Source of the DNA: Nitratireductor soli | Lineage (GTDB): Bacteria; Pseudomonadota; Alphaproteobacteria; Rhizobiales; Rhizobiaceae | DNA: 64,000 nt | Direction: 5' to 3' | Assembly: GCF_001050155.1 (NCBI RefSeq) | Contig: NZ_LFVY01000008.1 | Location: 1 to 64,000 of the forward strand | In this document: positions 1 to 64,000 of the stretch, in pieces | How the letters are laid out: each line of letters opens with the position of its first letter | How positions within the stretch are numbered: position 1 is the stretch's first letter | The notes under the pieces: model-generated | Told to the model about the DNA's origin: nothing | Seen by the model: the letters and a program-made list of their open reading frames with translations, nothing else | Databases searched by the model: none | Translations under genes and position numbers: made by a program

Positions 1-66
1 ATCGGGAACATCTCAGGGGAGCAGGTCAGGGGCGATTCAACATAGGCCGGAAACGATCCAGGCGGT

Positions 67-82
67 TCCTCATCGATGAGGA
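67..82. promoter_or_regulatory. 16-bp palindromic operator candidate upstream of dctQM
   Basis: TCCTCATCGATGAGGA is a perfect palindrome about 60 bp upstream of the TRAP small-permease gene. The 20 bases 66-85 reappear exactly, in inverted orientation, at 4159-4178 between two divergent catabolic units. A repeated perfect palindrome in two promoter regions of one pathway points to a shared transcription-factor site. The LuxR-type regulator at 11651-12436 is the closest candidate; this is inference. Confidence 0.65.
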
Positions 83-141
83 TTGAATGTCGCTGAACCC
101 ACAGGCAGTTTGGGGCCGTGTGGAGGAGTGGTGTTTCAATT

Positions 142-597
142 ATGATGAGCATATGCCGCGTCAGCGACCTGGTCGCGACGGTTTCGTTGGCCGCGATGAT
201 GAGCGTTGTGGTGCTCGACGTGGTGCTTCGCTACGCTTTCAACATGCCGATTGCCGCCAGCATCGAGCTGGTCGAGGCGGGGATCGTCGGAACCGTGTTC
301 ATGGCGCTGCCCAGCGCTTCGGCGCGGGGCGCGCATATCAGCATCGACTATGTCGATGCGCTGTTGTCCGACCGGGCGCGCGGTTTGCTCGACCGTGTTT
401 CCCATCTGCTCATCGCCGTGCTGCTCGCTGGTCTTGCCGTGCTTCTCGCCAGGCGCGGCCTGACGCTTCTTGCACGCGGCGATGTCAGCATCACGCTGCA
501 TTACCCGACCGGCTATCTCGCCCTGTTCATGGCGCTCGCCGTGGCGGTGACCGCCCTCGTGCATCTCGTCCGCTTCGTGCGGCCGGCGGCCCTGTGA
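142..597 (+). CDS. TRAP transporter small permease (DctQ family)
   Basis: This 151-residue membrane protein belongs to the four-helix DctQ/TRAP-T small subunit family, which partners the large permease in sodium-driven uptake of organic acids. Hydrophobic segments fill most of the chain, and the first ends in a typical DVVLRYAFN stretch. I place the start at the ATG at 142, because GGAGGAG lies 14 bases upstream; a GTG at 118 would put that sequence inside the gene. The large permease follows after 10 bp. No binding-protein gene precedes it in the window; the nearest is at 9446, in a unit that carries the same operator palindrome. Confidence 0.9.
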   Translation: MMSICRVSDLVATVSLAAMMSVVVLDVVLRYAFNMPIAASIELVEAGIVGTVFMALPSASARGAHISIDYVDALLSDRARGLLDRVSHLLIAVLLAGLAVLLARRGLTLLARGDVSITLHYPTGYLALFMALAVAVTALVHLVRFVRPAAL

Positions 598-607
598 GGA
601 TTGCCTG

Positions 608-1909
608 GTGACCGATGCTCTGTTGGCCTTCGCCGTCCTGTTCGCCCTTGCCCTTTTACGCATACCGCTTGCCTTCGCCATGGGCATTGTCGGCTTTGGC
701 GCATTGGCGATGACGCTGTCCTTCGATGCGGCCGCCGCCAGCATCGCCCAGACCGTGTATGAAACAGGAGCGCTCTACACGCTGTCGGTCATTCCGCTGT
801 TCACGCTGATGGGCGGGCTTGTCACGCGCTCCGGCCTGTCGAAAGAACTCTATGCCGCCGCCTACGCGTTTCTCGGCCATCGGCGCGGCGGGCTTGCGAC
901 ATCGACCATCATGGCCAGCGCCGGCTTCGGGGCGATCTGCGGCTCCAGCCTGGCGACGGCGGCCACCATGGCCAAGGTGGCGCTGCCGGAGATGGAACGG
1001 CGCGGCTATCAGCCGGGCCTGGCGACCGCTTCGATTGCCGCCGGCGGCACATTGGGCATCCTCATTCCGCCGTCGGTCATCATGATCCTCTACGGCATCA
1101 TGACCAATACGAGCATCGCCGCCCTGTTCGCCGCCGGCATCCTGCCTGGCATCGTGGCAACCCTGTTCTACGTCGGCGCCGTGCGCTGGACCGTGTGGCG
1201 CGACCCGCAAGCGGCGCCGCCCGGCGAACGGATGGACTGGCCCGGCCGGCTCGCCGCACTGCGTGAGATCTGGCGTGTCCTGCTGCTCTTCGTCGTCGTT
1301 CTGGGCGGCATTTATGGCGGCGTCTTCACGCCGACCGAGGCGGCCGGCATCGGTGCGTTCGGCGCATTTGTCATCACGCTCCTGCGCGGCCAGACAAGCC
1401 TGGCCGCGTTCGGGCGGATTTTCGTCGACGCGGCGCGCACCAGCGCGATGATCTTCGCCGTGCTCACCGGCGCGCTGATCTTCGCCAATTACATCAACTT
1501 CACCAGCATGTCGTCGGACCTGGCGGCGCTGATCGAGGCCTACTCGATCTCGCCGCTCGTCGTGATCTTCCTGCTGGTGCTGGTCTACATCGTTCTCGGC
1601 TGCCTGTTCGAGAGCATCTCGATGATCGTCCTGACCGTGCCGGTCTTCTATCCCATCGTTCAGGGGCTGGGGTTCGATCTCGTCTGGTTCGGCATCGTCG
1701 TCGTGGTGGTGACGGAGATCAGCCTGATCACGCCGCCGGTCGGCATGAACGTCTTCGTGCTGCGCTCGCTGACACCGCACATTCCAACGGGAACGATCTT
1801 TCGCGGATTGGCGCCGTTCATCGCCGTCGATTTCCTGCGCATCGCCGTTCTCATTCTCGTGCCGGCGCTGACGCTGGTGCTGCCGCAGGCGCTCGGCCTG
1901 TTGCGTTGA
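608..1909 (+). CDS. TRAP transporter large permease (DctM family)
   Basis: This 433-residue protein is the multi-helix translocation subunit of a TRAP transporter. The family landmarks are visible: GSSLATAATM around residue 115, an AAGGTLGILIPPS stretch near residue 145 and a VFTPTEAAGIGA segment in the middle. It starts with GTG, 10 bp after dctQ. It closely resembles the DctM at 44592-45878 in the same motifs, so the two systems are paralogous. The substrate cannot be read from the sequence; the surrounding catabolic genes suggest an aromatic or related carboxylate. Confidence 0.93.
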   Translation: MTDALLAFAVLFALALLRIPLAFAMGIVGFGALAMTLSFDAAAASIAQTVYETGALYTLSVIPLFTLMGGLVTRSGLSKELYAAAYAFLGHRRGGLATSTIMASAGFGAICGSSLATAATMAKVALPEMERRGYQPGLATASIAAGGTLGILIPPSVIMILYGIMTNTSIAALFAAGILPGIVATLFYVGAVRWTVWRDPQAAPPGERMDWPGRLAALREIWRVLLLFVVVLGGIYGGVFTPTEAAGIGAFGAFVITLLRGQTSLAAFGRIFVDAARTSAMIFAVLTGALIFANYINFTSMSSDLAALIEAYSISPLVVIFLLVLVYIVLGCLFESISMIVLTVPVFYPIVQGLGFDLVWFGIVVVVVTEISLITPPVGMNVFVLRSLTPHIPTGTIFRGLAPFIAVDFLRIAVLILVPALTLVLPQALGLLR

Positions 1910-1933
1910 ACTGTCCGACGAAGGGAGATTGCC

Positions 1934-3454
1934 TCAGGCCGTTGCGGCGCGCCGCTCGGCAATGCGCCGGCGCCATTCGGCGGGGCCAAGACGGTGGACG
2001 GATTGTCCTCGCGCATCGACGGCGACCGTTACCGGCATGTCCTCGACCGTGAACTCGTAGATCGCCTCCATGCCCAAGTCCTCGAAGGCGACGAGCCTGG
2101 CGTGGCGGATCGCCTGCGAGACGAGCACGGCGGAGCCGCCGACGGCGATCAGGTAGGCGGCGCGGTGGCGTGCGATGGCGTCGATCGCCTCCTGTCCGCG
2201 CTCGGCCTTGCCGACCATGGCGAACAGGCCGGTTTCGGCCAGCATCATCTCGGTGAACTTGTCCATGCGCGTTGCGGTCGTCGGGCCGGCCGGACCGACC
2301 GCCTCGTCACCCACCGCATCGACCGGACCGACATAGTAGATCACGCGGCCGGCGAAATCGACGGGCAGGGGCTCGCCGCGTGCCCGCATGTCGGCGATGC
2401 GCTTGTGCGCGGCGTCGCGGCCGGTCAGAAGCTTGCCGTTGAGGAGCAGCTTTTCGCCGGGCCGCCATTGGGCGATCTCCTCGCGCGTCAGGCCCTCGAG
2501 ATCGACCCGCCGCGCCGTGTGCGCGGTACGGTCGAGCGTGATCTGCGGCCAATCGTCGAGCGATGGCGGCGCGAATTCGGCCGGCCCTTCGCCATTCAGC
2601 GTGAAGGTGATATGCCGGTTGGCGGCGCATTGCGGGATCAGCCCGACCGGCATGGACGCGGCATGGGTCGGATGCGTCTTCAGCTTGACGTCGACCACGG
2701 TGGTCAGCCCGCCCAGCCCCTGCGCGCCGATGCCGAGCGCGTTGATGCGCTGGTAGAGTTCCATGCGCAGTTCTTCCTCGCGCGATGCAGGACCGCGCGC
2801 CAGCAAATCCTGCATGTCGATCGGCTCGAACAGGGCCTGCTTGGCCATCAGCATCGCCATGTCGGCGCTGCCGCCGACGCCCAGTCCGATCATGCCGGGC
2901 GGACACCAGCCGGCGCCCAGGGTCTCGACGGTCCGCACCACCCAGTCGGCGACACTGTCGGACGGGTTGAGCATGGTGAAGCGCGCCTTGTTCTCCGAGC
3001 CGCCGCCCTTGGCCATCAACGTGATGGTCACGCCGTCGCCGGGCACGACGGATGTGTGGACGACCGCCGGCGTGTTGTCGCGCGTGTTGTTCCGCGAAAA
3101 CAACGGATCGGCGACGATCGAGGCGCGCAGCGGGTTGTCCGGGTCGAGATAGGCCCGGCGCACGCCTTCATTGACCAGATCTTCGAGGCGCCGCCCGGTC
3201 TCGATGCGTGCGGCAAGCCCGACTTGCACGAAAGCGTTGACCACACCGGTGTCCTGGCACATGGGCCGGTGACCGAGCGCTGCCATGCGCGAATTCACCA
3301 GAATCTGCGCCATCGCTTCCCTGGCGGCAGCGCTTTCCTCGCGTTCGTGGGCGGCAGCCAGATGCCGGATGTAATCGGCGGGATGATAGTAGGAGATGAA
3401 TTGCAGGGCGTCGGCGACGCTCTGCACGAAATCATCCTCGCGAATGGCGGCCAT
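1934..3454 (-). CDS. class I (iron-sulfur) fumarate hydratase
   Basis: This 506-residue protein has the fused alpha and beta domains of class I fumarases, which interconvert fumarate and (S)-malate using a [4Fe-4S] cluster. The three expected cluster cysteines are C66 in CQDTG, C184 in GWCPPG and C276 in PQCAANRH. The beta-domain signature GPAGPTTATRMDKF lies near residue 390. It is slightly shorter than E. coli FumA. It is the second gene of a leftward unit, 6 bp behind a GSH-dependent cis-trans isomerase. In that context it would take the fumarate released by the FAH-type hydrolase at 10572 into the TCA cycle. Related enzymes also hydrate mesaconate, so the exact substrate is not certain. 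Confidence 0.92.
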   Translation of the reverse strand: MAAIREDDFVQSVADALQFISYYHPADYIRHLAAAHEREESAAAREAMAQILVNSRMAALGHRPMCQDTGVVNAFVQVGLAARIETGRRLEDLVNEGVRRAYLDPDNPLRASIVADPLFSRNNTRDNTPAVVHTSVVPGDGVTITLMAKGGGSENKARFTMLNPSDSVADWVVRTVETLGAGWCPPGMIGLGVGGSADMAMLMAKQALFEPIDMQDLLARGPASREEELRMELYQRINALGIGAQGLGGLTTVVDVKLKTHPTHAASMPVGLIPQCAANRHITFTLNGEGPAEFAPPSLDDWPQITLDRTAHTARRVDLEGLTREEIAQWRPGEKLLLNGKLLTGRDAAHKRIADMRARGEPLPVDFAGRVIYYVGPVDAVGDEAVGPAGPTTATRMDKFTEMMLAETGLFAMVGKAERGQEAIDAIARHRAAYLIAVGGSAVLVSQAIRHARLVAFEDLGMEAIYEFTVEDMPVTVAVDARGQSVHRLGPAEWRRRIAERRAATA

Positions 3455-3460
3455 GATCGC

Positions 3461-4108
3461 TCATCCCTGTGCGTCCTCCTGGGCTTCGGGGCGCGCCGCG
3501 GCGAAGGCCGGCAGCGCGTCGCAGGCGTCGGCGATGCGCGCGATGTTCGGATAATCGTCGAGCGGGCAGTCGAAGCGGCGCGCATTGTAGACCTGCGGCA
3601 CGATGAAGGCGTCGGCGAGCGTCGGCGTGTCGCCGAGCGTGCAGGCGCCGGCCCGTCCGGACGCTCCGATCAGGGCTTCCAGGCCGGCGAAGCCCTCGGC
3701 GATCCAGTGCCGGTACCAGGCAAGCTTCGCTTCTTCGTCGAGGCCCAGCGTCCCGGTGATGTGCTTCAGGACACGCAGATTGTTGAGCGGATGGATTTCG
3801 CAGGCGACCGCGCTCATCACCGCGCGCACATAGGCGCGTTCCTCCAGGCTCGCGGGCAGCAGGGGCGGTTCGGGGAAGCGCTCCTCCAGATATTCGCAGA
3901 TGGCACTCGACTGGCTCAGCACTGCCCCGTCGATCTCCAATGCCGGCACCAGGCCCTGCGGGTTGACGGCCTTGTAGGCGGGCTGGTGCTGTTCGCCGCC
4001 GTCGCGCAGCATATGGACGAAGGCCGGCTCCCATTCGATGCCCTTCAGGGCAAGCACGATGCGCACGCGATAGGCGGCAGACGAGCGAAAGTATGTGTAG
4101 AGTTTCAC
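3461..4108 (-). CDS. zeta-class GST: maleylacetoacetate/maleylpyruvate isomerase
   Basis: This 215-residue protein is a zeta-class glutathione transferase. The N-terminal active-site loop SSAAYRVRI (residues 9-17) corresponds to the SSCSWRVRIAL motif of maleylacetoacetate isomerases. The thioredoxin-like domain is followed by an all-helical domain, and the length is normal. Such enzymes isomerise the cis double bond of maleylacetoacetate or maleylpyruvate using GSH, just before an FAH-type hydrolase. It is the first gene of the leftward unit with fumarase and reads away from the palindrome at 4162-4177. Whether the pathway is homogentisate-like or gentisate-like cannot be decided from this gene alone. 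Confidence 0.9.
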   Translation of the reverse strand: MKLYTYFRSSAAYRVRIVLALKGIEWEPAFVHMLRDGGEQHQPAYKAVNPQGLVPALEIDGAVLSQSSAICEYLEERFPEPPLLPASLEERAYVRAVMSAVACEIHPLNNLRVLKHITGTLGLDEEAKLAWYRHWIAEGFAGLEALIGASGRAGACTLGDTPTLADAFIVPQVYNARRFDCPLDDYPNIARIADACDALPAFAAARPEAQEDAQG

Positions 4109-4161
4109 GATCGATATCCTTGTAGCGGTCTCATCTCACGCATCATTCAGGCTCTCGCCAA

Positions 4162-4177
4162 TCCTCATCGATGAGGA
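4162..4177. promoter_or_regulatory. 16-bp palindromic operator candidate between divergent units
   Basis: TCCTCATCGATGAGGA is identical to the palindrome at 67-82. It lies between the leftward isomerase/fumarase unit (start 4108) and the rightward operon starting at 4240, so one bound protein could control both directions. Flanking bases also match in inverted orientation, giving 20 identical bases in total. Confidence 0.65.
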
Positions 4178-4239
4178 ATGACCCCCGGCATCAGAGGCCC
4201 GATAGTCGGCGAGCTGATGAATTGCTGGAGGAGACCCTA

Positions 4240-4776
4240 ATGTCCAACATGGTCCCGATCAACGGACTGCATCACTTCGCCTATCGCTGCCGCGACGCGG
4301 AGGAAACGCGCCATTTCTACGAGGACATTCTCAATCTGCCGCTGGTCCATCTCGTGCGTGCGGAGACGGTGCCCAGCACCGGCGAATATTGCCCGTTCGT
4401 TCACCTGTTCTTCCAGATGCGCGACGGCTCGCACATCGCCTTCTTCGACCTTGGCGACAACGTCAAGGCCGAGCCGTCGGCCAACACGCCGGCATGGGTC
4501 AATCACCTGGCGCTCGCCGTTGCTTCACTGGAAGAGCTGAACGATGCCAAGGCGCGTCTGGAAGCGGCCGGTATCCCGATCCTCGGCGTGACCGACCACA
4601 CCTTCATCCACTCGATCTACTTCTTCGATCCGAATGGCATTCGCCTGGAGCTGACGACGGATATCGGGCTCACCGAATACAAGGCGGAGAAGCGGCGCTC
4701 GGCGCATGACGAGCTTGCCGCCTGGACGCGCGAGAAGCACGAACGCCTCGGTCAGGCCGCCAACGCCGGCGTGTGA
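4240..4776 (+). CDS. VOC-fold protein, possible extradiol-type ring-cleavage enzyme
   Basis: This 178-residue protein has two vicinal-oxygen-chelate repeats. Candidate metal ligands are H12 in LHHFAYR, H89 in VNHLAL and E137 in IRLELT, the His-His-Glu pattern of extradiol dioxygenases and glyoxalases, with extra histidines at 55 and 65. It opens an operon that ends in an FAH-type hydrolase and lies divergent from a maleylacetoacetate/maleylpyruvate isomerase. No cupin gentisate or homogentisate dioxygenase is present, so it could be the missing ring-cleaving enzyme; that role is inferred. The start at 4240 follows GGAGGAG at 4227-4233. An upstream ATG at 4171 lies inside the operator palindrome and is rejected. 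Confidence 0.85.
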   Translation: MSNMVPINGLHHFAYRCRDAEETRHFYEDILNLPLVHLVRAETVPSTGEYCPFVHLFFQMRDGSHIAFFDLGDNVKAEPSANTPAWVNHLALAVASLEELNDAKARLEAAGIPILGVTDHTFIHSIYFFDPNGIRLELTTDIGLTEYKAEKRRSAHDELAAWTREKHERLGQAANAGV

Positions 4777-4781
4777 GGGCG

Positions 4782-5765
4782 ATGATGAAGGTTGCGGTTC
4801 TCGGTGCAGGCGCGATCGGCGGAGCGATCGCCGCGCGCATGGCGCTGGCCGGCCATGCGACGACCGTCGTCGCGCGCGGCGCCCATCTGGCGGCCATCGA
4901 GGCGAACGGCCTTCGCTTCCGCGAGGGCGGCCGCGACCTTCGCGTGGATGTCACGGCAACGGGCGATGCCGGGGCCATCGGTGATGTCGATGTGCTGTTC
5001 ATCTGCGTCAAGGCGCATGATCTGGAGGCGGCGACGCGCGCGCTTGACCCGGCCTTGCTCGGCAACACCATCACCGTTCCGGTGCTGAACGGCATTCCGT
5101 GGTGGTACCGCCCGCCGGGGCAGGCCCAACCGCTTGACGCCACGGATCCCTGCGCTGTCCTTGCGGCGCGTTTTGCCGATGCGGCAATCGTCGCGGCGGT
5201 GGCGCATTTCGCCGCCGATGTCCCGCAACCCGGCGTCGTGCGGCAGACCGCCGCCGGCCGGCTGGTTCTGGGCGCGGTCAGCGGCGGGGGCGAGGCCGTG
5301 GCCACGGTGCGCGACGCGTTCGACGGGCTGGGGCTGGAGCCAGGGCTTGATATCGTCGTGACAACAGACATCAGCCGCGAAATCTGGATCAAGCTTGCCG
5401 GCAACGTCGCGTTCAATCCCGTCTCGGCGCTGACCGGGGCGAGCATGGCGGAGATCTGCGCCAATGCGGACCTGCTTTCCATCGTCCGCGGCGCGATGAG
5501 CGAGTGCATGGAAACCGGCGCGCGCTGCGGCATCAGTTTTCCGCTCAGCGCCAACGAACGCATCGAGATGGCGCGCGCCATCGGCGGCTCGAAACTCTCC
5601 ATGCTCCAGGACATCGAACGCGGCCGGCCGGTCGAGGCCGATGCCCTCATCGGCGCGGTCGCCGAGATCGGCCGGCTGAAGAGCGTGCCGACGCCGACAA
5701 TCGACATGCTGCAGGCGCTCGTCAGCGAGCGGGCGCTTCACACTTATCCAGGGAGAGAAACATGA
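4782..5765 (+). CDS. ketopantoate reductase-like (ApbA/PanE) oxidoreductase
   Basis: This 327-residue protein begins with a Rossmann motif, VLGAGAIGG, and has the ICVKAHD segment and a C-terminal helical domain with WIKLAGNVAFNPVSALT, typical of the PanE/ApbA family that reduces 2-ketoacids with NADPH. It starts 5 bp after the VOC gene, and its stop overlaps the aldolase start in an ATGA. Its place in a catabolic operon argues against a housekeeping role in pantothenate synthesis. It more likely handles a 2-keto acid or hydroxy acid intermediate. The exact substrate cannot be told. A second ATG at 4785 is an equally possible start. Confidence 0.9.
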   Translation: MMKVAVLGAGAIGGAIAARMALAGHATTVVARGAHLAAIEANGLRFREGGRDLRVDVTATGDAGAIGDVDVLFICVKAHDLEAATRALDPALLGNTITVPVLNGIPWWYRPPGQAQPLDATDPCAVLAARFADAAIVAAVAHFAADVPQPGVVRQTAAGRLVLGAVSGGGEAVATVRDAFDGLGLEPGLDIVVTTDISREIWIKLAGNVAFNPVSALTGASMAEICANADLLSIVRGAMSECMETGARCGISFPLSANERIEMARAIGGSKLSMLQDIERGRPVEADALIGAVAEIGRLKSVPTPTIDMLQALVSERALHTYPGRET

Positions 5766-6550
5766 ATCTGGCAAAACAGGCGGTGGGCACACGGCCGCAA
5801 TGGTGTTCAGCCGAGGAGTGGGATCTGCGCTGCCAGCTGGCGGCGACCTATCACGTGTTCGACCATTTCGGCTGGATCGAATCGATCTTCAACCACATCA
5901 CCGTGCGCGTGCCGGGTCCTGAAAAGCACTATCTGATCAATCCGTTCGGCCTCAATTACAACGAGGTCACGGCGTCGAACCTGATCAAGGTGGACCTGGA
6001 CGGGAAGGCGCTGTCGCCGACCGATCATCCGGTCAACCGGGCCGGCTTCATCATCCATTCGGCCGTTCATGCGGCGCGCCCGGACGCCCATTGCATCATC
6101 CACACCCATACGGATGCCGGCATGGCCGTGTCATGCGCGGCAGAGGGCATCTCGCACGACAATTTCTACGGCGCGCAGCTGCATGGGCGCGTCGCCTACC
6201 ACGATTTCGAAGGCATCACGGTGCATGAGGAGGAGCAGCCGCGCCTTGTCCAGAGCCTTGGCGACAAGGCCGTTCTCGTGCTGCGCAATCACGGCCTTCT
6301 GGTCGTCGAGGAAAGCCTGCCGAAGGCCTTCTGGCTGGCCTGGACGCTGCAGCGCGCCTGCGACATCCAATGCGCCAGCCAGTCGCTTTCGGGTGCGCGC
6401 CTGCCTCTTTCGGAGGCGGTGCGCGCCGCCTCGGCCCATGACGGCGAGCATTTCGATCCCGACGGCCGGCTTGGCCAGAAGATGCTCGACGCCGCCATCC
6501 GCCGGATGGAAATGGCGCGCGCCGGCCTCAGCGTCGATTTCCGGGCATAG
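5762..6550 (+). CDS. class II aldolase/adducin family protein
   Basis: This 262-residue protein belongs to the class II aldolase/adducin family (zinc-dependent, fuculose-phosphate aldolase fold). The metal-binding signature is seen in IIHTHTDAG near residue 118 and in a second histidine in LRNHGLLV near residue 178. Relatives split or decarboxylate short oxo- or hydroxy-acids, and some are annotated as decarboxylases or hydratases in aromatic clusters. It is joined to the previous gene by a 4-bp overlap and lies 13 bp ahead of the FAD monooxygenase. The reaction is not determinable from sequence. Confidence 0.88.
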   Translation: MNLAKQAVGTRPQWCSAEEWDLRCQLAATYHVFDHFGWIESIFNHITVRVPGPEKHYLINPFGLNYNEVTASNLIKVDLDGKALSPTDHPVNRAGFIIHSAVHAARPDAHCIIHTHTDAGMAVSCAAEGISHDNFYGAQLHGRVAYHDFEGITVHEEEQPRLVQSLGDKAVLVLRNHGLLVVEESLPKAFWLAWTLQRACDIQCASQSLSGARLPLSEAVRAASAHDGEHFDPDGRLGQKMLDAAIRRMEMARAGLSVDFRA

Positions 6551-6563
6551 GGAGCAGCACGAA

Positions 6564-8249
6564 ATGGCGATGCATGTCCCGGCCCTTCGATGGACGCCAA
6601 GCGGCTACGAATTGCCGGTCTTTCCAGCAGTCACGCCACGCCATGTGGCGGATGGAAGCGTGGAAAAGACGCGCCTGGTCATCGTCGGCGGGGGGCTGAC
6701 CGGCCTGACGCTGGCCGCCGACCTGGCGAGCCGCGGCGTCGAGGCGGTGCTGCTCGACGACGACAATACGGTGGGGGTGCGGGGGGCATCTTCGCGCGGC
6801 ATGGTGTGGGCGCAAAAGTCCCTGGAGATCATGGACCGAGTCGGCGTCGTCGACCGGATGATCGACAAGGGCGTTACCTGGTCGGTGGGCCGCACCATGT
6901 CGGGCGAAGAGGCTGTCTACAGTTTCAACCGCGCCGACGGCAACGCGTCGCGCCAGCCGCCCTTCGTCAATCTGCAGCAATTCTATCTGGAATGGTTCCT
7001 GGTCGAACGGCTGGTCGAGCTCGGCAAGGTCGCGTTGCGCTGGAACAATAAGGTGACCGGCGTTCGCCAGAGCGGCGACAGCGTTCTCCTCGACGTCGAA
7101 ACGGAGGCCGGAGCCTACGAAATCGAGGCGGACTGGGTGGTCGACGCGACGGGCGCCAACAGCCCGCTGCGCGAGGCGCTGGGTATTGCGGCGAATGTCT
7201 CGCGCCATGTCGATCGCTGGTGCATCTGCGACGCGCGCTGCACGGACCTCGACCGGCCCGAGCGCTGGACCTGGGTCGATGCGCCATTCAACGGCGGCCG
7301 CGCCGTCTGGCAGCACATGATGGCCGACAATGTCTGGCGCCTCGACTACCAGCTCGACCCTGAGGGCGATCCCGATGAGGTGGCGCGTCCCGAGATCGCT
7401 GCCGAGCGCGTGCGGGCGCATCTAGGGCCCGACGTCGATTTCGAACTGGTGTGGGTCGGCCCCTGGGCCTATCGCATGCAGCTCCTCGACCGGTTCCGCA
7501 CCGGGCGCGTGCTGTTTGCCGGCGATGCGGCGCATGTGATGAGCCCGTTCGGCGCGCGCGGCGGCAATTCCGGCATCCAGGATGCCGAGAACCTCGGCTG
7601 GAAGCTGGCGCTGGTGCTCCAGGGCCTTGCCTCGCCCGGGCTTCTCGACAGCTATGATGCGGAGCGCCGCGCGGCGGCCGAGGAGAACATCCGCGTCACC
7701 TCGCGCACCGCCCGTTTCCTGGCGCCGCAAAGCGATTTCGAGCGGCGGCTGCGCAAGGCGCTGCTCGAATTGGCGCGCGAGCATCCATTCGCGCGCGGCA
7801 TCGTCAATACGGGCCGCCTGTCGGTCGCCAGCGATTACGCGCCGTCGGCGATCATCGACGAGGGGGGCGGTTTCTGCCTCGGCAATCTCGCATTGCGGGA
7901 TGCCGGCGGCGGCGAAACCTCGCTCAACGCCGTGATGGCGGCTCTCGGAACTGCGGCCCTCGGTCTTTACCTGCCCAGGCCGGGTCTCGACCCGATGCGC
8001 GCCGTCATCAGCGGCATTGGCGGCGAGGGCCTGCCCTACGTCGCCCGCACGCTCGATGCCGGGCAGGGGGCCGAGCGTTGCGGCTTCGCCGACACGGGCG
8101 GCCATCTGGTTGCGGCCACCGGAGCGGAGCCCGGTGACTTCATCGTCGTGCGGCCGGATCTCTACTGCGCCGCAATCCTGCGCAACGCCACCGCTGCCGG
8201 CGCCGAGGCGGCGCTGGCGCGCTGTGTCGGATTTCGGAGCCAGCCATGA
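6564..8249 (+). CDS. FAD-dependent aromatic monooxygenase (group A hydroxylase)
   Basis: This 561-residue flavoprotein matches the group A aromatic hydroxylases (MhpA/PheA/3-hydroxybenzoate hydroxylase type), which use NAD(P)H and O2 to add a hydroxyl group ortho or para to a phenol. The FAD-binding GGGLTG motif is at residues 42-47, and the second FAD motif GRVLFAGDAAHVMSPFGARG is near residue 312. The C-terminal part is a thioredoxin-like domain as in related phenol hydroxylases. An N-terminal extension of about 35 residues precedes the Rossmann fold. Its stop overlaps the DUF2783 start (ATGA). It probably makes the dihydroxylated substrate for ring cleavage; the true substrate is unknown. 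Confidence 0.92.
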   Translation: MAMHVPALRWTPSGYELPVFPAVTPRHVADGSVEKTRLVIVGGGLTGLTLAADLASRGVEAVLLDDDNTVGVRGASSRGMVWAQKSLEIMDRVGVVDRMIDKGVTWSVGRTMSGEEAVYSFNRADGNASRQPPFVNLQQFYLEWFLVERLVELGKVALRWNNKVTGVRQSGDSVLLDVETEAGAYEIEADWVVDATGANSPLREALGIAANVSRHVDRWCICDARCTDLDRPERWTWVDAPFNGGRAVWQHMMADNVWRLDYQLDPEGDPDEVARPEIAAERVRAHLGPDVDFELVWVGPWAYRMQLLDRFRTGRVLFAGDAAHVMSPFGARGGNSGIQDAENLGWKLALVLQGLASPGLLDSYDAERRAAAEENIRVTSRTARFLAPQSDFERRLRKALLELAREHPFARGIVNTGRLSVASDYAPSAIIDEGGGFCLGNLALRDAGGGETSLNAVMAALGTAALGLYLPRPGLDPMRAVISGIGGEGLPYVARTLDAGQGAERCGFADTGGHLVAATGAEPGDFIVVRPDLYCAAILRNATAAGAEAALARCVGFRSQP

Positions 8250-8449
8250 AACTCGATCCCTTCATCGACGATCCCGACGCCTTCTATGCCGCCCTCGTTG
8301 CGGCCAATGAGGGACTGGCCGAGGAACAGTCCAATCACCTGATCCTGCGGCTGGTCTTTCTGTTGGCCAACCAGGTGGGAGACGCCGCCGTCATCAATGC
8401 CTGTGTCGCGGAAGCGGCGAAATTCCTTGAAATGGAGACTGCCCGATGA
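8246..8449 (+). CDS. DUF2783 small protein
   Basis: This is a 67-residue acidic protein with no signal peptide or membrane segment. It resembles the DUF2783 family, short proteins of unknown function usually found next to flavin monooxygenases and metallo-beta-lactamase-fold proteins. It overlaps both neighbours by 4 bp, so it is translationally coupled to the monooxygenase and the MBL-fold gene. That strict coupling suggests a partner or stabiliser of one of them. No catalytic motif is visible. Confidence 0.82.
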   Translation: MKLDPFIDDPDAFYAALVAANEGLAEEQSNHLILRLVFLLANQVGDAAVINACVAEAAKFLEMETAR

Positions 8450-9396
8450 GTGAAGCCTTTGCCTCCGTCACGGACATGGCCGAACAGAAGCCCCAGGCGA
8501 TCGAGCTTGGCACGAATGTCTACGGCTATTGCAGCGCGCATGATCCCAATTGCGGCTTCATCGTCGGCGACGAGGCGGTCATCGCCATCGATGCGCGCGC
8601 CACGCCGGCGCTTGCCCGTGAGATGATCGACGACATCCGCACGGTCACCGACCGGCCGATCAAGTATCTGTTCATGACGCATTATCATGCCGTGCGGGCG
8701 CTCGGCGCCTCCGCCTTCGAGGCAGACCTGATCTTCTCGTCGCTCGGCACGCTGCAATTGCTGCGCGAGCGCGGCCAGGCGGACATGGATTCGGAGATCG
8801 GCCGCTTTCCGCGCCTGTTCAAGGGGCGTGAGGAAATCCCCGGCCTGACCATGCCGCAGGCGAGTTTCGAGCGCGACTTCACCTTCTGGCTCGGCAAGCG
8901 CGAAATCCGTTTCCAGCATCTGGGCCGTGCCCACACGCGCGGCGACACGATCTGCCATGTGCCGGACGCCGGCGTCGTCTTCGCCGGTGACATCGTCGAA
9001 AACCATTGCGGCGTCTACATGGGCGACGGCTATCTGGGCGACTGGCTGGAGACGCTGGAACGGCTGAGGGCGGTGGATGCAGTGGCGGCGGTGCCCGGTC
9101 GCGGCGCGCCGATGCAGTCGCGCCAGGAAATCACCGAGGCGATCGATTCCACTAAGGATTTCATCGCCACCATTCTCAATGCCGTGCGTCACGGTCTGTC
9201 ACAGGGCCATGGCCTGAAGGGCTGCTACGACGTGGCCAGGGAGCATTGCGACCCGCGCTTCGGCGACTGGCCGATCTACCAGCACGTGCTCGCCTTCGAC
9301 ACGGCGCGTGCTTTCGACGAATTGCGTGGCCTGGAACACCCGCAAATCTGGACCGACGCGCGCGATCAGGCGCTCTGGAAGACCATTCACGCCTAA
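8446..9396 (+). CDS. MBL-fold protein with incomplete metal site
   Basis: This 316-residue protein has the metallo-beta-lactamase fold, but its metal ligands are altered. The HxHxDH motif reads H79-Y-H81-A-V83-R84, so the Asp and last His are lost. H163 and D182 (in FAGDI) remain, while the last ligand, normally in a PGHG turn, is R219 in PGRG. The site-1 pair H79/H81/H163 could still hold one metal; site 2 cannot be normal. The gene is coupled by ATGA to DUF2783 and the monooxygenase. A hydrolytic or ligand-binding role in the aromatic pathway is possible, but a standard dinuclear hydrolase is unlikely. Confidence 0.88.
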   Translation: MSEAFASVTDMAEQKPQAIELGTNVYGYCSAHDPNCGFIVGDEAVIAIDARATPALAREMIDDIRTVTDRPIKYLFMTHYHAVRALGASAFEADLIFSSLGTLQLLRERGQADMDSEIGRFPRLFKGREEIPGLTMPQASFERDFTFWLGKREIRFQHLGRAHTRGDTICHVPDAGVVFAGDIVENHCGVYMGDGYLGDWLETLERLRAVDAVAAVPGRGAPMQSRQEITEAIDSTKDFIATILNAVRHGLSQGHGLKGCYDVAREHCDPRFGDWPIYQHVLAFDTARAFDELRGLEHPQIWTDARDQALWKTIHA

Positions 9397-9402
9397 CCAT
9401 AT

Positions 9403-9424
9403 CGCGGACCGGCGACCGGCCGCG
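9403..9424. other. intercistronic hairpin before dctP
   Basis: CGCGG-A-CCGG, a CGA loop and CCGG-CCGCG can form a 9-bp stem with one bulged A. It lies between the MBL-fold gene and the TRAP binding-protein gene. There is no T-run, so an mRNA-processing or stabilising element is more likely than a terminator. Confidence 0.4.
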
Positions 9425-9445
9425 CAACAAGCCTGGGAGGAAAGC

Positions 9446-10474
9446 ATGAACAGACGAGAACTCTTGAAGCTCGCCGCGGCCTTGCCCGCCACAGCAGCGT
9501 TTCCCTATGCGGCCAGGGCCGAAACGCTCTTGCGCATGTCGAGCTGGCTGCCGCCGCAGCATGTCCTGCACAAGGACGTGATGCAGGTCTGGGCGAAGGA
9601 GGTCACCGAGGCGAGCAATGGACGCCTGCGCATCAACACGCTGCCCAAGCCGGTCACGGCGCCGCCCGGCACATTCGACGCGGTGGCCGACGGCATCGTC
9701 GAGATCGCCTTCAACGTGCATGGCTATACGCCCGGCCGCTTCGTGGCGACCAACATCGCCGAATTTCCCGGCGCCGGCGACAGCGCCGAGGCGGCCTCCG
9801 TCGCCTATCAGCGCGTCTACGACAAGCATATGGCCCAGCATGGCGAGCATGGGGACCTGAAGGTGCTGGCCGTGTTCACCAACGGCCCCGGCCACATCTT
9901 CAACAGCAAACGGCCGATCGCCAGGCTCGAGGATCTGCAGAATCTGCGCGTGCGCGTTGGCGGCGGCATCGTCAACGAGCTTGCCGATCTGCTCGGCGTC
10001 TCCGCGGTCCTGAAGCCGGCGAGCGAATCCTACGAATTGATGAGCGCCGGCATTGTCGACGGGCTGTTCTTTCCCGTCGAACCGATCATCACCTTCAAGC
10101 TCGACCGGCTCGTCCGCTACGGCACGCTCATTCCCGGCGGCCTCTACAACACGAGCTGGGCCGTGGTGATGAACAAGGCGGCCTTCGACAAGCTGGCAGC
10201 GGAAGACCAGGAGGCGATCGAGAAGGTTTCGGGCGAACACCTGGCGCGTTTGGCCGGCAAGACACAGGACAAGAACGACGCGCACGCGCTCGAACTGGTC
10301 AACGCCGCCGGCATCGAAATGATCACCGCCGACGCGGCGTTCATGGGGCAGATCGAGGAGCGGATGAAGCCGCTTCAGGAGGCCTGGCTGAAAAAGGTCG
10401 AGGCGCGCGGCGTCGACGGCGCGCAGCTGCTGCGGGCCTGGGGCGAGGAACTGGCCGGCGCCACCAACGGCTAA
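9446..10474 (+). CDS. TRAP transporter substrate-binding protein (DctP family)
   Basis: This 342-residue periplasmic binding protein has an N-terminal signal with a twin-arginine-like NRRELLKLAAALP start and a cleavage region near AARAE. The mature part contains LRMSSWLPP and VHGYTPGRF, motifs shared with the DctP at 43058-44083, so the two are paralogs. TRAP binding proteins usually capture carboxylates through a conserved Arg. It sits inside the catabolic operon and not beside dctQM at 142-1909, which lacks its own binding protein; both units carry the same operator palindrome. GGGAGG precedes the start, and a strong hairpin follows the stop. Confidence 0.93.
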   Translation: MNRRELLKLAAALPATAAFPYAARAETLLRMSSWLPPQHVLHKDVMQVWAKEVTEASNGRLRINTLPKPVTAPPGTFDAVADGIVEIAFNVHGYTPGRFVATNIAEFPGAGDSAEAASVAYQRVYDKHMAQHGEHGDLKVLAVFTNGPGHIFNSKRPIARLEDLQNLRVRVGGGIVNELADLLGVSAVLKPASESYELMSAGIVDGLFFPVEPIITFKLDRLVRYGTLIPGGLYNTSWAVVMNKAAFDKLAAEDQEAIEKVSGEHLARLAGKTQDKNDAHALELVNAAGIEMITADAAFMGQIEERMKPLQEAWLKKVEARGVDGAQLLRAWGEELAGATNG

Positions 10475-10499
10475 ACTTGATGCCGCATGAAAATGACCG

Positions 10500-10537
10500 G
10501 TGGGCGGGCGGGGCCGGAAACGGCGCCGCCCGCCCAC
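10500..10537. other. GNRA-capped long hairpin between dctP and FAH hydrolase
   Basis: A perfect 12-bp stem (GTGGGCGGGCGG with its complement) is followed by a G/G mismatch, a 4-bp GCCG/CGGC stem and a GAAA tetraloop. The 38 bases lie wholly between the binding-protein gene and the hydrolase gene. No T-run follows. Such elements commonly protect the upstream transcript from 3' decay, which would keep the binding protein in excess. Confidence 0.65.
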
Positions 10538-10571
10538 AAACCTCACGCATTCACCAAGGAGCATCCCGTTC

Positions 10572-11546
10572 ATGAAACTTGCCACCCTGCGCAACGGTCG
10601 TCCTGATGGCGCGCTGGTCGTCGTCAGCCGCGATCTCAAACATTGTCTGTCGGCTGCCGAGGTGGTTCCCACCATGCAGGCCGCTTTGGACGATTGGCAG
10701 GCGGTCGAGCCGGGACTGCGCGGCCTCGCCGAAAAGGTCGAAACGGATGCGGCACGGCGCCCCTTCGATCCATCTGAGGCGCTGGCGCCGCTGCCGCGCG
10801 CCTATCAATGGGCCGATGGCAGCGCCTATGTGAACCACGTGGAACTGGTGCGCAAGGCGCGCGGGGCGGGCATGCCCGACACGTTCTGGACCGATCCGCT
10901 GATCTATCAGGGAGCGGCCGATTGCAATCTGGGACCGCGCGCGCCGATCCGCTTCGCCGACGAAAAGCTGGGCTGCGATTTCGAGGGGGAGATTGCCGTT
11001 GTCGTCGGACGGGTCGAAACCGGCGCCGATGAAGCGGCTGCGCGCGAGGCCATCCGCCTGGTCATGCTCGTCAATGACGTGACGCTGCGCAATCTCGTGC
11101 CGGGCGAACTCGCCAAGGGGTTCGGTTTCTTCCAGTCGAAGCCGCAGACGGCCTTTTCGCCGGTCGCCGTGACACCGGACGAACTGGGCGATGCCTGGGA
11201 CGGCGAGCGCCTGCACCTGCCGCTGCTGATCTGGCGCGGGCAGGAGGCTTTCGGCCGTCCGGAAGCCGGCAAGGACATGGTGTTTTCCTTCGCGCGCCTG
11301 ATCGCCCATGTGGCGCAGACCCGGCCGATCGGCGCCGGCGGCATCATCGGTTCGGGAACGGTTTCAAACGCCGACCCTGCTGTCGGCTCGGCCTGCATCG
11401 CCGAACGGCGGGCGCGCGAGATGATCGATGCGGGCGCGGCGAAAACGCCGTTTCTGGCGCATGGCGAAACGGTGCGCATCGAGATGCTGTCGGCCGACGG
11501 CGCGTCCATTTTCGGCGCCATCGAGCAGGAGGTTGAGGTCGGTTAG
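10572..11546 (+). CDS. fumarylacetoacetate hydrolase (FAH) family protein
   Basis: This 324-residue protein belongs to the FAH superfamily. It has the small N-terminal domain typical of bacterial fumarylacetoacetases (about 330 residues) and the metal-binding core with FEGEIAVVVGR at residues 137-147 (E138 and E140). The enzymes hydrolyse a C-C bond in fumarylacetoacetate or fumarylpyruvate, giving fumarate plus acetoacetate or pyruvate. Together with the zeta GST and class I fumarase it gives the last three steps of such a route. The start at 10572 follows AAGGAG at 10556-10561. It is followed by a LuxR-type regulator. Confidence 0.9.
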   Translation: MKLATLRNGRPDGALVVVSRDLKHCLSAAEVVPTMQAALDDWQAVEPGLRGLAEKVETDAARRPFDPSEALAPLPRAYQWADGSAYVNHVELVRKARGAGMPDTFWTDPLIYQGAADCNLGPRAPIRFADEKLGCDFEGEIAVVVGRVETGADEAAAREAIRLVMLVNDVTLRNLVPGELAKGFGFFQSKPQTAFSPVAVTPDELGDAWDGERLHLPLLIWRGQEAFGRPEAGKDMVFSFARLIAHVAQTRPIGAGGIIGSGTVSNADPAVGSACIAERRAREMIDAGAAKTPFLAHGETVRIEMLSADGASIFGAIEQEVEVG

Positions 11547-11650
11547 GTTGACGGAGACGACCGGCCGATGCTGCGGGCTTTCTGGGCGGAAGCTTTCATG
11601 TGTATAGTCCCTCCGGGCGTCCTCCGGGATGCCGTCTGGGAGGAATGACA

Positions 11651-12436
11651 ATGCAGCTCATCAAGAGCGACGCCATGGATCATGGCGCGCCGGCCTATAG
11701 CGACGCGGTTTGCGGCCTGATCGGCGCCGTCGGTCGTGGCGGCTTCATCGGGCAATTGCTGGAATCGAGCCAGGCCGTGGCGCCGATCGATTTCGTCTCC
11801 ATGTTCCTGTACCCGTCGAAGGAGCGCGTGGTCTTTCTCGGCACGGCCAGCGGGCTTGGCCAGCGTTTCGCCAACACCGCCGCCGACCACTACCAGAGCC
11901 ACTACTATCGCGAGGATCCGAACATCGGCGTGATGTTCGACGATGGCGGATGCGACGGGACGGTGTTCACCTATCTCACGCGCGACGATATCCCGACGGC
12001 CAGCTACCGGACCTGGTGCTATGACCGGGCGCAGATCGCCGATCGGCTGTCATTGGTCAGCCGCACCGAGCAGGGCATGCCGTTCTCCGTCAGCTTCTAT
12101 TCGGGCCGGCCGCGCGGCACGCTGCCGGAGGTCAACCGGCAGGCGCTGATGGGTTTCCTGCCTTATGTGCGGGCAATCTCGCTCAGGCATCTGGAACTTT
12201 GGTCCGGGACGCTGGACCTCGTCACCGCGCGGGCGCGCGTCACACAACGATTTCCCGAACTTTCGCCGCGCGAGACCGATGTCGCCGCCGGGGTTGTCGC
12301 CGGGCTGACGGCACAGGAAATGGCCGACTGGCTGGGCATTGCGCCGACCAGCGTCATCACCCATCGCAAGCGCGCCTATGAGCGGTTGGGCGTCGCCAAT
12401 CAGCGCGAGATGGTCCAGGCCTTCTATTCGTCCTGA
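11651..12436 (+). CDS. LuxR-family transcriptional regulator
   Basis: This 261-residue protein ends with a LuxR/GerE helix-turn-helix (ELSPRETDVAAG to LGVANQREM, about residues 197-250). The N-terminal 190 residues look like an effector-binding domain but lack the typical acyl-homoserine-lactone signature, so I do not call it a quorum sensor. The ATG at 11651 lies 7 bases after GGGAGG; the ATG at 11645 is too close to it. Being at the end of the aromatic operon, it is the best candidate to bind the two identical palindromes at 67-82 and 4162-4177, but no direct evidence exists. Confidence 0.88.
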   Translation: MQLIKSDAMDHGAPAYSDAVCGLIGAVGRGGFIGQLLESSQAVAPIDFVSMFLYPSKERVVFLGTASGLGQRFANTAADHYQSHYYREDPNIGVMFDDGGCDGTVFTYLTRDDIPTASYRTWCYDRAQIADRLSLVSRTEQGMPFSVSFYSGRPRGTLPEVNRQALMGFLPYVRAISLRHLELWSGTLDLVTARARVTQRFPELSPRETDVAAGVVAGLTAQEMADWLGIAPTSVITHRKRAYERLGVANQREMVQAFYSS

Positions 12437-12448
12437 GAGGCGTCTGCG

Positions 12449-13378
12449 TTAATAGGCTCTCGGGCGGCGCTTGCGCCGGCCGAGAATGTCGAACAGCAGG
12501 CGGCGCATCCAGCGCGCCGCCGGGTCGCGGTGAAAGCGTTCGTGCCAGGCAAGCGCGATGTCGAATTGCGGCATGGCGAGCGGCACGTCGATTTCCGCCA
12601 GATCGAACTCCTCGGCCAGATAAGCGGCCAGATTGGCCGGCATGGTGGCAATCATGTCCGTGCGCTTGACGGCCATCGCCGCGGCGACGAAGCCGGAGAC
12701 GCGCAGCGCGATGCGGTCGGCGGGCAGGATCGCCTCCAGCCTTCCCTCCACCTCGCCATGGGCGTGGCCCGTGTCGCGCGCCATCACCAGGACGTGCCGG
12801 GCCGCGCGATAGGCGGCCTCGTCCGGGGTGGCTTTGGCAAAGGGGTGTTCGCGCCGCACCAGCCCGCGATAGCCCTCGACGAACAGTTTTCGTCTTCGGA
12901 TACCGCTCACCAATTCGGGAAAGGCGCCGATGGCCAGGTCCACGTCGCCGCTTTCCAGCCGGGGCAGAAGCTGGCGCCGGTCGAGTGAAACCATGCGGAC
13001 GCCGAGATGCGGGCCCTCATGCTGCAGGCGTTCCATCAGCGGCGGGGCGAGACGCAGCGCGCCGACATCGCTGATGAAGAAGCTGAACAAGCGCCGGCTT
13101 GTCATCGGATCGAACAATGCCGGCCTGCGGTCGAGGCTGGCCGAGGCCGTCAGGATCCGGCGGATCGGCTCGGCCAGTTCCAGCGCGCGCGCCGTCGGTT
13201 CCATCGATTGGCCGACGCGGACGAAAAGGGGATCGTCGAAATCCACCCGAAGGCGGGCCAGTATCTTGCTCAGCACCGGCTGCGAGGTATCGAGTATGTT
13301 GGCGGCCGCCGTCAGCGACCGCTCGGCGAACAGGACGTCCAGCACACGCAGGTGCCGCAGGTTGATGTCTTTCTCCAT
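12449..13378 (-). CDS. LysR-family regulator (NodD/NahR-like), divergent from rdhA
   Basis: This 309-residue LysR-type regulator has an N-terminal winged helix-turn-helix (LRHLRVLDVLFAERSLTAAA, then SQPVLSKILARLR) of the NodD/NahR/PhnR branch, which often answers to aromatic effectors. A LysR substrate-binding domain follows. I choose the ATG at 13378. An upstream ATG at 13414 would place a perfect palindrome (13399-13414) inside the coding region, whereas with this start it lies about 20 bp upstream. It is divergent from the reductive dehalogenase gene and most likely controls it in response to a halogenated phenolic acid or its product. Confidence 0.9.
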   Translation of the reverse strand: MEKDINLRHLRVLDVLFAERSLTAAANILDTSQPVLSKILARLRVDFDDPLFVRVGQSMEPTARALELAEPIRRILTASASLDRRPALFDPMTSRRLFSFFISDVGALRLAPPLMERLQHEGPHLGVRMVSLDRRQLLPRLESGDVDLAIGAFPELVSGIRRRKLFVEGYRGLVRREHPFAKATPDEAAYRAARHVLVMARDTGHAHGEVEGRLEAILPADRIALRVSGFVAAAMAVKRTDMIATMPANLAAYLAEEFDLAEIDVPLAMPQFDIALAWHERFHRDPAARWMRRLLFDILGRRKRRPRAY

Positions 13379-13398
13379 GTCAAATGGATATAACTTAA

Positions 13399-13414
13399 AT
13401 GTCTGTAAAGACAT
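13399..13414. promoter_or_regulatory. LysR-type binding site candidate in the lysR-rdhA intergenic region
   Basis: ATGTCT-GTAA-AGACAT is a palindrome between the divergent LysR gene (start 13378) and the reductive dehalogenase gene (start 13494). LysR proteins typically bind such a site near their own promoter and activate the divergent gene. The surroundings are AT-rich compared with the rest of the window. Confidence 0.6.
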
Positions 13415-13493
13415 AGGCTGTGCCGATCGGCTGACCTAGTCTTCCCACAGGACATCGCTCGCGCCTTCCGGGCGGCGGTGCAGGGAGGACATG

Positions 13494-16967
<3,474 letters not shown>

Positions 16968-16975
16968 GGCGCGCC

Positions 16976-17299
16976 ATGACCCATGTCGTCACGGAAGCCT
17001 GCATCGGCTGCCGCTTCACCGATTGCGTCTCCGTCTGCCCGGTCGATTGCTTCCACGTGGGCGGCAATTTCCTCGTCATCAATCCCGATGGCTGCATCGA
17101 TTGCGGCGTGTGCATCCCCGAATGCCCGGAAGAGGCGATCCATCCCGACACGATGCTTCCCGAAGGCCAGGAGCATTTTCTCGAACTCAACCGCGACCTG
17201 GCGCTGAAATGGCCGGTGATCCTCGAAGCGGAACCGCATCCGGCCGACGCCGCCGAGTACAGGGGAAAGACCGGCAAGCTGGAATTGCTGCGCGTGTAA
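16976..17299 (+). CDS. seven-iron type ferredoxin (FdxA family)
   Basis: This 107-residue protein has the FdxA pattern: C9-x7-C17-x3-C21-P and C40-x2-C43-x2-C46-x3-C50-P, which bind one [3Fe-4S] and one [4Fe-4S] cluster. Extra cysteines occur at 12 and 25. The C-terminal extension fits the roughly 107-residue FdxA proteins. It starts 8 bp after the [2Fe-2S] ferredoxin gene and ends the dehalogenase unit. Two different ferredoxins beside one dehalogenase suggest that either a low-potential and a higher-potential carrier are both needed, or that the two are alternatives. Confidence 0.92.
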   Translation: MTHVVTEACIGCRFTDCVSVCPVDCFHVGGNFLVINPDGCIDCGVCIPECPEEAIHPDTMLPEGQEHFLELNRDLALKWPVILEAEPHPADAAEYRGKTGKLELLRV

Positions 17300-17312
17300 G
17301 CGCCTGCGTATG

Positions 17313-17356
17313 GTGCGCTTCGCGATGCGTATCGAATGCACCGCGAAGCACGTTTT
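17313..17356. terminator. hairpin between convergent rdh and amine-oxidase units
   Basis: GCTTCGCG at 17317-17324 pairs perfectly with CGCGAAGC at 17342-17349. It is extended by GTG/CAC and followed by GTTTTCT on the plus strand. It lies between the convergent ferredoxin and copper amine oxidase genes and can act as a terminator for the plus-strand unit. Confidence 0.55.
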
Positions 17357-17374
17357 CTATCCGATGCTTTTGGC

Positions 17375-19357
17375 CTATTGCGGCAATCGGACCGTCAGGG
17401 CGGGATTGTGCGGGAAGAAGTTGTAAGGCTTCAGCGTGATGCCCTTCCACATGGTCGACATCACCGGCCAGTCTTCCATCTGCGGCACGTGGTGGAAGCC
17501 CATCGTGTACCAGGTGACGATGTCGGTGTTGTCGATGCTGCGGTCCTGCTTGACCCATTCGGCCAGCGTGTCCGAGCCGTCGCTCTGGAACGCGTATTCG
17601 CCACCGGCATAGCGCTCGGCCGCGTGATAGGGCGTGTTCCAGAACGTGTACTCGATGTAGGCGTTGCGCCTGGCGGGCGGGTCGTTCTCCGTGTCCAGCG
17701 GGCTGTAGGCGACGCTGTTCTGCGGCAGGATCATGTAACCCGGCGCGTGGCCGACGCCGACTTTCCGGTTCATGTTCATCACGTGATACATGGCGGGCGT
17801 TGCCGGGTTGACGCGGTAGCGCGCCGCCATCTCCGTCATCGGCATTTCCGCCTTGGTCACCCACAGCGAGCGGCGCGGCAGGTCGGTGGGTACGTCGCCC
17901 TTCACGAGACCCGTCCGCATGAAGGAGTTGTCCTGGCCGTCAATGTCGAAGTCGAGCCGGAAGTTGAAGAAATGATCGTGGTTCGGCGCCACCAGATTGG
18001 GCACGATCAGCGTGCCGTAGCGGGTTTCCTGCGCCGCCGTCGCGTCGTCCATCGAGGTGGAGGCCGCGCCCTTCACCGCGTCGAGCCCGGTGGCGCCGAC
18101 CATCACCCGGATGCGGCCGTTCTGCTCGAACACATAGTCGATCAGATAGTCGTAATTGCCCACCTGCGAGGCGGAGCGGACGACGAGTTCGTTCGCCGGG
18201 CGTCCCTCGGCCGGCACCGACTGGTCCTCGCTCTGGGCGAAGATCTCGTAGTGCCGCCAGACCGGATCGCCGATGTTGCGCTCGAAGATGCACAGGGCAT
18301 TGGGAATCTCGATCGGATTGCCCAAATCGTCATGCACGGTGGCCGGCAGGAAGCGGGCATAGGCGGGGCAATCGACGCCGGCGCGCAGCGGGCTGAGGAA
18401 AATGCCGAACCCATACTCGCCGCTATCCATGTAGGTGCGCCAGTACCAGCCCTGGTCCGGGTCCATATAGGGCACGAACACCTCGGAAAGATGCGCCTGA
18501 TAGAGCACAGACCGCCAATCGCTGCCATCGTTCGCCTCGATGTTCGACAGGACGACACCGGGCCGCTTGTCGACGCGCCAGCGGAAGCGCCACATGTCCC
18601 AGTTGACCACGCTGCCGTCGATGGTGAAATTCGCATCCCCCTCCTGGACGAGATGGGCGGGATTGCTCTCGGGCCGCAAGTCTCCCCGCTCCCTGACCTC
18701 GGCCTCGGTATAGCCCCAGCCATCCTGCGGCACAGGCAGGACGCCCGTGTCGATCACCTCGACCACGTTTTTCCCGGCGAGGTCGACGACCGCGTAGAGG
18801 CCTTCGATGGGCTTGGCGTAGAAGTTGGAGCCGGTCGGATTGACGTAGCAGGGCACCTTCATCAGCCTCTGGCCGGCTTCTGCCTCGGCATCGAAGGACC
18901 CGGCGGTCAGGGGCAGGCAGAACACGTCCGTCGGGCCGAGATCGCGCTTCTTCAGGGCGGCGACGAAAGTCTCGTCGGACAAGGCCAGGTCCATGGCGCC
19001 GATGAACTCTTCCAGAAGCACCATGGACTGGCCGCCAATGTCGCCGATGTCGCTGATCGCGCCCGTTGCAAGGTCGACCTCGGCCTTGTAGGCCTTGTCG
19101 CCGGAAATCACGTGGACGGTGGCGACGCGCGGCCCCTCGTCGCCTTCCTTCCAGGCAAGCACGTCCGCTTTCTCCGGCTCCTTCAGCTCGATCAGCGGAA
19201 AGCGTGCCTCGTCGGCGATCCGCTCGTCCGCTTTCATGATGGTCACGACCCGGCTGATTTCATCCTTCGTCAGGCCGTCCAGGGGGTGGGCGTTCGCGCC
19301 GCCGCATAAGGCCATCAGGGCCACGCCGGCGCACGCGGCGGTTAAGTATCGTCTCAT
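17375..19357 (-). CDS. periplasmic copper amine oxidase (TPQ)
   Basis: This 660-residue protein starts with a signal peptide ending near GGANA. It has the marks of copper/topaquinone amine oxidases: the cofactor tyrosine Y402 in GNYDY, the catalytic base D311 in YMDSGEYGFG, copper ligands H460 and H462 in PNHDHFFNF, and a third histidine at 622/623. It oxidises primary amines to aldehydes, ammonia and H2O2. It is the second gene of a leftward operon, 25 bp after an aldehyde dehydrogenase, matching the tyramine/phenylethylamine oxidase plus dehydrogenase pairing (TynA/FeaB) of E. coli. The start at 19357 is preceded by GGAGGAGAAG. The preferred amine is not known. Confidence 0.93.
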   Translation of the reverse strand: MRRYLTAACAGVALMALCGGANAHPLDGLTKDEISRVVTIMKADERIADEARFPLIELKEPEKADVLAWKEGDEGPRVATVHVISGDKAYKAEVDLATGAISDIGDIGGQSMVLLEEFIGAMDLALSDETFVAALKKRDLGPTDVFCLPLTAGSFDAEAEAGQRLMKVPCYVNPTGSNFYAKPIEGLYAVVDLAGKNVVEVIDTGVLPVPQDGWGYTEAEVRERGDLRPESNPAHLVQEGDANFTIDGSVVNWDMWRFRWRVDKRPGVVLSNIEANDGSDWRSVLYQAHLSEVFVPYMDPDQGWYWRTYMDSGEYGFGIFLSPLRAGVDCPAYARFLPATVHDDLGNPIEIPNALCIFERNIGDPVWRHYEIFAQSEDQSVPAEGRPANELVVRSASQVGNYDYLIDYVFEQNGRIRVMVGATGLDAVKGAASTSMDDATAAQETRYGTLIVPNLVAPNHDHFFNFRLDFDIDGQDNSFMRTGLVKGDVPTDLPRRSLWVTKAEMPMTEMAARYRVNPATPAMYHVMNMNRKVGVGHAPGYMILPQNSVAYSPLDTENDPPARRNAYIEYTFWNTPYHAAERYAGGEYAFQSDGSDTLAEWVKQDRSIDNTDIVTWYTMGFHHVPQMEDWPVMSTMWKGITLKPYNFFPHNPALTVRLPQ

Positions 19358-19382
19358 TGCTTCTCCTCCTCGATCGTCTTCG

Positions 19383-20816
19383 TTACATGATGATGGTCTG
19401 CCCGACCGTGTTTTCCAGCAGTCCCGCCTCGGCAAATTGTACGCCGATGCCCGATTGCTTGATGCCGCCGAAGGGTGCATTGGGCTGGATCATGCCGTGC
19501 TTGTTGATCCAGGCGGTGCCGCATTCGAGCCTGAGCGCCAGTTCCCTGGCGCGCGCGGTGTCCTGCGACCAGATCGAGCCGCCGAGCCCGTTCGGGTTGT
19601 CGTTGGCGCGGGCGATGACGTCGTCGATGTCGGTGTAGCGGATGACGGGCAGGGCGGGGCCGAACTGCTCCTCGTCCACCAGCCGCATGCCGTGTTCGGC
19701 GTCGGCGACGATGGTTGGCGGGTAGAAATAGCCGGCACCGCCGGCCGGCGCGCCGCCGGTCAGTGCGCGTGCGCCCTGCGCCTTGGCCTCCTCGACCAGG
19801 CTTTTGACGCGCTCGAACTGCATTTCGTTCTGCACCGGCCCGAGCGCCACGCCCTCCTGCCGGCCGTCGCCCATCGGCATCGCGGCGGCAAGTGCCGCCA
19901 GCGCCTCGCAGACCGCGTCGTAGATGCTGTCATGCACGTAGAGCCGCTTGATGCAGGCGCAGGTCTGGCCGTTGTTGATGAAGGCGCCCCAGAAAAGGCC
20001 CTCGGCGATGGCCTGCGGATCGACGTCCGGCAGGACGATCGCCGCGTCGTTGCCGCCCAGCTCCAGCGTCAGGCGCTTCACCGTTTCGGCGGCAGACGCC
20101 ATGATCTTGCGGCCGGTGCCGGTCGAGCCGGTGAACACCATCTTGTCGATGCCTTGATGTGCCGACATGGCGGCGCCGATCTCGTTGCCGCCGCAGACGA
20201 TGTTGACCACGCCGGCGGGCAGAACCTGGTTGATCAGCTCGACAAAGCGGATGCTGCTGAGCGGCGTGTTGGGCGATGGCTTGATGACGACGCAATTGCC
20301 GGCCCTGACGGCGGGAATGATGTGCCAGGCGGCGATCAGAACGGGAAAGTTCCACGGCGTGATCGAGCCGACCACGCCGATCGGTTTCCGGTGAACCTGG
20401 ACGCGCCCCTCATTGCTGTCCTGAAGCACCGTCATCGGCAGGTCGAGGCCGGCGGTATGGCGTGTCCAGGCGGCAGCCCCGCCGATTTCCCATTGCGAGC
20501 CCAGCCCACCGAGCGGCTTGCCCTGCTCCGCCGTGAGCAGTGGTGCGAGTTCGGCGATGCCCGCCTCCAGCAGGTCGGCGATCCTGTTGCAGGCGGCCTT
20601 GCGCTCGGCGTCACCGGTGGCCGCCCAGGCGGGAAACGCGGCGCGCGCGGCGGCGACCGCCGCGTCGAGATCCTCGACCGTGCCGAGCGGCATCTGGCCG
20701 ACGAGCGTGCCGTTTGCCGGGTTGCGCACCGGCAGGCTTTCCCTTGCGCTCACGCCGCGGCCGGCGATGATGTTGTGAAATGGCCTGGCGTCCTGCGCGG
20801 TCGCGGTGTCCGTCAT
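19383..20816 (-). CDS. NAD(P)+-dependent aldehyde dehydrogenase
   Basis: This 477-residue protein is a complete aldehyde dehydrogenase. It has the cofactor region ITPWNFP, the FTGSTGTG loop, the general-base glutamate in LELGGND and the catalytic C286 in NNGQTCAC. It would oxidise the aldehyde made by the co-transcribed copper amine oxidase to the acid. Two adjacent ATG codons (20819, 20816) follow GGAGGAGG; 20816 has the better spacing. The DNA just upstream is homologous to the 3' end of an AraC gene and its downstream spacer, showing that an AraC gene once preceded it. Confidence 0.93.
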   Translation of the reverse strand: MTDTATAQDARPFHNIIAGRGVSARESLPVRNPANGTLVGQMPLGTVEDLDAAVAAARAAFPAWAATGDAERKAACNRIADLLEAGIAELAPLLTAEQGKPLGGLGSQWEIGGAAAWTRHTAGLDLPMTVLQDSNEGRVQVHRKPIGVVGSITPWNFPVLIAAWHIIPAVRAGNCVVIKPSPNTPLSSIRFVELINQVLPAGVVNIVCGGNEIGAAMSAHQGIDKMVFTGSTGTGRKIMASAAETVKRLTLELGGNDAAIVLPDVDPQAIAEGLFWGAFINNGQTCACIKRLYVHDSIYDAVCEALAALAAAMPMGDGRQEGVALGPVQNEMQFERVKSLVEEAKAQGARALTGGAPAGGAGYFYPPTIVADAEHGMRLVDEEQFGPALPVIRYTDIDDVIARANDNPNGLGGSIWSQDTARARELALRLECGTAWINKHGMIQPNAPFGGIKQSGIGVQFAEAGLLENTVGQTIIM

Positions 20817-20830
20817 CATGTTCCTCCTCC

Positions 20831-20961
20831 CCGTGTCGCTGCCTTTCGGGCAGCCTCGATCGGTCATAGTGGAGGGGAGCGGCACGCCTCGTCTTGGACT
20901 ATTGCGTCAGGCTCTTGGGCGAAGGCGACAGCGTATGGAGCCGGTATTCTCCGGGGGGAGG
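20831..20961. repeat. diverged copy of the AraC 3'-end region at 31794-31925
   Basis: These bases align over their whole length with 31794-31925, with about 80-85% identity by eye. They share blocks such as CTGCCTTTCGG, ATCGGTCAT and GACAGCGTATGGAGCCGGTA. The shared block covers the end of an AraC gene and the spacer below it. Confidence 0.7.
20899..20961 (-). pseudogene. 3' fragment of an AraC-family regulator gene
   Basis: Read on the minus strand, this stretch encodes GEYRLHTLSPSPKSLTQ and a stop. It is nearly identical to the C-terminus of the intact AraC protein at 31866-32831 (GEYRLHTLSPSPKGLTQ). The rest of the gene is missing; the upstream edge is joined to a LysR fragment. The position directly before the aldehyde dehydrogenase and amine oxidase genes matches a lost FeaR-like regulator of that operon. 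Confidence 0.75.
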
Positions 20962-20971
20962 CCTGTTCGAA

Positions 20972-21060
20972 CCCGCATATGACCGCTCATTGCCGATCGC
21001 GTCAGGACGATGAGGCCTCCGGCTGCGGCGAAGCTGTTGTAGCGGGCAATGGCGACGGGA
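20972..21060 (-). pseudogene. 5' fragment (HTH region) of a LysR-family gene
   Basis: The minus strand encodes VAIARYNSFAAAGG and then LTRSAMSGHMR, matching VAIARYGTFAAAG and LTQSAVSGHMR at the N-terminus of the intact LysR at 32895-33812. Only the helix-turn-helix region remains. It abuts the AraC 3' fragment, in the same order and strand as the intact LysR-AraC pair at 31.9-33.8 kb. A single large internal deletion of such a pair explains this. Confidence 0.72.
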
Positions 21061-21175
21061 ACCCTGGCCATGCCAACTGGTCGAGGGTGGTCTTCAGCCG
21101 AGGAGCGGCAAAATCGATGAACGCGCCGATCTTGGGCGCGACGAGCCGCGCATGAGGGAAGACCAGGTGAACCGG

Positions 21176-21970
21176 CTAGGGCGGCAGCGTGAAGGTGCCG
21201 AGCACCGGCACCAGCTTCCCGTCGCGGATCTGGTCGCTCACCATGTAGGACAGCGCAATCGCGATGCCATGCCCCATCTCGGCGGCCTGTATGGCGGCGA
21301 CGGCATCGTTGATTTCGAACGTCGGATGCAGGCTCACACTGCCCGGCTTCTGCTCGTTCAGAAAGCGCCATTCGCGGTTCGGCATGAGGCCTGTGAAGGC
21401 AATCACGGAATGGAGCCGCAGGTCCGCCGGTGACGCGGGCGCCCCGCGTCGGACGAGGTATTCCGGGCTTGCGACCAAGATCCGATGGACTGCACCAATC
21501 CTCTTGGCGATCAGGTTCGAATCCGGCAGATGCGCAATGCGCACCGCGACGTCGATCCCTTCCTCGACGAGGTTCGCGACCCGATCGAGCAGGAGAACCG
21601 AAGCCGTTATGCGCGGGTGCTGAGCGAGGAAACCGCAGACGACCGGTGCCAGCGCGGTTCGGCCGAACGCCACCGACGCCGTGACGGTAAGGTGACCCCG
21701 GGGCATTGCGGCGTCGCCGACCGCCTCCTTCTGGGCCGCGTCGAGATCCGCGAGGATGCGCCGCCCGCTCTTGAGGAAGCGCTCCCCGATATCGGTGATC
21801 GACAGGCTCCGTGTGGTGCGATTGAAGACGCGCGCGCCGAGCCGGTCCTCAAGTGCGGATATGGCGCGCGTCACGGCCGGCGGCGACAGACGCAGCTGTC
21901 GGCCGGCCTTGGCGAAACTGCCGGTTTCCGCCACCGCGATGAAGACCTCGATCTCATGCAGTCGGTCCAT
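21176..21970 (-). CDS. LysR-family regulator truncated by an in-frame amber codon
   Basis: This 264-residue LysR protein has a normal helix-turn-helix (ETGSFAKAGRQLRLSPPAVTRAISALE) and effector domain, but ends at LGTFTLPP with TAG at 21176-21178. In the same frame the code continues PVHLVFPHARLVAPKIGAF and on to a TGA at 21002-21004, exactly the expected LysR C-terminus. One base change (a Tyr codon to TAG) therefore removed the last helix, unless it is a sequencing error. Past about 21060 the read-through tail runs into the LysR fragment DNA. It is divergent from the CMD-DUF1348-PNPOx trio and probably regulated it. Confidence 0.85.
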   Translation of the reverse strand: MDRLHEIEVFIAVAETGSFAKAGRQLRLSPPAVTRAISALEDRLGARVFNRTTRSLSITDIGERFLKSGRRILADLDAAQKEAVGDAAMPRGHLTVTASVAFGRTALAPVVCGFLAQHPRITASVLLLDRVANLVEEGIDVAVRIAHLPDSNLIAKRIGAVHRILVASPEYLVRRGAPASPADLRLHSVIAFTGLMPNREWRFLNEQKPGSVSLHPTFEINDAVAAIQAAEMGHGIAIALSYMVSDQIRDGKLVPVLGTFTLPP

Positions 21971-21973
21971 TCA

Positions 21974-21994
21974 TTATTCCTTCTACCGGAATAA
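21974..21994. promoter_or_regulatory. 21-bp LysR-type operator candidate
   Basis: TTATTCC-N7-GGAATAA is a perfect inverted repeat that starts 4 bp upstream of the LysR start codon and faces the divergent gene at 22099. Its size and spacing fit a LysR site and would allow autorepression. Confidence 0.6.
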
Positions 21995-22098
21995 AGTGTT
22001 CCATACATCGAATATTCTTTCAATCAGCAGGATGAGCCAAATTTGAGATGAGCGGAGCCGCGGCGCACCGCACCACCAATGCAGAAGGATCAAAACTC

Positions 22099-22644
22099 AT
22101 GGCTCGTGTTGACGTTATCGACCCAAAGACCGCCACCGGCGAAGCCAAGGCGCTTCTAGACGCCGTCCAGAGCGGCCTCGGCATGGTTCCGAACTTCATC
22201 CGCGTGCTGGCGAATTCGCCGGCCGCGCTGAGTGCCTTTCTGGGCATCCATGGCATCGCCGGGGCAGGCGCGCTCGATCCCCAGACGCGCGAGCGCATCG
22301 CGCTCGCCGTCGCCGAACAGAATGCCTGCCAGTACTGCGTATCCGCGCATACGGCGATCGGCCTCAAGGTTGGCCTGGACAATCGGGAGATGCTCGCCAA
22401 TCGCATGGGGCGGTCCTCGGATGCCAAGTCGGAGGCCGCGCTGACCTTTGCCGGCGCGCTCGTCGAGCACACCGGTGCGGTGAGCAAGGCCGAGTTCGAC
22501 GCGGTGCGCGCGGCGGGCCATTCCGACGCGGAGATCATCGAGATCATCACGCATGTCGCGATGAACATCTTCACCAACCTGCTCGGCAAGGCCACCCAGG
22601 TCGAGATCGACTTCCCCAAAATCGAACTGACCAAGGTGGCGTGA
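22099..22644 (+). CDS. carboxymuconolactone decarboxylase/AhpD-family protein
   Basis: This 181-residue protein has the CMD/AhpD fold with the redox pair in [11 protein letters not shown] near residue 75, where the CxxC and following histidine form the thiol peroxidase-type site. Members with this motif act as alkylhydroperoxidases and not as lactone decarboxylases. It opens a rightward set of three genes (with DUF1348 and PNPOx-like proteins) divergent from a LysR gene. Such trios suggest detoxification of an electrophile or peroxide. The start is preceded by AAGGA. Confidence 0.9.
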
Positions 22645-22714
22645 CCAAACGCAAGACGGCTTGGCGCGGCTTCGGCCGCGCCTCCCTTGCCCGGAACAGA
22701 GAGAGGAGAACCCG

Positions 22715-23209
22715 ATGAACCAGATGACCCAGATGACCCAGACCAGCGCCCGTCCGCCTCTGCCGCCTTTCACCCGCGAGACCGCGATCCAGAAGGTGCG
22801 GATGGCGGAGGATGCATGGAACTCGCGCGACCCGGAGCGGGTGTCGCTCGCCTATACGGAAAACAGCCGGTGGCGCAACCGTGCCGAGTTCCCGGTCGGC
22901 CGCGCCGAGATCGTCGCCTTCCTGCAGCGCAAATGGGCGCGGGAGCTGGAGTATCGCCTGGTCAAGGAACTCTGGGCCTTCGTCGAGAACCGCATTGCGG
23001 TGCGCTTCGCCTATGAATGCCGCGACGCCGCCGGGAACTGGTTCCGCGCCCATGGCAATGAGAACTGGGAGTTCGACGAACGCGGCTTGATGCAACTGCG
23101 CTTCGCGAGCATCAACGACCAGCCGATTTCCGAAAGCGAACGGATGTTTCGCTGGCCGCAGGGACCTCGCCCTGCGGATCACCCCGGTCTTTCTGACCTC
23201 GGCCTGTAA
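22715..23209 (+). CDS. DUF1348/NTF2-like protein
   Basis: This 164-residue protein matches the DUF1348 family of NTF2-like (SnoaL-fold) proteins. The typical stretches [27 protein letters not shown] and [24 protein letters not shown] are seen. The cone-shaped fold usually binds a small hydrophobic ligand; catalytic function in this family is not established. The N-terminus carries a short [10 protein letters not shown] repeat. GAGAGGAG precedes the start. It is the middle gene of the CMD, DUF1348, PNPOx set. Confidence 0.88.
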
Positions 23210-23242
23210 CAGTCAGCATATGGGTCCCTGAAGGAGAACACC

Positions 23243-23866
23243 ATGCCGCATCACTTCGCCAAGATCGCCTTCACGCCGACCGTGAAAACGGTGCAGGAAG
23301 AACTTGGAAGCCGGCCCTCATATGCCCGTATCGAGGACAGGCCGGATGCGGTAAATCATCGCCTCGCGGGAGCGGAGGCCGCGTTCATCGCAGCGCGAAA
23401 TTCGCTCTACATGGCGACCGTCAGCGAGACGGGTTGGCCCTATATCCAGCATCGTGGCGGGCCGACCGGCTTCGTGCGGGTGCTCGACGAGAGCACGATC
23501 GGCTTCGCGGATTATCGCGGCAATCGCCAGTATGTCAGCGTCGGGAACCTGATGACGGACGACCGGGTCTCGATGTTCTTCATGGACTATCCGAACAGGA
23601 CGCGCCTGAAGCTGTTCGGCCGTGCCCGGATCATCGGGCTCGACGATCAGGCGGTTCTGTCGCGCCTCGATATGCCTGACTACCGGGCACGGATCGAGCG
23701 CGGAATTCTCATCACGATCGAAGGCTTCGACTGGAACTGCCCGCAGCACATCACCGAGCGCTATACGCTCGAGGAGACGCGCGCGGTGATGGCGCCGCTG
23801 ACGGCCCGGATCGCCGAACTCGAAGCCGAGCTGGCGCAACGCCCCGCGCCGCAACCAGCCGAATGA
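23243..23866 (+). CDS. pyridoxamine 5'-phosphate oxidase-like flavin protein
   Basis: This 207-residue protein has the split-barrel FMN-binding fold of the PNPOx family, seen in RNSLYMATVSETGWPYIQHRGG and FADYRGNRQYVSVGNL. The C-terminus is a short coiled coil (ARIAELEAELAQ). Such stand-alone proteins usually reduce or sense small molecules with FMN, not vitamin B6. It ends the three-gene set; a palindromic hairpin element follows 67 bp downstream. Confidence 0.88.
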   Translation: MPHHFAKIAFTPTVKTVQEELGSRPSYARIEDRPDAVNHRLAGAEAAFIAARNSLYMATVSETGWPYIQHRGGPTGFVRVLDESTIGFADYRGNRQYVSVGNLMTDDRVSMFFMDYPNRTRLKLFGRARIIGLDDQAVLSRLDMPDYRARIERGILITIEGFDWNCPQHITERYTLEETRAVMAPLTARIAELEAELAQRPAPQPAE

Positions 23867-23933
23867 GGCGTGTCTTCCCGCGCAAGCCGCCAATGCCCTT
23901 TCGATACCGCCGCTCGATTTCCCTGTTGTCTGC

Positions 23934-23976
23934 GCATTCGCCGGACGTCAGGTGATTCCACCTGACTGCGGAATGC
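23934..23976. repeat. two-copy covarying hairpin element, copy 1
   Basis: The inner stem GTCAGGTG/CACCTGAC (23947-23954 and 23959-23966) with an ATTC loop is enclosed by an outer stem GCATTC..GC/GCGGAATGC. A second copy is at 34362-34405, where the inner stem is identical and the outer stem differs on both sides in a compensating way. Both copies lie at the end of convergent genes, so a bidirectional terminator or REP-like element is likely. Confidence 0.65.
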
Positions 23977-24907
23977 CATCGGCACTGGCTGATGGCGTGC
24001 CGAATAGTTGCTGCCGGGAATGCATCGGGAAAAGGTTCGTCGCCATGAAGTCGACGAAGACTCTCACTTTGGGAGCGATGTGGCGGCTGGTTGGCCACAG
24101 CAGGCGAAACGGGCCGGTGTGGCGGACAAAATCCGACAGGACGGTGACGAGACGCCCGGTGGCGAGTTGATCGGCAATCGCAAAGTCGGGCAGACAGGCG
24201 ATGCCAATACCGCGTTCGGCCATCATGATGAGAGGTTCGATGGTGTTGACCACCGCGGTCGTCGGCAGTTCGAGGCGAATCTCTGTCTCACCTTCGCAGA
24301 GCGGCCAGGGCTCCAGTTTGCCGCTGGTGGCGTATCGGTGATGCAGACAGGCATGTCTCACGAGATCGTCGGGGACCTCAGGCGTACCGACCCGCTTGAG
24401 ATATTCGGGCGCCGCGACCAGGACCAGGCTGAACTGCCCCAGCATTCGCGACATGAGACGGGAATCGGCGACGTGGCCAGCCCGCACGACGATATCGAAG
24501 CCTTCCTCTATGACATCGACGAGGTGGTCCGAGAAATCCAGGTCAAGCTCTATGTCCGGGTAAAGGGCCATGAATTGCAGGATTGCAGGCATCATGAGCA
24601 TCGATACGATCGGCATGCTGACCTTGAGCTTGCCCCGGGGCGTATCGAGTGTCTGAGACAATTCCAACTCGGCCGCTTCCATCTCCGCCAGGATGCGCCG
24701 GCATCTCTCCAGGAACAATGAGCCTTCGCTTGTCAGGGTGATCGTCCTGGTCGATCGGTGCAGCAGCCGAACCTGCAATCGCGCCTCGAGCCGGGCGACC
24801 GCTTTCCCGATCGCCGATGACGAAACGCCAAGATGGTTGGCGGCAGCGGTAAAACTGCGCAACTCGGCGGCATGCACGAAGGCGGTCAGCGATCCAAGAC
24901 CATCCAT
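23948..24907 (-). CDS. LysR-family transcriptional regulator
   Basis: This 319-residue LysR protein has the helix-turn-helix LRSFTAAANHLGVSSSAIGKAV followed by the effector domain. It belongs to the CrgA-like branch, as suggested by the RSTRTITLTSEG stretch. The start at 24907 follows AAAGAGG. The last dozen residues (SADGIPQSGGIT) are encoded by the hairpin element at 23934-23976, so the tail looks extended by insertion of that element. It is divergent from the deacetylase-family gene at 25029, its likely target. Confidence 0.9.
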   Translation of the reverse strand: MDGLGSLTAFVHAAELRSFTAAANHLGVSSSAIGKAVARLEARLQVRLLHRSTRTITLTSEGSLFLERCRRILAEMEAAELELSQTLDTPRGKLKVSMPIVSMLMMPAILQFMALYPDIELDLDFSDHLVDVIEEGFDIVVRAGHVADSRLMSRMLGQFSLVLVAAPEYLKRVGTPEVPDDLVRHACLHHRYATSGKLEPWPLCEGETEIRLELPTTAVVNTIEPLIMMAERGIGIACLPDFAIADQLATGRLVTVLSDFVRHTGPFRLLWPTSRHIAPKVRVFVDFMATNLFPMHSRQQLFGTPSASADGIPQSGGIT

Positions 24908-24922
24908 TTCGACCTCTTTACG

Positions 24923-24933
24923 GACAAATTGTC
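24923..24933. promoter_or_regulatory. short inverted repeat in the lysR-deacetylase gap
   Basis: GACAA-A-TTGTC is an odd-centred inverted repeat 15 bp upstream of the LysR start. It is a possible LysR site, but it is short, so the call is weak. Confidence 0.3.
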
Positions 24934-25028
24934 TTATGTGACCGGAACTATATCTCATTGTTCCCTAATCGTGGTCAAACCTATGGTCGCGCCGATAACT
25001 GGACCATCCCGCAACAAGGAGTTGAACC

Positions 25029-25943
25029 ATGCGAGATTCCGTCGGCGCTCCACCGCAAGAGCACAACCGCTTTGAATTTTCAGCGATCACCGATCGCCCC
25101 AAGCTGGAGTGGCCAGAAGGAGCGCGAGTGGCTTTGTGGGTTATCCCCAATGTCGAGCATTTTTTGTTCGATCGGCCATCAAGTTCCATCATTCAGTCGA
25201 CAACCGGGTTTGTACCGGATGTCCTGAACTACGCATGGCGGGACTACGGCGTGCGCGTCGGGATCTGGCGCATGATGGAGATCATGGAGAGATATGGTGT
25301 GAAGGGCACCGTCGCACTCAACTCCGACGTTTGCGCTCACTATCCGAGCATCATCGAGGCCGGCAATTCACTCGACTGGGAGTGGATGGGACATGGCAGG
25401 AACAACTCCTCGGTGATAACCGGTATCCCCGAAATCGAGGAACGCAAGATCGTTCAGGAGGCTGTGTCGACGATCACTCAGGCGACGGGCATCGCACCTC
25501 GTGGCTGGCTCAGCCCCGCTCTCACGGAAACGCACCAGACGCCCGACATCCTCGCGGAGAATGGAATCCGCTACCTGGCGGACTGGACCAACGACGACCA
25601 GCCCTACGAGATGCGCGTGCGTTCCGGTACGATGCTTGCGATGCCTTATTCGGTGGAGATGAACGACTATACCGCGTTCCTTGAGCAAGGTTTGTCCGGT
25701 AAGGATTTCGGCGATGCGATCTGCGATCAGTTCGACCAGCTTTATGCCGATGGTGCCTCGACCGGGCGTGTCATGTCGCTTTGTCTCCATCCTTTCCTGA
25801 TCGGACAGCCGCACCGCGCGAAACATTTTGCCCGGGCGCTCAAATACATAACGTCCCACGATGGCGTATGGCTGGCCAAGGGCGGTGAGATCGCCGACTG
25901 GTACTCAGCTTCGGTGCCGACACCTCAACGACCCTCCATATGA
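25029..25943 (+). CDS. polysaccharide deacetylase-family protein (PuuE-like)
   Basis: This 304-residue protein has the NodB-type barrel and the length of the cofactor-independent allantoinase PuuE. Visible parts are GVRVGIWRMMEIMERYGVKGTVALNSD, WMGHGRNNS and the C-terminal LCLHPFLIGQPHRAK. Such proteins hydrolyse C-N bonds in allantoin, cyclic imides or chitin-like substrates. It is alone on its strand and divergent from a LysR gene. No purine genes are nearby, so an allantoinase role is not supported by context. Confidence 0.85.
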   Translation: MRDSVGAPPQEHNRFEFSAITDRPKLEWPEGARVALWVIPNVEHFLFDRPSSSIIQSTTGFVPDVLNYAWRDYGVRVGIWRMMEIMERYGVKGTVALNSDVCAHYPSIIEAGNSLDWEWMGHGRNNSSVITGIPEIEERKIVQEAVSTITQATGIAPRGWLSPALTETHQTPDILAENGIRYLADWTNDDQPYEMRVRSGTMLAMPYSVEMNDYTAFLEQGLSGKDFGDAICDQFDQLYADGASTGRVMSLCLHPFLIGQPHRAKHFARALKYITSHDGVWLAKGGEIADWYSASVPTPQRPSI

Positions 25944-25969
25944 GGCTCCGGTCTTTGCACGAAAGGCCC

Positions 25970-25988
25970 CTTGCCGTGTTGCGGCAAG
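25970..25988. terminator. hairpin between convergent deacetylase and EutH genes
   Basis: CTTGCCG-TGTTG-CGGCAAG gives a 7-bp stem directly downstream of the deacetylase gene. It is followed by further GC-rich inverted repeats (GCCGGC/GCCGGC). There is no clear T-run, so this is a moderate call for a transcription end. Confidence 0.4.
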
Positions 25989-26103
25989 CCGGCGAGGCCG
26001 GCCTGGTTTGCTGACCCGGCCGGCTCAGTTTCGATGCGCTCCCTGAGGTTCCGGCGGCCAATCCGCGGAGGCTTCCGGGTCATGCCAAGGCAAGCAACCC
26101 GAC

Positions 26104-27336
26104 CTATTCTGCGGGCACTGGCCGAGCTTGCGCGGCGGTATCCGCTTCAAGGGATGCCAGTTCCATGGCCTTCGGTACGGACAGCCATATGGCCAGCATG
26201 AAGCCGGCTGCGCCGCCGAGCAGCTTTCCGAGCATGAGTGGCAGGATCATGCTCGGCTGGAAGTTGGCCGAGAAGGCGAGATGGTCACCGAAGGTGAAGG
26301 CCGCGCAGACGGCGAATGCGATGGCCAGCACCTTGTCCTTCGGCTGCATCCTGCCGACCAGGCGGTACATGGCCAGTATGTTCGCGCTTGCAGCAAGAAG
26401 TCCTGCGGCGCCCTCTGGCGAGAGGCCGATGCGTGCGCCGATCACCTGCATCGGTCCGGCCAGATACTTGGTCAGGAGGTAGACCATGGGGAACGCGCCG
26501 GCGAGCATGATACCGATGTAGCCTGCGATTTCCAGGGCGCGGAACTGGTCCTGCTCGTCGGCAATGATGGGGTCGAAGCCCCAGGAGCCGAATACGGCAC
26601 TGAAGAACCCGGTGAAATATTCGACGATCGAGGCGACCAGGACCAGGGTTATGCCGGCATACATGATGCGCCCGAACCAGAGGAACCCGTTGATCATCGC
26701 GTCCGGAGCGAAACGCAGGCCAAGCGCAATGGCGAGGCAGAAGACGATCAGCGGCAGGAGATTGCGCAGAATGTCGACCATGGTCAGGGCGATCTGATGG
26801 CTTGCCTCGGCGGTTGTCGAGATGTCGGGCCGGATATCAAGCCCGGTCAGGGCGATGAGCATGCAGGCGATGAAAACGCCGATCGGCACGCTGAGAATGC
26901 CCGACATGATGCCGAGCGCCATGTACTTGTGATCGGATTTGGCCAGCATCGCCAGGCCGACCGGAATGGAAAAGATGATGGTGGCGCCCGACATGAAGCC
27001 GACGACGGTCGCGATCATCCAGGCATCCCGCGATTGCGCGAGCGCGTCGGCCAACTGGTAGCCACCCATGTCGACGGCAATCACCGTGGTCGCCGCGATG
27101 GACGGATCGGCTCCGACCATCGCGAACAGCGGACCGACGGCGACGCGGATGAACTCGGACAGATAGGGGATTGCAGCCATGATGCCGGCCACGGGAATGA
27201 AGATCGGGCCGATGGCGTGCAGGCCCTCGATGAACTCCTTGCCGAGCCCGGTTTCCGGATTTCTGATCGAAGCGATGGCGCCGGCAACGGCGCATGCCAT
27301 GATGACGTAGATGACGTAGGTACCGATTGAAGCCAT
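26104..27336 (-). CDS. EutH-family ethanolamine permease
   Basis: This 410-residue inner-membrane protein matches EutH over its length. It shows VIAVDMGGYQLADAL, SGATIIFSIPVGLAML, ALGIMSG, DAMINGFLWFGR and FAVCAAFTFGDHLAFSANF, the last close to the FALGDHLGFAA motif of enteric EutH. EutH facilitates ethanolamine entry. Here it is the last gene of an operon with a choline-kinase-like protein and a dimethylglycine dehydrogenase-like flavoprotein. No ethanolamine ammonia lyase or microcompartment genes are present, so the substrate may be an ethanolamine derivative such as an N-methylated form. Confidence 0.9.
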   Translation of the reverse strand: MASIGTYVIYVIMACAVAGAIASIRNPETGLGKEFIEGLHAIGPIFIPVAGIMAAIPYLSEFIRVAVGPLFAMVGADPSIAATTVIAVDMGGYQLADALAQSRDAWMIATVVGFMSGATIIFSIPVGLAMLAKSDHKYMALGIMSGILSVPIGVFIACMLIALTGLDIRPDISTTAEASHQIALTMVDILRNLLPLIVFCLAIALGLRFAPDAMINGFLWFGRIMYAGITLVLVASIVEYFTGFFSAVFGSWGFDPIIADEQDQFRALEIAGYIGIMLAGAFPMVYLLTKYLAGPMQVIGARIGLSPEGAAGLLAASANILAMYRLVGRMQPKDKVLAIAFAVCAAFTFGDHLAFSANFQPSMILPLMLGKLLGGAAGFMLAIWLSVPKAMELASLEADTAAQARPVPAE

Positions 27337-27398
27337 TTTGCCTTCCCTCCCAGTGTGCGAAATGCGCCCCCGGCAACTTTACGACGCCGGTTGATCGA

Positions 27399-29858
27399 TC
27401 AGCCCTTCACGCGGTCTCCCGGCGGATCGTAGAGCGGCGCGGTATGGACCGTGGCGGCGAAGCGTTCGTTCGCCACGATGAGTTCGTAGTCTCCCGACGA
27501 CAGGAATGCGTCGTCGACACCGTGTTCGGCGCGCACATAGCCGTAACCGATCGGTTTTCCGACCGTATAGCCGTAGCCGCCACTGGTCAGGTAGCCGACC
27601 GGCACTCCGTTGCGCAGGATGGTTTCCCGTCCGAGCAGAACGACGTCGGGATCCGTCGTGGTGAAGCCCACCAGCCGTTTGGCCAGTGGCTTGCTTGCGG
27701 CGGCCGCACAGGCCTCGCGGCCGATGAACGGGGTATCCTTGCGCAGCTTCACCGCCCAGCCGAGGCCGGCCTCGAACGGATTGTCGTTGGGCGTCACGTC
27801 GGAGCCCCAGGCGCGGTAGCCCTTCTCCAGCCGCAGCGACTCGATGGCCCGATAGCCGACGGGGCGGATGCCGTGGGCCCGGCCCGCCTCCATCAGTGCA
27901 TCGAAGACATCGCCCGTGCCGTCGATGGGCACATGCAGTTCCCAGCCGCGTTCGCCGACATAGGTCACGCGCATGGCGCGAACGGGGTGACCCGCAATCT
28001 CGATTTCCTGCACCCGACCGAAAGGGAAGGCGTCATTGCCGACGTCTGCCTGCGTCACGGCGGAAAGAACCGCGCGGGCGCGCGGCCCCATCAGCGATAG
28101 GGTGCCGTAATTTTCGGTCACGTCGACAAGACGGGCATTCGCGCCGCAGGGCAGATGCTCCTCGATCCAGGCGAAGTCATGGGTGCGAGAGCCGGTGCCG
28201 GTGACGATGTAGAACCGATCTTCCGCGAGGCGCGCAACGGTGAGGTCGCACTCGATGCCGCCGCGCGTGTTCAGGATCTGGGTGTAGGTCAAGCTGCCGG
28301 CAGGCTTGGCGACATGGTTGGCGCAGATCCATTCGAGAGCGTCAGCGGCGTCCGCGCCTGAGAGTTCGAACTTGGCGAAGGACGACTGGTCGAACACGCC
28401 GACCTTTTCGCGCACATGAGCGTGCTCATCGCCGACGGGGCCGAACCAGTTTTGCCGGCCCATGGAATAGACATCCTTGGCCTCCTCGCCGGCCGGCGCG
28501 AACCAGTTCGGCCGTTCCCAACCGAGCTTCGAGCCGAACACGGCGCGATGATGCTTGAGCCTCTCATAGAGCGGCGAGACGATGCGCGGCCGACCGGACT
28601 GGTACTCTTCGTGCGGGAAGGCCACCGTGTAGTGCTTGCCATAGGCTTCCAGCGTGCGTTCCTCGACCCATTTCCGATCCGCGTGAAGACCGGAGAAACG
28701 GCGCAGATCGACGACCCACAGATCCAGCGGCGCTTCGCCCTGCACCACCCATTCGGCCAGGACCCAGCCCGCGCCGCCGCCGGCGGCGATGCCGAAGGCG
28801 TTGAAACCGGCACCGACGAACATATTGGCGCATTCGAGCGCCCGCCCGAGAATGAAGTTGCCATCGGGCGTGAAGCTTTCCGAGCCGTTGATCATCTGCC
28901 TGACACCAGCCTCGCCAAGCGCCGGAACGCGCTCGATGGCTTGTGTCATGTGCTGCTCGAAATGATCGAAATCATCGTCGAAGAGCTGGAATTCCCACTG
29001 GTTCGGCACGTCGCCGCCCGGAAGGCCCGTGGCCCAGCTTTGCGGATTCGGCTCGTAACCGCCCATCACCAGGCCGCCGACCTCTTCCTTGAGATAGATG
29101 CGGCGGTCAGGATCGCGAACGGTGGGCGTGTCGCCCGACAGCCCATCGATCTTCTGCGTGACGATGTACTGGTGCTTGACCGGTTGCAGCGGCACCGAGA
29201 CGCCGGCCATCGCGCCGATCTGACGGGCCCACTGGCCGCCGCAATTGACCACGCTTTCGCAGGCGATGCGGCCCTGTTCGGTTTCAACGGCCGTTATGCG
29301 GTCACCCTCCATTGCGAATCCCGTCACGCGCACGCCTTCGAACAGGCGCGCGCCGTTCATCCGGGCACCCCTGGCGAGCGACTGGGTGATGTCGGAAGGG
29401 CTCGCCTGACCGTCTGTGGGAAGCCAGGAAGCGCCGATCAGATCGGAGGTGTCCATGAGCGGCCACATCCGTTTGACCTCGTCCGGTCCGACAAGCTCCA
29501 TTTCCATGCCGAAACTGCGCGCCGTCGTGGCAAGCCGGCGAAACTCCGTCCAACGATCTTCGTTGGTCGCCAGCCGCAGGCAGCCGGTCATCTTCCAGCC
29601 GGTTTCAAGGCCAGTTTCCTCATGCAGGGTCTTGTAGAGATCGACCGAGTATTTCAGCACCCGGGTGATCGAGGCCGACGAACGAAGCTGGCCGATGAGG
29701 CCGGCAGCGTGCCAGGTGGAACCTGAGGTAAGCTTGCCCTGTTCCAGAAGGACGACATCGGCCTTGTGATCCCGGGCGAGATGATAGGCTGTCGAGCAGC
29801 CGACAATGCCGCCTCCGATGACGACGATCTGGGCGTGCGAAGGCAGGGTCTGGGTCAT
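27399..29858 (-). CDS. dimethylglycine/sarcosine dehydrogenase-like FAD-GcvT protein
   Basis: This 819-residue protein has an N-terminal DAO-type FAD domain (VIGGGIVGCSTAYHL near residue 13, then the STWHAAGL motif whose His carries covalent FAD in dimethylglycine dehydrogenase), an FAO middle domain and a C-terminal aminomethyltransferase (GcvT) folate domain (about 430-819). Such enzymes demethylate N-methylated amines and pass the one-carbon unit to tetrahydrofolate. The start at 29858 overlaps the kinase-like gene by 4 bp; longer upstream reading would run through that gene and is rejected. With EutH and a choline-kinase-like protein it may use N-methyl amino alcohols or acids. Confidence 0.92.
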   Translation of the reverse strand: MTQTLPSHAQIVVIGGGIVGCSTAYHLARDHKADVVLLEQGKLTSGSTWHAAGLIGQLRSSASITRVLKYSVDLYKTLHEETGLETGWKMTGCLRLATNEDRWTEFRRLATTARSFGMEMELVGPDEVKRMWPLMDTSDLIGASWLPTDGQASPSDITQSLARGARMNGARLFEGVRVTGFAMEGDRITAVETEQGRIACESVVNCGGQWARQIGAMAGVSVPLQPVKHQYIVTQKIDGLSGDTPTVRDPDRRIYLKEEVGGLVMGGYEPNPQSWATGLPGGDVPNQWEFQLFDDDFDHFEQHMTQAIERVPALGEAGVRQMINGSESFTPDGNFILGRALECANMFVGAGFNAFGIAAGGGAGWVLAEWVVQGEAPLDLWVVDLRRFSGLHADRKWVEERTLEAYGKHYTVAFPHEEYQSGRPRIVSPLYERLKHHRAVFGSKLGWERPNWFAPAGEEAKDVYSMGRQNWFGPVGDEHAHVREKVGVFDQSSFAKFELSGADAADALEWICANHVAKPAGSLTYTQILNTRGGIECDLTVARLAEDRFYIVTGTGSRTHDFAWIEEHLPCGANARLVDVTENYGTLSLMGPRARAVLSAVTQADVGNDAFPFGRVQEIEIAGHPVRAMRVTYVGERGWELHVPIDGTGDVFDALMEAGRAHGIRPVGYRAIESLRLEKGYRAWGSDVTPNDNPFEAGLGWAVKLRKDTPFIGREACAAAASKPLAKRLVGFTTTDPDVVLLGRETILRNGVPVGYLTSGGYGYTVGKPIGYGYVRAEHGVDDAFLSSGDYELIVANERFAATVHTAPLYDPPGDRVKG

Positions 29859-30766
29859 CGGGAAGCGCGTCCGTATCGAGTGTAATAGGTGTTCAGCGCG
29901 GCTTCGAGCCGCTCGAGATTCTGTTGCGTGTAGGCGATGTAGTCGGTTCCGGGCGCATCGAGATAAATCTCCGAAACCATGCTCCACATGGCCTCGCGCA
30001 GGAGCGAAGCGCACTGCATGGCCGCCAGCGAGCGGCGCAGCGGCCGGTCCGGAGTGCGTCCGAAATAGAAGCCGAGCAGCGCTTCGGATTCCTCGTCCGA
30101 GAAGCTTGCATTGGAGGACAAGCCGGCCAGATCGAACATTGCCGTCGAGAAACCGGCATACTCGAAGTCGATCAGCCACAGCCGTTCGCCATCGTCGAGT
30201 AGATTGGCCGGAAGCAGGTCGTTATGGCCGAAGACGATTGGAAGCGGCGCCTGCGCTGCTTCGAGTTCCTCCGCCAGCGTCAGGTAGGCGGGCAGGTGCT
30301 CCGCCATGCGGCTCCCACCGGCGCTCAGGGTGCGGGCATAGTCGCGGATGACATGGAAAGGCCAGAACATGAAGCCGGGCCCCGAAATGTGGTGTGGCAT
30401 CCGCTCGTGAAAGGTGCGAACGATCCGGGTGACCCGCTCGATGTTGGACCGCACGTCCGCTTCGCCATATGTTGTGGCATTGAGGTGCCTGCAGACCATG
30501 ACGCCGGATTCGGCGTGCTCTACTGCTGGAGCCAGAGAAGCCAGTTCAGCCGCGCGCGCGGTCATCACCTCGCGGTCGCGCAAGACATGGTGAAAGGGGT
30601 AGTCCTTGCCGAAGCGGACGACATGCCCGCCAACATCGTCTGTAACCAGCCAGCTTTCATTGCTGATGCCGCCGATCAGCGGCTCGATTGCAATGGAACC
30701 CTTCCAGATGGGCAAAGCGGCAATCTGTTCGGAGCGCGGGGCGGTGATTTCCCGTGCGTCGGCCAT
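29855..30766 (-). CDS. choline/ethanolamine kinase-like phosphotransferase (APH fold)
   Basis: This 303-residue protein has the aminoglycoside phosphotransferase/choline kinase fold. The catalytic loop is FGHNDLLPANLL (Asp near residue 182), and the metal-binding DFG-like segment is LIDFEYAG (near 200), as in choline and ethanolamine kinases. It is the first gene of the leftward operon, coupled to the FAD-GcvT gene by ATGA and upstream of EutH. Phosphorylation of imported ethanolamine or a methylated analogue is the natural guess. An antibiotic-resistance role is not indicated. Confidence 0.88.
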   Translation of the reverse strand: MADAREITAPRSEQIAALPIWKGSIAIEPLIGGISNESWLVTDDVGGHVVRFGKDYPFHHVLRDREVMTARAAELASLAPAVEHAESGVMVCRHLNATTYGEADVRSNIERVTRIVRTFHERMPHHISGPGFMFWPFHVIRDYARTLSAGGSRMAEHLPAYLTLAEELEAAQAPLPIVFGHNDLLPANLLDDGERLWLIDFEYAGFSTAMFDLAGLSSNASFSDEESEALLGFYFGRTPDRPLRRSLAAMQCASLLREAMWSMVSEIYLDAPGTDYIAYTQQNLERLEAALNTYYTRYGRASR

Positions 30767-30819
30767 GTTTCCTCCCGCAACCTTTGGCTGCTTGTTTTGT
30801 CGGAAGAATTGATGGGGCG

Positions 30820-30849
30820 ATGTGGGAAGTCAATAGAAAAATGTGGGAA
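30820..30849. promoter_or_regulatory. 21-bp-spaced direct repeat at the DeoR divergent promoter
   Basis: ATGTGGGAA occurs at 30820-30828 and again at 30841-30849, exactly 21 bp apart, that is two helical turns on the same face. The pair lies in the AT-rich gap between the kinase-like gene and the divergent DeoR gene. Repeated boxes at helical spacing are common for DeoR-type repressors. Confidence 0.5.
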
Positions 30850-30939
30850 TTTGACCGAATATGATGGTTTGTGGATCATAATCGGGCAAAAACAGTCATA
30901 AAGCGTTGGAAGCAGTCATTTCAGCAAGGACAGGAATAC

Positions 30940-31701
30940 ATGAACTATTCGCCCCGCTACGGTCAGATACTGGAGCTCCTGACACAGGAAGGCACCATGG
31001 GCGTGAATGATCTTGCCCAGCGTCTGAACGTTTCCGTGGAAACGGTTCGGCGTGACGTCAAGGCGTTGGCCAGCCATGGCGAGATCGTGCGGATGCATGG
31101 CGCGATCGCTTTGCCTTCGGTGGTGAGTGAAGCGCCGTTCGAGCGTCGAATGCGGGAAAACCGGCAATCGAAGGAGGCGATTGCCAAGCTCGCCGCATCG
31201 ACCATTCGCGACGGGGAATCGGTGATGCTCGACACAGGCACCACCACCAGCCTTCTGGCCCGAGCATTGCTGGATCACCGGCAGCTGACCGTGGTAACCA
31301 ACTCGTCGGACATCGCGCGCACGCTGGCGACGGTCAACGGGAACAAAGTCTACATGGCCGGCGGCGAATTGCGCAGCGACAGCGGCTCGGCGCTCGGATT
31401 TTCGGCGATCGAGTTCGTCGGCCGCTTCAGCGTCGACCATGCGATCATATCGGCCGGTGCTGTGAATGCAGCGACCGGGATCATGGACTATGATCTTGAA
31501 GAGGCCCAGTTCGGCCAAGCCGTCCTCACCCGGGGCCAGCGGCGCGTTGTCGTCACCGATGCTTCGAAATTCGGGCAGAAGGGGCTGGTGCGTGTCTGTT
31601 CCTTCGCCGAGATCGACGAGTTGATCGTCGACTGCATGCCGCCGGACGATCTGGCCGAGGCACTGCGCCGTGCCGATGTTGCGGTGACGATGGAGGTTTG
31701 A
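30940..31701 (+). CDS. DeoR/GlpR-family transcriptional regulator
   Basis: This 253-residue protein has the DeoR helix-turn-helix (MGVNDLAQRLNVSVETVRRDVKAL, about residues 20-43) and the sugar-isomerase-like sensor domain with LDTGTTTSLLA and the VTDASKFG motif. DeoR proteins usually repress the divergent operon and are released by a phosphorylated ligand. The divergent operon begins with a small-molecule kinase, so the kinase product could be the inducer. AGGA precedes the ATG at 30940; an upstream start at 30871 lacks such a site. Confidence 0.9.
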   Translation: MNYSPRYGQILELLTQEGTMGVNDLAQRLNVSVETVRRDVKALASHGEIVRMHGAIALPSVVSEAPFERRMRENRQSKEAIAKLAASTIRDGESVMLDTGTTTSLLARALLDHRQLTVVTNSSDIARTLATVNGNKVYMAGGELRSDSGSALGFSAIEFVGRFSVDHAIISAGAVNAATGIMDYDLEEAQFGQAVLTRGQRRVVVTDASKFGQKGLVRVCSFAEIDELIVDCMPPDDLAEALRRADVAVTMEV

Positions 31702-31793
31702 TGAAGATGGGCACAGGGCGAACGCTGCTCAGCGCCTCACTCTGTCAAAAGTCCGCGTGACGCCGCGCGGTTCGGCCAATCCCTTCAGTCTCC

Positions 31794-31925
31794 CGGTGCG
31801 GCTGCCTTTCGGACGGCCGCCATCGGTCATGGTGGAGGGTTGCCAGCGGCCTACCTCGTCCCGGACTATTGAGTCAGGCCCTTGGGCGACGGCGACAGCG
31901 TATGGAGCCGGTATTCTCCCGGAGA
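31794..31925. repeat. AraC 3'-end region shared with 20831-20961
   Basis: This copy spans the last 20 codons of the intact AraC gene and 72 bp downstream of it. It aligns with 20831-20961, which lies before the aldehyde dehydrogenase gene. The downstream spacer is conserved although no aldehyde dehydrogenase follows here, so this locus has lost, or was copied without, that operon. Confidence 0.7.
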
Positions 31926-32831
31926 GGCCCGGAAACGGGCGCGGAACTGCCGGTTGAAATAGGACAGGTCGTTGAAGCCCGCATCGAAGGCGATGGTCGA
32001 GATGCGCTCGCCGGCGATGGCCTCCTGACCCAGGAGCCGCTGGCGCGCATAGTCGAGCCGGGCGGCGATCAGGCATTCCGAAAGCGAGGAACCGTCCGCC
32101 TGGAAGCGACGCTGGAGGGCCCGCAGGCTGACGCCCATGGCCGCGGCCACGGCGGCCGGCGTGCAATCGGGATCGCGGAAGCGTTGCGTGATATAGGCGC
32201 GGGTCCTGGCGACAAGCAGGTCGCTGCTGGTCGCGGCGGTAGGCAGTTCGCCCTCTTCCAGGCTGCACAGATAGGCACCCATGAGATTGAAGAAGGCTTC
32301 GCTGACGAAATGCTGTTGCGGCAGGGCGCCCTCGGCCTCCAGGACGCGGTCGATCGTTGCACGCATCGCCTGGCCGATGGCCGATGCGCCGGGGATCGAG
32401 CAGCCTCCCAGCGCGCTGATGCCGAACCGGTGGGCAAAATCGGCACGGTTGAGATGCACCGAATATTGCACGCTGCCGCTGCCGCCATAGACGAAATGCG
32501 AGGGATAGGCTGAATCGATCATCATGAAGTCGCCGGGCGACAGGCGCACTTGTGCATCGCCCTGGCGCATCACGGAGTGGCCCGCCTTTTGCAGCACGAG
32601 GAAGAGGTGCTCGGCCGAATCCTGCCGGATGCAGCGCCAGTCGCGGTCGATCTCGGCGGCGCTGTTTTCGACGACCGCGACCGACAGCGCCTGCCGCCGG
32701 TTGAGCGTGATCATGCCGCGCATGTCCCGGCGACCCTGCGGCGGCAGAACCTGGAAATTCCCGCAAACGTCGCGCACGCCGGCCTGAAACGCATCCAGCG
32801 GCACGAGACCGTTCGCCTCATGTAACGGCAT
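31866..32831 (-). CDS. AraC-family regulator (FeaR-like)
   Basis: This 321-residue protein has an N-terminal AraC-binding-like sensor domain (residues 1-190, with LSPGDFMMIDS) and a C-terminal pair of helix-turn-helix motifs (MGVSLRALQRRF and IAFDAGFNDLSYFNRQFRARF). The layout matches FeaR, the activator of amine oxidase and phenylacetaldehyde dehydrogenase in E. coli. A fragment with the same C-terminus sits directly before the aldehyde dehydrogenase/amine oxidase operon at 17.4-20.8 kb. This intact copy could still regulate that operon from a distance. GGGAGGAAG precedes the start. Confidence 0.9.
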   Translation of the reverse strand: MPLHEANGLVPLDAFQAGVRDVCGNFQVLPPQGRRDMRGMITLNRRQALSVAVVENSAAEIDRDWRCIRQDSAEHLFLVLQKAGHSVMRQGDAQVRLSPGDFMMIDSAYPSHFVYGGSGSVQYSVHLNRADFAHRFGISALGGCSIPGASAIGQAMRATIDRVLEAEGALPQQHFVSEAFFNLMGAYLCSLEEGELPTAATSSDLLVARTRAYITQRFRDPDCTPAAVAAAMGVSLRALQRRFQADGSSLSECLIAARLDYARQRLLGQEAIAGERISTIAFDAGFNDLSYFNRQFRARFRASPGEYRLHTLSPSPKGLTQ

Positions 32832-32894
32832 CGGCTTCCTCCCTGCCGTGTCGCCCTTACGACACCTCCCGAATGAGCAGATGAAGCAGCGTAT

Positions 32895-33812
32895 TCAGCT
32901 TTTGGGGTTCGGGCAAGAAGCGCTGCCGGCTGGATCCTGCTGCTTGCTGGCCTCGATACAGTTTTCGATGAAAAGCGTAACGGCGCGGTTCTGGCTTGCG
33001 CGCTGCGCAACAATGCCGATCTCGCGGACGATCTCCTGTCCCGACAGGGGCAGGCAGCCCACTTTCTTCATTTCGCCGCGATGGGCTTCGGCATCCGGCA
33101 CGATGGCGACGCCCATGCCTTCCGCCACCATGCGCAAAAGCGTGGGGATGTCGTCGATCTCGACCCAATCCATGACAGCGGTTCCGGTTCGCTCGAGCAG
33201 CCGGTCGACCAGGCGCCCGCCGAAAGACACGCGGTTGTAGCGCAGGAAGGGCCGCGTGCTGACTATGTCCTGCCATTTGTCGTCCTCCACGTCCGGCGGC
33301 ACCGCCAGGACGAATTGCTCGCTCACCAGCCTGATCCATCTCAGGTGACGCGGAAGGCCGAAATCGGGGCGGACGATGATCGCCAGATCGAGCGCGCCCG
33401 TATCGACGCGGTCCAACAGTTCCAGCGACGTGCCGGGTGCAATGTGCACCTTGTGCCCGGGGCGGAAGCGATGAAAAGGCAGCAGCGCGCGCTTGGCGAT
33501 TGTCGGCTGCGCGGAGGCGATGGCGCCGATGCGCAACAGGCCGTACGCCTCCTCCTGCGAAACGGGTGCGCCGAGATTGTCCGCCAGGGCGAGCATTTCT
33601 CGGGCGCGGCCAAGAACCTGCTGTCCCGCCTCGTTCAGCTCTGCCGATCGCCCCGTTCGGGCAAACAGCGCGAACCCCAGATGCTTTTCCAGGCGCCGCA
33701 TATGGCCGCTCACCGCCGATTGCGTCAGGCCGATGCGGTCTCCGGCGGCGGCGAACGTGCCGTAGCGGGCGATGGCGACTAGGGTTCTGAGTTCCGAAAT
33801 CATCTCATTCAT
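32895..33812 (-). CDS. LysR-family transcriptional regulator
   Basis: This 305-residue protein has the helix-turn-helix GTFAAAGDRIGLTQSAVSGHMRRLE and a LysR effector domain. A matching helix-turn-helix fragment remains at 20972-21060. The start is not sharply defined: ATG codons at 33812 and 33803 both lack a strong ribosome-binding site; 33812 is chosen. It lies 63 bp upstream of the AraC gene on the same strand and is divergent from the VOC gene at 33905, with an inverted repeat between them. Confidence 0.87.
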   Translation of the reverse strand: MNEMISELRTLVAIARYGTFAAAGDRIGLTQSAVSGHMRRLEKHLGFALFARTGRSAELNEAGQQVLGRAREMLALADNLGAPVSQEEAYGLLRIGAIASAQPTIAKRALLPFHRFRPGHKVHIAPGTSLELLDRVDTGALDLAIIVRPDFGLPRHLRWIRLVSEQFVLAVPPDVEDDKWQDIVSTRPFLRYNRVSFGGRLVDRLLERTGTAVMDWVEIDDIPTLLRMVAEGMGVAIVPDAEAHRGEMKKVGCLPLSGQEIVREIGIVAQRASQNRAVTLFIENCIEASKQQDPAGSASCPNPKS

Positions 33813-33832
33813 CACGATTTGCGTGGCTAAAC

Positions 33833-33847
33833 ACGATAACATATCGT
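33833..33847. promoter_or_regulatory. inverted repeat in the lysR-VOC gap
   Basis: ACGAT-AACAT-ATCGT lies between the divergent LysR and VOC starts, within an AT-rich stretch. The 15-bp size fits a LysR T-N11-A type site. Moderate confidence from position only. Confidence 0.45.
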
Positions 33848-33904
33848 TTTTCGTGTGGTTCGAAAGCGGATATACCAGCCCCGTATTCTGTTTTGGAGAC
33901 GCAA

Positions 33905-34333
33905 ATGACCGAACAAGCCATCCGCCCGTTCCACCTGGCTTTCCCCGTCGACGACCTGGAAGCCGCCCGTGCCTTCTACAAGGGCCTGCTTGGGTGCGGC
34001 GAAGGCCGCAGCTCGCCCGACTGGGTCGATTTCGACTTTCACGGCCATCAGATCGTCGCGCATCTGGCGCCTGGCGAATGCGGCAAGGCGGCGACCAATG
34101 CGGTCGACGGGCATGGCGTGCCGGTCCGTCATTTCGGTCTGGTGATGGACATGGACGAATGGCGGCAGACGGCCGACCGGCTGACCAAGGCCGGCGTAAA
34201 ATTCGTCATCGAACCCTATATCCGCTTCGAGGGGCAGCCGGGCGAGCAGGCGACCATGTTCTTCAACGACCCGGCGGGCAACGCCGTCGAATTGAAGGCG
34301 TTCAAGAACATGGACCAATTGTTCGCCAAGTAG
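33905..34333 (+). CDS. VOC-family (glyoxalase-like) protein
   Basis: This 142-residue protein has the two-repeat VOC fold: an N-terminal FHLAFPVDDLEAARAFYKGLLGC, a middle VRHFGLVMDMDEW and a C-terminal FFNDPAGNAVELKAF. H14-like, H80-like and the final Glu provide a possible metal triad. It is highly similar in type to single-domain dioxygenase-like VOC proteins of unknown substrate. GGAG lies 8 bases before the ATG. A divergent LysR gene probably regulates it. Confidence 0.87.
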   Translation: MTEQAIRPFHLAFPVDDLEAARAFYKGLLGCGEGRSSPDWVDFDFHGHQIVAHLAPGECGKAATNAVDGHGVPVRHFGLVMDMDEWRQTADRLTKAGVKFVIEPYIRFEGQPGEQATMFFNDPAGNAVELKAFKNMDQLFAK

Positions 34334-34361
34334 CGGCGGCTGTCAGGCAGGTTGTTTTTCC

Positions 34362-34405
34362 GCATTTGTGCGGACGTCAGGTGAAACCACCTGACTGCAA
34401 AATGC
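34362..34405. repeat. two-copy covarying hairpin element, copy 2
   Basis: The inner stem GTCAGGTG/CACCTGAC (34376-34383 and 34388-34395) with an AAAC loop is the same as in copy 1 (23934-23976). The outer stem GCATTTGTGC/GCAAAATGC differs from copy 1, but pairing is kept. It sits between the convergent VOC and SDR genes and ends on the SDR stop codon, so it can serve as a terminator for both. Confidence 0.65.
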
Positions 34406-35136
34406 TAAAGCGTCAGACTGCCGACGCTGGCCCCGCCGCAGACGAACAGCGTCTGGCCGGTGACGAAACCCGCCTTCGGGTCGGCGAAGAACATGAAGGC
34501 GTTGGTCACGTCCTCGACCACGCCCAGACGCCCGACCGGGATGCGGGTCGCCAGATCCGCCTCCTGCTCGCTGCCCTTGGGGATCACGCCCCAGAAATTG
34601 TCGGTCAGGATCGGCCCCGGCGCCACCACATTGACGGTGATCTGGTGCGGGGCGAGTTCCAGCGCCCAGGTGCGCGCCATGCCGATCATGCCGGCCTTCG
34701 AGGCGCCATAGGCCGTGCGGGTCTTGGCGCCCAGTGCCGCGCGCGAGCCGTTGAACAGCACGCGGCCGAACCGCCGTTCCTTCATCGACGGCAGGAAGGC
34801 CTGCAGCAGGGTCAAGGCCGAGCCCAGGTGAAGCTGCGCCAGGCCGGTAATGTCCTCGGGCTTGGCGTCCTCGATCAGATTCGGCCAGATCAGACCGGCA
34901 TTCTGCACGAAATGCGTTACCCGATGGCCGGCAGCGATCTCCGTTGCAGCCTGTCTGACCGCATCCGCGTCGAGCAGATCGGCTTCGACGGAACTCAGCC
35001 GGTCGTGCGAAAACTCCGGCGCGCGTCTTGCCACCGAAATGACATGGTAACCTTCCGCCAGCATGCGCTGCGCCAGGTCCGCGCCGATGCCCTTGTTGCC
35101 GCCGGTGATGACGGCCGTCAGTTCCATGTCCGTCAT
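34405..35136 (-). CDS. short-chain dehydrogenase/reductase (SDR)
   Basis: This 243-residue classical SDR has TGGNKGIG for cofactor binding, the NAG motif in VQNAGLIW, an active-site Ser in FNGSRAAL and the YGASK pair (Y143, K147). The substrate is not determinable. It is the last gene of the leftward ring-hydroxylation operon and overlaps the cyclase gene by 4 bp. Typical roles here would be re-aromatising a cis-dihydrodiol or oxidising a hydroxyacyl intermediate. Confidence 0.92.
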   Translation of the reverse strand: MTDMELTAVITGGNKGIGADLAQRMLAEGYHVISVARRAPEFSHDRLSSVEADLLDADAVRQAATEIAAGHRVTHFVQNAGLIWPNLIEDAKPEDITGLAQLHLGSALTLLQAFLPSMKERRFGRVLFNGSRAALGAKTRTAYGASKAGMIGMARTWALELAPHQITVNVVAPGPILTDNFWGVIPKGSEQEADLATRIPVGRLGVVEDVTNAFMFFADPKAGFVTGQTLFVCGGASVGSLTL

Positions 35137-35942
35137 TGTGCGTCCTTGCTCGGCACGAGAGCGATCACGCGCAGCGGACTGCCGGTGCCGTTCCTGATCT
35201 TCAGCGGGGTGGCGATCAGCATTGCGCCGGTCGGCGGCAGGCGATCGAGATTGTTGAGGCATTGCAGACCGTAGCGTCCAGCACCATGCAGGAAGAAATG
35301 CGCCGGATAAGGCGGCGTGTAGTGCGCGCCTTGGCCGGCGTCGGTGCCGACCGTCTCCGTGCCGAAGCCGCGAATACCGCGTCCGTCGACCAGCAGCTTC
35401 ACCGTCTCGGGCGTCGGACCCGGCGAATGGGCGCCATCCTCCCGCATGTTGAGGTATTCCGCACCGCGCCGTTTCGACCAGTCGGTGCGCATCAGCACCC
35501 AGCTTTCCGCCGGGATGCGGCCATGTTCGGCCTCCCAGGCCTCGATGATCTGCGGCGTCAGCTCGAAATCCTCGTTCGCTTTGGCGCCTGCCGAGCAATC
35601 GATGACGCAGACCGGACCGATGAAGCGCTCGGCGGGTATCTCGTCGACGCTGCCATTGGGCACGTCGCGGCCGGAAATCCAGTGCGACGGGGCGTCGAAA
35701 TGCGTTCCCGTGTGCTCGCAGCAGGTGAAATTGTGCCATTTCCACGCCGGACCGCGATGATCGTAGGCAGAGATCTCCTCCATGCGGAAGCGGGCGCACT
35801 GGCCGAATTCCGGCGGCAGGACGATGACCGGAAAATCCGGGTCGAGCGTGTGGGTGAGGTCGATCACCTCGACCGCGCCCGAGGCCAGCGCCAGCGCCAG
35901 GTCGCCGATGAGGGCGGCAGGTTTTTGTGCGTGGACGTTCAT
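35133..35942 (-). CDS. cyclase-family metal hydrolase (kynurenine formamidase-like)
   Basis: This 269-residue protein belongs to the cyclase family, with the metal-binding HTGTHFDAPSHW (near residue 78) and a C-terminal histidine region. Relatives include kynurenine formamidase and isatin hydrolase, which open amides or lactams with Zn or Mn. It is coupled to the SDR gene and overlaps the DUF35-SDR gene by 4 bp. In an operon for ring dihydroxylation and CoA thioesters it could hydrolyse a lactone or amide intermediate. The substrate is unknown. Confidence 0.9.
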   Translation of the reverse strand: MNVHAQKPAALIGDLALALASGAVEVIDLTHTLDPDFPVIVLPPEFGQCARFRMEEISAYDHRGPAWKWHNFTCCEHTGTHFDAPSHWISGRDVPNGSVDEIPAERFIGPVCVIDCSAGAKANEDFELTPQIIEAWEAEHGRIPAESWVLMRTDWSKRRGAEYLNMREDGAHSPGPTPETVKLLVDGRGIRGFGTETVGTDAGQGAHYTPPYPAHFFLHGAGRYGLQCLNNLDRLPPTGAMLIATPLKIRNGTGSPLRVIALVPSKDAQ

Positions 35943-37198
35943 GCGCCGCCTCCGTCGTTTTCGCTCATTTCACGTTCGAGGATTTTCGGCCCGGCACGCC
36001 AGCGGTCGATCAGGTCCTGCGCCACGTCGCCGACGAAAACATCCTCCAGACCGTCCTTCAGCCCGGCGACGATCGCCCTTGCCAGCGCCGACGGCGCGAC
36101 CTTGGGCGGCGGCAGGGGTTGGTGCCAGTCGTCATCGGTGGGGCCGGTATAAACGTTCATCACGCGAATGCCGCCCGGCCGCATCTCGGCGCGCAGGCAT
36201 TGCGACAGCGAATAGGCGGCGGCGCTCGAGGCCGAGAAAGCGCCCAGCGCCGGCATGTTGGCATAGGCATAGACCGACAGGATGTTGACCCAGGCGGCAG
36301 CGCTGTTGCCCCCATCGGCGCCGCGGCCGAGCATCGCCGGGCCAAAAGCCTGCGCCAGGCGCATCAGGCCGAGATAATTGACCTCCATCTCGTCGCGGGC
36401 AAACACCGTGTCGCCGCGCGCCATGATGCCACCGGGGCGCATGAAGCGGGCATTGTTGACCAGAATGTCGGTCTTGCCGCCGATTTCCGCAGCAAGTTCG
36501 GTGACGGAAGATGTGTCCGTAACATCCAGCGGTACGAGCTGGACGCTGGGGACCGCTCTAAGCGCTTCGCGGTGCTTGTAGGGCCGCCAGCCCTCGGCCT
36601 CGCCGATGAAGATGATCGAGGCTTCGGCCTTGGCGAAAGCCTGCGCCAGAGCCAGGGCGTTTTCGCTGCGCCCGTCGGTGATCAGCACACGGCGGAATTT
36701 CGGGTTGGCGGTCAGTTCGCGCAGCTGCGGATCGTCTTCCATGTTCTGCGTCCTCTCGGCGGGCAGGGCGAACAGAACGCCCTGTCCCGACTTGTCGAGC
36801 CTGTTGATGATGTGAACCGGGCCATTCCGCGCCACGTCGCCATGCACATGGCAGATGACCGAGGGGCCGGCGTCGAGCCGGACCGTGCCGACACGCCAGG
36901 GTGTGCGCTCGCGGAAATAGGTGCTGGTGCTCGTGCGCACGGTCGTTTCGGCAATCAGCCGGCCGCCGGGCGCGATGTCCTTCCACGGCAGATCGACCGA
37001 AAGGCAGTTGCTGCAGGCGTCGCGCGGCGGATATTGCACGGCGCCGCATTCGGCGCAGACCTGCAGCATGAAGCGGCCCTCGGCGGCTGCAGCCGTCAGG
37101 CCGAGCGCGGCGCGGCTTCTGGCGCCGGCAGGCAGCGTCTGTATGCGGGTGCGCTGCTGCGGGTCTTTCTTCGGCGGTGGGACGATCGGTGAGGTCAT
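35939..37198 (-). CDS. DUF35 zinc-ribbon/OB-fold fused to a degenerate SDR
   Basis: This 419-residue fusion has an N-terminal DUF35 zinc ribbon (C48-x2-C51, C62-x2-C65) with an OB-fold up to about residue 150, then an SDR-like domain. The SDR part lacks key residues. The nucleotide loop reads TDGRSENA instead of TGxxxGxG, NNAG is NNAR, and the Tyr-x3-Lys pair is Y329-SLS-Q333. It is probably not an active dehydrogenase. DUF35 proteins usually bind a thiolase or SCP2-like partner; the next gene upstream on this strand is exactly that, overlapping by 4 bp. A structural or acyl-CoA-binding role is likely. Confidence 0.9.
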   Translation of the reverse strand: MTSPIVPPPKKDPQQRTRIQTLPAGARSRAALGLTAAAAEGRFMLQVCAECGAVQYPPRDACSNCLSVDLPWKDIAPGGRLIAETTVRTSTSTYFRERTPWRVGTVRLDAGPSVICHVHGDVARNGPVHIINRLDKSGQGVLFALPAERTQNMEDDPQLRELTANPKFRRVLITDGRSENALALAQAFAKAEASIIFIGEAEGWRPYKHREALRAVPSVQLVPLDVTDTSSVTELAAEIGGKTDILVNNARFMRPGGIMARGDTVFARDEMEVNYLGLMRLAQAFGPAMLGRGADGGNSAAAWVNILSVYAYANMPALGAFSASSAAAYSLSQCLRAEMRPGGIRVMNVYTGPTDDDWHQPLPPPKVAPSALARAIVAGLKDGLEDVFVGDVAQDLIDRWRAGPKILEREMSENDGGGA

Positions 37199-38379
37199 GC
37201 CGCCGCTCCCGAGATGATGGCGGCGTTCGAACAGACGCCGCGGTCGAAATTGATGACACCGAAGCCGGAAACGAGCGCAGTCCCGGCATTCGCCACCTGC
37301 GTCGGGCCCGCCGTGCCGGTGACCTGCCTGATCGCCTCGACCAGGCCGATGAAGCCGCCGGCAGCACCCGCCTGGCCGGCCGAAAGCTGGCCGCCGGACG
37401 TGTTGTGCGGAAAGTCGCCGCCGATCGTCAAATCATGCGCGCGGACGAAAGCCGGGCCTTCGCCCTTGGCGCAAAAGCCCAGATCCTCGATCTGCATCAT
37501 CGAGATGACGGGATAGTCGTCATAGGTCTGCAGCAGGTCGATGTCGTCGGGCCTGGCGTCGGCCATGGCATAGAGTTCGTCGACATCCATCGCCCAGCCG
37601 CCGCGCATCTGGATCGGATCGTCGGGAAAGGCGTTGTGGCGCTCGATGGTGGAGCGGATATGGGCATGAGGCAGGCCGGCGGCGCGGGCATCCTCCTCGC
37701 GCATGACCAGAAATGCCTCCGCGCCGCCCACCGGCATGACGCAGTCGAACAGCGCGATGGGATCGGAGATCATGCGCGCGCCGAGATATTGTTCCAGCGT
37801 CAGCGGGGTCTTCATCACCGCGTGCGGGTTCTTCAGGGCGTTGTCGCGCTGGGCGACGCAGATGCGGCCGAAATCCTCTCGGGTCGCGCCATAGGTTGTC
37901 ATGTAGTGGTCGGTCAACAGCGCGAAGCAGGCGTTGGGGCCGCCGGCGCCATAGGGATAGGAGGCGTCCTGCGCGAAGCGGCTGAAGCTCGACAGCATGC
38001 GGCGGAAACTGTCCACCTGGTTGGTGTCGCCGGAAACGCAGGCCACCACGTCGGCATCGCCCGCCTGCACGGCGCGGGCGGCGCGGCGCAGTGCGGCCAC
38101 GCCGCTCGCCCCGCCCATGGGGATGTGGTCGAGCCAGCGCGGCGTGAGGCCCAGATGCTGGGTGAGGCCGACCGCCGTGTCGGGAAACAGCGAGAAGCTG
38201 GCGACGGAAAATCCGTCGACATCGCGCGGGGAGAGACCCGCCGCCTGCAGCGACTGCCGCAGCGCGCGGGCGATCCACCAATGGGCGGTCTCCTTCGAAA
38301 AGCGCTGATAGGGAACGGTGGCCGGCGCTGCGAGCACGACGCCGTCATAGCTCTTGCGGGCAATGGAGCGTCCCGCCAC
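37195..38379 (-). CDS. thiolase-like (SCP2/Ltp2-type) protein without the usual Cys
   Basis: This 394-residue protein has the thiolase fold of the SCP2-thiolase/lipid-transfer family, with the C-terminal HNTSGGQLSAGQAGAAGG near residue 338. The nucleophilic cysteine expected near residue 90 is absent (GGASGV). This is the state of Ltp2-type retro-aldolases that work together with DUF35 proteins in steroid side-chain degradation. It overlaps the DUF35-SDR gene by 4 bp. I infer that the two form a complex that cleaves or condenses an acyl-CoA. It starts with GTG, overlapping the synthetase stop. Confidence 0.88.
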   Translation of the reverse strand: MAGRSIARKSYDGVVLAAPATVPYQRFSKETAHWWIARALRQSLQAAGLSPRDVDGFSVASFSLFPDTAVGLTQHLGLTPRWLDHIPMGGASGVAALRRAARAVQAGDADVVACVSGDTNQVDSFRRMLSSFSRFAQDASYPYGAGGPNACFALLTDHYMTTYGATREDFGRICVAQRDNALKNPHAVMKTPLTLEQYLGARMISDPIALFDCVMPVGGAEAFLVMREEDARAAGLPHAHIRSTIERHNAFPDDPIQMRGGWAMDVDELYAMADARPDDIDLLQTYDDYPVISMMQIEDLGFCAKGEGPAFVRAHDLTIGGDFPHNTSGGQLSAGQAGAAGGFIGLVEAIRQVTGTAGPTQVANAGTALVSGFGVINFDRGVCSNAAIISGAAA

Positions 38380-40016
38380 TAGGCTGCCCGCCTTTTCTTC
38401 ATGGCGCGGGTGTCGGTGGTGGCGGGATCATCGAGCAGCCTTGTCACCAGGGTCTTCAATTCGCTGCGCTGGATTTTTTGCGTCGAGGTCAGCGGCAGGG
38501 CATCGACGAAGGCGATGTAGCCCGGCACCTTGTAGTAGGCGACGCGCTCCAGGCACCATTCGGCGATGGCGCGGGCGCGCGCCTCGCCGCGCTCGCCATC
38601 GACCACCAGGCAGGCGAACACCTCGTCGCCGCGCAGCTCGTCGGGCGCGGCGGCCACAGCGGCGGCCCTGATCTCGGGATGCTGCATGAGGAAGGATTCC
38701 ACCTCCACCGCGGCGATGTTCTCGCCGGAGCGGCGGATGACGTTCTTCTTGCGGTCGACAAAGAAGAAATCGCCATCGGCGTCGCGCATGACGATGTCGC
38801 CCGTGTGGAACCAGCCGCCTTCCCAGGCCTCGGCGGTCGCCTCGGGGTTGGCGTAGTATTCGGAAAAGAAGCCGAAGCGGGGATCCTCGCCCGCATGCCG
38901 CACCAGAAGTTCGCCGGGCTCTCCCGGGCCAGCCTCGCGGCCGTCATCGGTGACGACGCGCGCTTCGATGTCCGGTCCCGGCTGGCCGAGGCAATTGGTG
39001 CCGCGCTTGCGCGGTTCACGGTTGGCGACGATCACGGCGCCGGCGCCGGTCTCGGTCATCGCCCAGCCCTCGACCAGCGGAATGCCGAAGCGTTCCTCGA
39101 AGGGGCCGTGCAGCTTGGCGTCGATGCCTGCGCCGAAGCCGAAGCGCACCGCGTGGGCGCGGTCGTCGGGCGAGGGGGCGGCTTTCATCAGCATGGACGG
39201 CATGACGCCGAGATAATGCAGGCAGGTGGCGCGGCTGTCACGCACGCTCTGCCACCAGCTGCGCGGGTGGAAGCGGTCGAGCGCCGTCAGGCAGCCGCCG
39301 ACCGTCACCATCGCCATCAGCGAATAGGCCATGGCGTTCATGTGGAAGATCGGCAGCGGCGTGATCATCCGCTCGCCATCCTCGTTCATCGCGCAGATGC
39401 CGCCGGAGCGCGCATACCAGCCGCCCGAATGCAGGAAATAGAGGTTCGACAGCACGCAGCCCTTCGGCTTGCCGGTGGTGCCTGAGGTGTAGAGCATCGC
39501 CGCTTCGCGGGTCAGCGCGTCGCCGGCCGGAACCTCGCTGTCGGCAAGGCGCGGATCGAGCGCCGGCGGGGCGGCGTCGGGCACGATCACCGGGAAGCCG
39601 ACGCCGGAGGCTTCCGCCGCCCGTTCCAGGTCGGCGACGCGCGATGCGATGGCGACCGCCAGGACCGGGCGCGAATGGCCGGCCATGTATTCGAGTTCCG
39701 CCGATTGCAGGTCGGGATTGACCGGCACGACCGAGAGGCCGAGCGCGTTGAGCGCGAACCAGTGCAGGAAGAAGGCGGGGCGGTTCTCCATCAGCAGCAT
39801 GACGCGCATGCCTGTCCGATACCCCGCCTGCCGGTAGGCATCGCGCAGCCGTTCGATATCCTCGAGTGCGGCGCCATAGAGGATCTCGCCGGCGGGAATG
39901 CCGTAGATGTCGGCGGTTTCCTGCATCACGTTGAGGAACGGGCGCTGCGGCCAGTTTCGGGCGGAGGCCTCGAATGCGGCGAAAACCGTGTCGAAGGGCG
40001 GGGTCTGCGATGTCAT
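38379..40016 (-). CDS. AMP-binding acyl-CoA synthetase
   Basis: This 545-residue protein is an ANL-superfamily acid-CoA ligase. The phosphate loop TSGTTGKPKG, WAMTETGAG, the HTGDIV aspartate and DRKKNVIRRSGENIAAVE (A8 motif), and the catalytic C-terminal Lys in TSTQKIQRSEL are all present. It activates a carboxylic acid to its CoA thioester with ATP. In this operon it would act after ring dihydroxylation, giving the substrate for the thiolase-like/DUF35 pair. The nearest characterised relatives are CaiC-like crotonobetaine/carnitine ligases; substrate unknown. The start at 40016 lies 14 bp after the dioxygenase beta gene. Confidence 0.92.
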   Translation of the reverse strand: MTSQTPPFDTVFAAFEASARNWPQRPFLNVMQETADIYGIPAGEILYGAALEDIERLRDAYRQAGYRTGMRVMLLMENRPAFFLHWFALNALGLSVVPVNPDLQSAELEYMAGHSRPVLAVAIASRVADLERAAEASGVGFPVIVPDAAPPALDPRLADSEVPAGDALTREAAMLYTSGTTGKPKGCVLSNLYFLHSGGWYARSGGICAMNEDGERMITPLPIFHMNAMAYSLMAMVTVGGCLTALDRFHPRSWWQSVRDSRATCLHYLGVMPSMLMKAAPSPDDRAHAVRFGFGAGIDAKLHGPFEERFGIPLVEGWAMTETGAGAVIVANREPRKRGTNCLGQPGPDIEARVVTDDGREAGPGEPGELLVRHAGEDPRFGFFSEYYANPEATAEAWEGGWFHTGDIVMRDADGDFFFVDRKKNVIRRSGENIAAVEVESFLMQHPEIRAAAVAAAPDELRGDEVFACLVVDGERGEARARAIAEWCLERVAYYKVPGYIAFVDALPLTSTQKIQRSELKTLVTRLLDDPATTDTRAMKKRRAA

Positions 40017-40030
40017 GCGGGCCGCCGTTC

Positions 40031-40513
40031 TCAAAGGAACATCTGGATGTTGCCGAAGGCGGCATCGGAATTCAGAAGGTCGACGCGCTTGTGGGTGATC
40101 TTCAATTTGCCGTCGACCAGTTTCAATTCGTGGCGTGCGGTGGCGGCGAGCAGGATCTGGTCGTCGAGGCGGGTTTCCACATACTGGAACGAGGTGTGGG
40201 TGACATATTCGCCCTTGTCGTCGTCCTGCTGATCGACGAACGGACGCTGCAGCACATGGTGGCAGCGCGTCTTGGGCTTCTGCGAGAAGGTACGCTCGCC
40301 CTTGAAGCGCTCGATGCGCAGCTTGCGCATGAAGGCGTCCTCATGCAGCAGGGACGTGACGTGCTTGTCGTCCTTCTGGTTGTAATCGAGCGGCATCCAG
40401 TAAAAGCTGTCGGGCGTCCACAGATCGAGCCATTCGTCGAAGCGTCCATCGTCCAGCATGCGCGCTTCCTCGTAGACGAAATCGATCAGGTCGTCGCGGG
40501 TCGGGAAGGCCAT
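40031..40513 (-). CDS. ring-hydroxylating dioxygenase beta subunit
   Basis: This 160-residue protein has the NTF2-like fold of Rieske dioxygenase small subunits. It shows VYEEARMLDDGRFDEWLDLWTPDSFYWMP at the N-terminus and RCHHVLQRP in the middle, as is usual. It has no catalytic residues and shapes the hexamer with the alpha subunit. Its ATG overlaps the alpha-subunit stop by one base, so the two are translated together. Confidence 0.92.
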   Translation of the reverse strand: MAFPTRDDLIDFVYEEARMLDDGRFDEWLDLWTPDSFYWMPLDYNQKDDKHVTSLLHEDAFMRKLRIERFKGERTFSQKPKTRCHHVLQRPFVDQQDDDKGEYVTHTSFQYVETRLDDQILLAATARHELKLVDGKLKITHKRVDLLNSDAAFGNIQMFL

Positions 40514-41844
40514 CACGCGTCTCCTCCCATCGTCATCGTCATGTACTTTGCCCAGGCGTGGAACTGGTTGCGCATCTGCCGCTCGGTGGTGCCGTTCTCG
40601 ACGGCGATCTCGTCGAAATCCTCGCCCTGTGTGTAGAGCCGCTGGACATTGACCCATTCGAGGCCGTCGGAATGCAGCCCCTCCTGGGCGCGCTCGTACA
40701 TTTCAAGATCGTCATGACCGACCATGGAGGTCGGCGCGTTGATCAGCCGGTTGTACATGGCGGTGCGCTCGAGCAGCATGTCGGGTGCGCCGACCAGCCG
40801 GTAGATGTAGCTTTCGACCAGGGTCCGGTTGGCGGCGACCGGCTTGAACAGGCGCAATTGCTGGATCGGCCCCTTGATCATGATGTTGGGGAAATAGACC
40901 GTGTTGTGCCGGTTTTCGCCGAGAATGGCCTTGGCCCGGTCCTCGCCATAGGCCGCGACCATCTGCTCGAAATAGCCGGGAATGGCGGAATAGTCGGAAT
41001 GGATCGAATGATGCACGCCGGTGTGGCCATGGCCGTTCGGCCAGGTGCGGATGCCCATGTTCTCGAAGAATTCGTAAGGGCTCATGAAGGGGGCGATCAC
41101 CTCCATCGCCATCGGCTTCCTGGTGCCCTCGGGCTTGTCCATCTGCTCCCATAGCTCGATCGCCGTGCCGGCAGAGCTTTCGTGCGCCACCATGGGGTGG
41201 CAGGTGTCCGTCTGGTTCTCGACCAGCATCTTCCAGTTGCAGCGGTGCATGTAGCGCAGCGGCGGGCCGGCGACTTCCAGCCGGCCTTCCGGCGAGCGGT
41301 CGACCATGTTGTCGATGGAGCTCAGCGAGTCTCCGAAAAAGCTGTCGAAGTCGGGGCCGTCCGGGTTGAGGCGGGCGAAGACGAAACCGCGATAGTTCTT
41401 CACCGCGCCGACCGGCGCCATGCCCTTGACGGACTGGCTTTCCTCCAGGCCGGTGTCCTTGTAGCCCTTGCGCAGGGGGATCGCCAGCAGGCAGCCATCG
41501 GTCTTGAACGACCAGGCGTGATAGGGGCAGCGGAAGAATTTTCCCGTGTTGCCCGAGCGGTCGATGGCGATCTTGGTGCCCTTGTGCGGGCAGCGATTGT
41601 GCAGGACATGGATTTCGCCATCGGAATGGCGGACCATGATGACCGGCTGCGTGCCGATCTCGGTGGTGAAATAGTCGCCCTTGTTCGGCGCCTGGCTCTC
41701 ATGGCCGACGAACACCCAGGTGTTGGCGAAGAGATGCTTCATCTCCAGGGCGAACACATCCTCGTCGATATAGATATCGCGATGCACTTCGGTCGGGCGG
41801 ACCAGGGCTTCGATGGCTCTGCGGTCGCTGGCATATCGGCTCAT
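40513..41844 (-). CDS. Rieske ring-hydroxylating dioxygenase alpha subunit
   Basis: This 443-residue protein has the Rieske [2Fe-2S] ligands C85, H87, C106 and H109 (NRCPHKG, RCPYHAW) and the mononuclear iron triad D213, H216 and H221 in ENQTDTCHPMVAHE. It inserts O2 into an aromatic ring to form a cis-dihydrodiol, or demethylates or monooxygenates aromatic acids. Electrons come from the phthalate-dioxygenase-type reductase upstream. The substrate is not evident, but the adjacent TRAP importer and acid-CoA ligase suggest an aromatic or heteroaromatic carboxylate. GGGAG lies before the chosen start. Confidence 0.93.
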   Translation of the reverse strand: MSRYASDRRAIEALVRPTEVHRDIYIDEDVFALEMKHLFANTWVFVGHESQAPNKGDYFTTEIGTQPVIMVRHSDGEIHVLHNRCPHKGTKIAIDRSGNTGKFFRCPYHAWSFKTDGCLLAIPLRKGYKDTGLEESQSVKGMAPVGAVKNYRGFVFARLNPDGPDFDSFFGDSLSSIDNMVDRSPEGRLEVAGPPLRYMHRCNWKMLVENQTDTCHPMVAHESSAGTAIELWEQMDKPEGTRKPMAMEVIAPFMSPYEFFENMGIRTWPNGHGHTGVHHSIHSDYSAIPGYFEQMVAAYGEDRAKAILGENRHNTVYFPNIMIKGPIQQLRLFKPVAANRTLVESYIYRLVGAPDMLLERTAMYNRLINAPTSMVGHDDLEMYERAQEGLHSDGLEWVNVQRLYTQGEDFDEIAVENGTTERQMRNQFHAWAKYMTMTMGGDA

Positions 41845-41881
41845 GGCTCGCGTGCTCCCTTCGTGGTGTGTTGTCCGCCGC

Positions 41882-42847
41882 CTAAAGATCGAGGACAAGC
41901 CGGGCGGATTTGGCGCGTGAAACGCAGATCTGCATGACGTCGTTGGCGGCCCGCTCGTCGTCGGTCAGGATCACGTCGCGATGGTCGGGAACGCCTTCAA
42001 GCACGGTCGTCTGGCAGATGCCGCAATCGCCGCGCTGGCAATCGTAGATGAGATCGACGCCCTCGGCCTCCAGGACCTCGATGATGGATTTGCCCGGCGG
42101 CACGGTGAAGACCTGGCCCGTCGAGCTGATCTCCACCTCGAAGGCCTTGTCGCCGGTCTCGGTCTGCGGCGCGTCGAACAGTTCGAAATGCACATGGTCC
42201 TTGGCCAAGCCGCGCGCATGGGCGATCTCGCGCACCGCCTCGATCATGCCGCGCGGCCCGCAGACATAGACGTGGCCGTCGGCCGGCGCCTTGCCGATCA
42301 GGCTTTTCAGGTCGATGCAGGTTTCCGGCTCGTCGTCGCAGTGAAGGGTGAGCGCATTCGCGTCGATCGCCGCAAGCTCCTCGACGAAGGCGAGCAGGCC
42401 GCGCGAGCGGCCGGCATAGTGAAAGCCGAACGGACGCCCCTTGGCCTTCAGTTCGGAGGCCATGGAGATCAGCGGCGTCACGCCGATGCCGCCGGCGATC
42501 AAAAGGGCCGGCGCGTCGGTGTCGATCAGGGCGAAATCGTTGCGCGGCAGGGATGCGTCGACGACATCGCCGGCGCCGAGCCCGTGCATGTAGCGCGAGC
42601 CGCCCTTGCCGTCCTCCTCGAGGCGTATGCCGAGACGGTAGACCGTGGGGTCCGCAGTGGCGTCGGCGTCGGGAAAGATGTTGACGAGCGAGTAGTGCCG
42701 CTCCGTGCCGTCGGGCAGCGTGACGCGGATATGGGCCCCCGCCGAGAAGCCGGGAAGCTTGCCACCGTCCTCGGCCGCCAGCTCAAGGGTCCGGATATGC
42801 GCCGTCAGCGCCTCGGTCCTCAGCACCTTGAGCTTCAATTCGCCCAT
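41882..42847 (-). CDS. phthalate dioxygenase reductase-type FMN/[2Fe-2S] reductase
   Basis: This 321-residue protein has FMN, NAD and ferredoxin domains in order. RHYSL (50-54) contacts FMN, GGIGVTP (119-125) the nucleotide, and C270-x4-C275-x2-C278 with C308 holds the plant-type [2Fe-2S] cluster. It is the VanB/PDR class that feeds Rieske oxygenases directly with no separate ferredoxin. It is the first gene of the leftward operon, followed by the alpha subunit, and divergent from a TRAP operon. Confidence 0.94.
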   Translation of the reverse strand: MGELKLKVLRTEALTAHIRTLELAAEDGGKLPGFSAGAHIRVTLPDGTERHYSLVNIFPDADATADPTVYRLGIRLEEDGKGGSRYMHGLGAGDVVDASLPRNDFALIDTDAPALLIAGGIGVTPLISMASELKAKGRPFGFHYAGRSRGLLAFVEELAAIDANALTLHCDDEPETCIDLKSLIGKAPADGHVYVCGPRGMIEAVREIAHARGLAKDHVHFELFDAPQTETGDKAFEVEISSTGQVFTVPPGKSIIEVLEAEGVDLIYDCQRGDCGICQTTVLEGVPDHRDVILTDDERAANDVMQICVSRAKSARLVLDL

Positions 42848-42923
42848 TCGTGAAATCCTCCTCCTCGCTGCAGGGATTTTGTTCGGCCTTGGCGTGTGCC
42901 GGCCACCTCCTGCAACGGTAAAG

Positions 42924-42941
42924 AATATGAATTCGCATATT
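42924..42941. promoter_or_regulatory. AT-rich inverted repeat, divergent promoter
   Basis: AATATG-AATTCG-CATATT lies in the gap between the dioxygenase reductase gene and the divergent dctP gene. Its AT content contrasts with the GC-rich neighbourhood. It could be a regulator site for either operon. Confidence 0.45.
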
Positions 42942-42949
42942 TCCGCCTG

Positions 42950-42996
42950 TCAAGCTTCAAACCTAAAAAAGTGAAATTTCATCTTTTTAAGCTTGA
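42950..42996. promoter_or_regulatory. AT-rich palindromic operator candidate for the MarR regulator
   Basis: A central perfect palindrome TGAAATTTCA (42972-42981) is flanked by A/T tracts and by the arms TCAAGCTT (42950-42957) and AAGCTTGA (42989-42996). The site is in the divergent promoter of the dioxygenase and TRAP operons. A MarR gene is carried inside the TRAP operon, and MarR proteins bind such AT-rich palindromes, so control of both directions is plausible. Confidence 0.55.
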
Positions 42997-43057
42997 AGAG
43001 TGCGGGAAGTTGTGGAAGCCTCAATGGCAGGGGAACGCCCTCACGGAGGAACATAAG

Positions 43058-44083
43058 ATGGCTCGCATGATAAAAACGCTTGTATCTGCATCTATTCTCA
43101 CACTCGGCCTGAGCTTTGGCGCGATGGCGCAGGAGACCGTCCTGCGCATGTCGAACTGGCTTCCGCCGTCTCATCCCATCGTCCGGGACATGATGATCCC
43201 GTGGGCCGAGAAGCTGAAGGAAGCGAGCAACGGACGCATCGACGTCCAGATTCTCGACGCGCCGCTCGGGCCCCCGCCGGCGCATTTCGATCTCGCTGCC
43301 AACGGCGCCGTCGACCTCACCTTTGGCGTTCACGGCTACACGCCGGGCCGCTTCACGCTGACCGAGATCGCCGAGATGCCGTTCCTGGCCGACACGTCGG
43401 AGAGCCTGTCGGTCGCCTTCTGGCGGCTGTATGAGAGCGATCTGGCGCAGGCGGCGGAACATCGCGGCACCAAGGTGCTCGGCGTGTTCGGCCACGGGCC
43501 GGGCCTCCTGTTCACCAAGGGCAAGCCGGTCGAACCGCTGTCCTCCCTGTCGGGCGCCAAGGTTCGCGTGGCCGGCAACATCACCAACAAGCTGGCCGAG
43601 GCGATGGGCATGGTGTCGATCCAGGCGCCGTCGCCGCAATCCTACGAGATCCTGTCGGGCGGTATCGCCGACGGCATCTTCTTCCCGGTCGAATCCGTGC
43701 CCTTCTTCAAGCTGGAGAGCCTGGTCGACACGGCGCTGCGCGTGCCCGGCGGCCTGTACAACGTGTCGTTCTTCTTCATCATGAACCAGGCCAAGTTCGA
43801 CAGCCTGTCCGACGAGGACAAGGCGGCCGTCGAAAAGGTGTCGGGCGAGGCGTTCTCGCGCATGGCCGGCCAGGCCTGGGACGCGGCGGACGCGGCCGGC
43901 ATGAAGGTCATCGCCGAGACGGTGGATTTCCACGACGCGACCGACGCGGAACTGGTCGAGTTGCAGGAAAAGACCAAGCCGATGTTCGACGATCTGGCCG
44001 CGGCCTACAAGGCGAAGGGTGTCGACTTCGACGCCACGCTCGCCAAGCTGAAGCAGGAAATCGCAACGGTGGCGGCCGAGTAA
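43058..44083 (+). CDS. TRAP transporter substrate-binding protein (DctP family)
   Basis: This 341-residue periplasmic protein has a signal peptide ending at GAMA/QE. The mature part begins with TVLRMSNWLPPSHP and contains VHGYTPGRF, both shared with the DctP at 9446-10474. It is the first gene of a rightward operon, with ACGGAGGA before the ATG. The small permease starts in its stop codon. Its ligand is probably the substrate of the divergent dioxygenase operon, which shares the promoter region. Confidence 0.94.
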   Translation: MARMIKTLVSASILTLGLSFGAMAQETVLRMSNWLPPSHPIVRDMMIPWAEKLKEASNGRIDVQILDAPLGPPPAHFDLAANGAVDLTFGVHGYTPGRFTLTEIAEMPFLADTSESLSVAFWRLYESDLAQAAEHRGTKVLGVFGHGPGLLFTKGKPVEPLSSLSGAKVRVAGNITNKLAEAMGMVSIQAPSPQSYEILSGGIADGIFFPVESVPFFKLESLVDTALRVPGGLYNVSFFFIMNQAKFDSLSDEDKAAVEKVSGEAFSRMAGQAWDAADAAGMKVIAETVDFHDATDAELVELQEKTKPMFDDLAAAYKAKGVDFDATLAKLKQEIATVAAE

Positions 44084-44592
44084 TGGCCGCTTCCTCCGAG
44101 CAAGTCGCGATGCGGGCTCGGCGGTGGTTAAGACTGGCGACCGCCGTGCTGTGCGGCGCCTTTCTCGTCGCCCTGACGCTGGTCACGGTGATCGACGTCA
44201 TCGGCCGCTACCTGCTTTCAAGCCCGCTGCCCGGCGCTTCCGAATACACGGAGATCCTGCTGATGGCGATCGTCTTCATGGGATTGCCGGCGGTGTGCCT
44301 GGATGACGGGCACATCAGCGTCGACCTTCTGACGGCGAGCCTGCGCGGCGCGGCCCAGAAGCTGCAATTGATGGCCGCAAGGCTGATCGTCTCGGCGGTT
44401 CTCGCCGTCATCGCGTGGCAGTTGTGGAAGCACGGCACGCAGCTGGCAAGCTACAATGAGGTGACGGTGTATCTGCGCGCTCCGCTCGGGCCCTTCGCCC
44501 AGGTGACGGCGGTCATCGCCGGCATCTGCGCGGTGGTCAGCTTTGCCACGGCGCTCTTCAGGCTGCCCAAGGGCGATGGCGGGGGCGTGTGA
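44083..44592 (+). CDS. TRAP transporter small permease (DctQ family)
   Basis: This 169-residue protein has four hydrophobic helices and the DctQ landmarks DVIGRYLLSSPLPGASEYTE and LDDGHISVD. Its ATG overlaps the dctP stop (TAATG), and its own stop overlaps the dctM start (TGATG), so all three TRAP genes are translationally coupled. Confidence 0.93.
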   Translation: MAASSEQVAMRARRWLRLATAVLCGAFLVALTLVTVIDVIGRYLLSSPLPGASEYTEILLMAIVFMGLPAVCLDDGHISVDLLTASLRGAAQKLQLMAARLIVSAVLAVIAWQLWKHGTQLASYNEVTVYLRAPLGPFAQVTAVIAGICAVVSFATALFRLPKGDGGGV

Positions 44593-45878
44593 TGGCGTGG
44601 CCGATCGGCATGGCGGCGCTGCTCGCCCTGATCTTCGCCGGCGTTCCCATCGCCTTCGCCATGACGGCGGTCGGGCTCATCGGCGTGGTCTCGATCATCG
44701 GCTGGCAGCCGGCGCTGGCGATGATCGGACAGGTCTATTTCGACAGCGGCCGCAGCTACACGCTGTCGGTGGTTCCGCTGTTCCTGCTGATGGGCAATCT
44801 CGTCGTTCAATCAGGTGTCGCGGGCGATCTGTATGCCGCTGCCAATGCGTGGCTCAGGCACCGCAAGGGCGGGCTCGCCATGGCCACCATCGTCGCCTGC
44901 GGCGGTTTCTCGTCGGTCTGCGGATCGTCGCTCGCCACCACCGCGACCATGGCCCGCATCTCGCTGCCGGCAATGCGCAAATATGGCTATTCGGATCGGC
45001 TGGCGGCCTCGTCGATTGCCGCCGGCGGGACGCTCGGCATTCTCATTCCGCCGTCGGTGATCCTGGTCATCTACGGCATTCTCACCCAGCAGAACATCGG
45101 CAAACTGTTTCTGGCCGGCATCCTGCCGGGCATTGTCGGCGTCATCGGCTACATGATCGCCGTGCGCCTGTCGCTGGTCATGTACCGCGAGCATCTGGAG
45201 ACCGAACCGAAGCTGCCGCTGATCGACCGCATCCGCGCGCTGCGCGGCGTGGTCTGGGCGCTCGGTCTGTTCGTGTTCGTGCTGGGCGGCATCTATCTGG
45301 GCGTGTTCACGGCGACGGAAGCTGCCGGCATGGGGGCGGGGGGCGCCTTCCTGCTGACCTTCATGCGCGGCCGGCTGACCCTGCGCGACACGCTGTCGAC
45401 GCTGTTCGACACGGCCAAGACCACGGCGGTGATGTTCTTCATCCTGTTCGGCGCGCTGTATTTCCTGAACTACGTCAATTTCTCCGGATTGACGGGCGAT
45501 CTCAGGAACTGGATCAACGCGCTCGGCGTCGGGCCGTACCAGGTCATCTTCATGGTGGTCATCGTCTATCTGGTGCTCGGCTGCCTGCTCGAGAGCATCT
45601 CGATGATCACGCTGACGGTGCCGATCCTGTTTCCCATCGTCACCGGCCTCGGCTTCGACCCGATCTGGTTCGGCATCTTCGTGGTCATCGCCACCGAGTT
45701 GAGCTTCATCACGCCGCCCATCGGCATGAACGTCTTCGTCATGCGCACGGTCGCGCCCGACATTCCGATCGAACGGATCTTCGCCGGCATCGTCCCTTTC
45801 GTGGCGATGGACGTCGTGCGGCTCGGGCTGCTGATCGCGCTTCCCGCGATGGCGCTCTTGATCCCGAACTCCATGTGA
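44592..45878 (+). CDS. TRAP transporter large permease (DctM family)
   Basis: This 428-residue multi-helix protein shows GSSLATTATMARISLPAM, AAGGTLGILIPPSVI and VFTATEAAGMGA, the DctM landmarks, and resembles the one at 608-1909. It completes a DctPQM system for sodium-coupled uptake. The MarR gene begins 10 bp downstream. A GTG at 44589 is an alternative start, but ATG at 44592 overlaps the dctQ stop. Confidence 0.94.
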   Translation: MAWPIGMAALLALIFAGVPIAFAMTAVGLIGVVSIIGWQPALAMIGQVYFDSGRSYTLSVVPLFLLMGNLVVQSGVAGDLYAAANAWLRHRKGGLAMATIVACGGFSSVCGSSLATTATMARISLPAMRKYGYSDRLAASSIAAGGTLGILIPPSVILVIYGILTQQNIGKLFLAGILPGIVGVIGYMIAVRLSLVMYREHLETEPKLPLIDRIRALRGVVWALGLFVFVLGGIYLGVFTATEAAGMGAGGAFLLTFMRGRLTLRDTLSTLFDTAKTTAVMFFILFGALYFLNYVNFSGLTGDLRNWINALGVGPYQVIFMVVIVYLVLGCLLESISMITLTVPILFPIVTGLGFDPIWFGIFVVIATELSFITPPIGMNVFVMRTVAPDIPIERIFAGIVPFVAMDVVRLGLLIALPAMALLIPNSM

Positions 45879-45888
45879 CAGGACGGTC

Positions 45889-46404
45889 ATGAACACCATA
45901 GTCAAGAAAGAACACGGGATCGATGTTGCGGGCAATAGCGGGTTTGTCGGCGAGTACCTGCTGTATCTGCTCGCGGCGGCGAGCGATGTGGCCAGCGCCG
46001 ATTTTCATGCGCAGGTACGCGAGCGGGGATTGAAGGTGCCCGAATGGCGCATTCTTGCCTGCCTCAGCGATACCGACGGCCAGATGGTCACCCGATTGTC
46101 CCAGCTCTCCCTGATCGAGCAGTCGCATCTCACCAAGATCGTCGACCAGATGGCGGTCAAGGGCCTCGTGAAGCGACGCAGCGACGACCGCGACCGACGG
46201 CGCGTGCGCGTCTACCTGACCGAAAGCGGACGCGTGCTGGGGCTCGAACTGGTCGAGGCGGCGCGGGCGCATGAGCACGCCATCGTCAAGCAGATGCGAC
46301 CGGGCGAGGCGGCGCTGCTGAAGCAGGCGCTGAAGCATATCCACGCGCTCTATGGCGCCGGCCTGTCCGCTCTGCCGGAGGAAACGGAGACAACATCACG
46401 ATGA
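45889..46404 (+). CDS. MarR-family transcriptional regulator
   Basis: This 171-residue protein has the MarR winged helix (MVTRLSQLSLIEQSHLTKIVDQM followed by the wing DDRDRRRVRVYLTESG). MarR proteins often respond to aromatic carboxylates or CoA thioesters and repress nearby catabolic genes. Located directly behind the TRAP genes, it probably controls the divergent promoter at 42848-43057. Its stop overlaps the RidA-like gene (ATGA). Confidence 0.92.
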   Translation: MNTIVKKEHGIDVAGNSGFVGEYLLYLLAAASDVASADFHAQVRERGLKVPEWRILACLSDTDGQMVTRLSQLSLIEQSHLTKIVDQMAVKGLVKRRSDDRDRRRVRVYLTESGRVLGLELVEAARAHEHAIVKQMRPGEAALLKQALKHIHALYGAGLSALPEETETTSR

Positions 46405-46850
46405 ACGAGATCGCCAATCCCAACGCGGCAAAACCGGCCGGGCTCCTGCACCGCATCCTGCAGCCGGAAGGCTGGCCGACGCCGAAGGGCTACGCCAACG
46501 CCGTGATGACCGATGGCGGCCTCATCTTCACGGGCGGTTTGGTCGGCTGGGACGCGCAGGGCCGCTTCCCCGAAGGCTTCGTCGCGCAGGCGCACCAGAC
46601 GTTCCGCAACATAAGCGCGGTTCTGGCGGAGGCCGGCGCCGGCCCCGAGCACCTGACGCGGCTGACCTGGTACGTCAGGAGCGTCGAGGACTATCTGGCC
46701 GATCCGAAGGGCCTCGGCCAGGCCTATCGCGATGTTTTCGGGCGCTGCTTCCCGGCCATGGCGACGGTGGAGGTGACGCGCCTGGTGGAACCGGACGCGC
46801 TTCTGGAAATCGAGGCGACGGCAGTCCTGCCGGCCAGCCCGGCGAAATGA
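46401..46850 (+). CDS. RidA/YjgF-family protein
   Basis: This 149-residue protein belongs to the RidA superfamily, trimers that hydrolyse reactive enamines and imines or related intermediates. The core VMTDGGLIFTGGLVGWDAQGRFP and the C-terminal FPAMATVEVTRLVEPDALLEIEATA are typical. The conserved Arg of true RidA enzymes appears at the expected MATVEVTRL position only in part, so it may be an Rid subfamily with another substrate. It is coupled to marR by 4 bp. The 27-bp repeat array starts on the last base of its stop codon. Confidence 0.9.
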   Translation: MNEIANPNAAKPAGLLHRILQPEGWPTPKGYANAVMTDGGLIFTGGLVGWDAQGRFPEGFVAQAHQTFRNISAVLAEAGAGPEHLTRLTWYVRSVEDYLADPKGLGQAYRDVFGRCFPAMATVEVTRLVEPDALLEIEATAVLPASPAK

Positions 46851-47308
46851 TGGCCTGCCATTCGCAGGTATTGGGAATGGCCTGCTTTCCGCAGGCGATG
46901 GGAACGGCCTGCCTTTCGCAGGCGATGGGAACGGCCTGCCTTTCGCAGGCGATGGGAACGGCCTGCCTTTCGCAGGCGATGGGAACGGCCTGCCTTTCGC
47001 AGGCGATGGGAACGGCCTGCCTTTCGCAGGCGATGGGAACGGCCTGCCTTTCGCAGGCGATGGGAACGGCCTGCCTTTCGCAGGCGATGGGAACGGCCTG
47101 CCTTTCGCAGGCGATGGGAACGGCCTGCCTTTCGCAGGCGATGGGAACGGCCTGCCTTTCGCAGGCGATGGGAACGGCCTGCCTTTCGCAGGCGATGGGA
47201 ACGGCCTGCCTTTCGCAGGCGATGGGAACGGCCTGCCTTTCGCAGGCGATGGGAACGGCCTGCCTTTCGCAGGCGATGGGAACGGCCTGCCTTTCGCAGG
47301 CGATGGGA
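46850..47308. repeat. 17 x 27-bp tandem array of hairpin units
   Basis: The 459 bases are exactly 17 units of 27 bp. Units 3-17 are identical, and units 1 and 2 (46850-46903) are slightly changed. Each unit holds GCCTGC-CTTTC-GCAGGC, a 6-bp stem with a 5-base loop, followed by GATGGGAAC. The array fills the whole gap between the RidA-like gene and the gene at 47320, and its last unit supplies part of the GGGAGGAG ribosome-binding site. There are no spacers. All reading frames are open because 27 is a multiple of three; I see no evidence that it is translated. Confidence 0.95.
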
Positions 47309-47319
47309 GGAGAAGCAAG

Positions 47320-48396
47320 ATGAAGGTAGTGGTGGTGGGCGGAGGCAACGGCTCCTATGCGGCGGCGGCGGATTTCGCCGAAGCGGGGCACGATGTGCGC
47401 TGGTGGCGGCGCGACCGCGAAAGCTTTGCCGATATCACGGCCGCCGGCGGCATCACGCTGACCGACCACAAGGGCAGCCGCCACGTCGCCGTGGCGCCGA
47501 CCGACGATCTTGCCGTGGCGCTCAAGGGAGCTGAGCTGATCGTCGCGCCGACGCCCGCCTTCGCCCAGGAGGACATCGCCGCCCGGCTGGCGCCGCATCT
47601 GGAAGACGGGCAGGTGATCTATCTGCCGCCCGGCACGTTCGGCTCCTACATCATGATGAAGCGCATTCGCGATGCCGGCTCCACGGCGGACATCGCCATC
47701 GCCGAGACGGGCACGCTTCCATGGCTGACGCGCAAGCAGGGGCCGCTCGAGGTCCGCGTGACGACGCGCGCCTCGCGCCTGCCGACGGGCGTGCTGCCGG
47801 CGCGGCATACGGACCACGCCATCAAGGCCATAGAAGGTGTGTTTCCCGCATCGATCGAGCCCGTTGAGGATGCGCTGTCCGGTGCGCTGATGAATGCCGG
47901 CCCGATCATCCATCCGCCGCTGATCCTGATGAACGCCGGCCCCATCGAGCATTTCGAACGCTGGGACATTCACAATGAAGGCACGCAGCCGGCGATCCGC
48001 CGCACGCATACGGCCCTCGACAATGAGCGCATCGCCATCCGCGAGGCGCTGGGCTATGGCGCACCGCATTTCCCGCTCGCCGACCATTACGAGACCAGCG
48101 ACTGGATGTATGGCAATCTGGCGCATGACAAGCTCGTCGGCTCCGGCGACTGGCACGAGAACCTCGACCTGAAGTCGCACCGCTATATGCTGGAAGATGT
48201 CGGCCTCGGCCTCGCCTTCCTCGTCTCTGTGGGCGAATGGGCGGGCGTTCCCTGTCCCGTTGCCGCCGGCCTTCTGGCGATCGCCGGGGCGGTGGCCGAG
48301 CGCGATTTCCGCCAAGAGGGCCGCACGATGGAACAGCTTGGCCTGGCCGGTGAAAGCCGCGAGGCCGTGCAGACGATGCTGCGCGAGGGGTTGTGA
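47320..48396 (+). CDS. NAD/NADP octopine/nopaline dehydrogenase-family protein
   Basis: This 358-residue protein has an N-terminal Rossmann domain (VVVGGGNGSYAAAADF) and the helical octopine dehydrogenase C-terminal domain (ALDNERIAIREALGYG, then the conserved His in GAPHFPLADHYE). The family reduces imines formed from amino acids and keto acids or oxidises the reverse products. The start at 47320 follows GGGAGGAGAAG, made by the last repeat unit. It is coupled to the 3-hydroxyacyl-CoA dehydrogenase gene by overlap. The substrate is unknown; the RidA-like neighbour also handles imines, which fits. Confidence 0.9.
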   Translation: MKVVVVGGGNGSYAAAADFAEAGHDVRWWRRDRESFADITAAGGITLTDHKGSRHVAVAPTDDLAVALKGAELIVAPTPAFAQEDIAARLAPHLEDGQVIYLPPGTFGSYIMMKRIRDAGSTADIAIAETGTLPWLTRKQGPLEVRVTTRASRLPTGVLPARHTDHAIKAIEGVFPASIEPVEDALSGALMNAGPIIHPPLILMNAGPIEHFERWDIHNEGTQPAIRRTHTALDNERIAIREALGYGAPHFPLADHYETSDWMYGNLAHDKLVGSGDWHENLDLKSHRYMLEDVGLGLAFLVSVGEWAGVPCPVAAGLLAIAGAVAERDFRQEGRTMEQLGLAGESREAVQTMLREGL

Positions 48397-49379
48397 TGGC
48401 GCACGGTGTGACAATTGCCTGTATCGGCGCCGGCCGCATGGGCCGCGGCATTGCGCAATGCGTCGCCTATGCCGGCCATGCCGTGCGCCTGATCGATGCG
48501 AAGGAGCGCGACGCGGATGCGTTCGCGACATTGCGGGACGAGGCGCTGAACGAAATTCGCACGGCGCTCGAGGCCATCGCATCGCTGGGCGCTTTCAAAC
48601 CCGATGCCGTTCCGACGATCATGAAGCGGGTCAGCATCGTGCCACGCGGCGAGGCTGCGGCGGGGCTTTCGGGCGCGCGCATCGCATTCGAGGGCGTGCC
48701 CGAGGTGCTGGAGGCCAAGCGCGATGCGTTCGCATTGTTCGATGCCCATGCCGATGGCGAGGCGGTGCTTGCCTCCACCACCTCGACCATGCTGTCGACC
48801 GAACTTGCCGGCCTGACGGCATCGCCGGAGCGCTTCCTCAACGCCCATTGGCTCAACCCGGCCTTCCTGATGCCGCTGGTCGAGCTCAGCCCGGCTGATG
48901 AGACGACCGAGGCGACGATCGCCTTCGTGCGGGAGTTCCTGGAAGGCATCGGCAAGGTGCCGATCGTCTGCAAGGCGTCTCCCGGCTACATCGTGCCGCG
49001 CATCCAGGCGCTGGCGATGAACGAGGCGGCACGCATCGTCGAAGAAGGCGTGGCGAGCGCCGAGGACGTCGACAAGGCGGTGACCTATGGTTTCGGCCTG
49101 CGCTTCGGTGTGCTCGGCCTGCTCGAATTCATCGACTGGGGCGGCGGCGACATCCTCTACTACGCCAGCCGCTACCTTGCCGGCGCGTTCGACGACGAGC
49201 GCTACGCGGCGCCGGAAATCATCAGCAGGAACATGGAGGAGGGACGGATCGGCCTGAAGACCGGTTCGGGCTTCTTCGATTATGCCGGCGTCGACGTCGA
49301 TGCCTATCGCCAGCGCCGGATGGCCGCCTTCCTGAAGGCGCTGGACCATGCCGGGCTCGTGCGTGCGCCGGTTCTTTGA
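48396..49379 (+). CDS. 3-hydroxyacyl-CoA dehydrogenase-family protein
   Basis: This 327-residue protein has the GAGRMGRGIAQ nucleotide motif, the catalytic His in NAHWLNPAFLMPLVE (about residue 148), and the C-terminal dimer domain with FGLRFGVLGLLEF and GLKTGSGFFDY. It is the 3-hydroxybutyryl-CoA dehydrogenase type, which may also act on free hydroxy-acids such as L-carnitine or gulonate. It overlaps the preceding dehydrogenase gene by one base. A second TRAP system starts 69 bp downstream, probably in the same operon. Confidence 0.92.
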   Translation: MAHGVTIACIGAGRMGRGIAQCVAYAGHAVRLIDAKERDADAFATLRDEALNEIRTALEAIASLGAFKPDAVPTIMKRVSIVPRGEAAAGLSGARIAFEGVPEVLEAKRDAFALFDAHADGEAVLASTTSTMLSTELAGLTASPERFLNAHWLNPAFLMPLVELSPADETTEATIAFVREFLEGIGKVPIVCKASPGYIVPRIQALAMNEAARIVEEGVASAEDVDKAVTYGFGLRFGVLGLLEFIDWGGGDILYYASRYLAGAFDDERYAAPEIISRNMEEGRIGLKTGSGFFDYAGVDVDAYRQRRMAAFLKALDHAGLVRAPVL

Positions 49380-49448
49380 AGGGACGATTGAACGACATCT
49401 GAAACCGAACCGGACGGGACAAGCCGGACAACCAGAGAGGACGAAGAA

Positions 49449-50474
49449 ATGCACCAAGCCACACCAAACACCATCGCCAGGGCGCTGAAGCGCGGTCTCA
49501 TCGCAACCGCGCTGACGGCTATTGCCTTCACCGGCGCCTTTACCGGCCAGGCCAATGCCGAAGAGACCCTGCGGGCGATCTCGGCCTTCCCGCAATCGCT
49601 GGCCTTCTCGCAGAGCTTCAAGGGCTATGTCGACCTCGTCAACGAGCGCGGCAAGGGCGTCGTCCAGATCAATTATGTGGGCGGCCCGGAGATGTTCCCG
49701 CCGAACCAGCAGGTCGATGCGGTGCGCCGCGGCGTCATCGACATGCAGTATGGTCCCGCTTCCTACTATCTCGGCACCATGCCGGAAGCCGACGCCTGGG
49801 TCGGCTCGACCGTGACGGCGATTGCGGCGCGCGAGAATGGCGGCTTCGCCATCATGCAGGAGGCGTTCTCCAAGAAGCTCGGCGTGAACCTGCTCGCCCA
49901 TCTCGATACGGGCGTGAAGTTCTACATCTACACGATCAACGAACCGAAGCGCACCGACGATGGCGGCGTCGATCTCGACGGCCAGCGCATCCGTTCGCAG
50001 CCGATCTACAATTCCTTCTTCGAGGCGCTCGGCGCAATCCCCGTCTCCGTGCCGGTGCCGGACGTCTATACCGGCCTCGAGCGCAACACGTTCGACGGTT
50101 CGGGCTGGCCTATCGTCGGCATTCGCGACCTCTCCTGGGACAAGTTCCTGCGCTATCGCATCGACCCCGGCTTCTTCCAGACGGATCTCGCCGTGGTCAT
50201 CAACCCGGCGAAATGGGATGGGTTGAGCGAGGAGGCCAAGAAGGTGCTCAACGACGCGGCGGCGGAGTACGAGAAGACCTCCTATGATAATTTCCAGACG
50301 GTGATCGAGGAGACCGACACGGCCGTGCGCGAAAACGGCATGGAGGTCATCGCGCTCGAGGGCGACGCGCAGGCGAAATTCCTCGACCTTGCCTATGACA
50401 GCGCCTGGAAGCGGATGAAGGATTCCGGTTCGGAATATTACGACGCGCTGCGCCAAGCGTATTACGACCGCTGA
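49449..50474 (+). CDS. TRAP transporter substrate-binding protein (DctP family, second type)
   Basis: This 341-residue periplasmic protein has a long signal sequence (GLIATALTAIAFTGAFTGQANAEE) and a mature domain with FPQSLAFSQSFKGYVDLVNERGKGVVQINYVGGPEM, different from the other two DctP proteins in the window. It is thus a separate TRAP family with another ligand. The gene is followed by two large hairpins before the permease genes, which may allow more binding protein than permease to be made. Confidence 0.93.
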   Translation: MHQATPNTIARALKRGLIATALTAIAFTGAFTGQANAEETLRAISAFPQSLAFSQSFKGYVDLVNERGKGVVQINYVGGPEMFPPNQQVDAVRRGVIDMQYGPASYYLGTMPEADAWVGSTVTAIAARENGGFAIMQEAFSKKLGVNLLAHLDTGVKFYIYTINEPKRTDDGGVDLDGQRIRSQPIYNSFFEALGAIPVSVPVPDVYTGLERNTFDGSGWPIVGIRDLSWDKFLRYRIDPGFFQTDLAVVINPAKWDGLSEEAKKVLNDAAAEYEKTSYDNFQTVIEETDTAVRENGMEVIALEGDAQAKFLDLAYDSAWKRMKDSGSEYYDALRQAYYDR

Positions 50475-50486
50475 CACCCGTGCAAC

Positions 50487-50529
50487 GCTTCAATCGAAAT
50501 GAAGGCTTCGCATTCATTTCGATTGAAGC
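50487..50529. other. perfect 17-bp stem-loop after dctP
   Basis: GCTTCAATCGAAATGAA (50487-50503) pairs perfectly with 50513-50529 around a 9-base loop. It begins 12 bp after the dctP stop. There is no T-run behind it. It is likely an mRNA-stabilising or attenuating element that sets the binding protein to permease ratio. Confidence 0.7.
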
Positions 50530-50552
50530 AAAGTTGCCCTGGATTCAATAAT

Positions 50553-50609
50553 CTAGTGGCCTGCTTGTCCCAGTCCAAACCTGTCGGTTTGGCTGGGGCA
50601 GGACACTAG
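50553..50609. other. second large stem-loop between dctP and dctQ
   Basis: Outer arms CTAGTGGCCTGC and GCAGGACACTAG (one mismatch) enclose inner arms CCCAGTCCAAACC and GGTTTGGCTGGG with a TGTC loop. Together they form a 57-base hairpin. It lies behind the 17-bp stem at 50487-50529 and before the small permease gene. Its repeat-like form suggests an inserted palindromic element. Confidence 0.7.
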
Positions 50610-50665
50610 AGCGGCGGACACTCTGGACGGGTGTCCCCCGCTTCCTCACCGGGGAGCCGCCCTTC

Positions 50666-51163
50666 ATGTTTCTGCTACGCATCTACAATCGGATCATCCT
50701 CGGGCTGGCGGCGCTCGGCGCGGCCAGCCTCGTCTTCATTTCGGTGGCGATCATCATCGATGTCGTGCTGCGCAACACGGGCTATCGCCCGTTCCAGTCG
50801 ACCAGCGCGATCGTCGAATATGTGATGCTGTTCTCGACCATGGCGGCAGCGCCCTGGCTGGTGCGCACCAACGGCCATGTGGCGATCTACTCCTTCGTCG
50901 GGGCGATGCCGGACCGCGCGCGGCTGCTGGCGGGGCGCATCGTGCTCGTCCTTGCCATCCTGACGCTCGGGCTTCTGTGCTGGCGCGCCGCCGCCGTCGG
51001 TCTCGAAATGGTGCAGTCGCGCGCCGTCGACATGCGCTCCGTCAACATCCCCTCCTGGGTGCTCTACGCCATGCTGTCGGGTGGCTTCGGTCTGATGGCG
51101 CTCGAGTTCCTGCGCCTGCTTGTGGGCGGGCAGACCTATACGGGCAGCGGAGGAGCACACTGA
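50666..51163 (+). CDS. TRAP transporter small permease (DctQ family)
   Basis: This 165-residue membrane protein has four hydrophobic helices and the DctQ start FISVAIIIDVVLRNTGY. The ATG follows GGGGAG. Its stop overlaps the large-permease start (TGATG). It lies 191 bp after dctP, a gap holding two hairpins, so it may be expressed at a lower level than the binding protein. Confidence 0.92.
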   Translation: MFLLRIYNRIILGLAALGAASLVFISVAIIIDVVLRNTGYRPFQSTSAIVEYVMLFSTMAAAPWLVRTNGHVAIYSFVGAMPDRARLLAGRIVLVLAILTLGLLCWRAAAVGLEMVQSRAVDMRSVNIPSWVLYAMLSGGFGLMALEFLRLLVGGQTYTGSGGAH

Positions 51164-52479
51164 TGGCCTGGTATGAAGCCGCCGTCCTGATGATCTGCGG
51201 CCTGATGTTCCTGATGTTCTTCGGCATGCCGGTGGCGATCGCCTTCCTGGCCATCAACATCGTCGGCGTCTACATCTTCATGGGCGGGCTGATCGGCATC
51301 GACCAGCTCGTCGCCAACGCCACGACCTCGGTGACCAGTTTCGCGCTGGTGCCCGTTCCCCTGTTCCTCATCATGGGCGAGCTCCTGTTCCACACGGGGC
51401 TGGCCATCCGCGTGTTCGATGCACTGGACAAGTGCTTTGGTGGCATCAAGGGGCGGCTCTCCTACCTGACGGTGGGCGGTGGCACGATCTTCGCCACCCT
51501 GTCGGGTTCGTCCATGGCCAACACCGCCATGCTCGGCACGACGCTGATGCCCGACATGATCAAGCGTGGGTACAAGCCGCACATGATCATGGGGCCGATC
51601 CTGGCCACCGGCGGCCTTGCGATGATCATCCCGCCCTCGTCGCTGGCCGTGCTGCTCGGCTCGCTGGCGCGCATAGACGTTGGCGCGCTGCTGATCGCCG
51701 GCCTCGTGCCGGGCCTGGTGCTGGCGCTGATGTTCATCGCCACGATCCGCGTCCAGATCGCCCTCGATCCGGACGCCGCCCCCGGCTACGCCGCCGAGCG
51801 CGCCAGCCTGGGCGAAATCGCCCGCGCCGTCGCGGTCGATGTCCTGCCCATGGGCATCGTCGTCTTCGCCGTGGTCGGCCTGATCCTGCTCGGCTGGGCG
51901 ACGCCGACCGAATCGGCAGCCTTCGGCGCCTTGTCGGTGGTGGCGCTTTCGGCGGTCTACCGGACGCTGAGCTGGGAAGCCGTCGTGAAGTCGCTGACCG
52001 GCACGCTGAAGGTTTCGGCGATGATGCTGATGATCATCGTCGGCTCGACGACCTTCTCGCAGATCCTCGCCTTCTCCGGCGCGTCCTCGGGGCTGATCGC
52101 GTTTGCCACCAGCTTCGAACTGAACGCCTATCTGATCCTCGCCGTCATGTTCCTCGTCCTTTTGATCCTCGGCATGTTCATGGACCAGCTGTCGATCATG
52201 ATGCTGACGCTGCCGATCTTCATGCCACTGGTCGGCCTGTACGGTTTCGATCCGATCTGGTTCGGCGTCATCATGCTTTTGGCGCTCGAACTCAGCCTGG
52301 CGACGCCGCCCTTCGGCCTATTACTGTTCGTCATGGTCGGCGTCAGCCCGCGCGGCACGACCATCGGCCAGGTGGCGCTTGCGGCTCTTCCCTACATCGC
52401 CTGCACGCTGCTGCTGGTTGTCCTTCTCGCCCTCTTTCCGCAACTGGCCCTGTGGCTGCCGGGACTGATCAGGAGCTGA
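51163..52479 (+). CDS. TRAP transporter large permease (DctM family)
   Basis: This 438-residue multi-helix protein shows FALVPVPLFLIMGELLFHTGLA, SGSSMANTAMLGTTLMPDM and GGLAMIIPPSSLAVLLG, as in DctM proteins of the branch that pairs with the 49449-type binding protein. It completes the third TRAP system in the window. The racemase-family gene starts 4 bp after it. Confidence 0.94.
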   Translation: MAWYEAAVLMICGLMFLMFFGMPVAIAFLAINIVGVYIFMGGLIGIDQLVANATTSVTSFALVPVPLFLIMGELLFHTGLAIRVFDALDKCFGGIKGRLSYLTVGGGTIFATLSGSSMANTAMLGTTLMPDMIKRGYKPHMIMGPILATGGLAMIIPPSSLAVLLGSLARIDVGALLIAGLVPGLVLALMFIATIRVQIALDPDAAPGYAAERASLGEIARAVAVDVLPMGIVVFAVVGLILLGWATPTESAAFGALSVVALSAVYRTLSWEAVVKSLTGTLKVSAMMLMIIVGSTTFSQILAFSGASSGLIAFATSFELNAYLILAVMFLVLLILGMFMDQLSIMMLTLPIFMPLVGLYGFDPIWFGVIMLLALELSLATPPFGLLLFVMVGVSPRGTTIGQVALAALPYIACTLLLVVLLALFPQLALWLPGLIRS

Positions 52480-52483
52480 CCTC

Positions 52484-53257
52484 ATGAAAATCTGGTATCA
52501 AAGCTACGTCGACTACGAGAATGGCGCCGGCTATTGGGACGCGCTGCGCACGCATCTCGACGCCATCGTCGATCCGGGCACGCAGATCGACATCAAGGGC
52601 ATCACGCCGCATGACAGCTACGCGCACGCCATTGTCGAGTTCCGCTGCGCGCGCGAGGTGATCTGCAACGCGGTGAAGGCCGAGCGCGAGGGCTATGACG
52701 CCTTCATCATCGGCCATTTTCAGGATGCCGGCCTCTACGAGGCGCGCTCCGTGGTCGATATACCGGTGCTCGGCATGGGCGAGGCGTCGATGCTGCACGC
52801 CTGCCAGCTCGGCCAGCGTTCCGGCATCGTGACGATCAATCGCCGCTACATTCCCTGGTTCCATCATCAGATCGGCAAATACGGGCTGAGGGAACGTGTC
52901 ACCGGCGTTCACGCGATGGATTTCGAGCCCGGCCAGATTTTGGCCGCGTTCGGCTCCGACGAGCGGCTGGAAACCGTGCGCGCGCTGTTCGAGGCGCAGG
53001 CGAAACCGCTGGTGGAGCAGGGCGTCGATGTGCTGATCCCCGGCGGCGGCATTCCGATGCTGCTGTTCTCGCAGCTCCAGGCGCACCGGGTGGACGGCGC
53101 GCCGGTCATCAACGGCATCCCCATCGTCGTCAAGCTCGCCGAAATGGCGGTCAAGCTGCGCCGGCTGACCGGCCTCGGCACCAGCCGGACTTCTGACTTC
53201 GTGAAGCCGCCGCTGGAGATCATCGAGGAGTTCATGGCGCATCCCAAGGGGCTGTGA
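52484..53257 (+). CDS. Asp/Glu/hydantoin racemase-family protein lacking both catalytic Cys
   Basis: This 257-residue protein has the two-lobed Asp/Glu racemase fold, but both catalytic cysteines are missing. The first motif, usually CFxDPG, reads G-H78-FQDAG, and the second, usually GCAGM, reads PGGGIPM near residue 188. It cannot be a normal cysteine racemase. Such members may act as hydrolases, isomerases or decarboxylases of maleate or malonate type, but maleate isomerase also needs Cys. It ends the TRAP operon, so its substrate may be the imported acid. Confidence 0.88.
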   Translation: MKIWYQSYVDYENGAGYWDALRTHLDAIVDPGTQIDIKGITPHDSYAHAIVEFRCAREVICNAVKAEREGYDAFIIGHFQDAGLYEARSVVDIPVLGMGEASMLHACQLGQRSGIVTINRRYIPWFHHQIGKYGLRERVTGVHAMDFEPGQILAAFGSDERLETVRALFEAQAKPLVEQGVDVLIPGGGIPMLLFSQLQAHRVDGAPVINGIPIVVKLAEMAVKLRRLTGLGTSRTSDFVKPPLEIIEEFMAHPKGL

Positions 53258-53260
53258 TCG

Positions 53261-53299
53261 CGCCGCTTCCAGCAGGGAGCGATGATGGCGGGAGCGGCG
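53261..53299. terminator. hairpin after the TRAP-racemase operon
   Basis: CGCCGCT-T-CC (53261-53270) pairs with GG-AGCGGCG (53291-53299), a 9-bp stem with one bulge, directly after the racemase stop. The T-run is missing, so it may be a weak or Rho-assisted terminator. Nothing else is clear between here and 53451. Confidence 0.35.
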
Positions 53300-53450
53300 A
53301 AAGTAGACGCTGGACCCGGAAGCGAGAATCGTAGCCCCGTTGTAGGATTGCCTGACCCTGATCCGTCCTTTGGCGGCGAAGGCCCCAAACCGTCGGTTTA
53401 GAGAAGTGATCTCGGTCCGGCGGTCGGGCCCGAAACCAAGGAGAACGGAA

Positions 53451-53927
53451 ATGACCAATCTCGTGACATGCCTGTGGTTCGACCACGGCGAAGCCAGCAA
53501 GGCGGCGGCATTCTACGCCGACACCTTTCCCGACAGCCATGTCGGGCGGGCGAATGCCTCGGCCTCCGACTATCCCGGCGGCGAGGAAGGCAATGAACTC
53601 ACCGTCGAGTTCACTGTGCTCGGCCGCCCGTTCCTTGGCCTGAACGGCGGCCCGAACTTCAAGGCGAACGAATCCGTCAGCTTCATGGTGATGACAGCGG
53701 ACCAGGAGGAAACCGACCGCTACTGGAACGCGATTGTCGGAAACGGGGGCCGTGAGAGCGAGTGCGGGTGGTGCAAGGACCGCTGGGGCTTCTCCTGGCA
53801 GATCACGCCGAAGCGGCTGATGGAACTGACCACCAGCCCCGACCGGGCCAAGGCCAAACGCGCCATGGAGGCCATGATGACGATGAAGAAGATCGACATC
53901 GCGGCGCTGGAAGCGGCAGTTCGTTGA
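53451..53927 (+). CDS. PhnB-like VOC protein
   Basis: This 158-residue protein matches the PhnB/3-demethylubiquinone-methyltransferase-like VOC family, with [25 protein letters not shown] at the start and [23 protein letters not shown] near the end. The family fold is clear but its function is unknown; the methyltransferase name is historical. AAGGAG precedes the start. It is a lone gene, convergent with the ABC transporter operon. Confidence 0.9.
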
Positions 53928-53972
53928 ACGACAGCGCGGCCGGTTTCAGGGGCGTCGTCCCCGCACAATACA

Positions 53973-55784
53973 CTAACGCGCCTCCCAGACCAGATGCCCG
54001 CCGCCAATGTCCCGCGGCGCATGCCGGGGAGGCGTGTAATCGAGCGCATGGACCGGACTCGGCAGGTCCTCGGCCTTCTCCATGAAGGCGCGGCGCGGGC
54101 GCGACGGATCGGCCACCGGCACCGCCGCCATCAGCTTCCTCGTGTAGTCGTGCTGCGGGTTCTCGAAGATCTGCGCGCGGCTGCCCATTTCCACGAAACG
54201 GCCCATATACATCACCGCCACCCGGTGGCTGATCTGCTCCACCACGGCCATGTCGTGCGAGATGAACAGATAGGCGATGCCGGTCTCGTCCTGGATGTCC
54301 TGCAGAAGATCGAGCACCTGTGCCTGGATCGAAACATCGAGCGCGGCAACCGATTCATCGGCGACGATCAGCTTGGGCGACAGGGAAAGCGCGCGCGCGA
54401 TGCAGATGCGCTGCCTCTGTCCGCCGGAAAATTCATGCGGGTAGCGGCGCATCTGGTCGGGCGACAGGCCGACGCGGCCAAACAGATACGCCACGCGGTC
54501 GGCAAGCTCGCTGCCGCTTGCCAGCCCATGGATCAGCAATGGCTCGGCCACCAGATCGCCGACGCGCATGCGCGGATCGAGCGAAGCGTAGGGATCCTGG
54601 AAGATCATCTGCACGTCGCGTAGGATGGGCCGCATGGCGCTTGCGCCGAGCTTTCTCGTCGAGCGGCCGGAAACGCGGATGTCGCCTTGCCAGGGGATGA
54701 GGTTCAAAAGCGCCTTGCCGGTGGTCGACTTGCCGCAGCCGGATTCACCGACCAGCGAAAGGGTTTCGCCCGGCTTGATGACGAAGGAAACGCCCTCGAC
54801 CGCGTGCACGCGCCGTACGGGCCGCTGCAGGATGCCGCCCTTGATGTCGAAGCGCACGGTCAGGTTCTCGACCTCGACCAGCGGCGCGGCGGCCTTCGGC
54901 CTGTCTTGGCCGGCGTCTTGCCGTTCGAGCGCGCGCTTGGGCTCCGTCGTGCCCGTCATCTCGCCGAGCCGGGGGACGGCGGCAAGCAGCTCCTGCGTAT
55001 AGGTTTCGGCGGGCGACGTGAAGACTGCCTGCACCGGACGGTGTTCCACCATCCGTCCGTGCTGCATGACGAGAACATCGTCGGCCATTTCGGCGACGAC
55101 GCCCATGTCATGGGTGATCATGATGACCGATATGCCGAGATCGGCCTGCAGCTTGCGGATCAGCGCCAGGATTTGCGCCTGCACGGTCACGTCCAGCGCC
55201 GTGGTCGGCTCGTCGGCAATGAGGATCTGCGGGTTCTGCGCCAGCGCCATGGCGATCACCACACGCTGGCGCATGCCGCCGGAAAGCTCGTGCGGATATT
55301 GCTTCAGGCGCCGCGCCGGCTCGGGAATCTGCACCTGGTCGAGCAGTTCCAATGCCCGGCGCCCGATCTCCTGGGCGGAGATGCCGCCATGGGCGGCGAT
55401 CGCACCGCCCAATTGCCTGCCGATCGACAGCACCGGGTTGAGCGAGGTCATCGGCTCCTGGAAGATCATGCCCAGGCGCCGCCCGCGCACCCGGCGCATC
55501 TCGGCTTCGGGCAGGGCGAGGATGTCGCGGCCGCCGAGCAGCGCCGTGCCGTGCGCCACCCGCGCCATCGGCTGCGGCAAAAGCCGCATCAGCGCCAGCG
55601 CCGTCATGGATTTCCCCGATCCGCTTTCGCCGGCGATGCACAGCGTCTTGCCGGGCTGGAGCGTGAAGGACAAATCGTCGACGACGGTGCGCGCGCCGGA
55701 GGGGGTGGCCACCTGCACGGTCAGGCCATTCACCGCCAACTGGCCGGTTGCGGTTTCCCGTTCGATGGCGCGCGCCGTGCTCAT
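53973..55784 (-). CDS. dual-ATPase ABC protein for oligopeptide/nickel-type uptake
   Basis: This 603-residue protein has two complete ABC ATPase domains fused in one chain, like GsiA. The first has GESGSGKS, LSGGMRQR and LIADEPTTALDV; the second GESGCGKS, FSGGQRQR and IVADESVAALDV, where a Glu is followed by Ser-Val. Each ends with the oligopeptide-type C-terminal region. It energises the DppB/DppC-type permeases at 58392-60202. It is the last gene of the AmiC/AmiR operon, starting 10 bp after the acetamidase gene. Confidence 0.93.
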   Translation of the reverse strand: MSTARAIERETATGQLAVNGLTVQVATPSGARTVVDDLSFTLQPGKTLCIAGESGSGKSMTALALMRLLPQPMARVAHGTALLGGRDILALPEAEMRRVRGRRLGMIFQEPMTSLNPVLSIGRQLGGAIAAHGGISAQEIGRRALELLDQVQIPEPARRLKQYPHELSGGMRQRVVIAMALAQNPQILIADEPTTALDVTVQAQILALIRKLQADLGISVIMITHDMGVVAEMADDVLVMQHGRMVEHRPVQAVFTSPAETYTQELLAAVPRLGEMTGTTEPKRALERQDAGQDRPKAAAPLVEVENLTVRFDIKGGILQRPVRRVHAVEGVSFVIKPGETLSLVGESGCGKSTTGKALLNLIPWQGDIRVSGRSTRKLGASAMRPILRDVQMIFQDPYASLDPRMRVGDLVAEPLLIHGLASGSELADRVAYLFGRVGLSPDQMRRYPHEFSGGQRQRICIARALSLSPKLIVADESVAALDVSIQAQVLDLLQDIQDETGIAYLFISHDMAVVEQISHRVAVMYMGRFVEMGSRAQIFENPQHDYTRKLMAAVPVADPSRPRRAFMEKAEDLPSPVHALDYTPPRHAPRDIGGGHLVWEAR

Positions 55785-55794
55785 CGGTCCTGGC

Positions 55795-56748
55795 TCACGA
55801 GAACACGATGCGCGGGAAGTAGAACGAGACCACCCAGTTCGGCTGGTCGACGATCTCGCTGATGCGCAGGTCGCCGCACACCGAGCAAAGCATGTAGGCA
55901 TCCTCGGGCGACAGGCCGCGCGTGGCGCACAGAAGGTCGATCATGCCGGAGAGGGCCGCTTTCGCGCCTTCCATGAGGTCCGGGCCGATGCCCGTCGTCA
56001 CCTCGTAGCCGTCGGCATCCAGATGCCGTGTCACCGGCCCCGGCGTGGTGAAGCGCGGCATGGCGAGGTTGGCGTCCTTGACCAGGTCCAGCTTCACCGC
56101 CACGTCCATCTGGCTTTCGATGGCTGTGCCGCACACCTCGCCGTCGCCCTGGGCAGCATGGGTGTCGCCGATGGAGAACAGCGCGCCCTCTACCGCAACC
56201 GGCAGGTAGAGCGTGGTGCCGGCGGCAAGGTCGCGGATGTCGAGATTGCCGCCGACGCGGCGCGGCGGCACCACCGAATGCAGGCCGGGTTCCGCCGGCG
56301 CCAGGCCGATCGTGCCGGCAAAGGGTTTCAGCGGCACGCGGCCATGCTTGCCGAAAAGCGCCGGCTCAAGGCTCGCCGCGTCGTAGTTCCACAGCGTCAG
56401 CGCCGGGTCCTTGAACTGGTCCGCCAGGAGACCGAAACCCGGAATGTTCGCCGTCCAGCCGAAGCCGGAGGGCTTGAACGACAGGATTTCGATTTTCAGC
56501 GCATCGCCGGGCCTGGCCCCATCCACATAGATGGGGCCGGTGACGGGATTGACCTTGGAAAAATCCAGCGTGGCGATGTCGTCCACGGTGCTGCCCGGCG
56601 TGAAGTGGCCGGAGCCCGAATCGAGGCACTGGAATTCCAGCGTCGCCCCCGGCGTCACCCGCTCTGCGGGCGGGATCGAATGATCCCACCCGAGATGATG
56701 GTGGCGTCCGTGGATCGTGTAATCGCAGTTATTGCACATCTTTGGCAT
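55795..56748 (-). CDS. acetamidase/formamidase-family enzyme
   Basis: This 317-residue protein belongs to the FmdA/AmdA acetamidase-formamidase family, with CLDSGSGHFTPGSTVDD, NIPGFGLLADQF and the GDTHAAQGDGEVCGTAIE metal-site region near residue 195. It hydrolyses small amides to ammonia and an acid. The ATG at 56748 follows GACGAGGT inside the end of the binding-protein gene; 56739 is an alternative. Its place between an amide-type ABC importer and AmiC/AmiR regulators supports an amide substrate; no nitrile genes are seen. Confidence 0.9.
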   Translation of the reverse strand: MPKMCNNCDYTIHGRHHHLGWDHSIPPAERVTPGATLEFQCLDSGSGHFTPGSTVDDIATLDFSKVNPVTGPIYVDGARPGDALKIEILSFKPSGFGWTANIPGFGLLADQFKDPALTLWNYDAASLEPALFGKHGRVPLKPFAGTIGLAPAEPGLHSVVPPRRVGGNLDIRDLAAGTTLYLPVAVEGALFSIGDTHAAQGDGEVCGTAIESQMDVAVKLDLVKDANLAMPRFTTPGPVTRHLDADGYEVTTGIGPDLMEGAKAALSGMIDLLCATRGLSPEDAYMLCSVCGDLRISEIVDQPNWVVSFYFPRIVFS

Positions 56749-58345
56749 AGACCTCGTCATAGTGGACGGGAATGTGCACCGGATCGACGAACAGCTTGTC
56801 GTCGCCGCCGATGCGCTCGGAGCGGATGGTGAAGCGCTCCTCGTTGAAGATCGGCGCCCAGGGCGCATCTTCCATCACCTTCAGGTAGATGTCGCGCCAT
56901 TTGGCCTCGCGCTCTCCGGCCTTGGCCGGATCGACCATGGAATCGGCTTGCGTCGCCATGGCGTCGAGATCTTCATTGCAATACCACGCCCAGTTCCAGC
57001 CGCCCGTCACCGCGCCGTCGCAGCCGAGGATCGGGCCGTAGAAGTTCGACGGGTCGGGGAAGTCGGCGATCCACGCCATGCCGCCCGACCAGATCATCGG
57101 CGCCTGGTCCTCCTCGCCGCCGGCGGCGATCACATTGGCCTGCGCCAGCGACTTGATGGCGGCATTGATGCCGATGGCCTTCAAATCCTGCTGGATGGCT
57201 TGTGCGATGCGCGGCTGCGGATCGGTGTTCATCACGTAAAGCTCGGTCTCGAAGCCGTCGCCGAGGCCGGCCTCGGCCAGCAATGCCTTGGCCGCTTCCG
57301 GATCGTATGCGTAGCCCTGATAGTCCTTGGCATAGCCCGGCATGGAGGGCGGCAGCGGCTGGTTGGCGGCCACGGCGCGGCCGTTGATGATGCGCAGGAT
57401 GCGGTCCTTGTTGATCGCCATGTTGACGGCCTTGCGCACCTCGACCTTGTCGAAGGGGGCCATCTTCACGTTCATGGTCACGTAGCCGGTGTGAAGCTGG
57501 CCGCCCTGGATGATGACGTCCTTGAATTTGGGATCGTTCTTCACCTCGATGAACTTGGCTGGCGGAATGCCGTCGCCCGGCACGTCCACTTCGCCGTTCT
57601 GCAGGCGCAGCAGCGCCACCACCGGCTCCTGGCCCACCTCGAAGACGATCTGGTCGAGCTTCGGCACGCCCTTGTTCCAGTAGTCCTCGAAGCGCTCGAA
57701 GACGAGGCGCTGGCCGAGCGTCCATTCCGCCAGCTTGAACGCGCCGGAGCCGACCGGATGCTTGCCGAAATCGGCACCATGCTTCTCCACCTCTTCCTTC
57801 GGCACCACATGGGCGAAGTTCAGCGCCAGCACGTGCAGGAAGGTGGCGTCGGGCCGCGAGAGCTCGAACTTGATGGTGTGGTCGTCGACGACGGAGATGC
57901 CCGAAAGCCCGTCCGCATTGCCGGCGGAGGCTTCCTCAAACCCCTTGATGGAGCCGAAGAAACCGGCGCCGGGGCTCTGCGTCTTCGGGTTCACCGTGCG
58001 CTCGATGGAATATTTCACATCGTCGGCGGTGAGGTCGCGGCCATTGTGGAACTTCACGCCGTCGCGCAGCTTGAAGGTGAAGAGGGTGCCGTCATCGGAG
58101 ATTTCGTAGGATTCGGCGATTTCCGGACGCAGCTCGGTGGTGCCGGGCACATAGTCCATCAGCCCGTCGAAAAGCGACTTGATCATCGACCAATTCTGCC
58201 AGTCGTAGCCGATGGCCGGATCGAGCGTCGACACGTCGTCCTTGTAGGTGACCGTCATGGACCCGCCCTGCTTGATGTCTTGCGCAAAAGCGGGGGAGGC
58301 GGAAAGGGCAGCGGCGGCGACGCCGGCCAGAAGCAGTTTTCTCAT
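56729..58345 (-). CDS. ABC transporter substrate-binding protein (family 5)
   Basis: This 538-residue periplasmic protein has a signal peptide (LLLAGVAAAALSASPAFA) and the family 5 oligopeptide-binding fold, with DDVSTLDPAIGYDWQNW, LRDGVKFHNGRDLTADDVKYSIER and VGSGAFKL. It delivers its ligand to the DppB/DppC permease pair. The next gene, an amidase, suggests that the ligand is an amide or small peptide. Its 3' end overlaps the amidase start by 20 bp. Confidence 0.94.
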   Translation of the reverse strand: MRKLLLAGVAAAALSASPAFAQDIKQGGSMTVTYKDDVSTLDPAIGYDWQNWSMIKSLFDGLMDYVPGTTELRPEIAESYEISDDGTLFTFKLRDGVKFHNGRDLTADDVKYSIERTVNPKTQSPGAGFFGSIKGFEEASAGNADGLSGISVVDDHTIKFELSRPDATFLHVLALNFAHVVPKEEVEKHGADFGKHPVGSGAFKLAEWTLGQRLVFERFEDYWNKGVPKLDQIVFEVGQEPVVALLRLQNGEVDVPGDGIPPAKFIEVKNDPKFKDVIIQGGQLHTGYVTMNVKMAPFDKVEVRKAVNMAINKDRILRIINGRAVAANQPLPPSMPGYAKDYQGYAYDPEAAKALLAEAGLGDGFETELYVMNTDPQPRIAQAIQQDLKAIGINAAIKSLAQANVIAAGGEEDQAPMIWSGGMAWIADFPDPSNFYGPILGCDGAVTGGWNWAWYCNEDLDAMATQADSMVDPAKAGEREAKWRDIYLKVMEDAPWAPIFNEERFTIRSERIGGDDKLFVDPVHIPVHYDEVYAKDVQ

Positions 58346-58391
58346 CTCAAACGTTCCTTTCTCTGGTGCTGCGCCTTGTTGTTGGAACGCA

Positions 58392-59312
58392 TCAGCGCAG
58401 CTTGATGCGCGGGTCGATCAAAGGCGTGATGAGGTCGGCAACGAGGTTGCCGAGCACGATGGCACAGGCCGAAACCAGCGTGACGCCCATGATGATGGGG
58501 ATGTCGACGCGCTGGATCGCCTGCCAGGCGAGCTGGCCGATGCCCGGCCAGCCGAAGACGCTTTCCACCACCACGATGCCGGACATGAACAGCCCGATGT
58601 CGATGCCGATCATGGCGATGATCGGCAGGATGGCGTTGGGCAGCGCGTGGCCGAAAAGCACCCGCGCCCGGCTTGTGCCGGTGGCGCGCGCGGTGCGGAT
58701 ATAGTCCTGTCTGAGGACCTCGACCAGCGACGAGCGCATCATGCGCGAATACCAGCCGGCGCCGAGGAAGCCGAGCGTGATCGACGGCAGGATGAGATGG
58801 GCGAAGGTGCCGTAGCCGCCGATGGGGAACCAGCCGAGCTTCACGGCGAACACGTAAAGCAGCAGGATGCCGATGACGAATTGCGGCGCCGAGACGCCGA
58901 CGAATGAGGCGATCATCAGCGTGTCGTCGGTGCGCGAGCCACGCTTCAGGGCGGCAACGACGCCCATCGTCAGGCCGAGAACCAGTTCGCAGAAGATGGC
59001 GCCCGCCATCAGCAGCAGGCTTGCGGGAAGGCGCGAGGCGATCAGCGTCGAGACCTCCGTCTTCTGCAGGTAGGAGCGGCCGAGATCGCCGTTCAAAAGC
59101 CCACCCAGATAGCGCAGATACTGTTCGTAGAAGGGCAGGTTGAGGCCGAGCTGCTCGCGGATGTTCGCGACCGTCGCGGCCGTCGCGCTGCGGCCGGCGA
59201 TCTGCCGCGCCGGATCTGCCGGCACCAGGTAAAGCAGGATGAAGGTGACGAAGCTGATGCCGAGCAGGATCAGCGCGGTCTGGATCAACCGGCGGGCGAC
59301 ATAGGCGAGCAT
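58392..59312 (-). CDS. ABC transporter permease (DppB type)
   Basis: This 306-residue protein has six hydrophobic segments, the DppB start YVARRLIQTALILLGISFVTFILLYLVP and the EAA loop (RTARATGTSRARVLFGHALPNA). It forms the channel with the DppC-type partner. Its ATG overlaps the DppC stop (TGATG). Confidence 0.94.
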   Translation of the reverse strand: MLAYVARRLIQTALILLGISFVTFILLYLVPADPARQIAGRSATAATVANIREQLGLNLPFYEQYLRYLGGLLNGDLGRSYLQKTEVSTLIASRLPASLLLMAGAIFCELVLGLTMGVVAALKRGSRTDDTLMIASFVGVSAPQFVIGILLLYVFAVKLGWFPIGGYGTFAHLILPSITLGFLGAGWYSRMMRSSLVEVLRQDYIRTARATGTSRARVLFGHALPNAILPIIAMIGIDIGLFMSGIVVVESVFGWPGIGQLAWQAIQRVDIPIIMGVTLVSACAIVLGNLVADLITPLIDPRIKLR

Positions 59313-60202
59313 CAGTGACGCCCCTGCTGTGTCGGGTCGAGAATGTCGCGCAGCGCGTCGCCGACCAGGTTGAAGGCCAGCGCCAGCGCCAGGATGGCAG
59401 CGCCGGGAATGAAGACGAGCCAGGGCGCGGAGGTGAAATAGGTCTGGTTCTCGAAGATGATGTTGCCCCAGGAGGGAATGGGCGGCTGCACGCCGATGCC
59501 GAGGAAGGAGAGCGTCGCCTCCAGGAGCACCGTCGTGGCGATGCCGAGGGTTGCCCAGACGATGATCGTGGAAAGCAGGTGCGGCAGGATGTGGCGGAAC
59601 AGGATGCGCCCGGCGCCGGCGCCCATGGCGCGTTCGGCGACGACGAAATCGCGCTCGGCGATGGAGCGCGTCTCCGTATAGGTGACGCGGGCGATCTGCA
59701 CCCAGTTGACCATGGCGATGACCATCGCCACGATCCACAGGCTGGGACGGAAGATGGCGGCGAGCACGATGGCGAGCAGCAGGGCCGGAAAGGCCATCAT
59801 CAAATCGGTGAAGCGCATCAGCACCGTGTCGACCCAACCACGGAAATAGCCGGCGGAGATGCCGACCGCCGAGCCGATGGTGACGGCGATGCCGTTGGCG
59901 ACGACGCCGATCACCAGCGAGGTCTGCGCGCCATAGATCAGCCGGCTCAACAGGTCGCGCCCGACGAGATCGGTGCCGAACCAGAATTGCGCGTCGGGCG
60001 GCAGCGGCGCGCCCTCGATCGTCAGCCCTTCGAAGAACTGTTCATAGGGGTCGTAGGGCGCCAGCCATGGCGCGAGGATCGCCGCCAGAACCACCACGGC
60101 GATGATGACCAGGCCCGTCAGCGCCAGCGGACGGCGCAACAGGCGTGCGGGGATCGACGGCGCCGGAACAGACCTCTCCGTTTCAACGGCCATGTGTGAC
60201 AT
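59312..60202 (-). CDS. ABC transporter permease (DppC type)
   Basis: This 296-residue protein has the DppC landmarks: a first helix around LALTGLVIIAVVVLAAILAPWLAPYDP, FWFGTDLVGRDLLSRLIYGAQTSL and the EAA loop ERAMGAGAGRILFRHILPH. The start is not sharply set. ATG codons at 60214, 60202 and 60193 are possible; 60202 follows GACGGAAG. It overlaps the end of the AmiR gene, so it is coupled to the regulator. Confidence 0.9.
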   Translation of the reverse strand: MSHMAVETERSVPAPSIPARLLRRPLALTGLVIIAVVVLAAILAPWLAPYDPYEQFFEGLTIEGAPLPPDAQFWFGTDLVGRDLLSRLIYGAQTSLVIGVVANGIAVTIGSAVGISAGYFRGWVDTVLMRFTDLMMAFPALLLAIVLAAIFRPSLWIVAMVIAMVNWVQIARVTYTETRSIAERDFVVAERAMGAGAGRILFRHILPHLLSTIIVWATLGIATTVLLEATLSFLGIGVQPPIPSWGNIIFENQTYFTSAPWLVFIPGAAILALALAFNLVGDALRDILDPTQQGRH

Positions 60203-60800
60203 TCTTCCGTCCATGTGGGCTGAGGCCGGCGACGACACCGGCTGCCGCCTTCTCGATGGACCGCCGCTCGGCCATGGCCGTCTGGCGAAGATGGTTGAAG
60301 GCGGTGTCGGCGTCGCAATTGTGCTTCAGCATCAACAGGGCCGTCGCCTCCGCCAGCACCTGCCGCCCGGAAAGCTGCTCTTTCAAAAGCGCGATTTCTT
60401 CAGCCTGGGCGCGCCGCCGGAGGAAGCCCTGGCCCGCCACCACCAGCGCGCTGTAGAGCCCGGCGCTGCCGATCGGTTTCAAAAGCTGTGCGTCGGCTCC
60501 CTGGCCGATGGTCCAGGCGATGCGTCCCGGCGCTTCCGAACCGATCAGCGCGACGATCGGCATGGGGGCAAGGCCCGGCGCCCAGGGAAACTGCTCGTCA
60601 TGTCCCATGTCTGCGTCGATCAGCAGCACGTCGAAAGACCGCAGCGCTTGGGGATCCTCGAGCGTCGGCCAGGCCTGCTCTCCGGCAATGCCGATGCGCG
60701 CGCATTGCGCCAGGAGCGCATCCACATTCTGGTGCGGCCGGTGCAGGATCAGCGCCTTCCAGCCGACGAAATTGGGCGTGTGGTGCGTTGTCGGGCTCAT
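60183..60800 (-). CDS. AmiR/NasR-type ANTAR antiterminator
   Basis: This 205-residue protein has an N-terminal pseudo-receiver (ALILHRPHQNVDALLAQCARIG, LLIDADMG) and a C-terminal ANTAR domain (QVLAEATALLMLKHNCDADTAFNHLRQTAM, about residues 140-190), as in AmiR of Pseudomonas. ANTAR proteins bind RNA hairpins in leaders and stop terminators from forming. AmiC keeps AmiR inactive until an amide binds. An intrinsic terminator stands in the leader at 61972-62013, a probable target. Its start overlaps the AmiC stop by 4 bp. Confidence 0.9.
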   Translation of the reverse strand: MSPTTHHTPNFVGWKALILHRPHQNVDALLAQCARIGIAGEQAWPTLEDPQALRSFDVLLIDADMGHDEQFPWAPGLAPMPIVALIGSEAPGRIAWTIGQGADAQLLKPIGSAGLYSALVVAGQGFLRRRAQAEEIALLKEQLSGRQVLAEATALLMLKHNCDADTAFNHLRQTAMAERRSIEKAAAGVVAGLSPHGRKNVTHGR

Positions 60801-61954
60801 CGCACCACCCGTAATCCCGGCTTCGCCGCCGTCTGGTCATAAGGGCGTTCAAGCGGCGTCGCCGTCAGGAACGGGTCCGGCGCGATGGCGCGCTCGCACA
60901 GATGGACGACGTCGAAATCGCCGTCCGGCCGGGCCCGGCCGATATGGGCTGCGAGCCGGACGTGGTTGGTCGCCCTGTCGACCCGCAAGGGGCCAAGCAG
61001 GGTGTGGGTTTCATGGCTGCGCGCGTCTTCCAGCACTGCCTGCGCTCCGTCCGTCCCGGTGCGCCGGATCGCCTCGGCGATCAGGATCACCGCCACATAG
61101 GCCTGTACGAAGAAGGCGTCGGCAACAGCCTCCGGTCTCCTGGCCCGAACTCGCTCGGTGAACCGGCTGTTTTCCTTGCCTAAGAGCGAGCGGAAACAGC
61201 TGGAGACGGTGTAGTGACCGGCCGCCGCCTCGCCCAGAAGGGCAGCTTCAGTTTCGCACAGATTGCAGCTCACCACAGGGCAGTTTTCAGGTGTGAACGC
61301 CGTGTCCTCCTCGCCGAGCGCCCGATAGGCCTCGAGGAAGGCGTAGGAGGAAGGGCCGATCAGGTTGTTGAGGATGAAGTTCGGCCGCTTCTCGCGGACC
61401 TCATCGATCAGATGGCCGATATCCTCGTCGCCGAGGGGCACATAGCGCTCGCCCAGAACGCAGCCGCCGGACCGATGCAGCACGTCGCGGGCAATCCGGT
61501 TCGTCTCCCAGCCCCAGATGTAGTTGGAACCGGTCAGGAAGGCGCTCGCGCCGAAGCGCGGCACGATATAGTCGAGCAGCGGCACAAGATGCTGGTTGGC
61601 GCAGGCCGCCACATAGACGAGATTTTCGGAGACCTCGAACCCCTCGTAGACGCACGGATACCACAGCAGCGCGTCGAGCTTCTCGACGACGGGGATCACC
61701 TCCTTGCGGCTCCAGGAGGTGGTGCAGCCGACGATGTGCTGCGCACCGGCGTTGCGGATGAGGTCGCGGCACAATTCGGCATAGCGATCGGCATTGCCCT
61801 TCGGGTCCGCGTGATGCGCAACGAGTTCGAACGGGTAGGCGGGATCGGCGTTGATGTCGTCGATCGCCGTCAGCGCGCCGAAACAGCCTTGTTCCGCCGG
61901 CCGGCTATAGCCGCCGCTGCGTGAAAACAGGATTCCGACCGGATATGCCGACAC
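60797..61954 (-). CDS. AmiC-type amide-sensing periplasmic-binding-fold regulator
   Basis: This 385-residue protein has the length of P. aeruginosa AmiC (385 as I recall) and matching motifs: VGILFSRSGG at the start, VGCTTSWSRKEVIPVVEKLDALLWYPCVYEGFE, SNYIWGWETNR and GPLRVDRATNHVRLAAHI. AmiC is a cytoplasmic binding protein that holds AmiR until an amide ligand binds; no signal peptide is seen. The start is GTG at 61954 after TGGGGGA. A reading from 62026 would run through the leader terminator and is rejected. Confidence 0.9.
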   Translation of the reverse strand: MSAYPVGILFSRSGGYSRPAEQGCFGALTAIDDINADPAYPFELVAHHADPKGNADRYAELCRDLIRNAGAQHIVGCTTSWSRKEVIPVVEKLDALLWYPCVYEGFEVSENLVYVAACANQHLVPLLDYIVPRFGASAFLTGSNYIWGWETNRIARDVLHRSGGCVLGERYVPLGDEDIGHLIDEVREKRPNFILNNLIGPSSYAFLEAYRALGEEDTAFTPENCPVVSCNLCETEAALLGEAAAGHYTVSSCFRSLLGKENSRFTERVRARRPEAVADAFFVQAYVAVILIAEAIRRTGTDGAQAVLEDARSHETHTLLGPLRVDRATNHVRLAAHIGRARPDGDFDVVHLCERAIAPDPFLTATPLERPYDQTAAKPGLRVVR

Positions 61955-61971
61955 AGGCGCGTCCCCCAAAA

Positions 61972-62013
61972 CGCAAAAAGCCCCGACGGGAACAAGATCA
62001 TTCCCGACAGGGC
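61972..62013 (-). terminator. intrinsic terminator in the amiC leader
   Basis: On the minus strand, two 13-base arms (62013-62001 and 61992-61980) pair with one G-U and one U-U mismatch around an 8-base loop, followed by TTTTTGCG. It lies between the promoter at 62039-62066 and the amiC start at 61954. A terminator inside the leader of an operon that encodes an ANTAR protein points to antitermination control. Confidence 0.75.
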
Positions 62014-62038
62014 CCAAATGCCACAAGCGTTGCCAGCA

Positions 62039-62066
62039 AGTGTAGCCACCGATGAGACGCTGTCAA
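62039..62066 (-). promoter_or_regulatory. sigma-70 promoter of the amiC operon
   Basis: TTGACA (62066-62061) and TACACT (62044-62039) are separated by 16 bp. This is the best consensus promoter seen in the window. Transcription would begin near 62031 and give a leader of about 77 bases with the terminator at 61972-62013 before amiC. Confidence 0.65.
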
Positions 62067-62123
62067 TACGCGCGGGTCATCACGACGCTGTTCCCGACCC
62101 CGGGACTGCGATTGAACGGCGCT

Positions 62124-63059
62124 CTAAAGATGCAGGAATTCCGGCAATGTCTCGGCCATTGCGGCGCGGATCGAGGCGATCTGGGGTGCGGGGACCTGTT
62201 CGACAGGCCACATCATCCGCGCGCCAAGCGGCGCCCAGCCGCCGGCGACCGCCATTGCCTTGTCGATGACGAATCCGGGAATGCCCGCCTGCAGCAGCGG
62301 GGCGATGGCGCGGGACATGAAGCTGGCGATGCGTTCTTCCAGCACCAGGGCCGCATCCGGGTTGTCGCGCGCCTGCCGCGCCCACGCAACGGCCGCCCCG
62401 GGATTGAGGCAACTCATGTTGGAGTAGGAGCCGTGCGCGCCCTGCCGTGTGCCGGAAGCATAGTGATGGCCGGGAATGAAAACGGAAAGACGCTCCATTA
62501 CCGGCCGCATGGAAGCATACCAGTCCGCGTCGCCGCCACCGCATTTCAGTCCGACCAGCGTCGGTAGGTTCCCGGCCAGTTCGCACAGGGTGTCGGGAGG
62601 AAGAACCGTCTTGGCATGCGGCGGGTTGTAGAGAACGAGCGGGATGCCGTCTGCCGCTTCCGCACAGGCTTCCAGGAACCGCAACGTCTCGATGGCGCGC
62701 ATCGGCGTCCAGTCGGGCAGGATCACCTGAATGGCGTCGGGCATGAACCGGCGGGCCGTCGCCACGCGGTCGAGTGCCGGCCGGGGCAAGGGATGCGCCG
62801 CCCCGACCTGGACGGGCAGGCCGCGCCCGCGGGCAGCGTTGACGGTGCGGCTGGCGACCTCGGCGAATTCGGCCTCCGACTGGAGATGGAACTCGCTGGC
62901 GGTACCGTTGCAGTAGACGCCGTCGACGCCGGTTTCCGACAGGCGTTCGATCTGTTCGTCGATCGCGTCGAGCCGCAGCCGGCCGGCGGCGTCGACGTCC
63001 AGGAGAACGGTCGCCCAGACGCCTCTGATATCCCGCGGGCCGAAGGTCAGGGCAGCCAT
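62124..63059 (-). CDS. dihydrodipicolinate synthase-family lyase/synthase
   Basis: This 311-residue protein is a DapA/NanA-type TIM-barrel enzyme that forms a Schiff base with a keto acid. The conserved Tyr lies in LVLYNPPH (about 142) and the Lys in LVGLKCGGG (about 172). The second-strand motif GVYCNGTASEFH replaces the usual GTTGE, so it is unlikely to be the lysine-pathway synthase. It overlaps the next DapA-like gene by 13 bp. Substrate unknown. Confidence 0.9.
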   Translation of the reverse strand: MAALTFGPRDIRGVWATVLLDVDAAGRLRLDAIDEQIERLSETGVDGVYCNGTASEFHLQSEAEFAEVASRTVNAARGRGLPVQVGAAHPLPRPALDRVATARRFMPDAIQVILPDWTPMRAIETLRFLEACAEAADGIPLVLYNPPHAKTVLPPDTLCELAGNLPTLVGLKCGGGDADWYASMRPVMERLSVFIPGHHYASGTRQGAHGSYSNMSCLNPGAAVAWARQARDNPDAALVLEERIASFMSRAIAPLLQAGIPGFVIDKAMAVAGGWAPLGARMMWPVEQVPAPQIASIRAAMAETLPEFLHL

Positions 63060-63973
63060 CGCGCCACGTCCGGTTCGCCCAGGAACGATTTCAACCGTTC
63101 ATCCGCGTCGGCCGACCTCAGCGCCATGGGCGCGCGCGACGGGCCGGCTTCGATGCCGCACAGACGCAACGCCGCCTTCATGCCGGGCATCACGCCCGTA
63201 TCGACCAGGATTTCGACGAACCGTTGCGAAATGACCTGAAGGTCCTGCGCCGTGGCCAGATCGGAGGCACGTGCCGCATCGTCGATCGCCGCATAGAGGC
63301 GGCCGAACAGATTGTAGGTCGTGCCGATGCCGCCGTCCGTGCCGAGCGCCGCGGCCCCGCCATAGGCCTCGTCGTAACCGAAGTAGAATGTCTTGTCCGG
63401 GCGCGCCCGGCGCAGGGTCGCGAATTTGAACAGATCCATCGACGAGAATTTGAGGCCCGCCACCTGCGGCAGGTCGAGAATTTCATTGAGCAGCGACATC
63501 GGCAGCGGCCTGCCGGTCCGCGCCGGAATCTCGTAGACGATGAGCGGGAGGGCCGTTGCCGACGACAGGCTGCGGTAGTAGTCGAGAATCTCCGCATCGC
63601 AGAACGGATAGCTGTGCGGCGGCAAGGCCGAAAGCGCATCGTAGCCCAGCCGCTCCGCTTCCCTTGCGAGCGCAATCGACGCCTTGGTGGACGGCATGCC
63701 GACATGGGCGATCATGGTCGCCCCGCTGCCGCGCGCGTCCTCGGCTGCCACCGCCAGCACGGCGGACAATTCGGCGCTTTCGAGAAGCCCCGATTCGCCG
63801 CTGCTGCCGGCCACATAAAGGCCCTTCAACCCCTGCCGGAGGACGAAGGCGTCAAGGTCGCGCTGCCGATCCGGCGCGAATTCGCCCCGCTCGTCCATGG
63901 CGGTCAAGAGGGCGGCATACATTCCCGAAAGCGGCTTGGTCATCGTTGGTCCGTGGATTTTGGTGTTGCTCAT
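63047..63973 (-). CDS. dihydrodipicolinate synthase/N-acetylneuraminate lyase-family protein
   Basis: This 308-residue protein has the DapA/NanA fold, with LYVAGSSGESGLL (the NanA-type GSSGE), PLIVYEIPARTG with the active-site Tyr and VAGLKFSSMD with the Schiff-base Lys. It resembles N-acetylneuraminate lyase more than DapA. It is first in a two-gene leftward unit with the DapA-like gene at 62124. The ATG at 63973 follows GAGG; 63943 is possible. No sialic acid transport genes are nearby, so the substrate is unclear. Confidence 0.88.
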   Translation of the reverse strand: MSNTKIHGPTMTKPLSGMYAALLTAMDERGEFAPDRQRDLDAFVLRQGLKGLYVAGSSGESGLLESAELSAVLAVAAEDARGSGATMIAHVGMPSTKASIALAREAERLGYDALSALPPHSYPFCDAEILDYYRSLSSATALPLIVYEIPARTGRPLPMSLLNEILDLPQVAGLKFSSMDLFKFATLRRARPDKTFYFGYDEAYGGAAALGTDGGIGTTYNLFGRLYAAIDDAARASDLATAQDLQVISQRFVEILVDTGVMPGMKAALRLCGIEAGPSRAPMALRSADADERLKSFLGEPDVARWLP

Positions 63974-64000
63974 GTAATGCTCGACCTCATTTGGTTTGAC

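Follow-up and report, generated by a model that had tools for sequence, protein, structure and literature searches.

How does a gap between two genes of a putative operon come to be filled by some seventeen copies of a 27-bp, hairpin-forming unit, and does the number of copies matter to the gene that follows? The question is raised by a spacer in the window, the whole 64,000-nt stretch of a Nitratireductor soli contig that was analysed here, in which such an array separates a ridA gene from a dehydrogenase gene.

The array and its gene neighbourhood

Tandem repeat analysis with TRF identified an array at 46852–47308 (period 27, 16.9 copies, 97% matches, score 865), which is the only large array of the window, the other two TRF rows scoring 50 and 52. 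It lies on the forward strand between a RidA-family gene (46401–46850; PF01042, Pfam E 2.7e-19) and a gene of the octopine/nopaline dehydrogenase family (47320–48396; PF02317, E 6.4e-29), which bears out a preliminary description of about 17 units of 27 bp between genes of these two kinds. The array had been said to fill the entire gap, and it does occupy 457 of the 469 nt between the ridA stop codon (46848–46850) and the dehydrogenase ATG (47320–47322), leaving 12 nt, one before the array and 11 after it. Genes on the same strand run in the order DctP, DctQ and DctM transporter subunits, MarR, RidA, dehydrogenase, 3-hydroxyacyl-CoA-dehydrogenase-family protein and a second DctP, and we infer from their spacing that these neighbours form one operon. 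The MarR-family regulator gene (45889–46404; E 1.8e-11) overlaps the start of ridA, and the 3-hydroxyacyl-CoA-dehydrogenase-family gene follows the dehydrogenase gene (48393–49379, starting with the GTG at 48393; the Pfam search, E 4e-43, took 48396 as the start). ridA and the dehydrogenase gene had been called coupled; with 469 nt between them, they are at most putatively so. A second RidA-family gene of the host, in C58:148981–152010, is 46.9% identical over 129 aa, and a 30-bp segment of it matches the 3′ part of the ridA in the window at 97% identity. An inverted repeat with a 17-bp stem and a 9-nt loop lies within 50475–50665, in the spacer 3′ of the second DctP gene.

The unit sequence, GGCCTGCCTTTCGCAGGCGATGGGAAC, is exact in 14 copies (units 3–16, 46906–47283), each of which contains the hairpin GCCTGC-N5-GCAGGC (−9.7 kcal/mol). 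Units 1 and 2, at the ridA end (46852–46905), are diverged: unit 2 has two mismatches to GGCCTGCCTTTCGCAGGCGATGGGAAC, and unit 1 (46852–46878) differs at 5 of 27 positions by hand count, outside the three-mismatch limit of our searches. Unit 17 is partial (25 nt, 47284–47308) and runs into the ribosome-binding site; when it is extended to 47310, only its last two bases differ, where the Shine-Dalgarno stretch continues. The earlier count of fifteen identical units is thus correct for 25 of the 27 bases, with 14 exact copies over the full 27. The Shine-Dalgarno stretch of the dehydrogenase gene, GGGAGGAG (47305–47312), begins inside unit 17, so the last unit contributes to the ribosome-binding site as had been proposed, and its predicted duplex of −14.0 kcal/mol compares with −8.9 kcal/mol for two ordinary units, given an assumed 3′ end of the 16S rRNA. 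With head-to-tail, near-identical units of tens of base pairs between two predicted genes, the array is a minisatellite, and its tandem repetition is far beyond chance. A search of literature titles found none about this array.

Distribution and age of the repeat

The host draft genome comprises 5,116,425 bases in 58 contigs, contig 57 of which opens with the window, and all 16 matches to the unit at up to three mismatches fall within the array; the search for the unit elsewhere in the genome that the preliminary description had called for therefore led back to this single site. At the same threshold, the unit was found in one of 199 family genomes (three from the genus) and in one of 10 genus genomes, or one of 206 different genomes combined, and in each case the genome was the host's own. 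Counted per strand, the genome has 36 exact stems; the array accounts for 16, and the other 20 compare with 12 for a reversed-pattern control. With the unit confined to one site and the exact stem near control frequency elsewhere, an origin from a dispersed repeat was rejected, as was a REP/BIME element, since these counts reveal no dispersed palindrome. Matches to the stem pattern at up to three mismatches are more numerous outside the array than in 100 shuffles (153 versus 99.5, sd 9.7) and are spread along the whole window (1–64000), an excess that presumably reflects base and codon composition. As a candidate MarR operator, the array palindrome would be expected at the promoter of the MarR gene or of its operon; it recurs with at most one mismatch at a single place outside the array, 38063, and nowhere near the MarR gene, and with two mismatches at 44339, 46456 and 46575, all inside genes. 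A plasmid or viral source was also rejected: four plasmid records match parts of 45889–49379 at 60–80% identity and none covers 80% of it, and the exact unit occurs in no viral contig searched. Rfam models gave no match to 45800–48500 at E values up to 1.

Tandem units at this junction are present in two of the 10 genus genomes, namely the host, with 17, and N. pacificus (G004), the closest of the nine congeners, with three diverged ones. The gap between ridA and the dehydrogenase gene, 469 nt in the host, measures 86 nt in N. pacificus, 59 nt in G001 and in G002 (N. aquimarinus), 46 nt in G003, G005 and G009, 45 nt in G006 and G008, and −4 nt in G007. In a wider set of 80 relatives' loci, of which the first 32 were inspected at the junction, a ridA match lies just upstream in 7 of the 32, with gaps of 86, 59, 45 and 46 nt in Nitratireductor and then 34, −4 and 1 nt; in Mesorhizobium sp. 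YIM 152430, the two genes overlap directly (−4). TRF describes the N. pacificus array as 3.0 copies of period 24 with 80% matches, and parsing by hand gives units of 24, 24 and 27 nt, in each of which a tail of TGGA or GGGA comes after a hairpin; the final tail supplies the Shine-Dalgarno sequence of that species. The three units are mutually alike (0 of 2000 shuffles as good for each of the three pairs), and their likeness to the host unit is weak (p 0.011, 0.15 and 0.014). Host and N. pacificus DNA are 89.0% identical over 2086 columns that start shortly ahead of the dehydrogenase gene and run through the gene after it, and 81.5% identical over 1039 columns on the marR–ridA side, the flanks together ranging from 81.5 to 89.5%. 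Common ancestry of the units in the two species may be proposed, to which this likeness points weakly. N. pacificus has a second repeat at this place (C16:62609–62659), where the 3-hydroxyacyl-CoA-dehydrogenase gene ends: a degenerate 17 bp × 3 repeat with 82% matches and GGGACAA as its core.

The array had been taken to be a recent expansion, and the comparison supports this as probable. The expansion looks young because the unit occurs only here among the 206 genomes, the congener gaps are short (−4 to 86 nt) and N. pacificus has just three diverged units, and the 14 exact copies point the same way; it was locus-specific and probably recent.

Two further large, near-perfect arrays were found in the 1.264 Mb of the host genome surveyed, about a quarter of the total. 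One (C58:61647–62120; 117 bp × 4.1, 99% matches) lies between hprK-like and PTS EIIA-like genes; each of its units carries two palindromes that belong to a family found genome-wide, and one frame across the array terminates as ATGA at the start of the EIIA-like gene. The other (C3:179717–180263; 121 bp × 4.5, 99% matches) lies over the start of a citramalate-synthase-like gene; the names of these genes are our own reading of their translations. The palindrome family, which is REP-like (AACAGATGG-N-CCATCTGTT, often paired 69 bp apart), has 54 places in the host genome, 64 in G007, one in N. pacificus and none in the other seven genus genomes, and all 32 sites of a shorter core in 20 stretches fall between predicted genes. 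The Y1 transposase domain (PF01797) is absent from all 10 genus genomes (control positive in 5 of 14), leaving no obvious RAYT partner for this family. A survey of three other Nitratireductor genomes (0.80 Mb) and of the surroundings of the 80 relatives' loci (0.70 Mb; rows with a period of at least 10, at least 85% matches and a score of at least 70 were kept) revealed no array of comparable size. The chance that all three arrays fall in the host's share of the sequence is (1.264/2.762)^3, about 0.10 when calculated by hand with lengths pooled, and it is only suggestive that the host lineage is richer in large arrays than its relatives.

Hairpins, reading frames and the downstream gene

Each unit had been described as a small hairpin. 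The stem GCCTGC-N5-GCAGGC is indeed perfect in 16 of the 17 units, the exception being unit 1 with a single mismatch that may form a G-U pair, but the predicted minimum-energy fold of 46845–47345 consists mainly of long-range pairing between units and not of a row of small hairpins. The unit's hairpin is only mildly unusual: when the unit was shuffled 20,000 times by mononucleotide, 5.4% of the products reached a 6-bp stem, as did 6.1% of 27-mers sampled from window positions 1–46000. For the whole stretch, one of 100 shuffles matched the predicted fold in stability and the other 99 were less stable (z −2.61). In the 10 genus genomes, z-scores against shuffles for the 38-nt segment at −46 to −9 relative to the dehydrogenase start ranged from −2.16 to +0.6, below −2 only in G002, and on these values conservation of a hairpin across the genus is unconvincing. 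A sample of the host genome shows a modest enrichment of hairpins near start sites, at 12 of 95 spacers compared with 7.5 (sd 2.1) in 30 shuffles. With terminators included, stems of at least 5 bp with at least four G-C pairs occur in 31 of 95 spacers (21.2, sd 3.9, when shuffled) and stems of at least 6 bp in 27 of 95 (11.1, sd 3.1). Gene calls for these background counts came from a simple script and not a standard gene finder, so their start positions are rough.

On balance, we lean towards the view that the array is an ordinary, locus-specific intercistronic minisatellite that grew by slippage or unequal recombination and is mostly a tolerated spacer. The ancestor would have been a segment between ridA and the dehydrogenase gene made up of a small hairpin and then a Shine-Dalgarno-like GGGA, which most likely grew into an array through replication slippage or unequal recombination. 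In the simplest history, this segment was duplicated in the common ancestor with N. pacificus, or separately in each species, and the units would afterwards have been homogenised and expanded in the host species. Whatever the copy number, the last unit would leave the same ribosome-binding site before the dehydrogenase gene, and an added unit would contribute nine codons, such that neither expansion nor contraction would break a frame. Copy number may be expected to vary between strains, and any effect of it on dehydrogenase expression would be small and graded. Four observations speak against this view: the layout of hairpin and GGGA-like tail is kept in N. pacificus despite its changed sequence, which could reflect selection on structure and not neutrality; the whole array folds with the unusual stability noted above; the double overlap described below is present in as few as 5 of 95 ordinary spacers, so the spacer could be translated; and the likeness of the host unit to the N. 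pacificus units is weak.

The slippage-driven expression switch that had been suggested is unlikely in an on/off form because a change of one 27-bp unit keeps the frame and the same Shine-Dalgarno sequence is present at any number of copies. The unit is open in each of its three forward frames, and 45800–47500 contains no terminator- or attenuator-like sites (a stem plus a T run), where shuffles give 1.2 (sd 1.2), both of which also argue against such a switch. A graded effect on downstream expression is possible by analogy with the VNTR3239 repeat of Mycobacterium tuberculosis. It is quite improbable, in our estimate, that the hairpins tune the mRNA as first proposed, slowing decay or steering processing so that copy number alters the dehydrogenase level. 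A hairpin can be drawn in all 17 host units and all three N. pacificus units, and single hairpins precede the Shine-Dalgarno sequence in G001 and G002; the stability of the whole fold, the modest enrichment of hairpins near starts and the VNTR3239 precedent would also fit. Such tuning has to be set against the comparable stems of shuffled units, the orthologous regions that are mostly not clearly more stable than shuffles, a predicted fold dominated by long-range pairing and the absence of Rfam matches. An array of CsrA-binding sites was rejected, as CsrA is absent from all 10 genus genomes (control positive in 3 of 14 named genomes). The copy number itself might be wholly or partly a product of assembly, a few real units having been looped or gap-filled until they reached a length that reads or inserts dictate. 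The three large arrays of this 58-contig draft are alike in total length (457, 474 and 547 bp) despite periods of 27, 117 and 121 bp, so the copy numbers may owe something to read length or to gap filling, and the absence of arrays of that size from the congener and relatives' sequence surveyed agrees with this. We nevertheless regard such an origin as very improbable: the variant end units and the three-unit array of N. pacificus show that repetition at the junction is real, and like lengths could simply reflect what reads can resolve, three cases being few.

An unlikely but reasonable alternative to a tolerated spacer is that the array is translated, in the manner of a MIRU. Ribosomes that have completed ridA would restart at the overlapping ATG at 46847, read repeats of the nonapeptide ACLSQAMGT and reach the dehydrogenase start at 47320 through a second ATGA, keeping the operon coupled and Rho-shielded whatever the copy number. 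The frame in question (46847–47323, forward strand) spans the whole array in 158 codons, its ATG overlapping the ridA stop and its TGA overlapping the dehydrogenase ATG, both as ATGA (−4), and it also lies within a longer open frame. In N. pacificus, the corresponding frame, beginning in the ATGA of the ridA stop, stays open over 30 codons; it is in frame with the dehydrogenase gene, which means that it would form an N-terminal extension and not stop at the start. The direct −4 overlap of the two genes in G007 (by our own reading) and Mesorhizobium sp. YIM 152430 would also suit translation, as would the frame through the 117-bp array, which meets the following gene start in an ATGA. Openness, however, comes cheaply in a unit with all three forward frames open, and the codon score of the array frame (−1.23 per unit) is poor, lying between those of predicted genes (2.4, sd 1.85) and wrong frames (−5.5, sd 3.5) and below the 0.37 of the unit frame shared with the dehydrogenase gene. 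The same double overlap, of an upstream stop and a −4 downstream start, is seen in 5 of 95 ordinary spacers of 25–150 nt when ATG, GTG and TTG starts are admitted, and by our own reading the gap does not form a single continuous frame starting at such an overlap in G001, G002, G003, G005, G006, G008 or G009. Translation of the spacer frame is possible, a reading towards which these sequence features lean weakly. Its boldest form is an elastic nine-codon repeat, ATGA-coupled at every copy number and arisen from the spacer's own hairpin–Shine-Dalgarno segment as an independent, non-mycobacterial counterpart of MIRU coupling; we judge this form rather unlikely. Frame neutrality as a general property of spacer arrays was rejected, since the period is divisible by three in only two of the seven arrays called intergenic in the 1.264 Mb (one of which, on contig 3, also covers a gene start), as chance predicts, and this count equally weighs against translation of the present array.

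Comparison with known intergenic repeats

REP and BIME elements are palindromic intergenic units, of which composite and repeated forms exist, and the array resembles them in its palindromic intergenic units. REPs usually number more than 100 copies per genome, according to one report (PMC2817692), and here the array stem is near control frequency outside the array. Nor is the array part of the REP-like family of the same genome, which has another sequence.

A closer likeness is to the MIRUs of Mycobacterium, for example in the senX3–regX3 spacer, which are also tandem repeats between two adjacent genes. Like a MIRU, the array holds an open reading frame with −4 overlaps to its flanking genes, here predicted at both ends of the frame, and these overlaps recall the coupling of neighbouring genes by MIRUs (PMC12548453). 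MIRUs are dispersed units of 40–100 bp at 41 places of the H37Rv chromosome, as stated in PMC2734929, whereas the present unit is 27 bp long and confined to a single site. The VNTR3239 (ETR-F) repeat of M. tuberculosis, between rnc and fpg1, is likewise a tandem repeat in an intergenic position directly before a gene, and the same source associates it with modest differences in the mRNA of the downstream gene, generally higher with longer repeats (PMC2734929). It differs in organism, genes and sequence.

Where the same junction is known from relatives, an intercistronic minisatellite lends itself to the question of how operons cope with a lengthening spacer. The junctions of this genus, at −4, 45–59, 86 and 469 nt, provide natural sequences for testing how a longer spacer affects the gene behind it, and, were the array translated, it would illustrate how an operon can be left unharmed by repeat expansion. 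As an ordinary repeat, it is likely to serve as a marker for strain typing. The array fits a known kind, that of the M. tuberculosis repeats between adjacent genes, which two reports describe as variable between strains, the senX3–regX3 MIRUs differing between two strains (PMC4213456) and one such repeat being linked to expression (PMC2734929).
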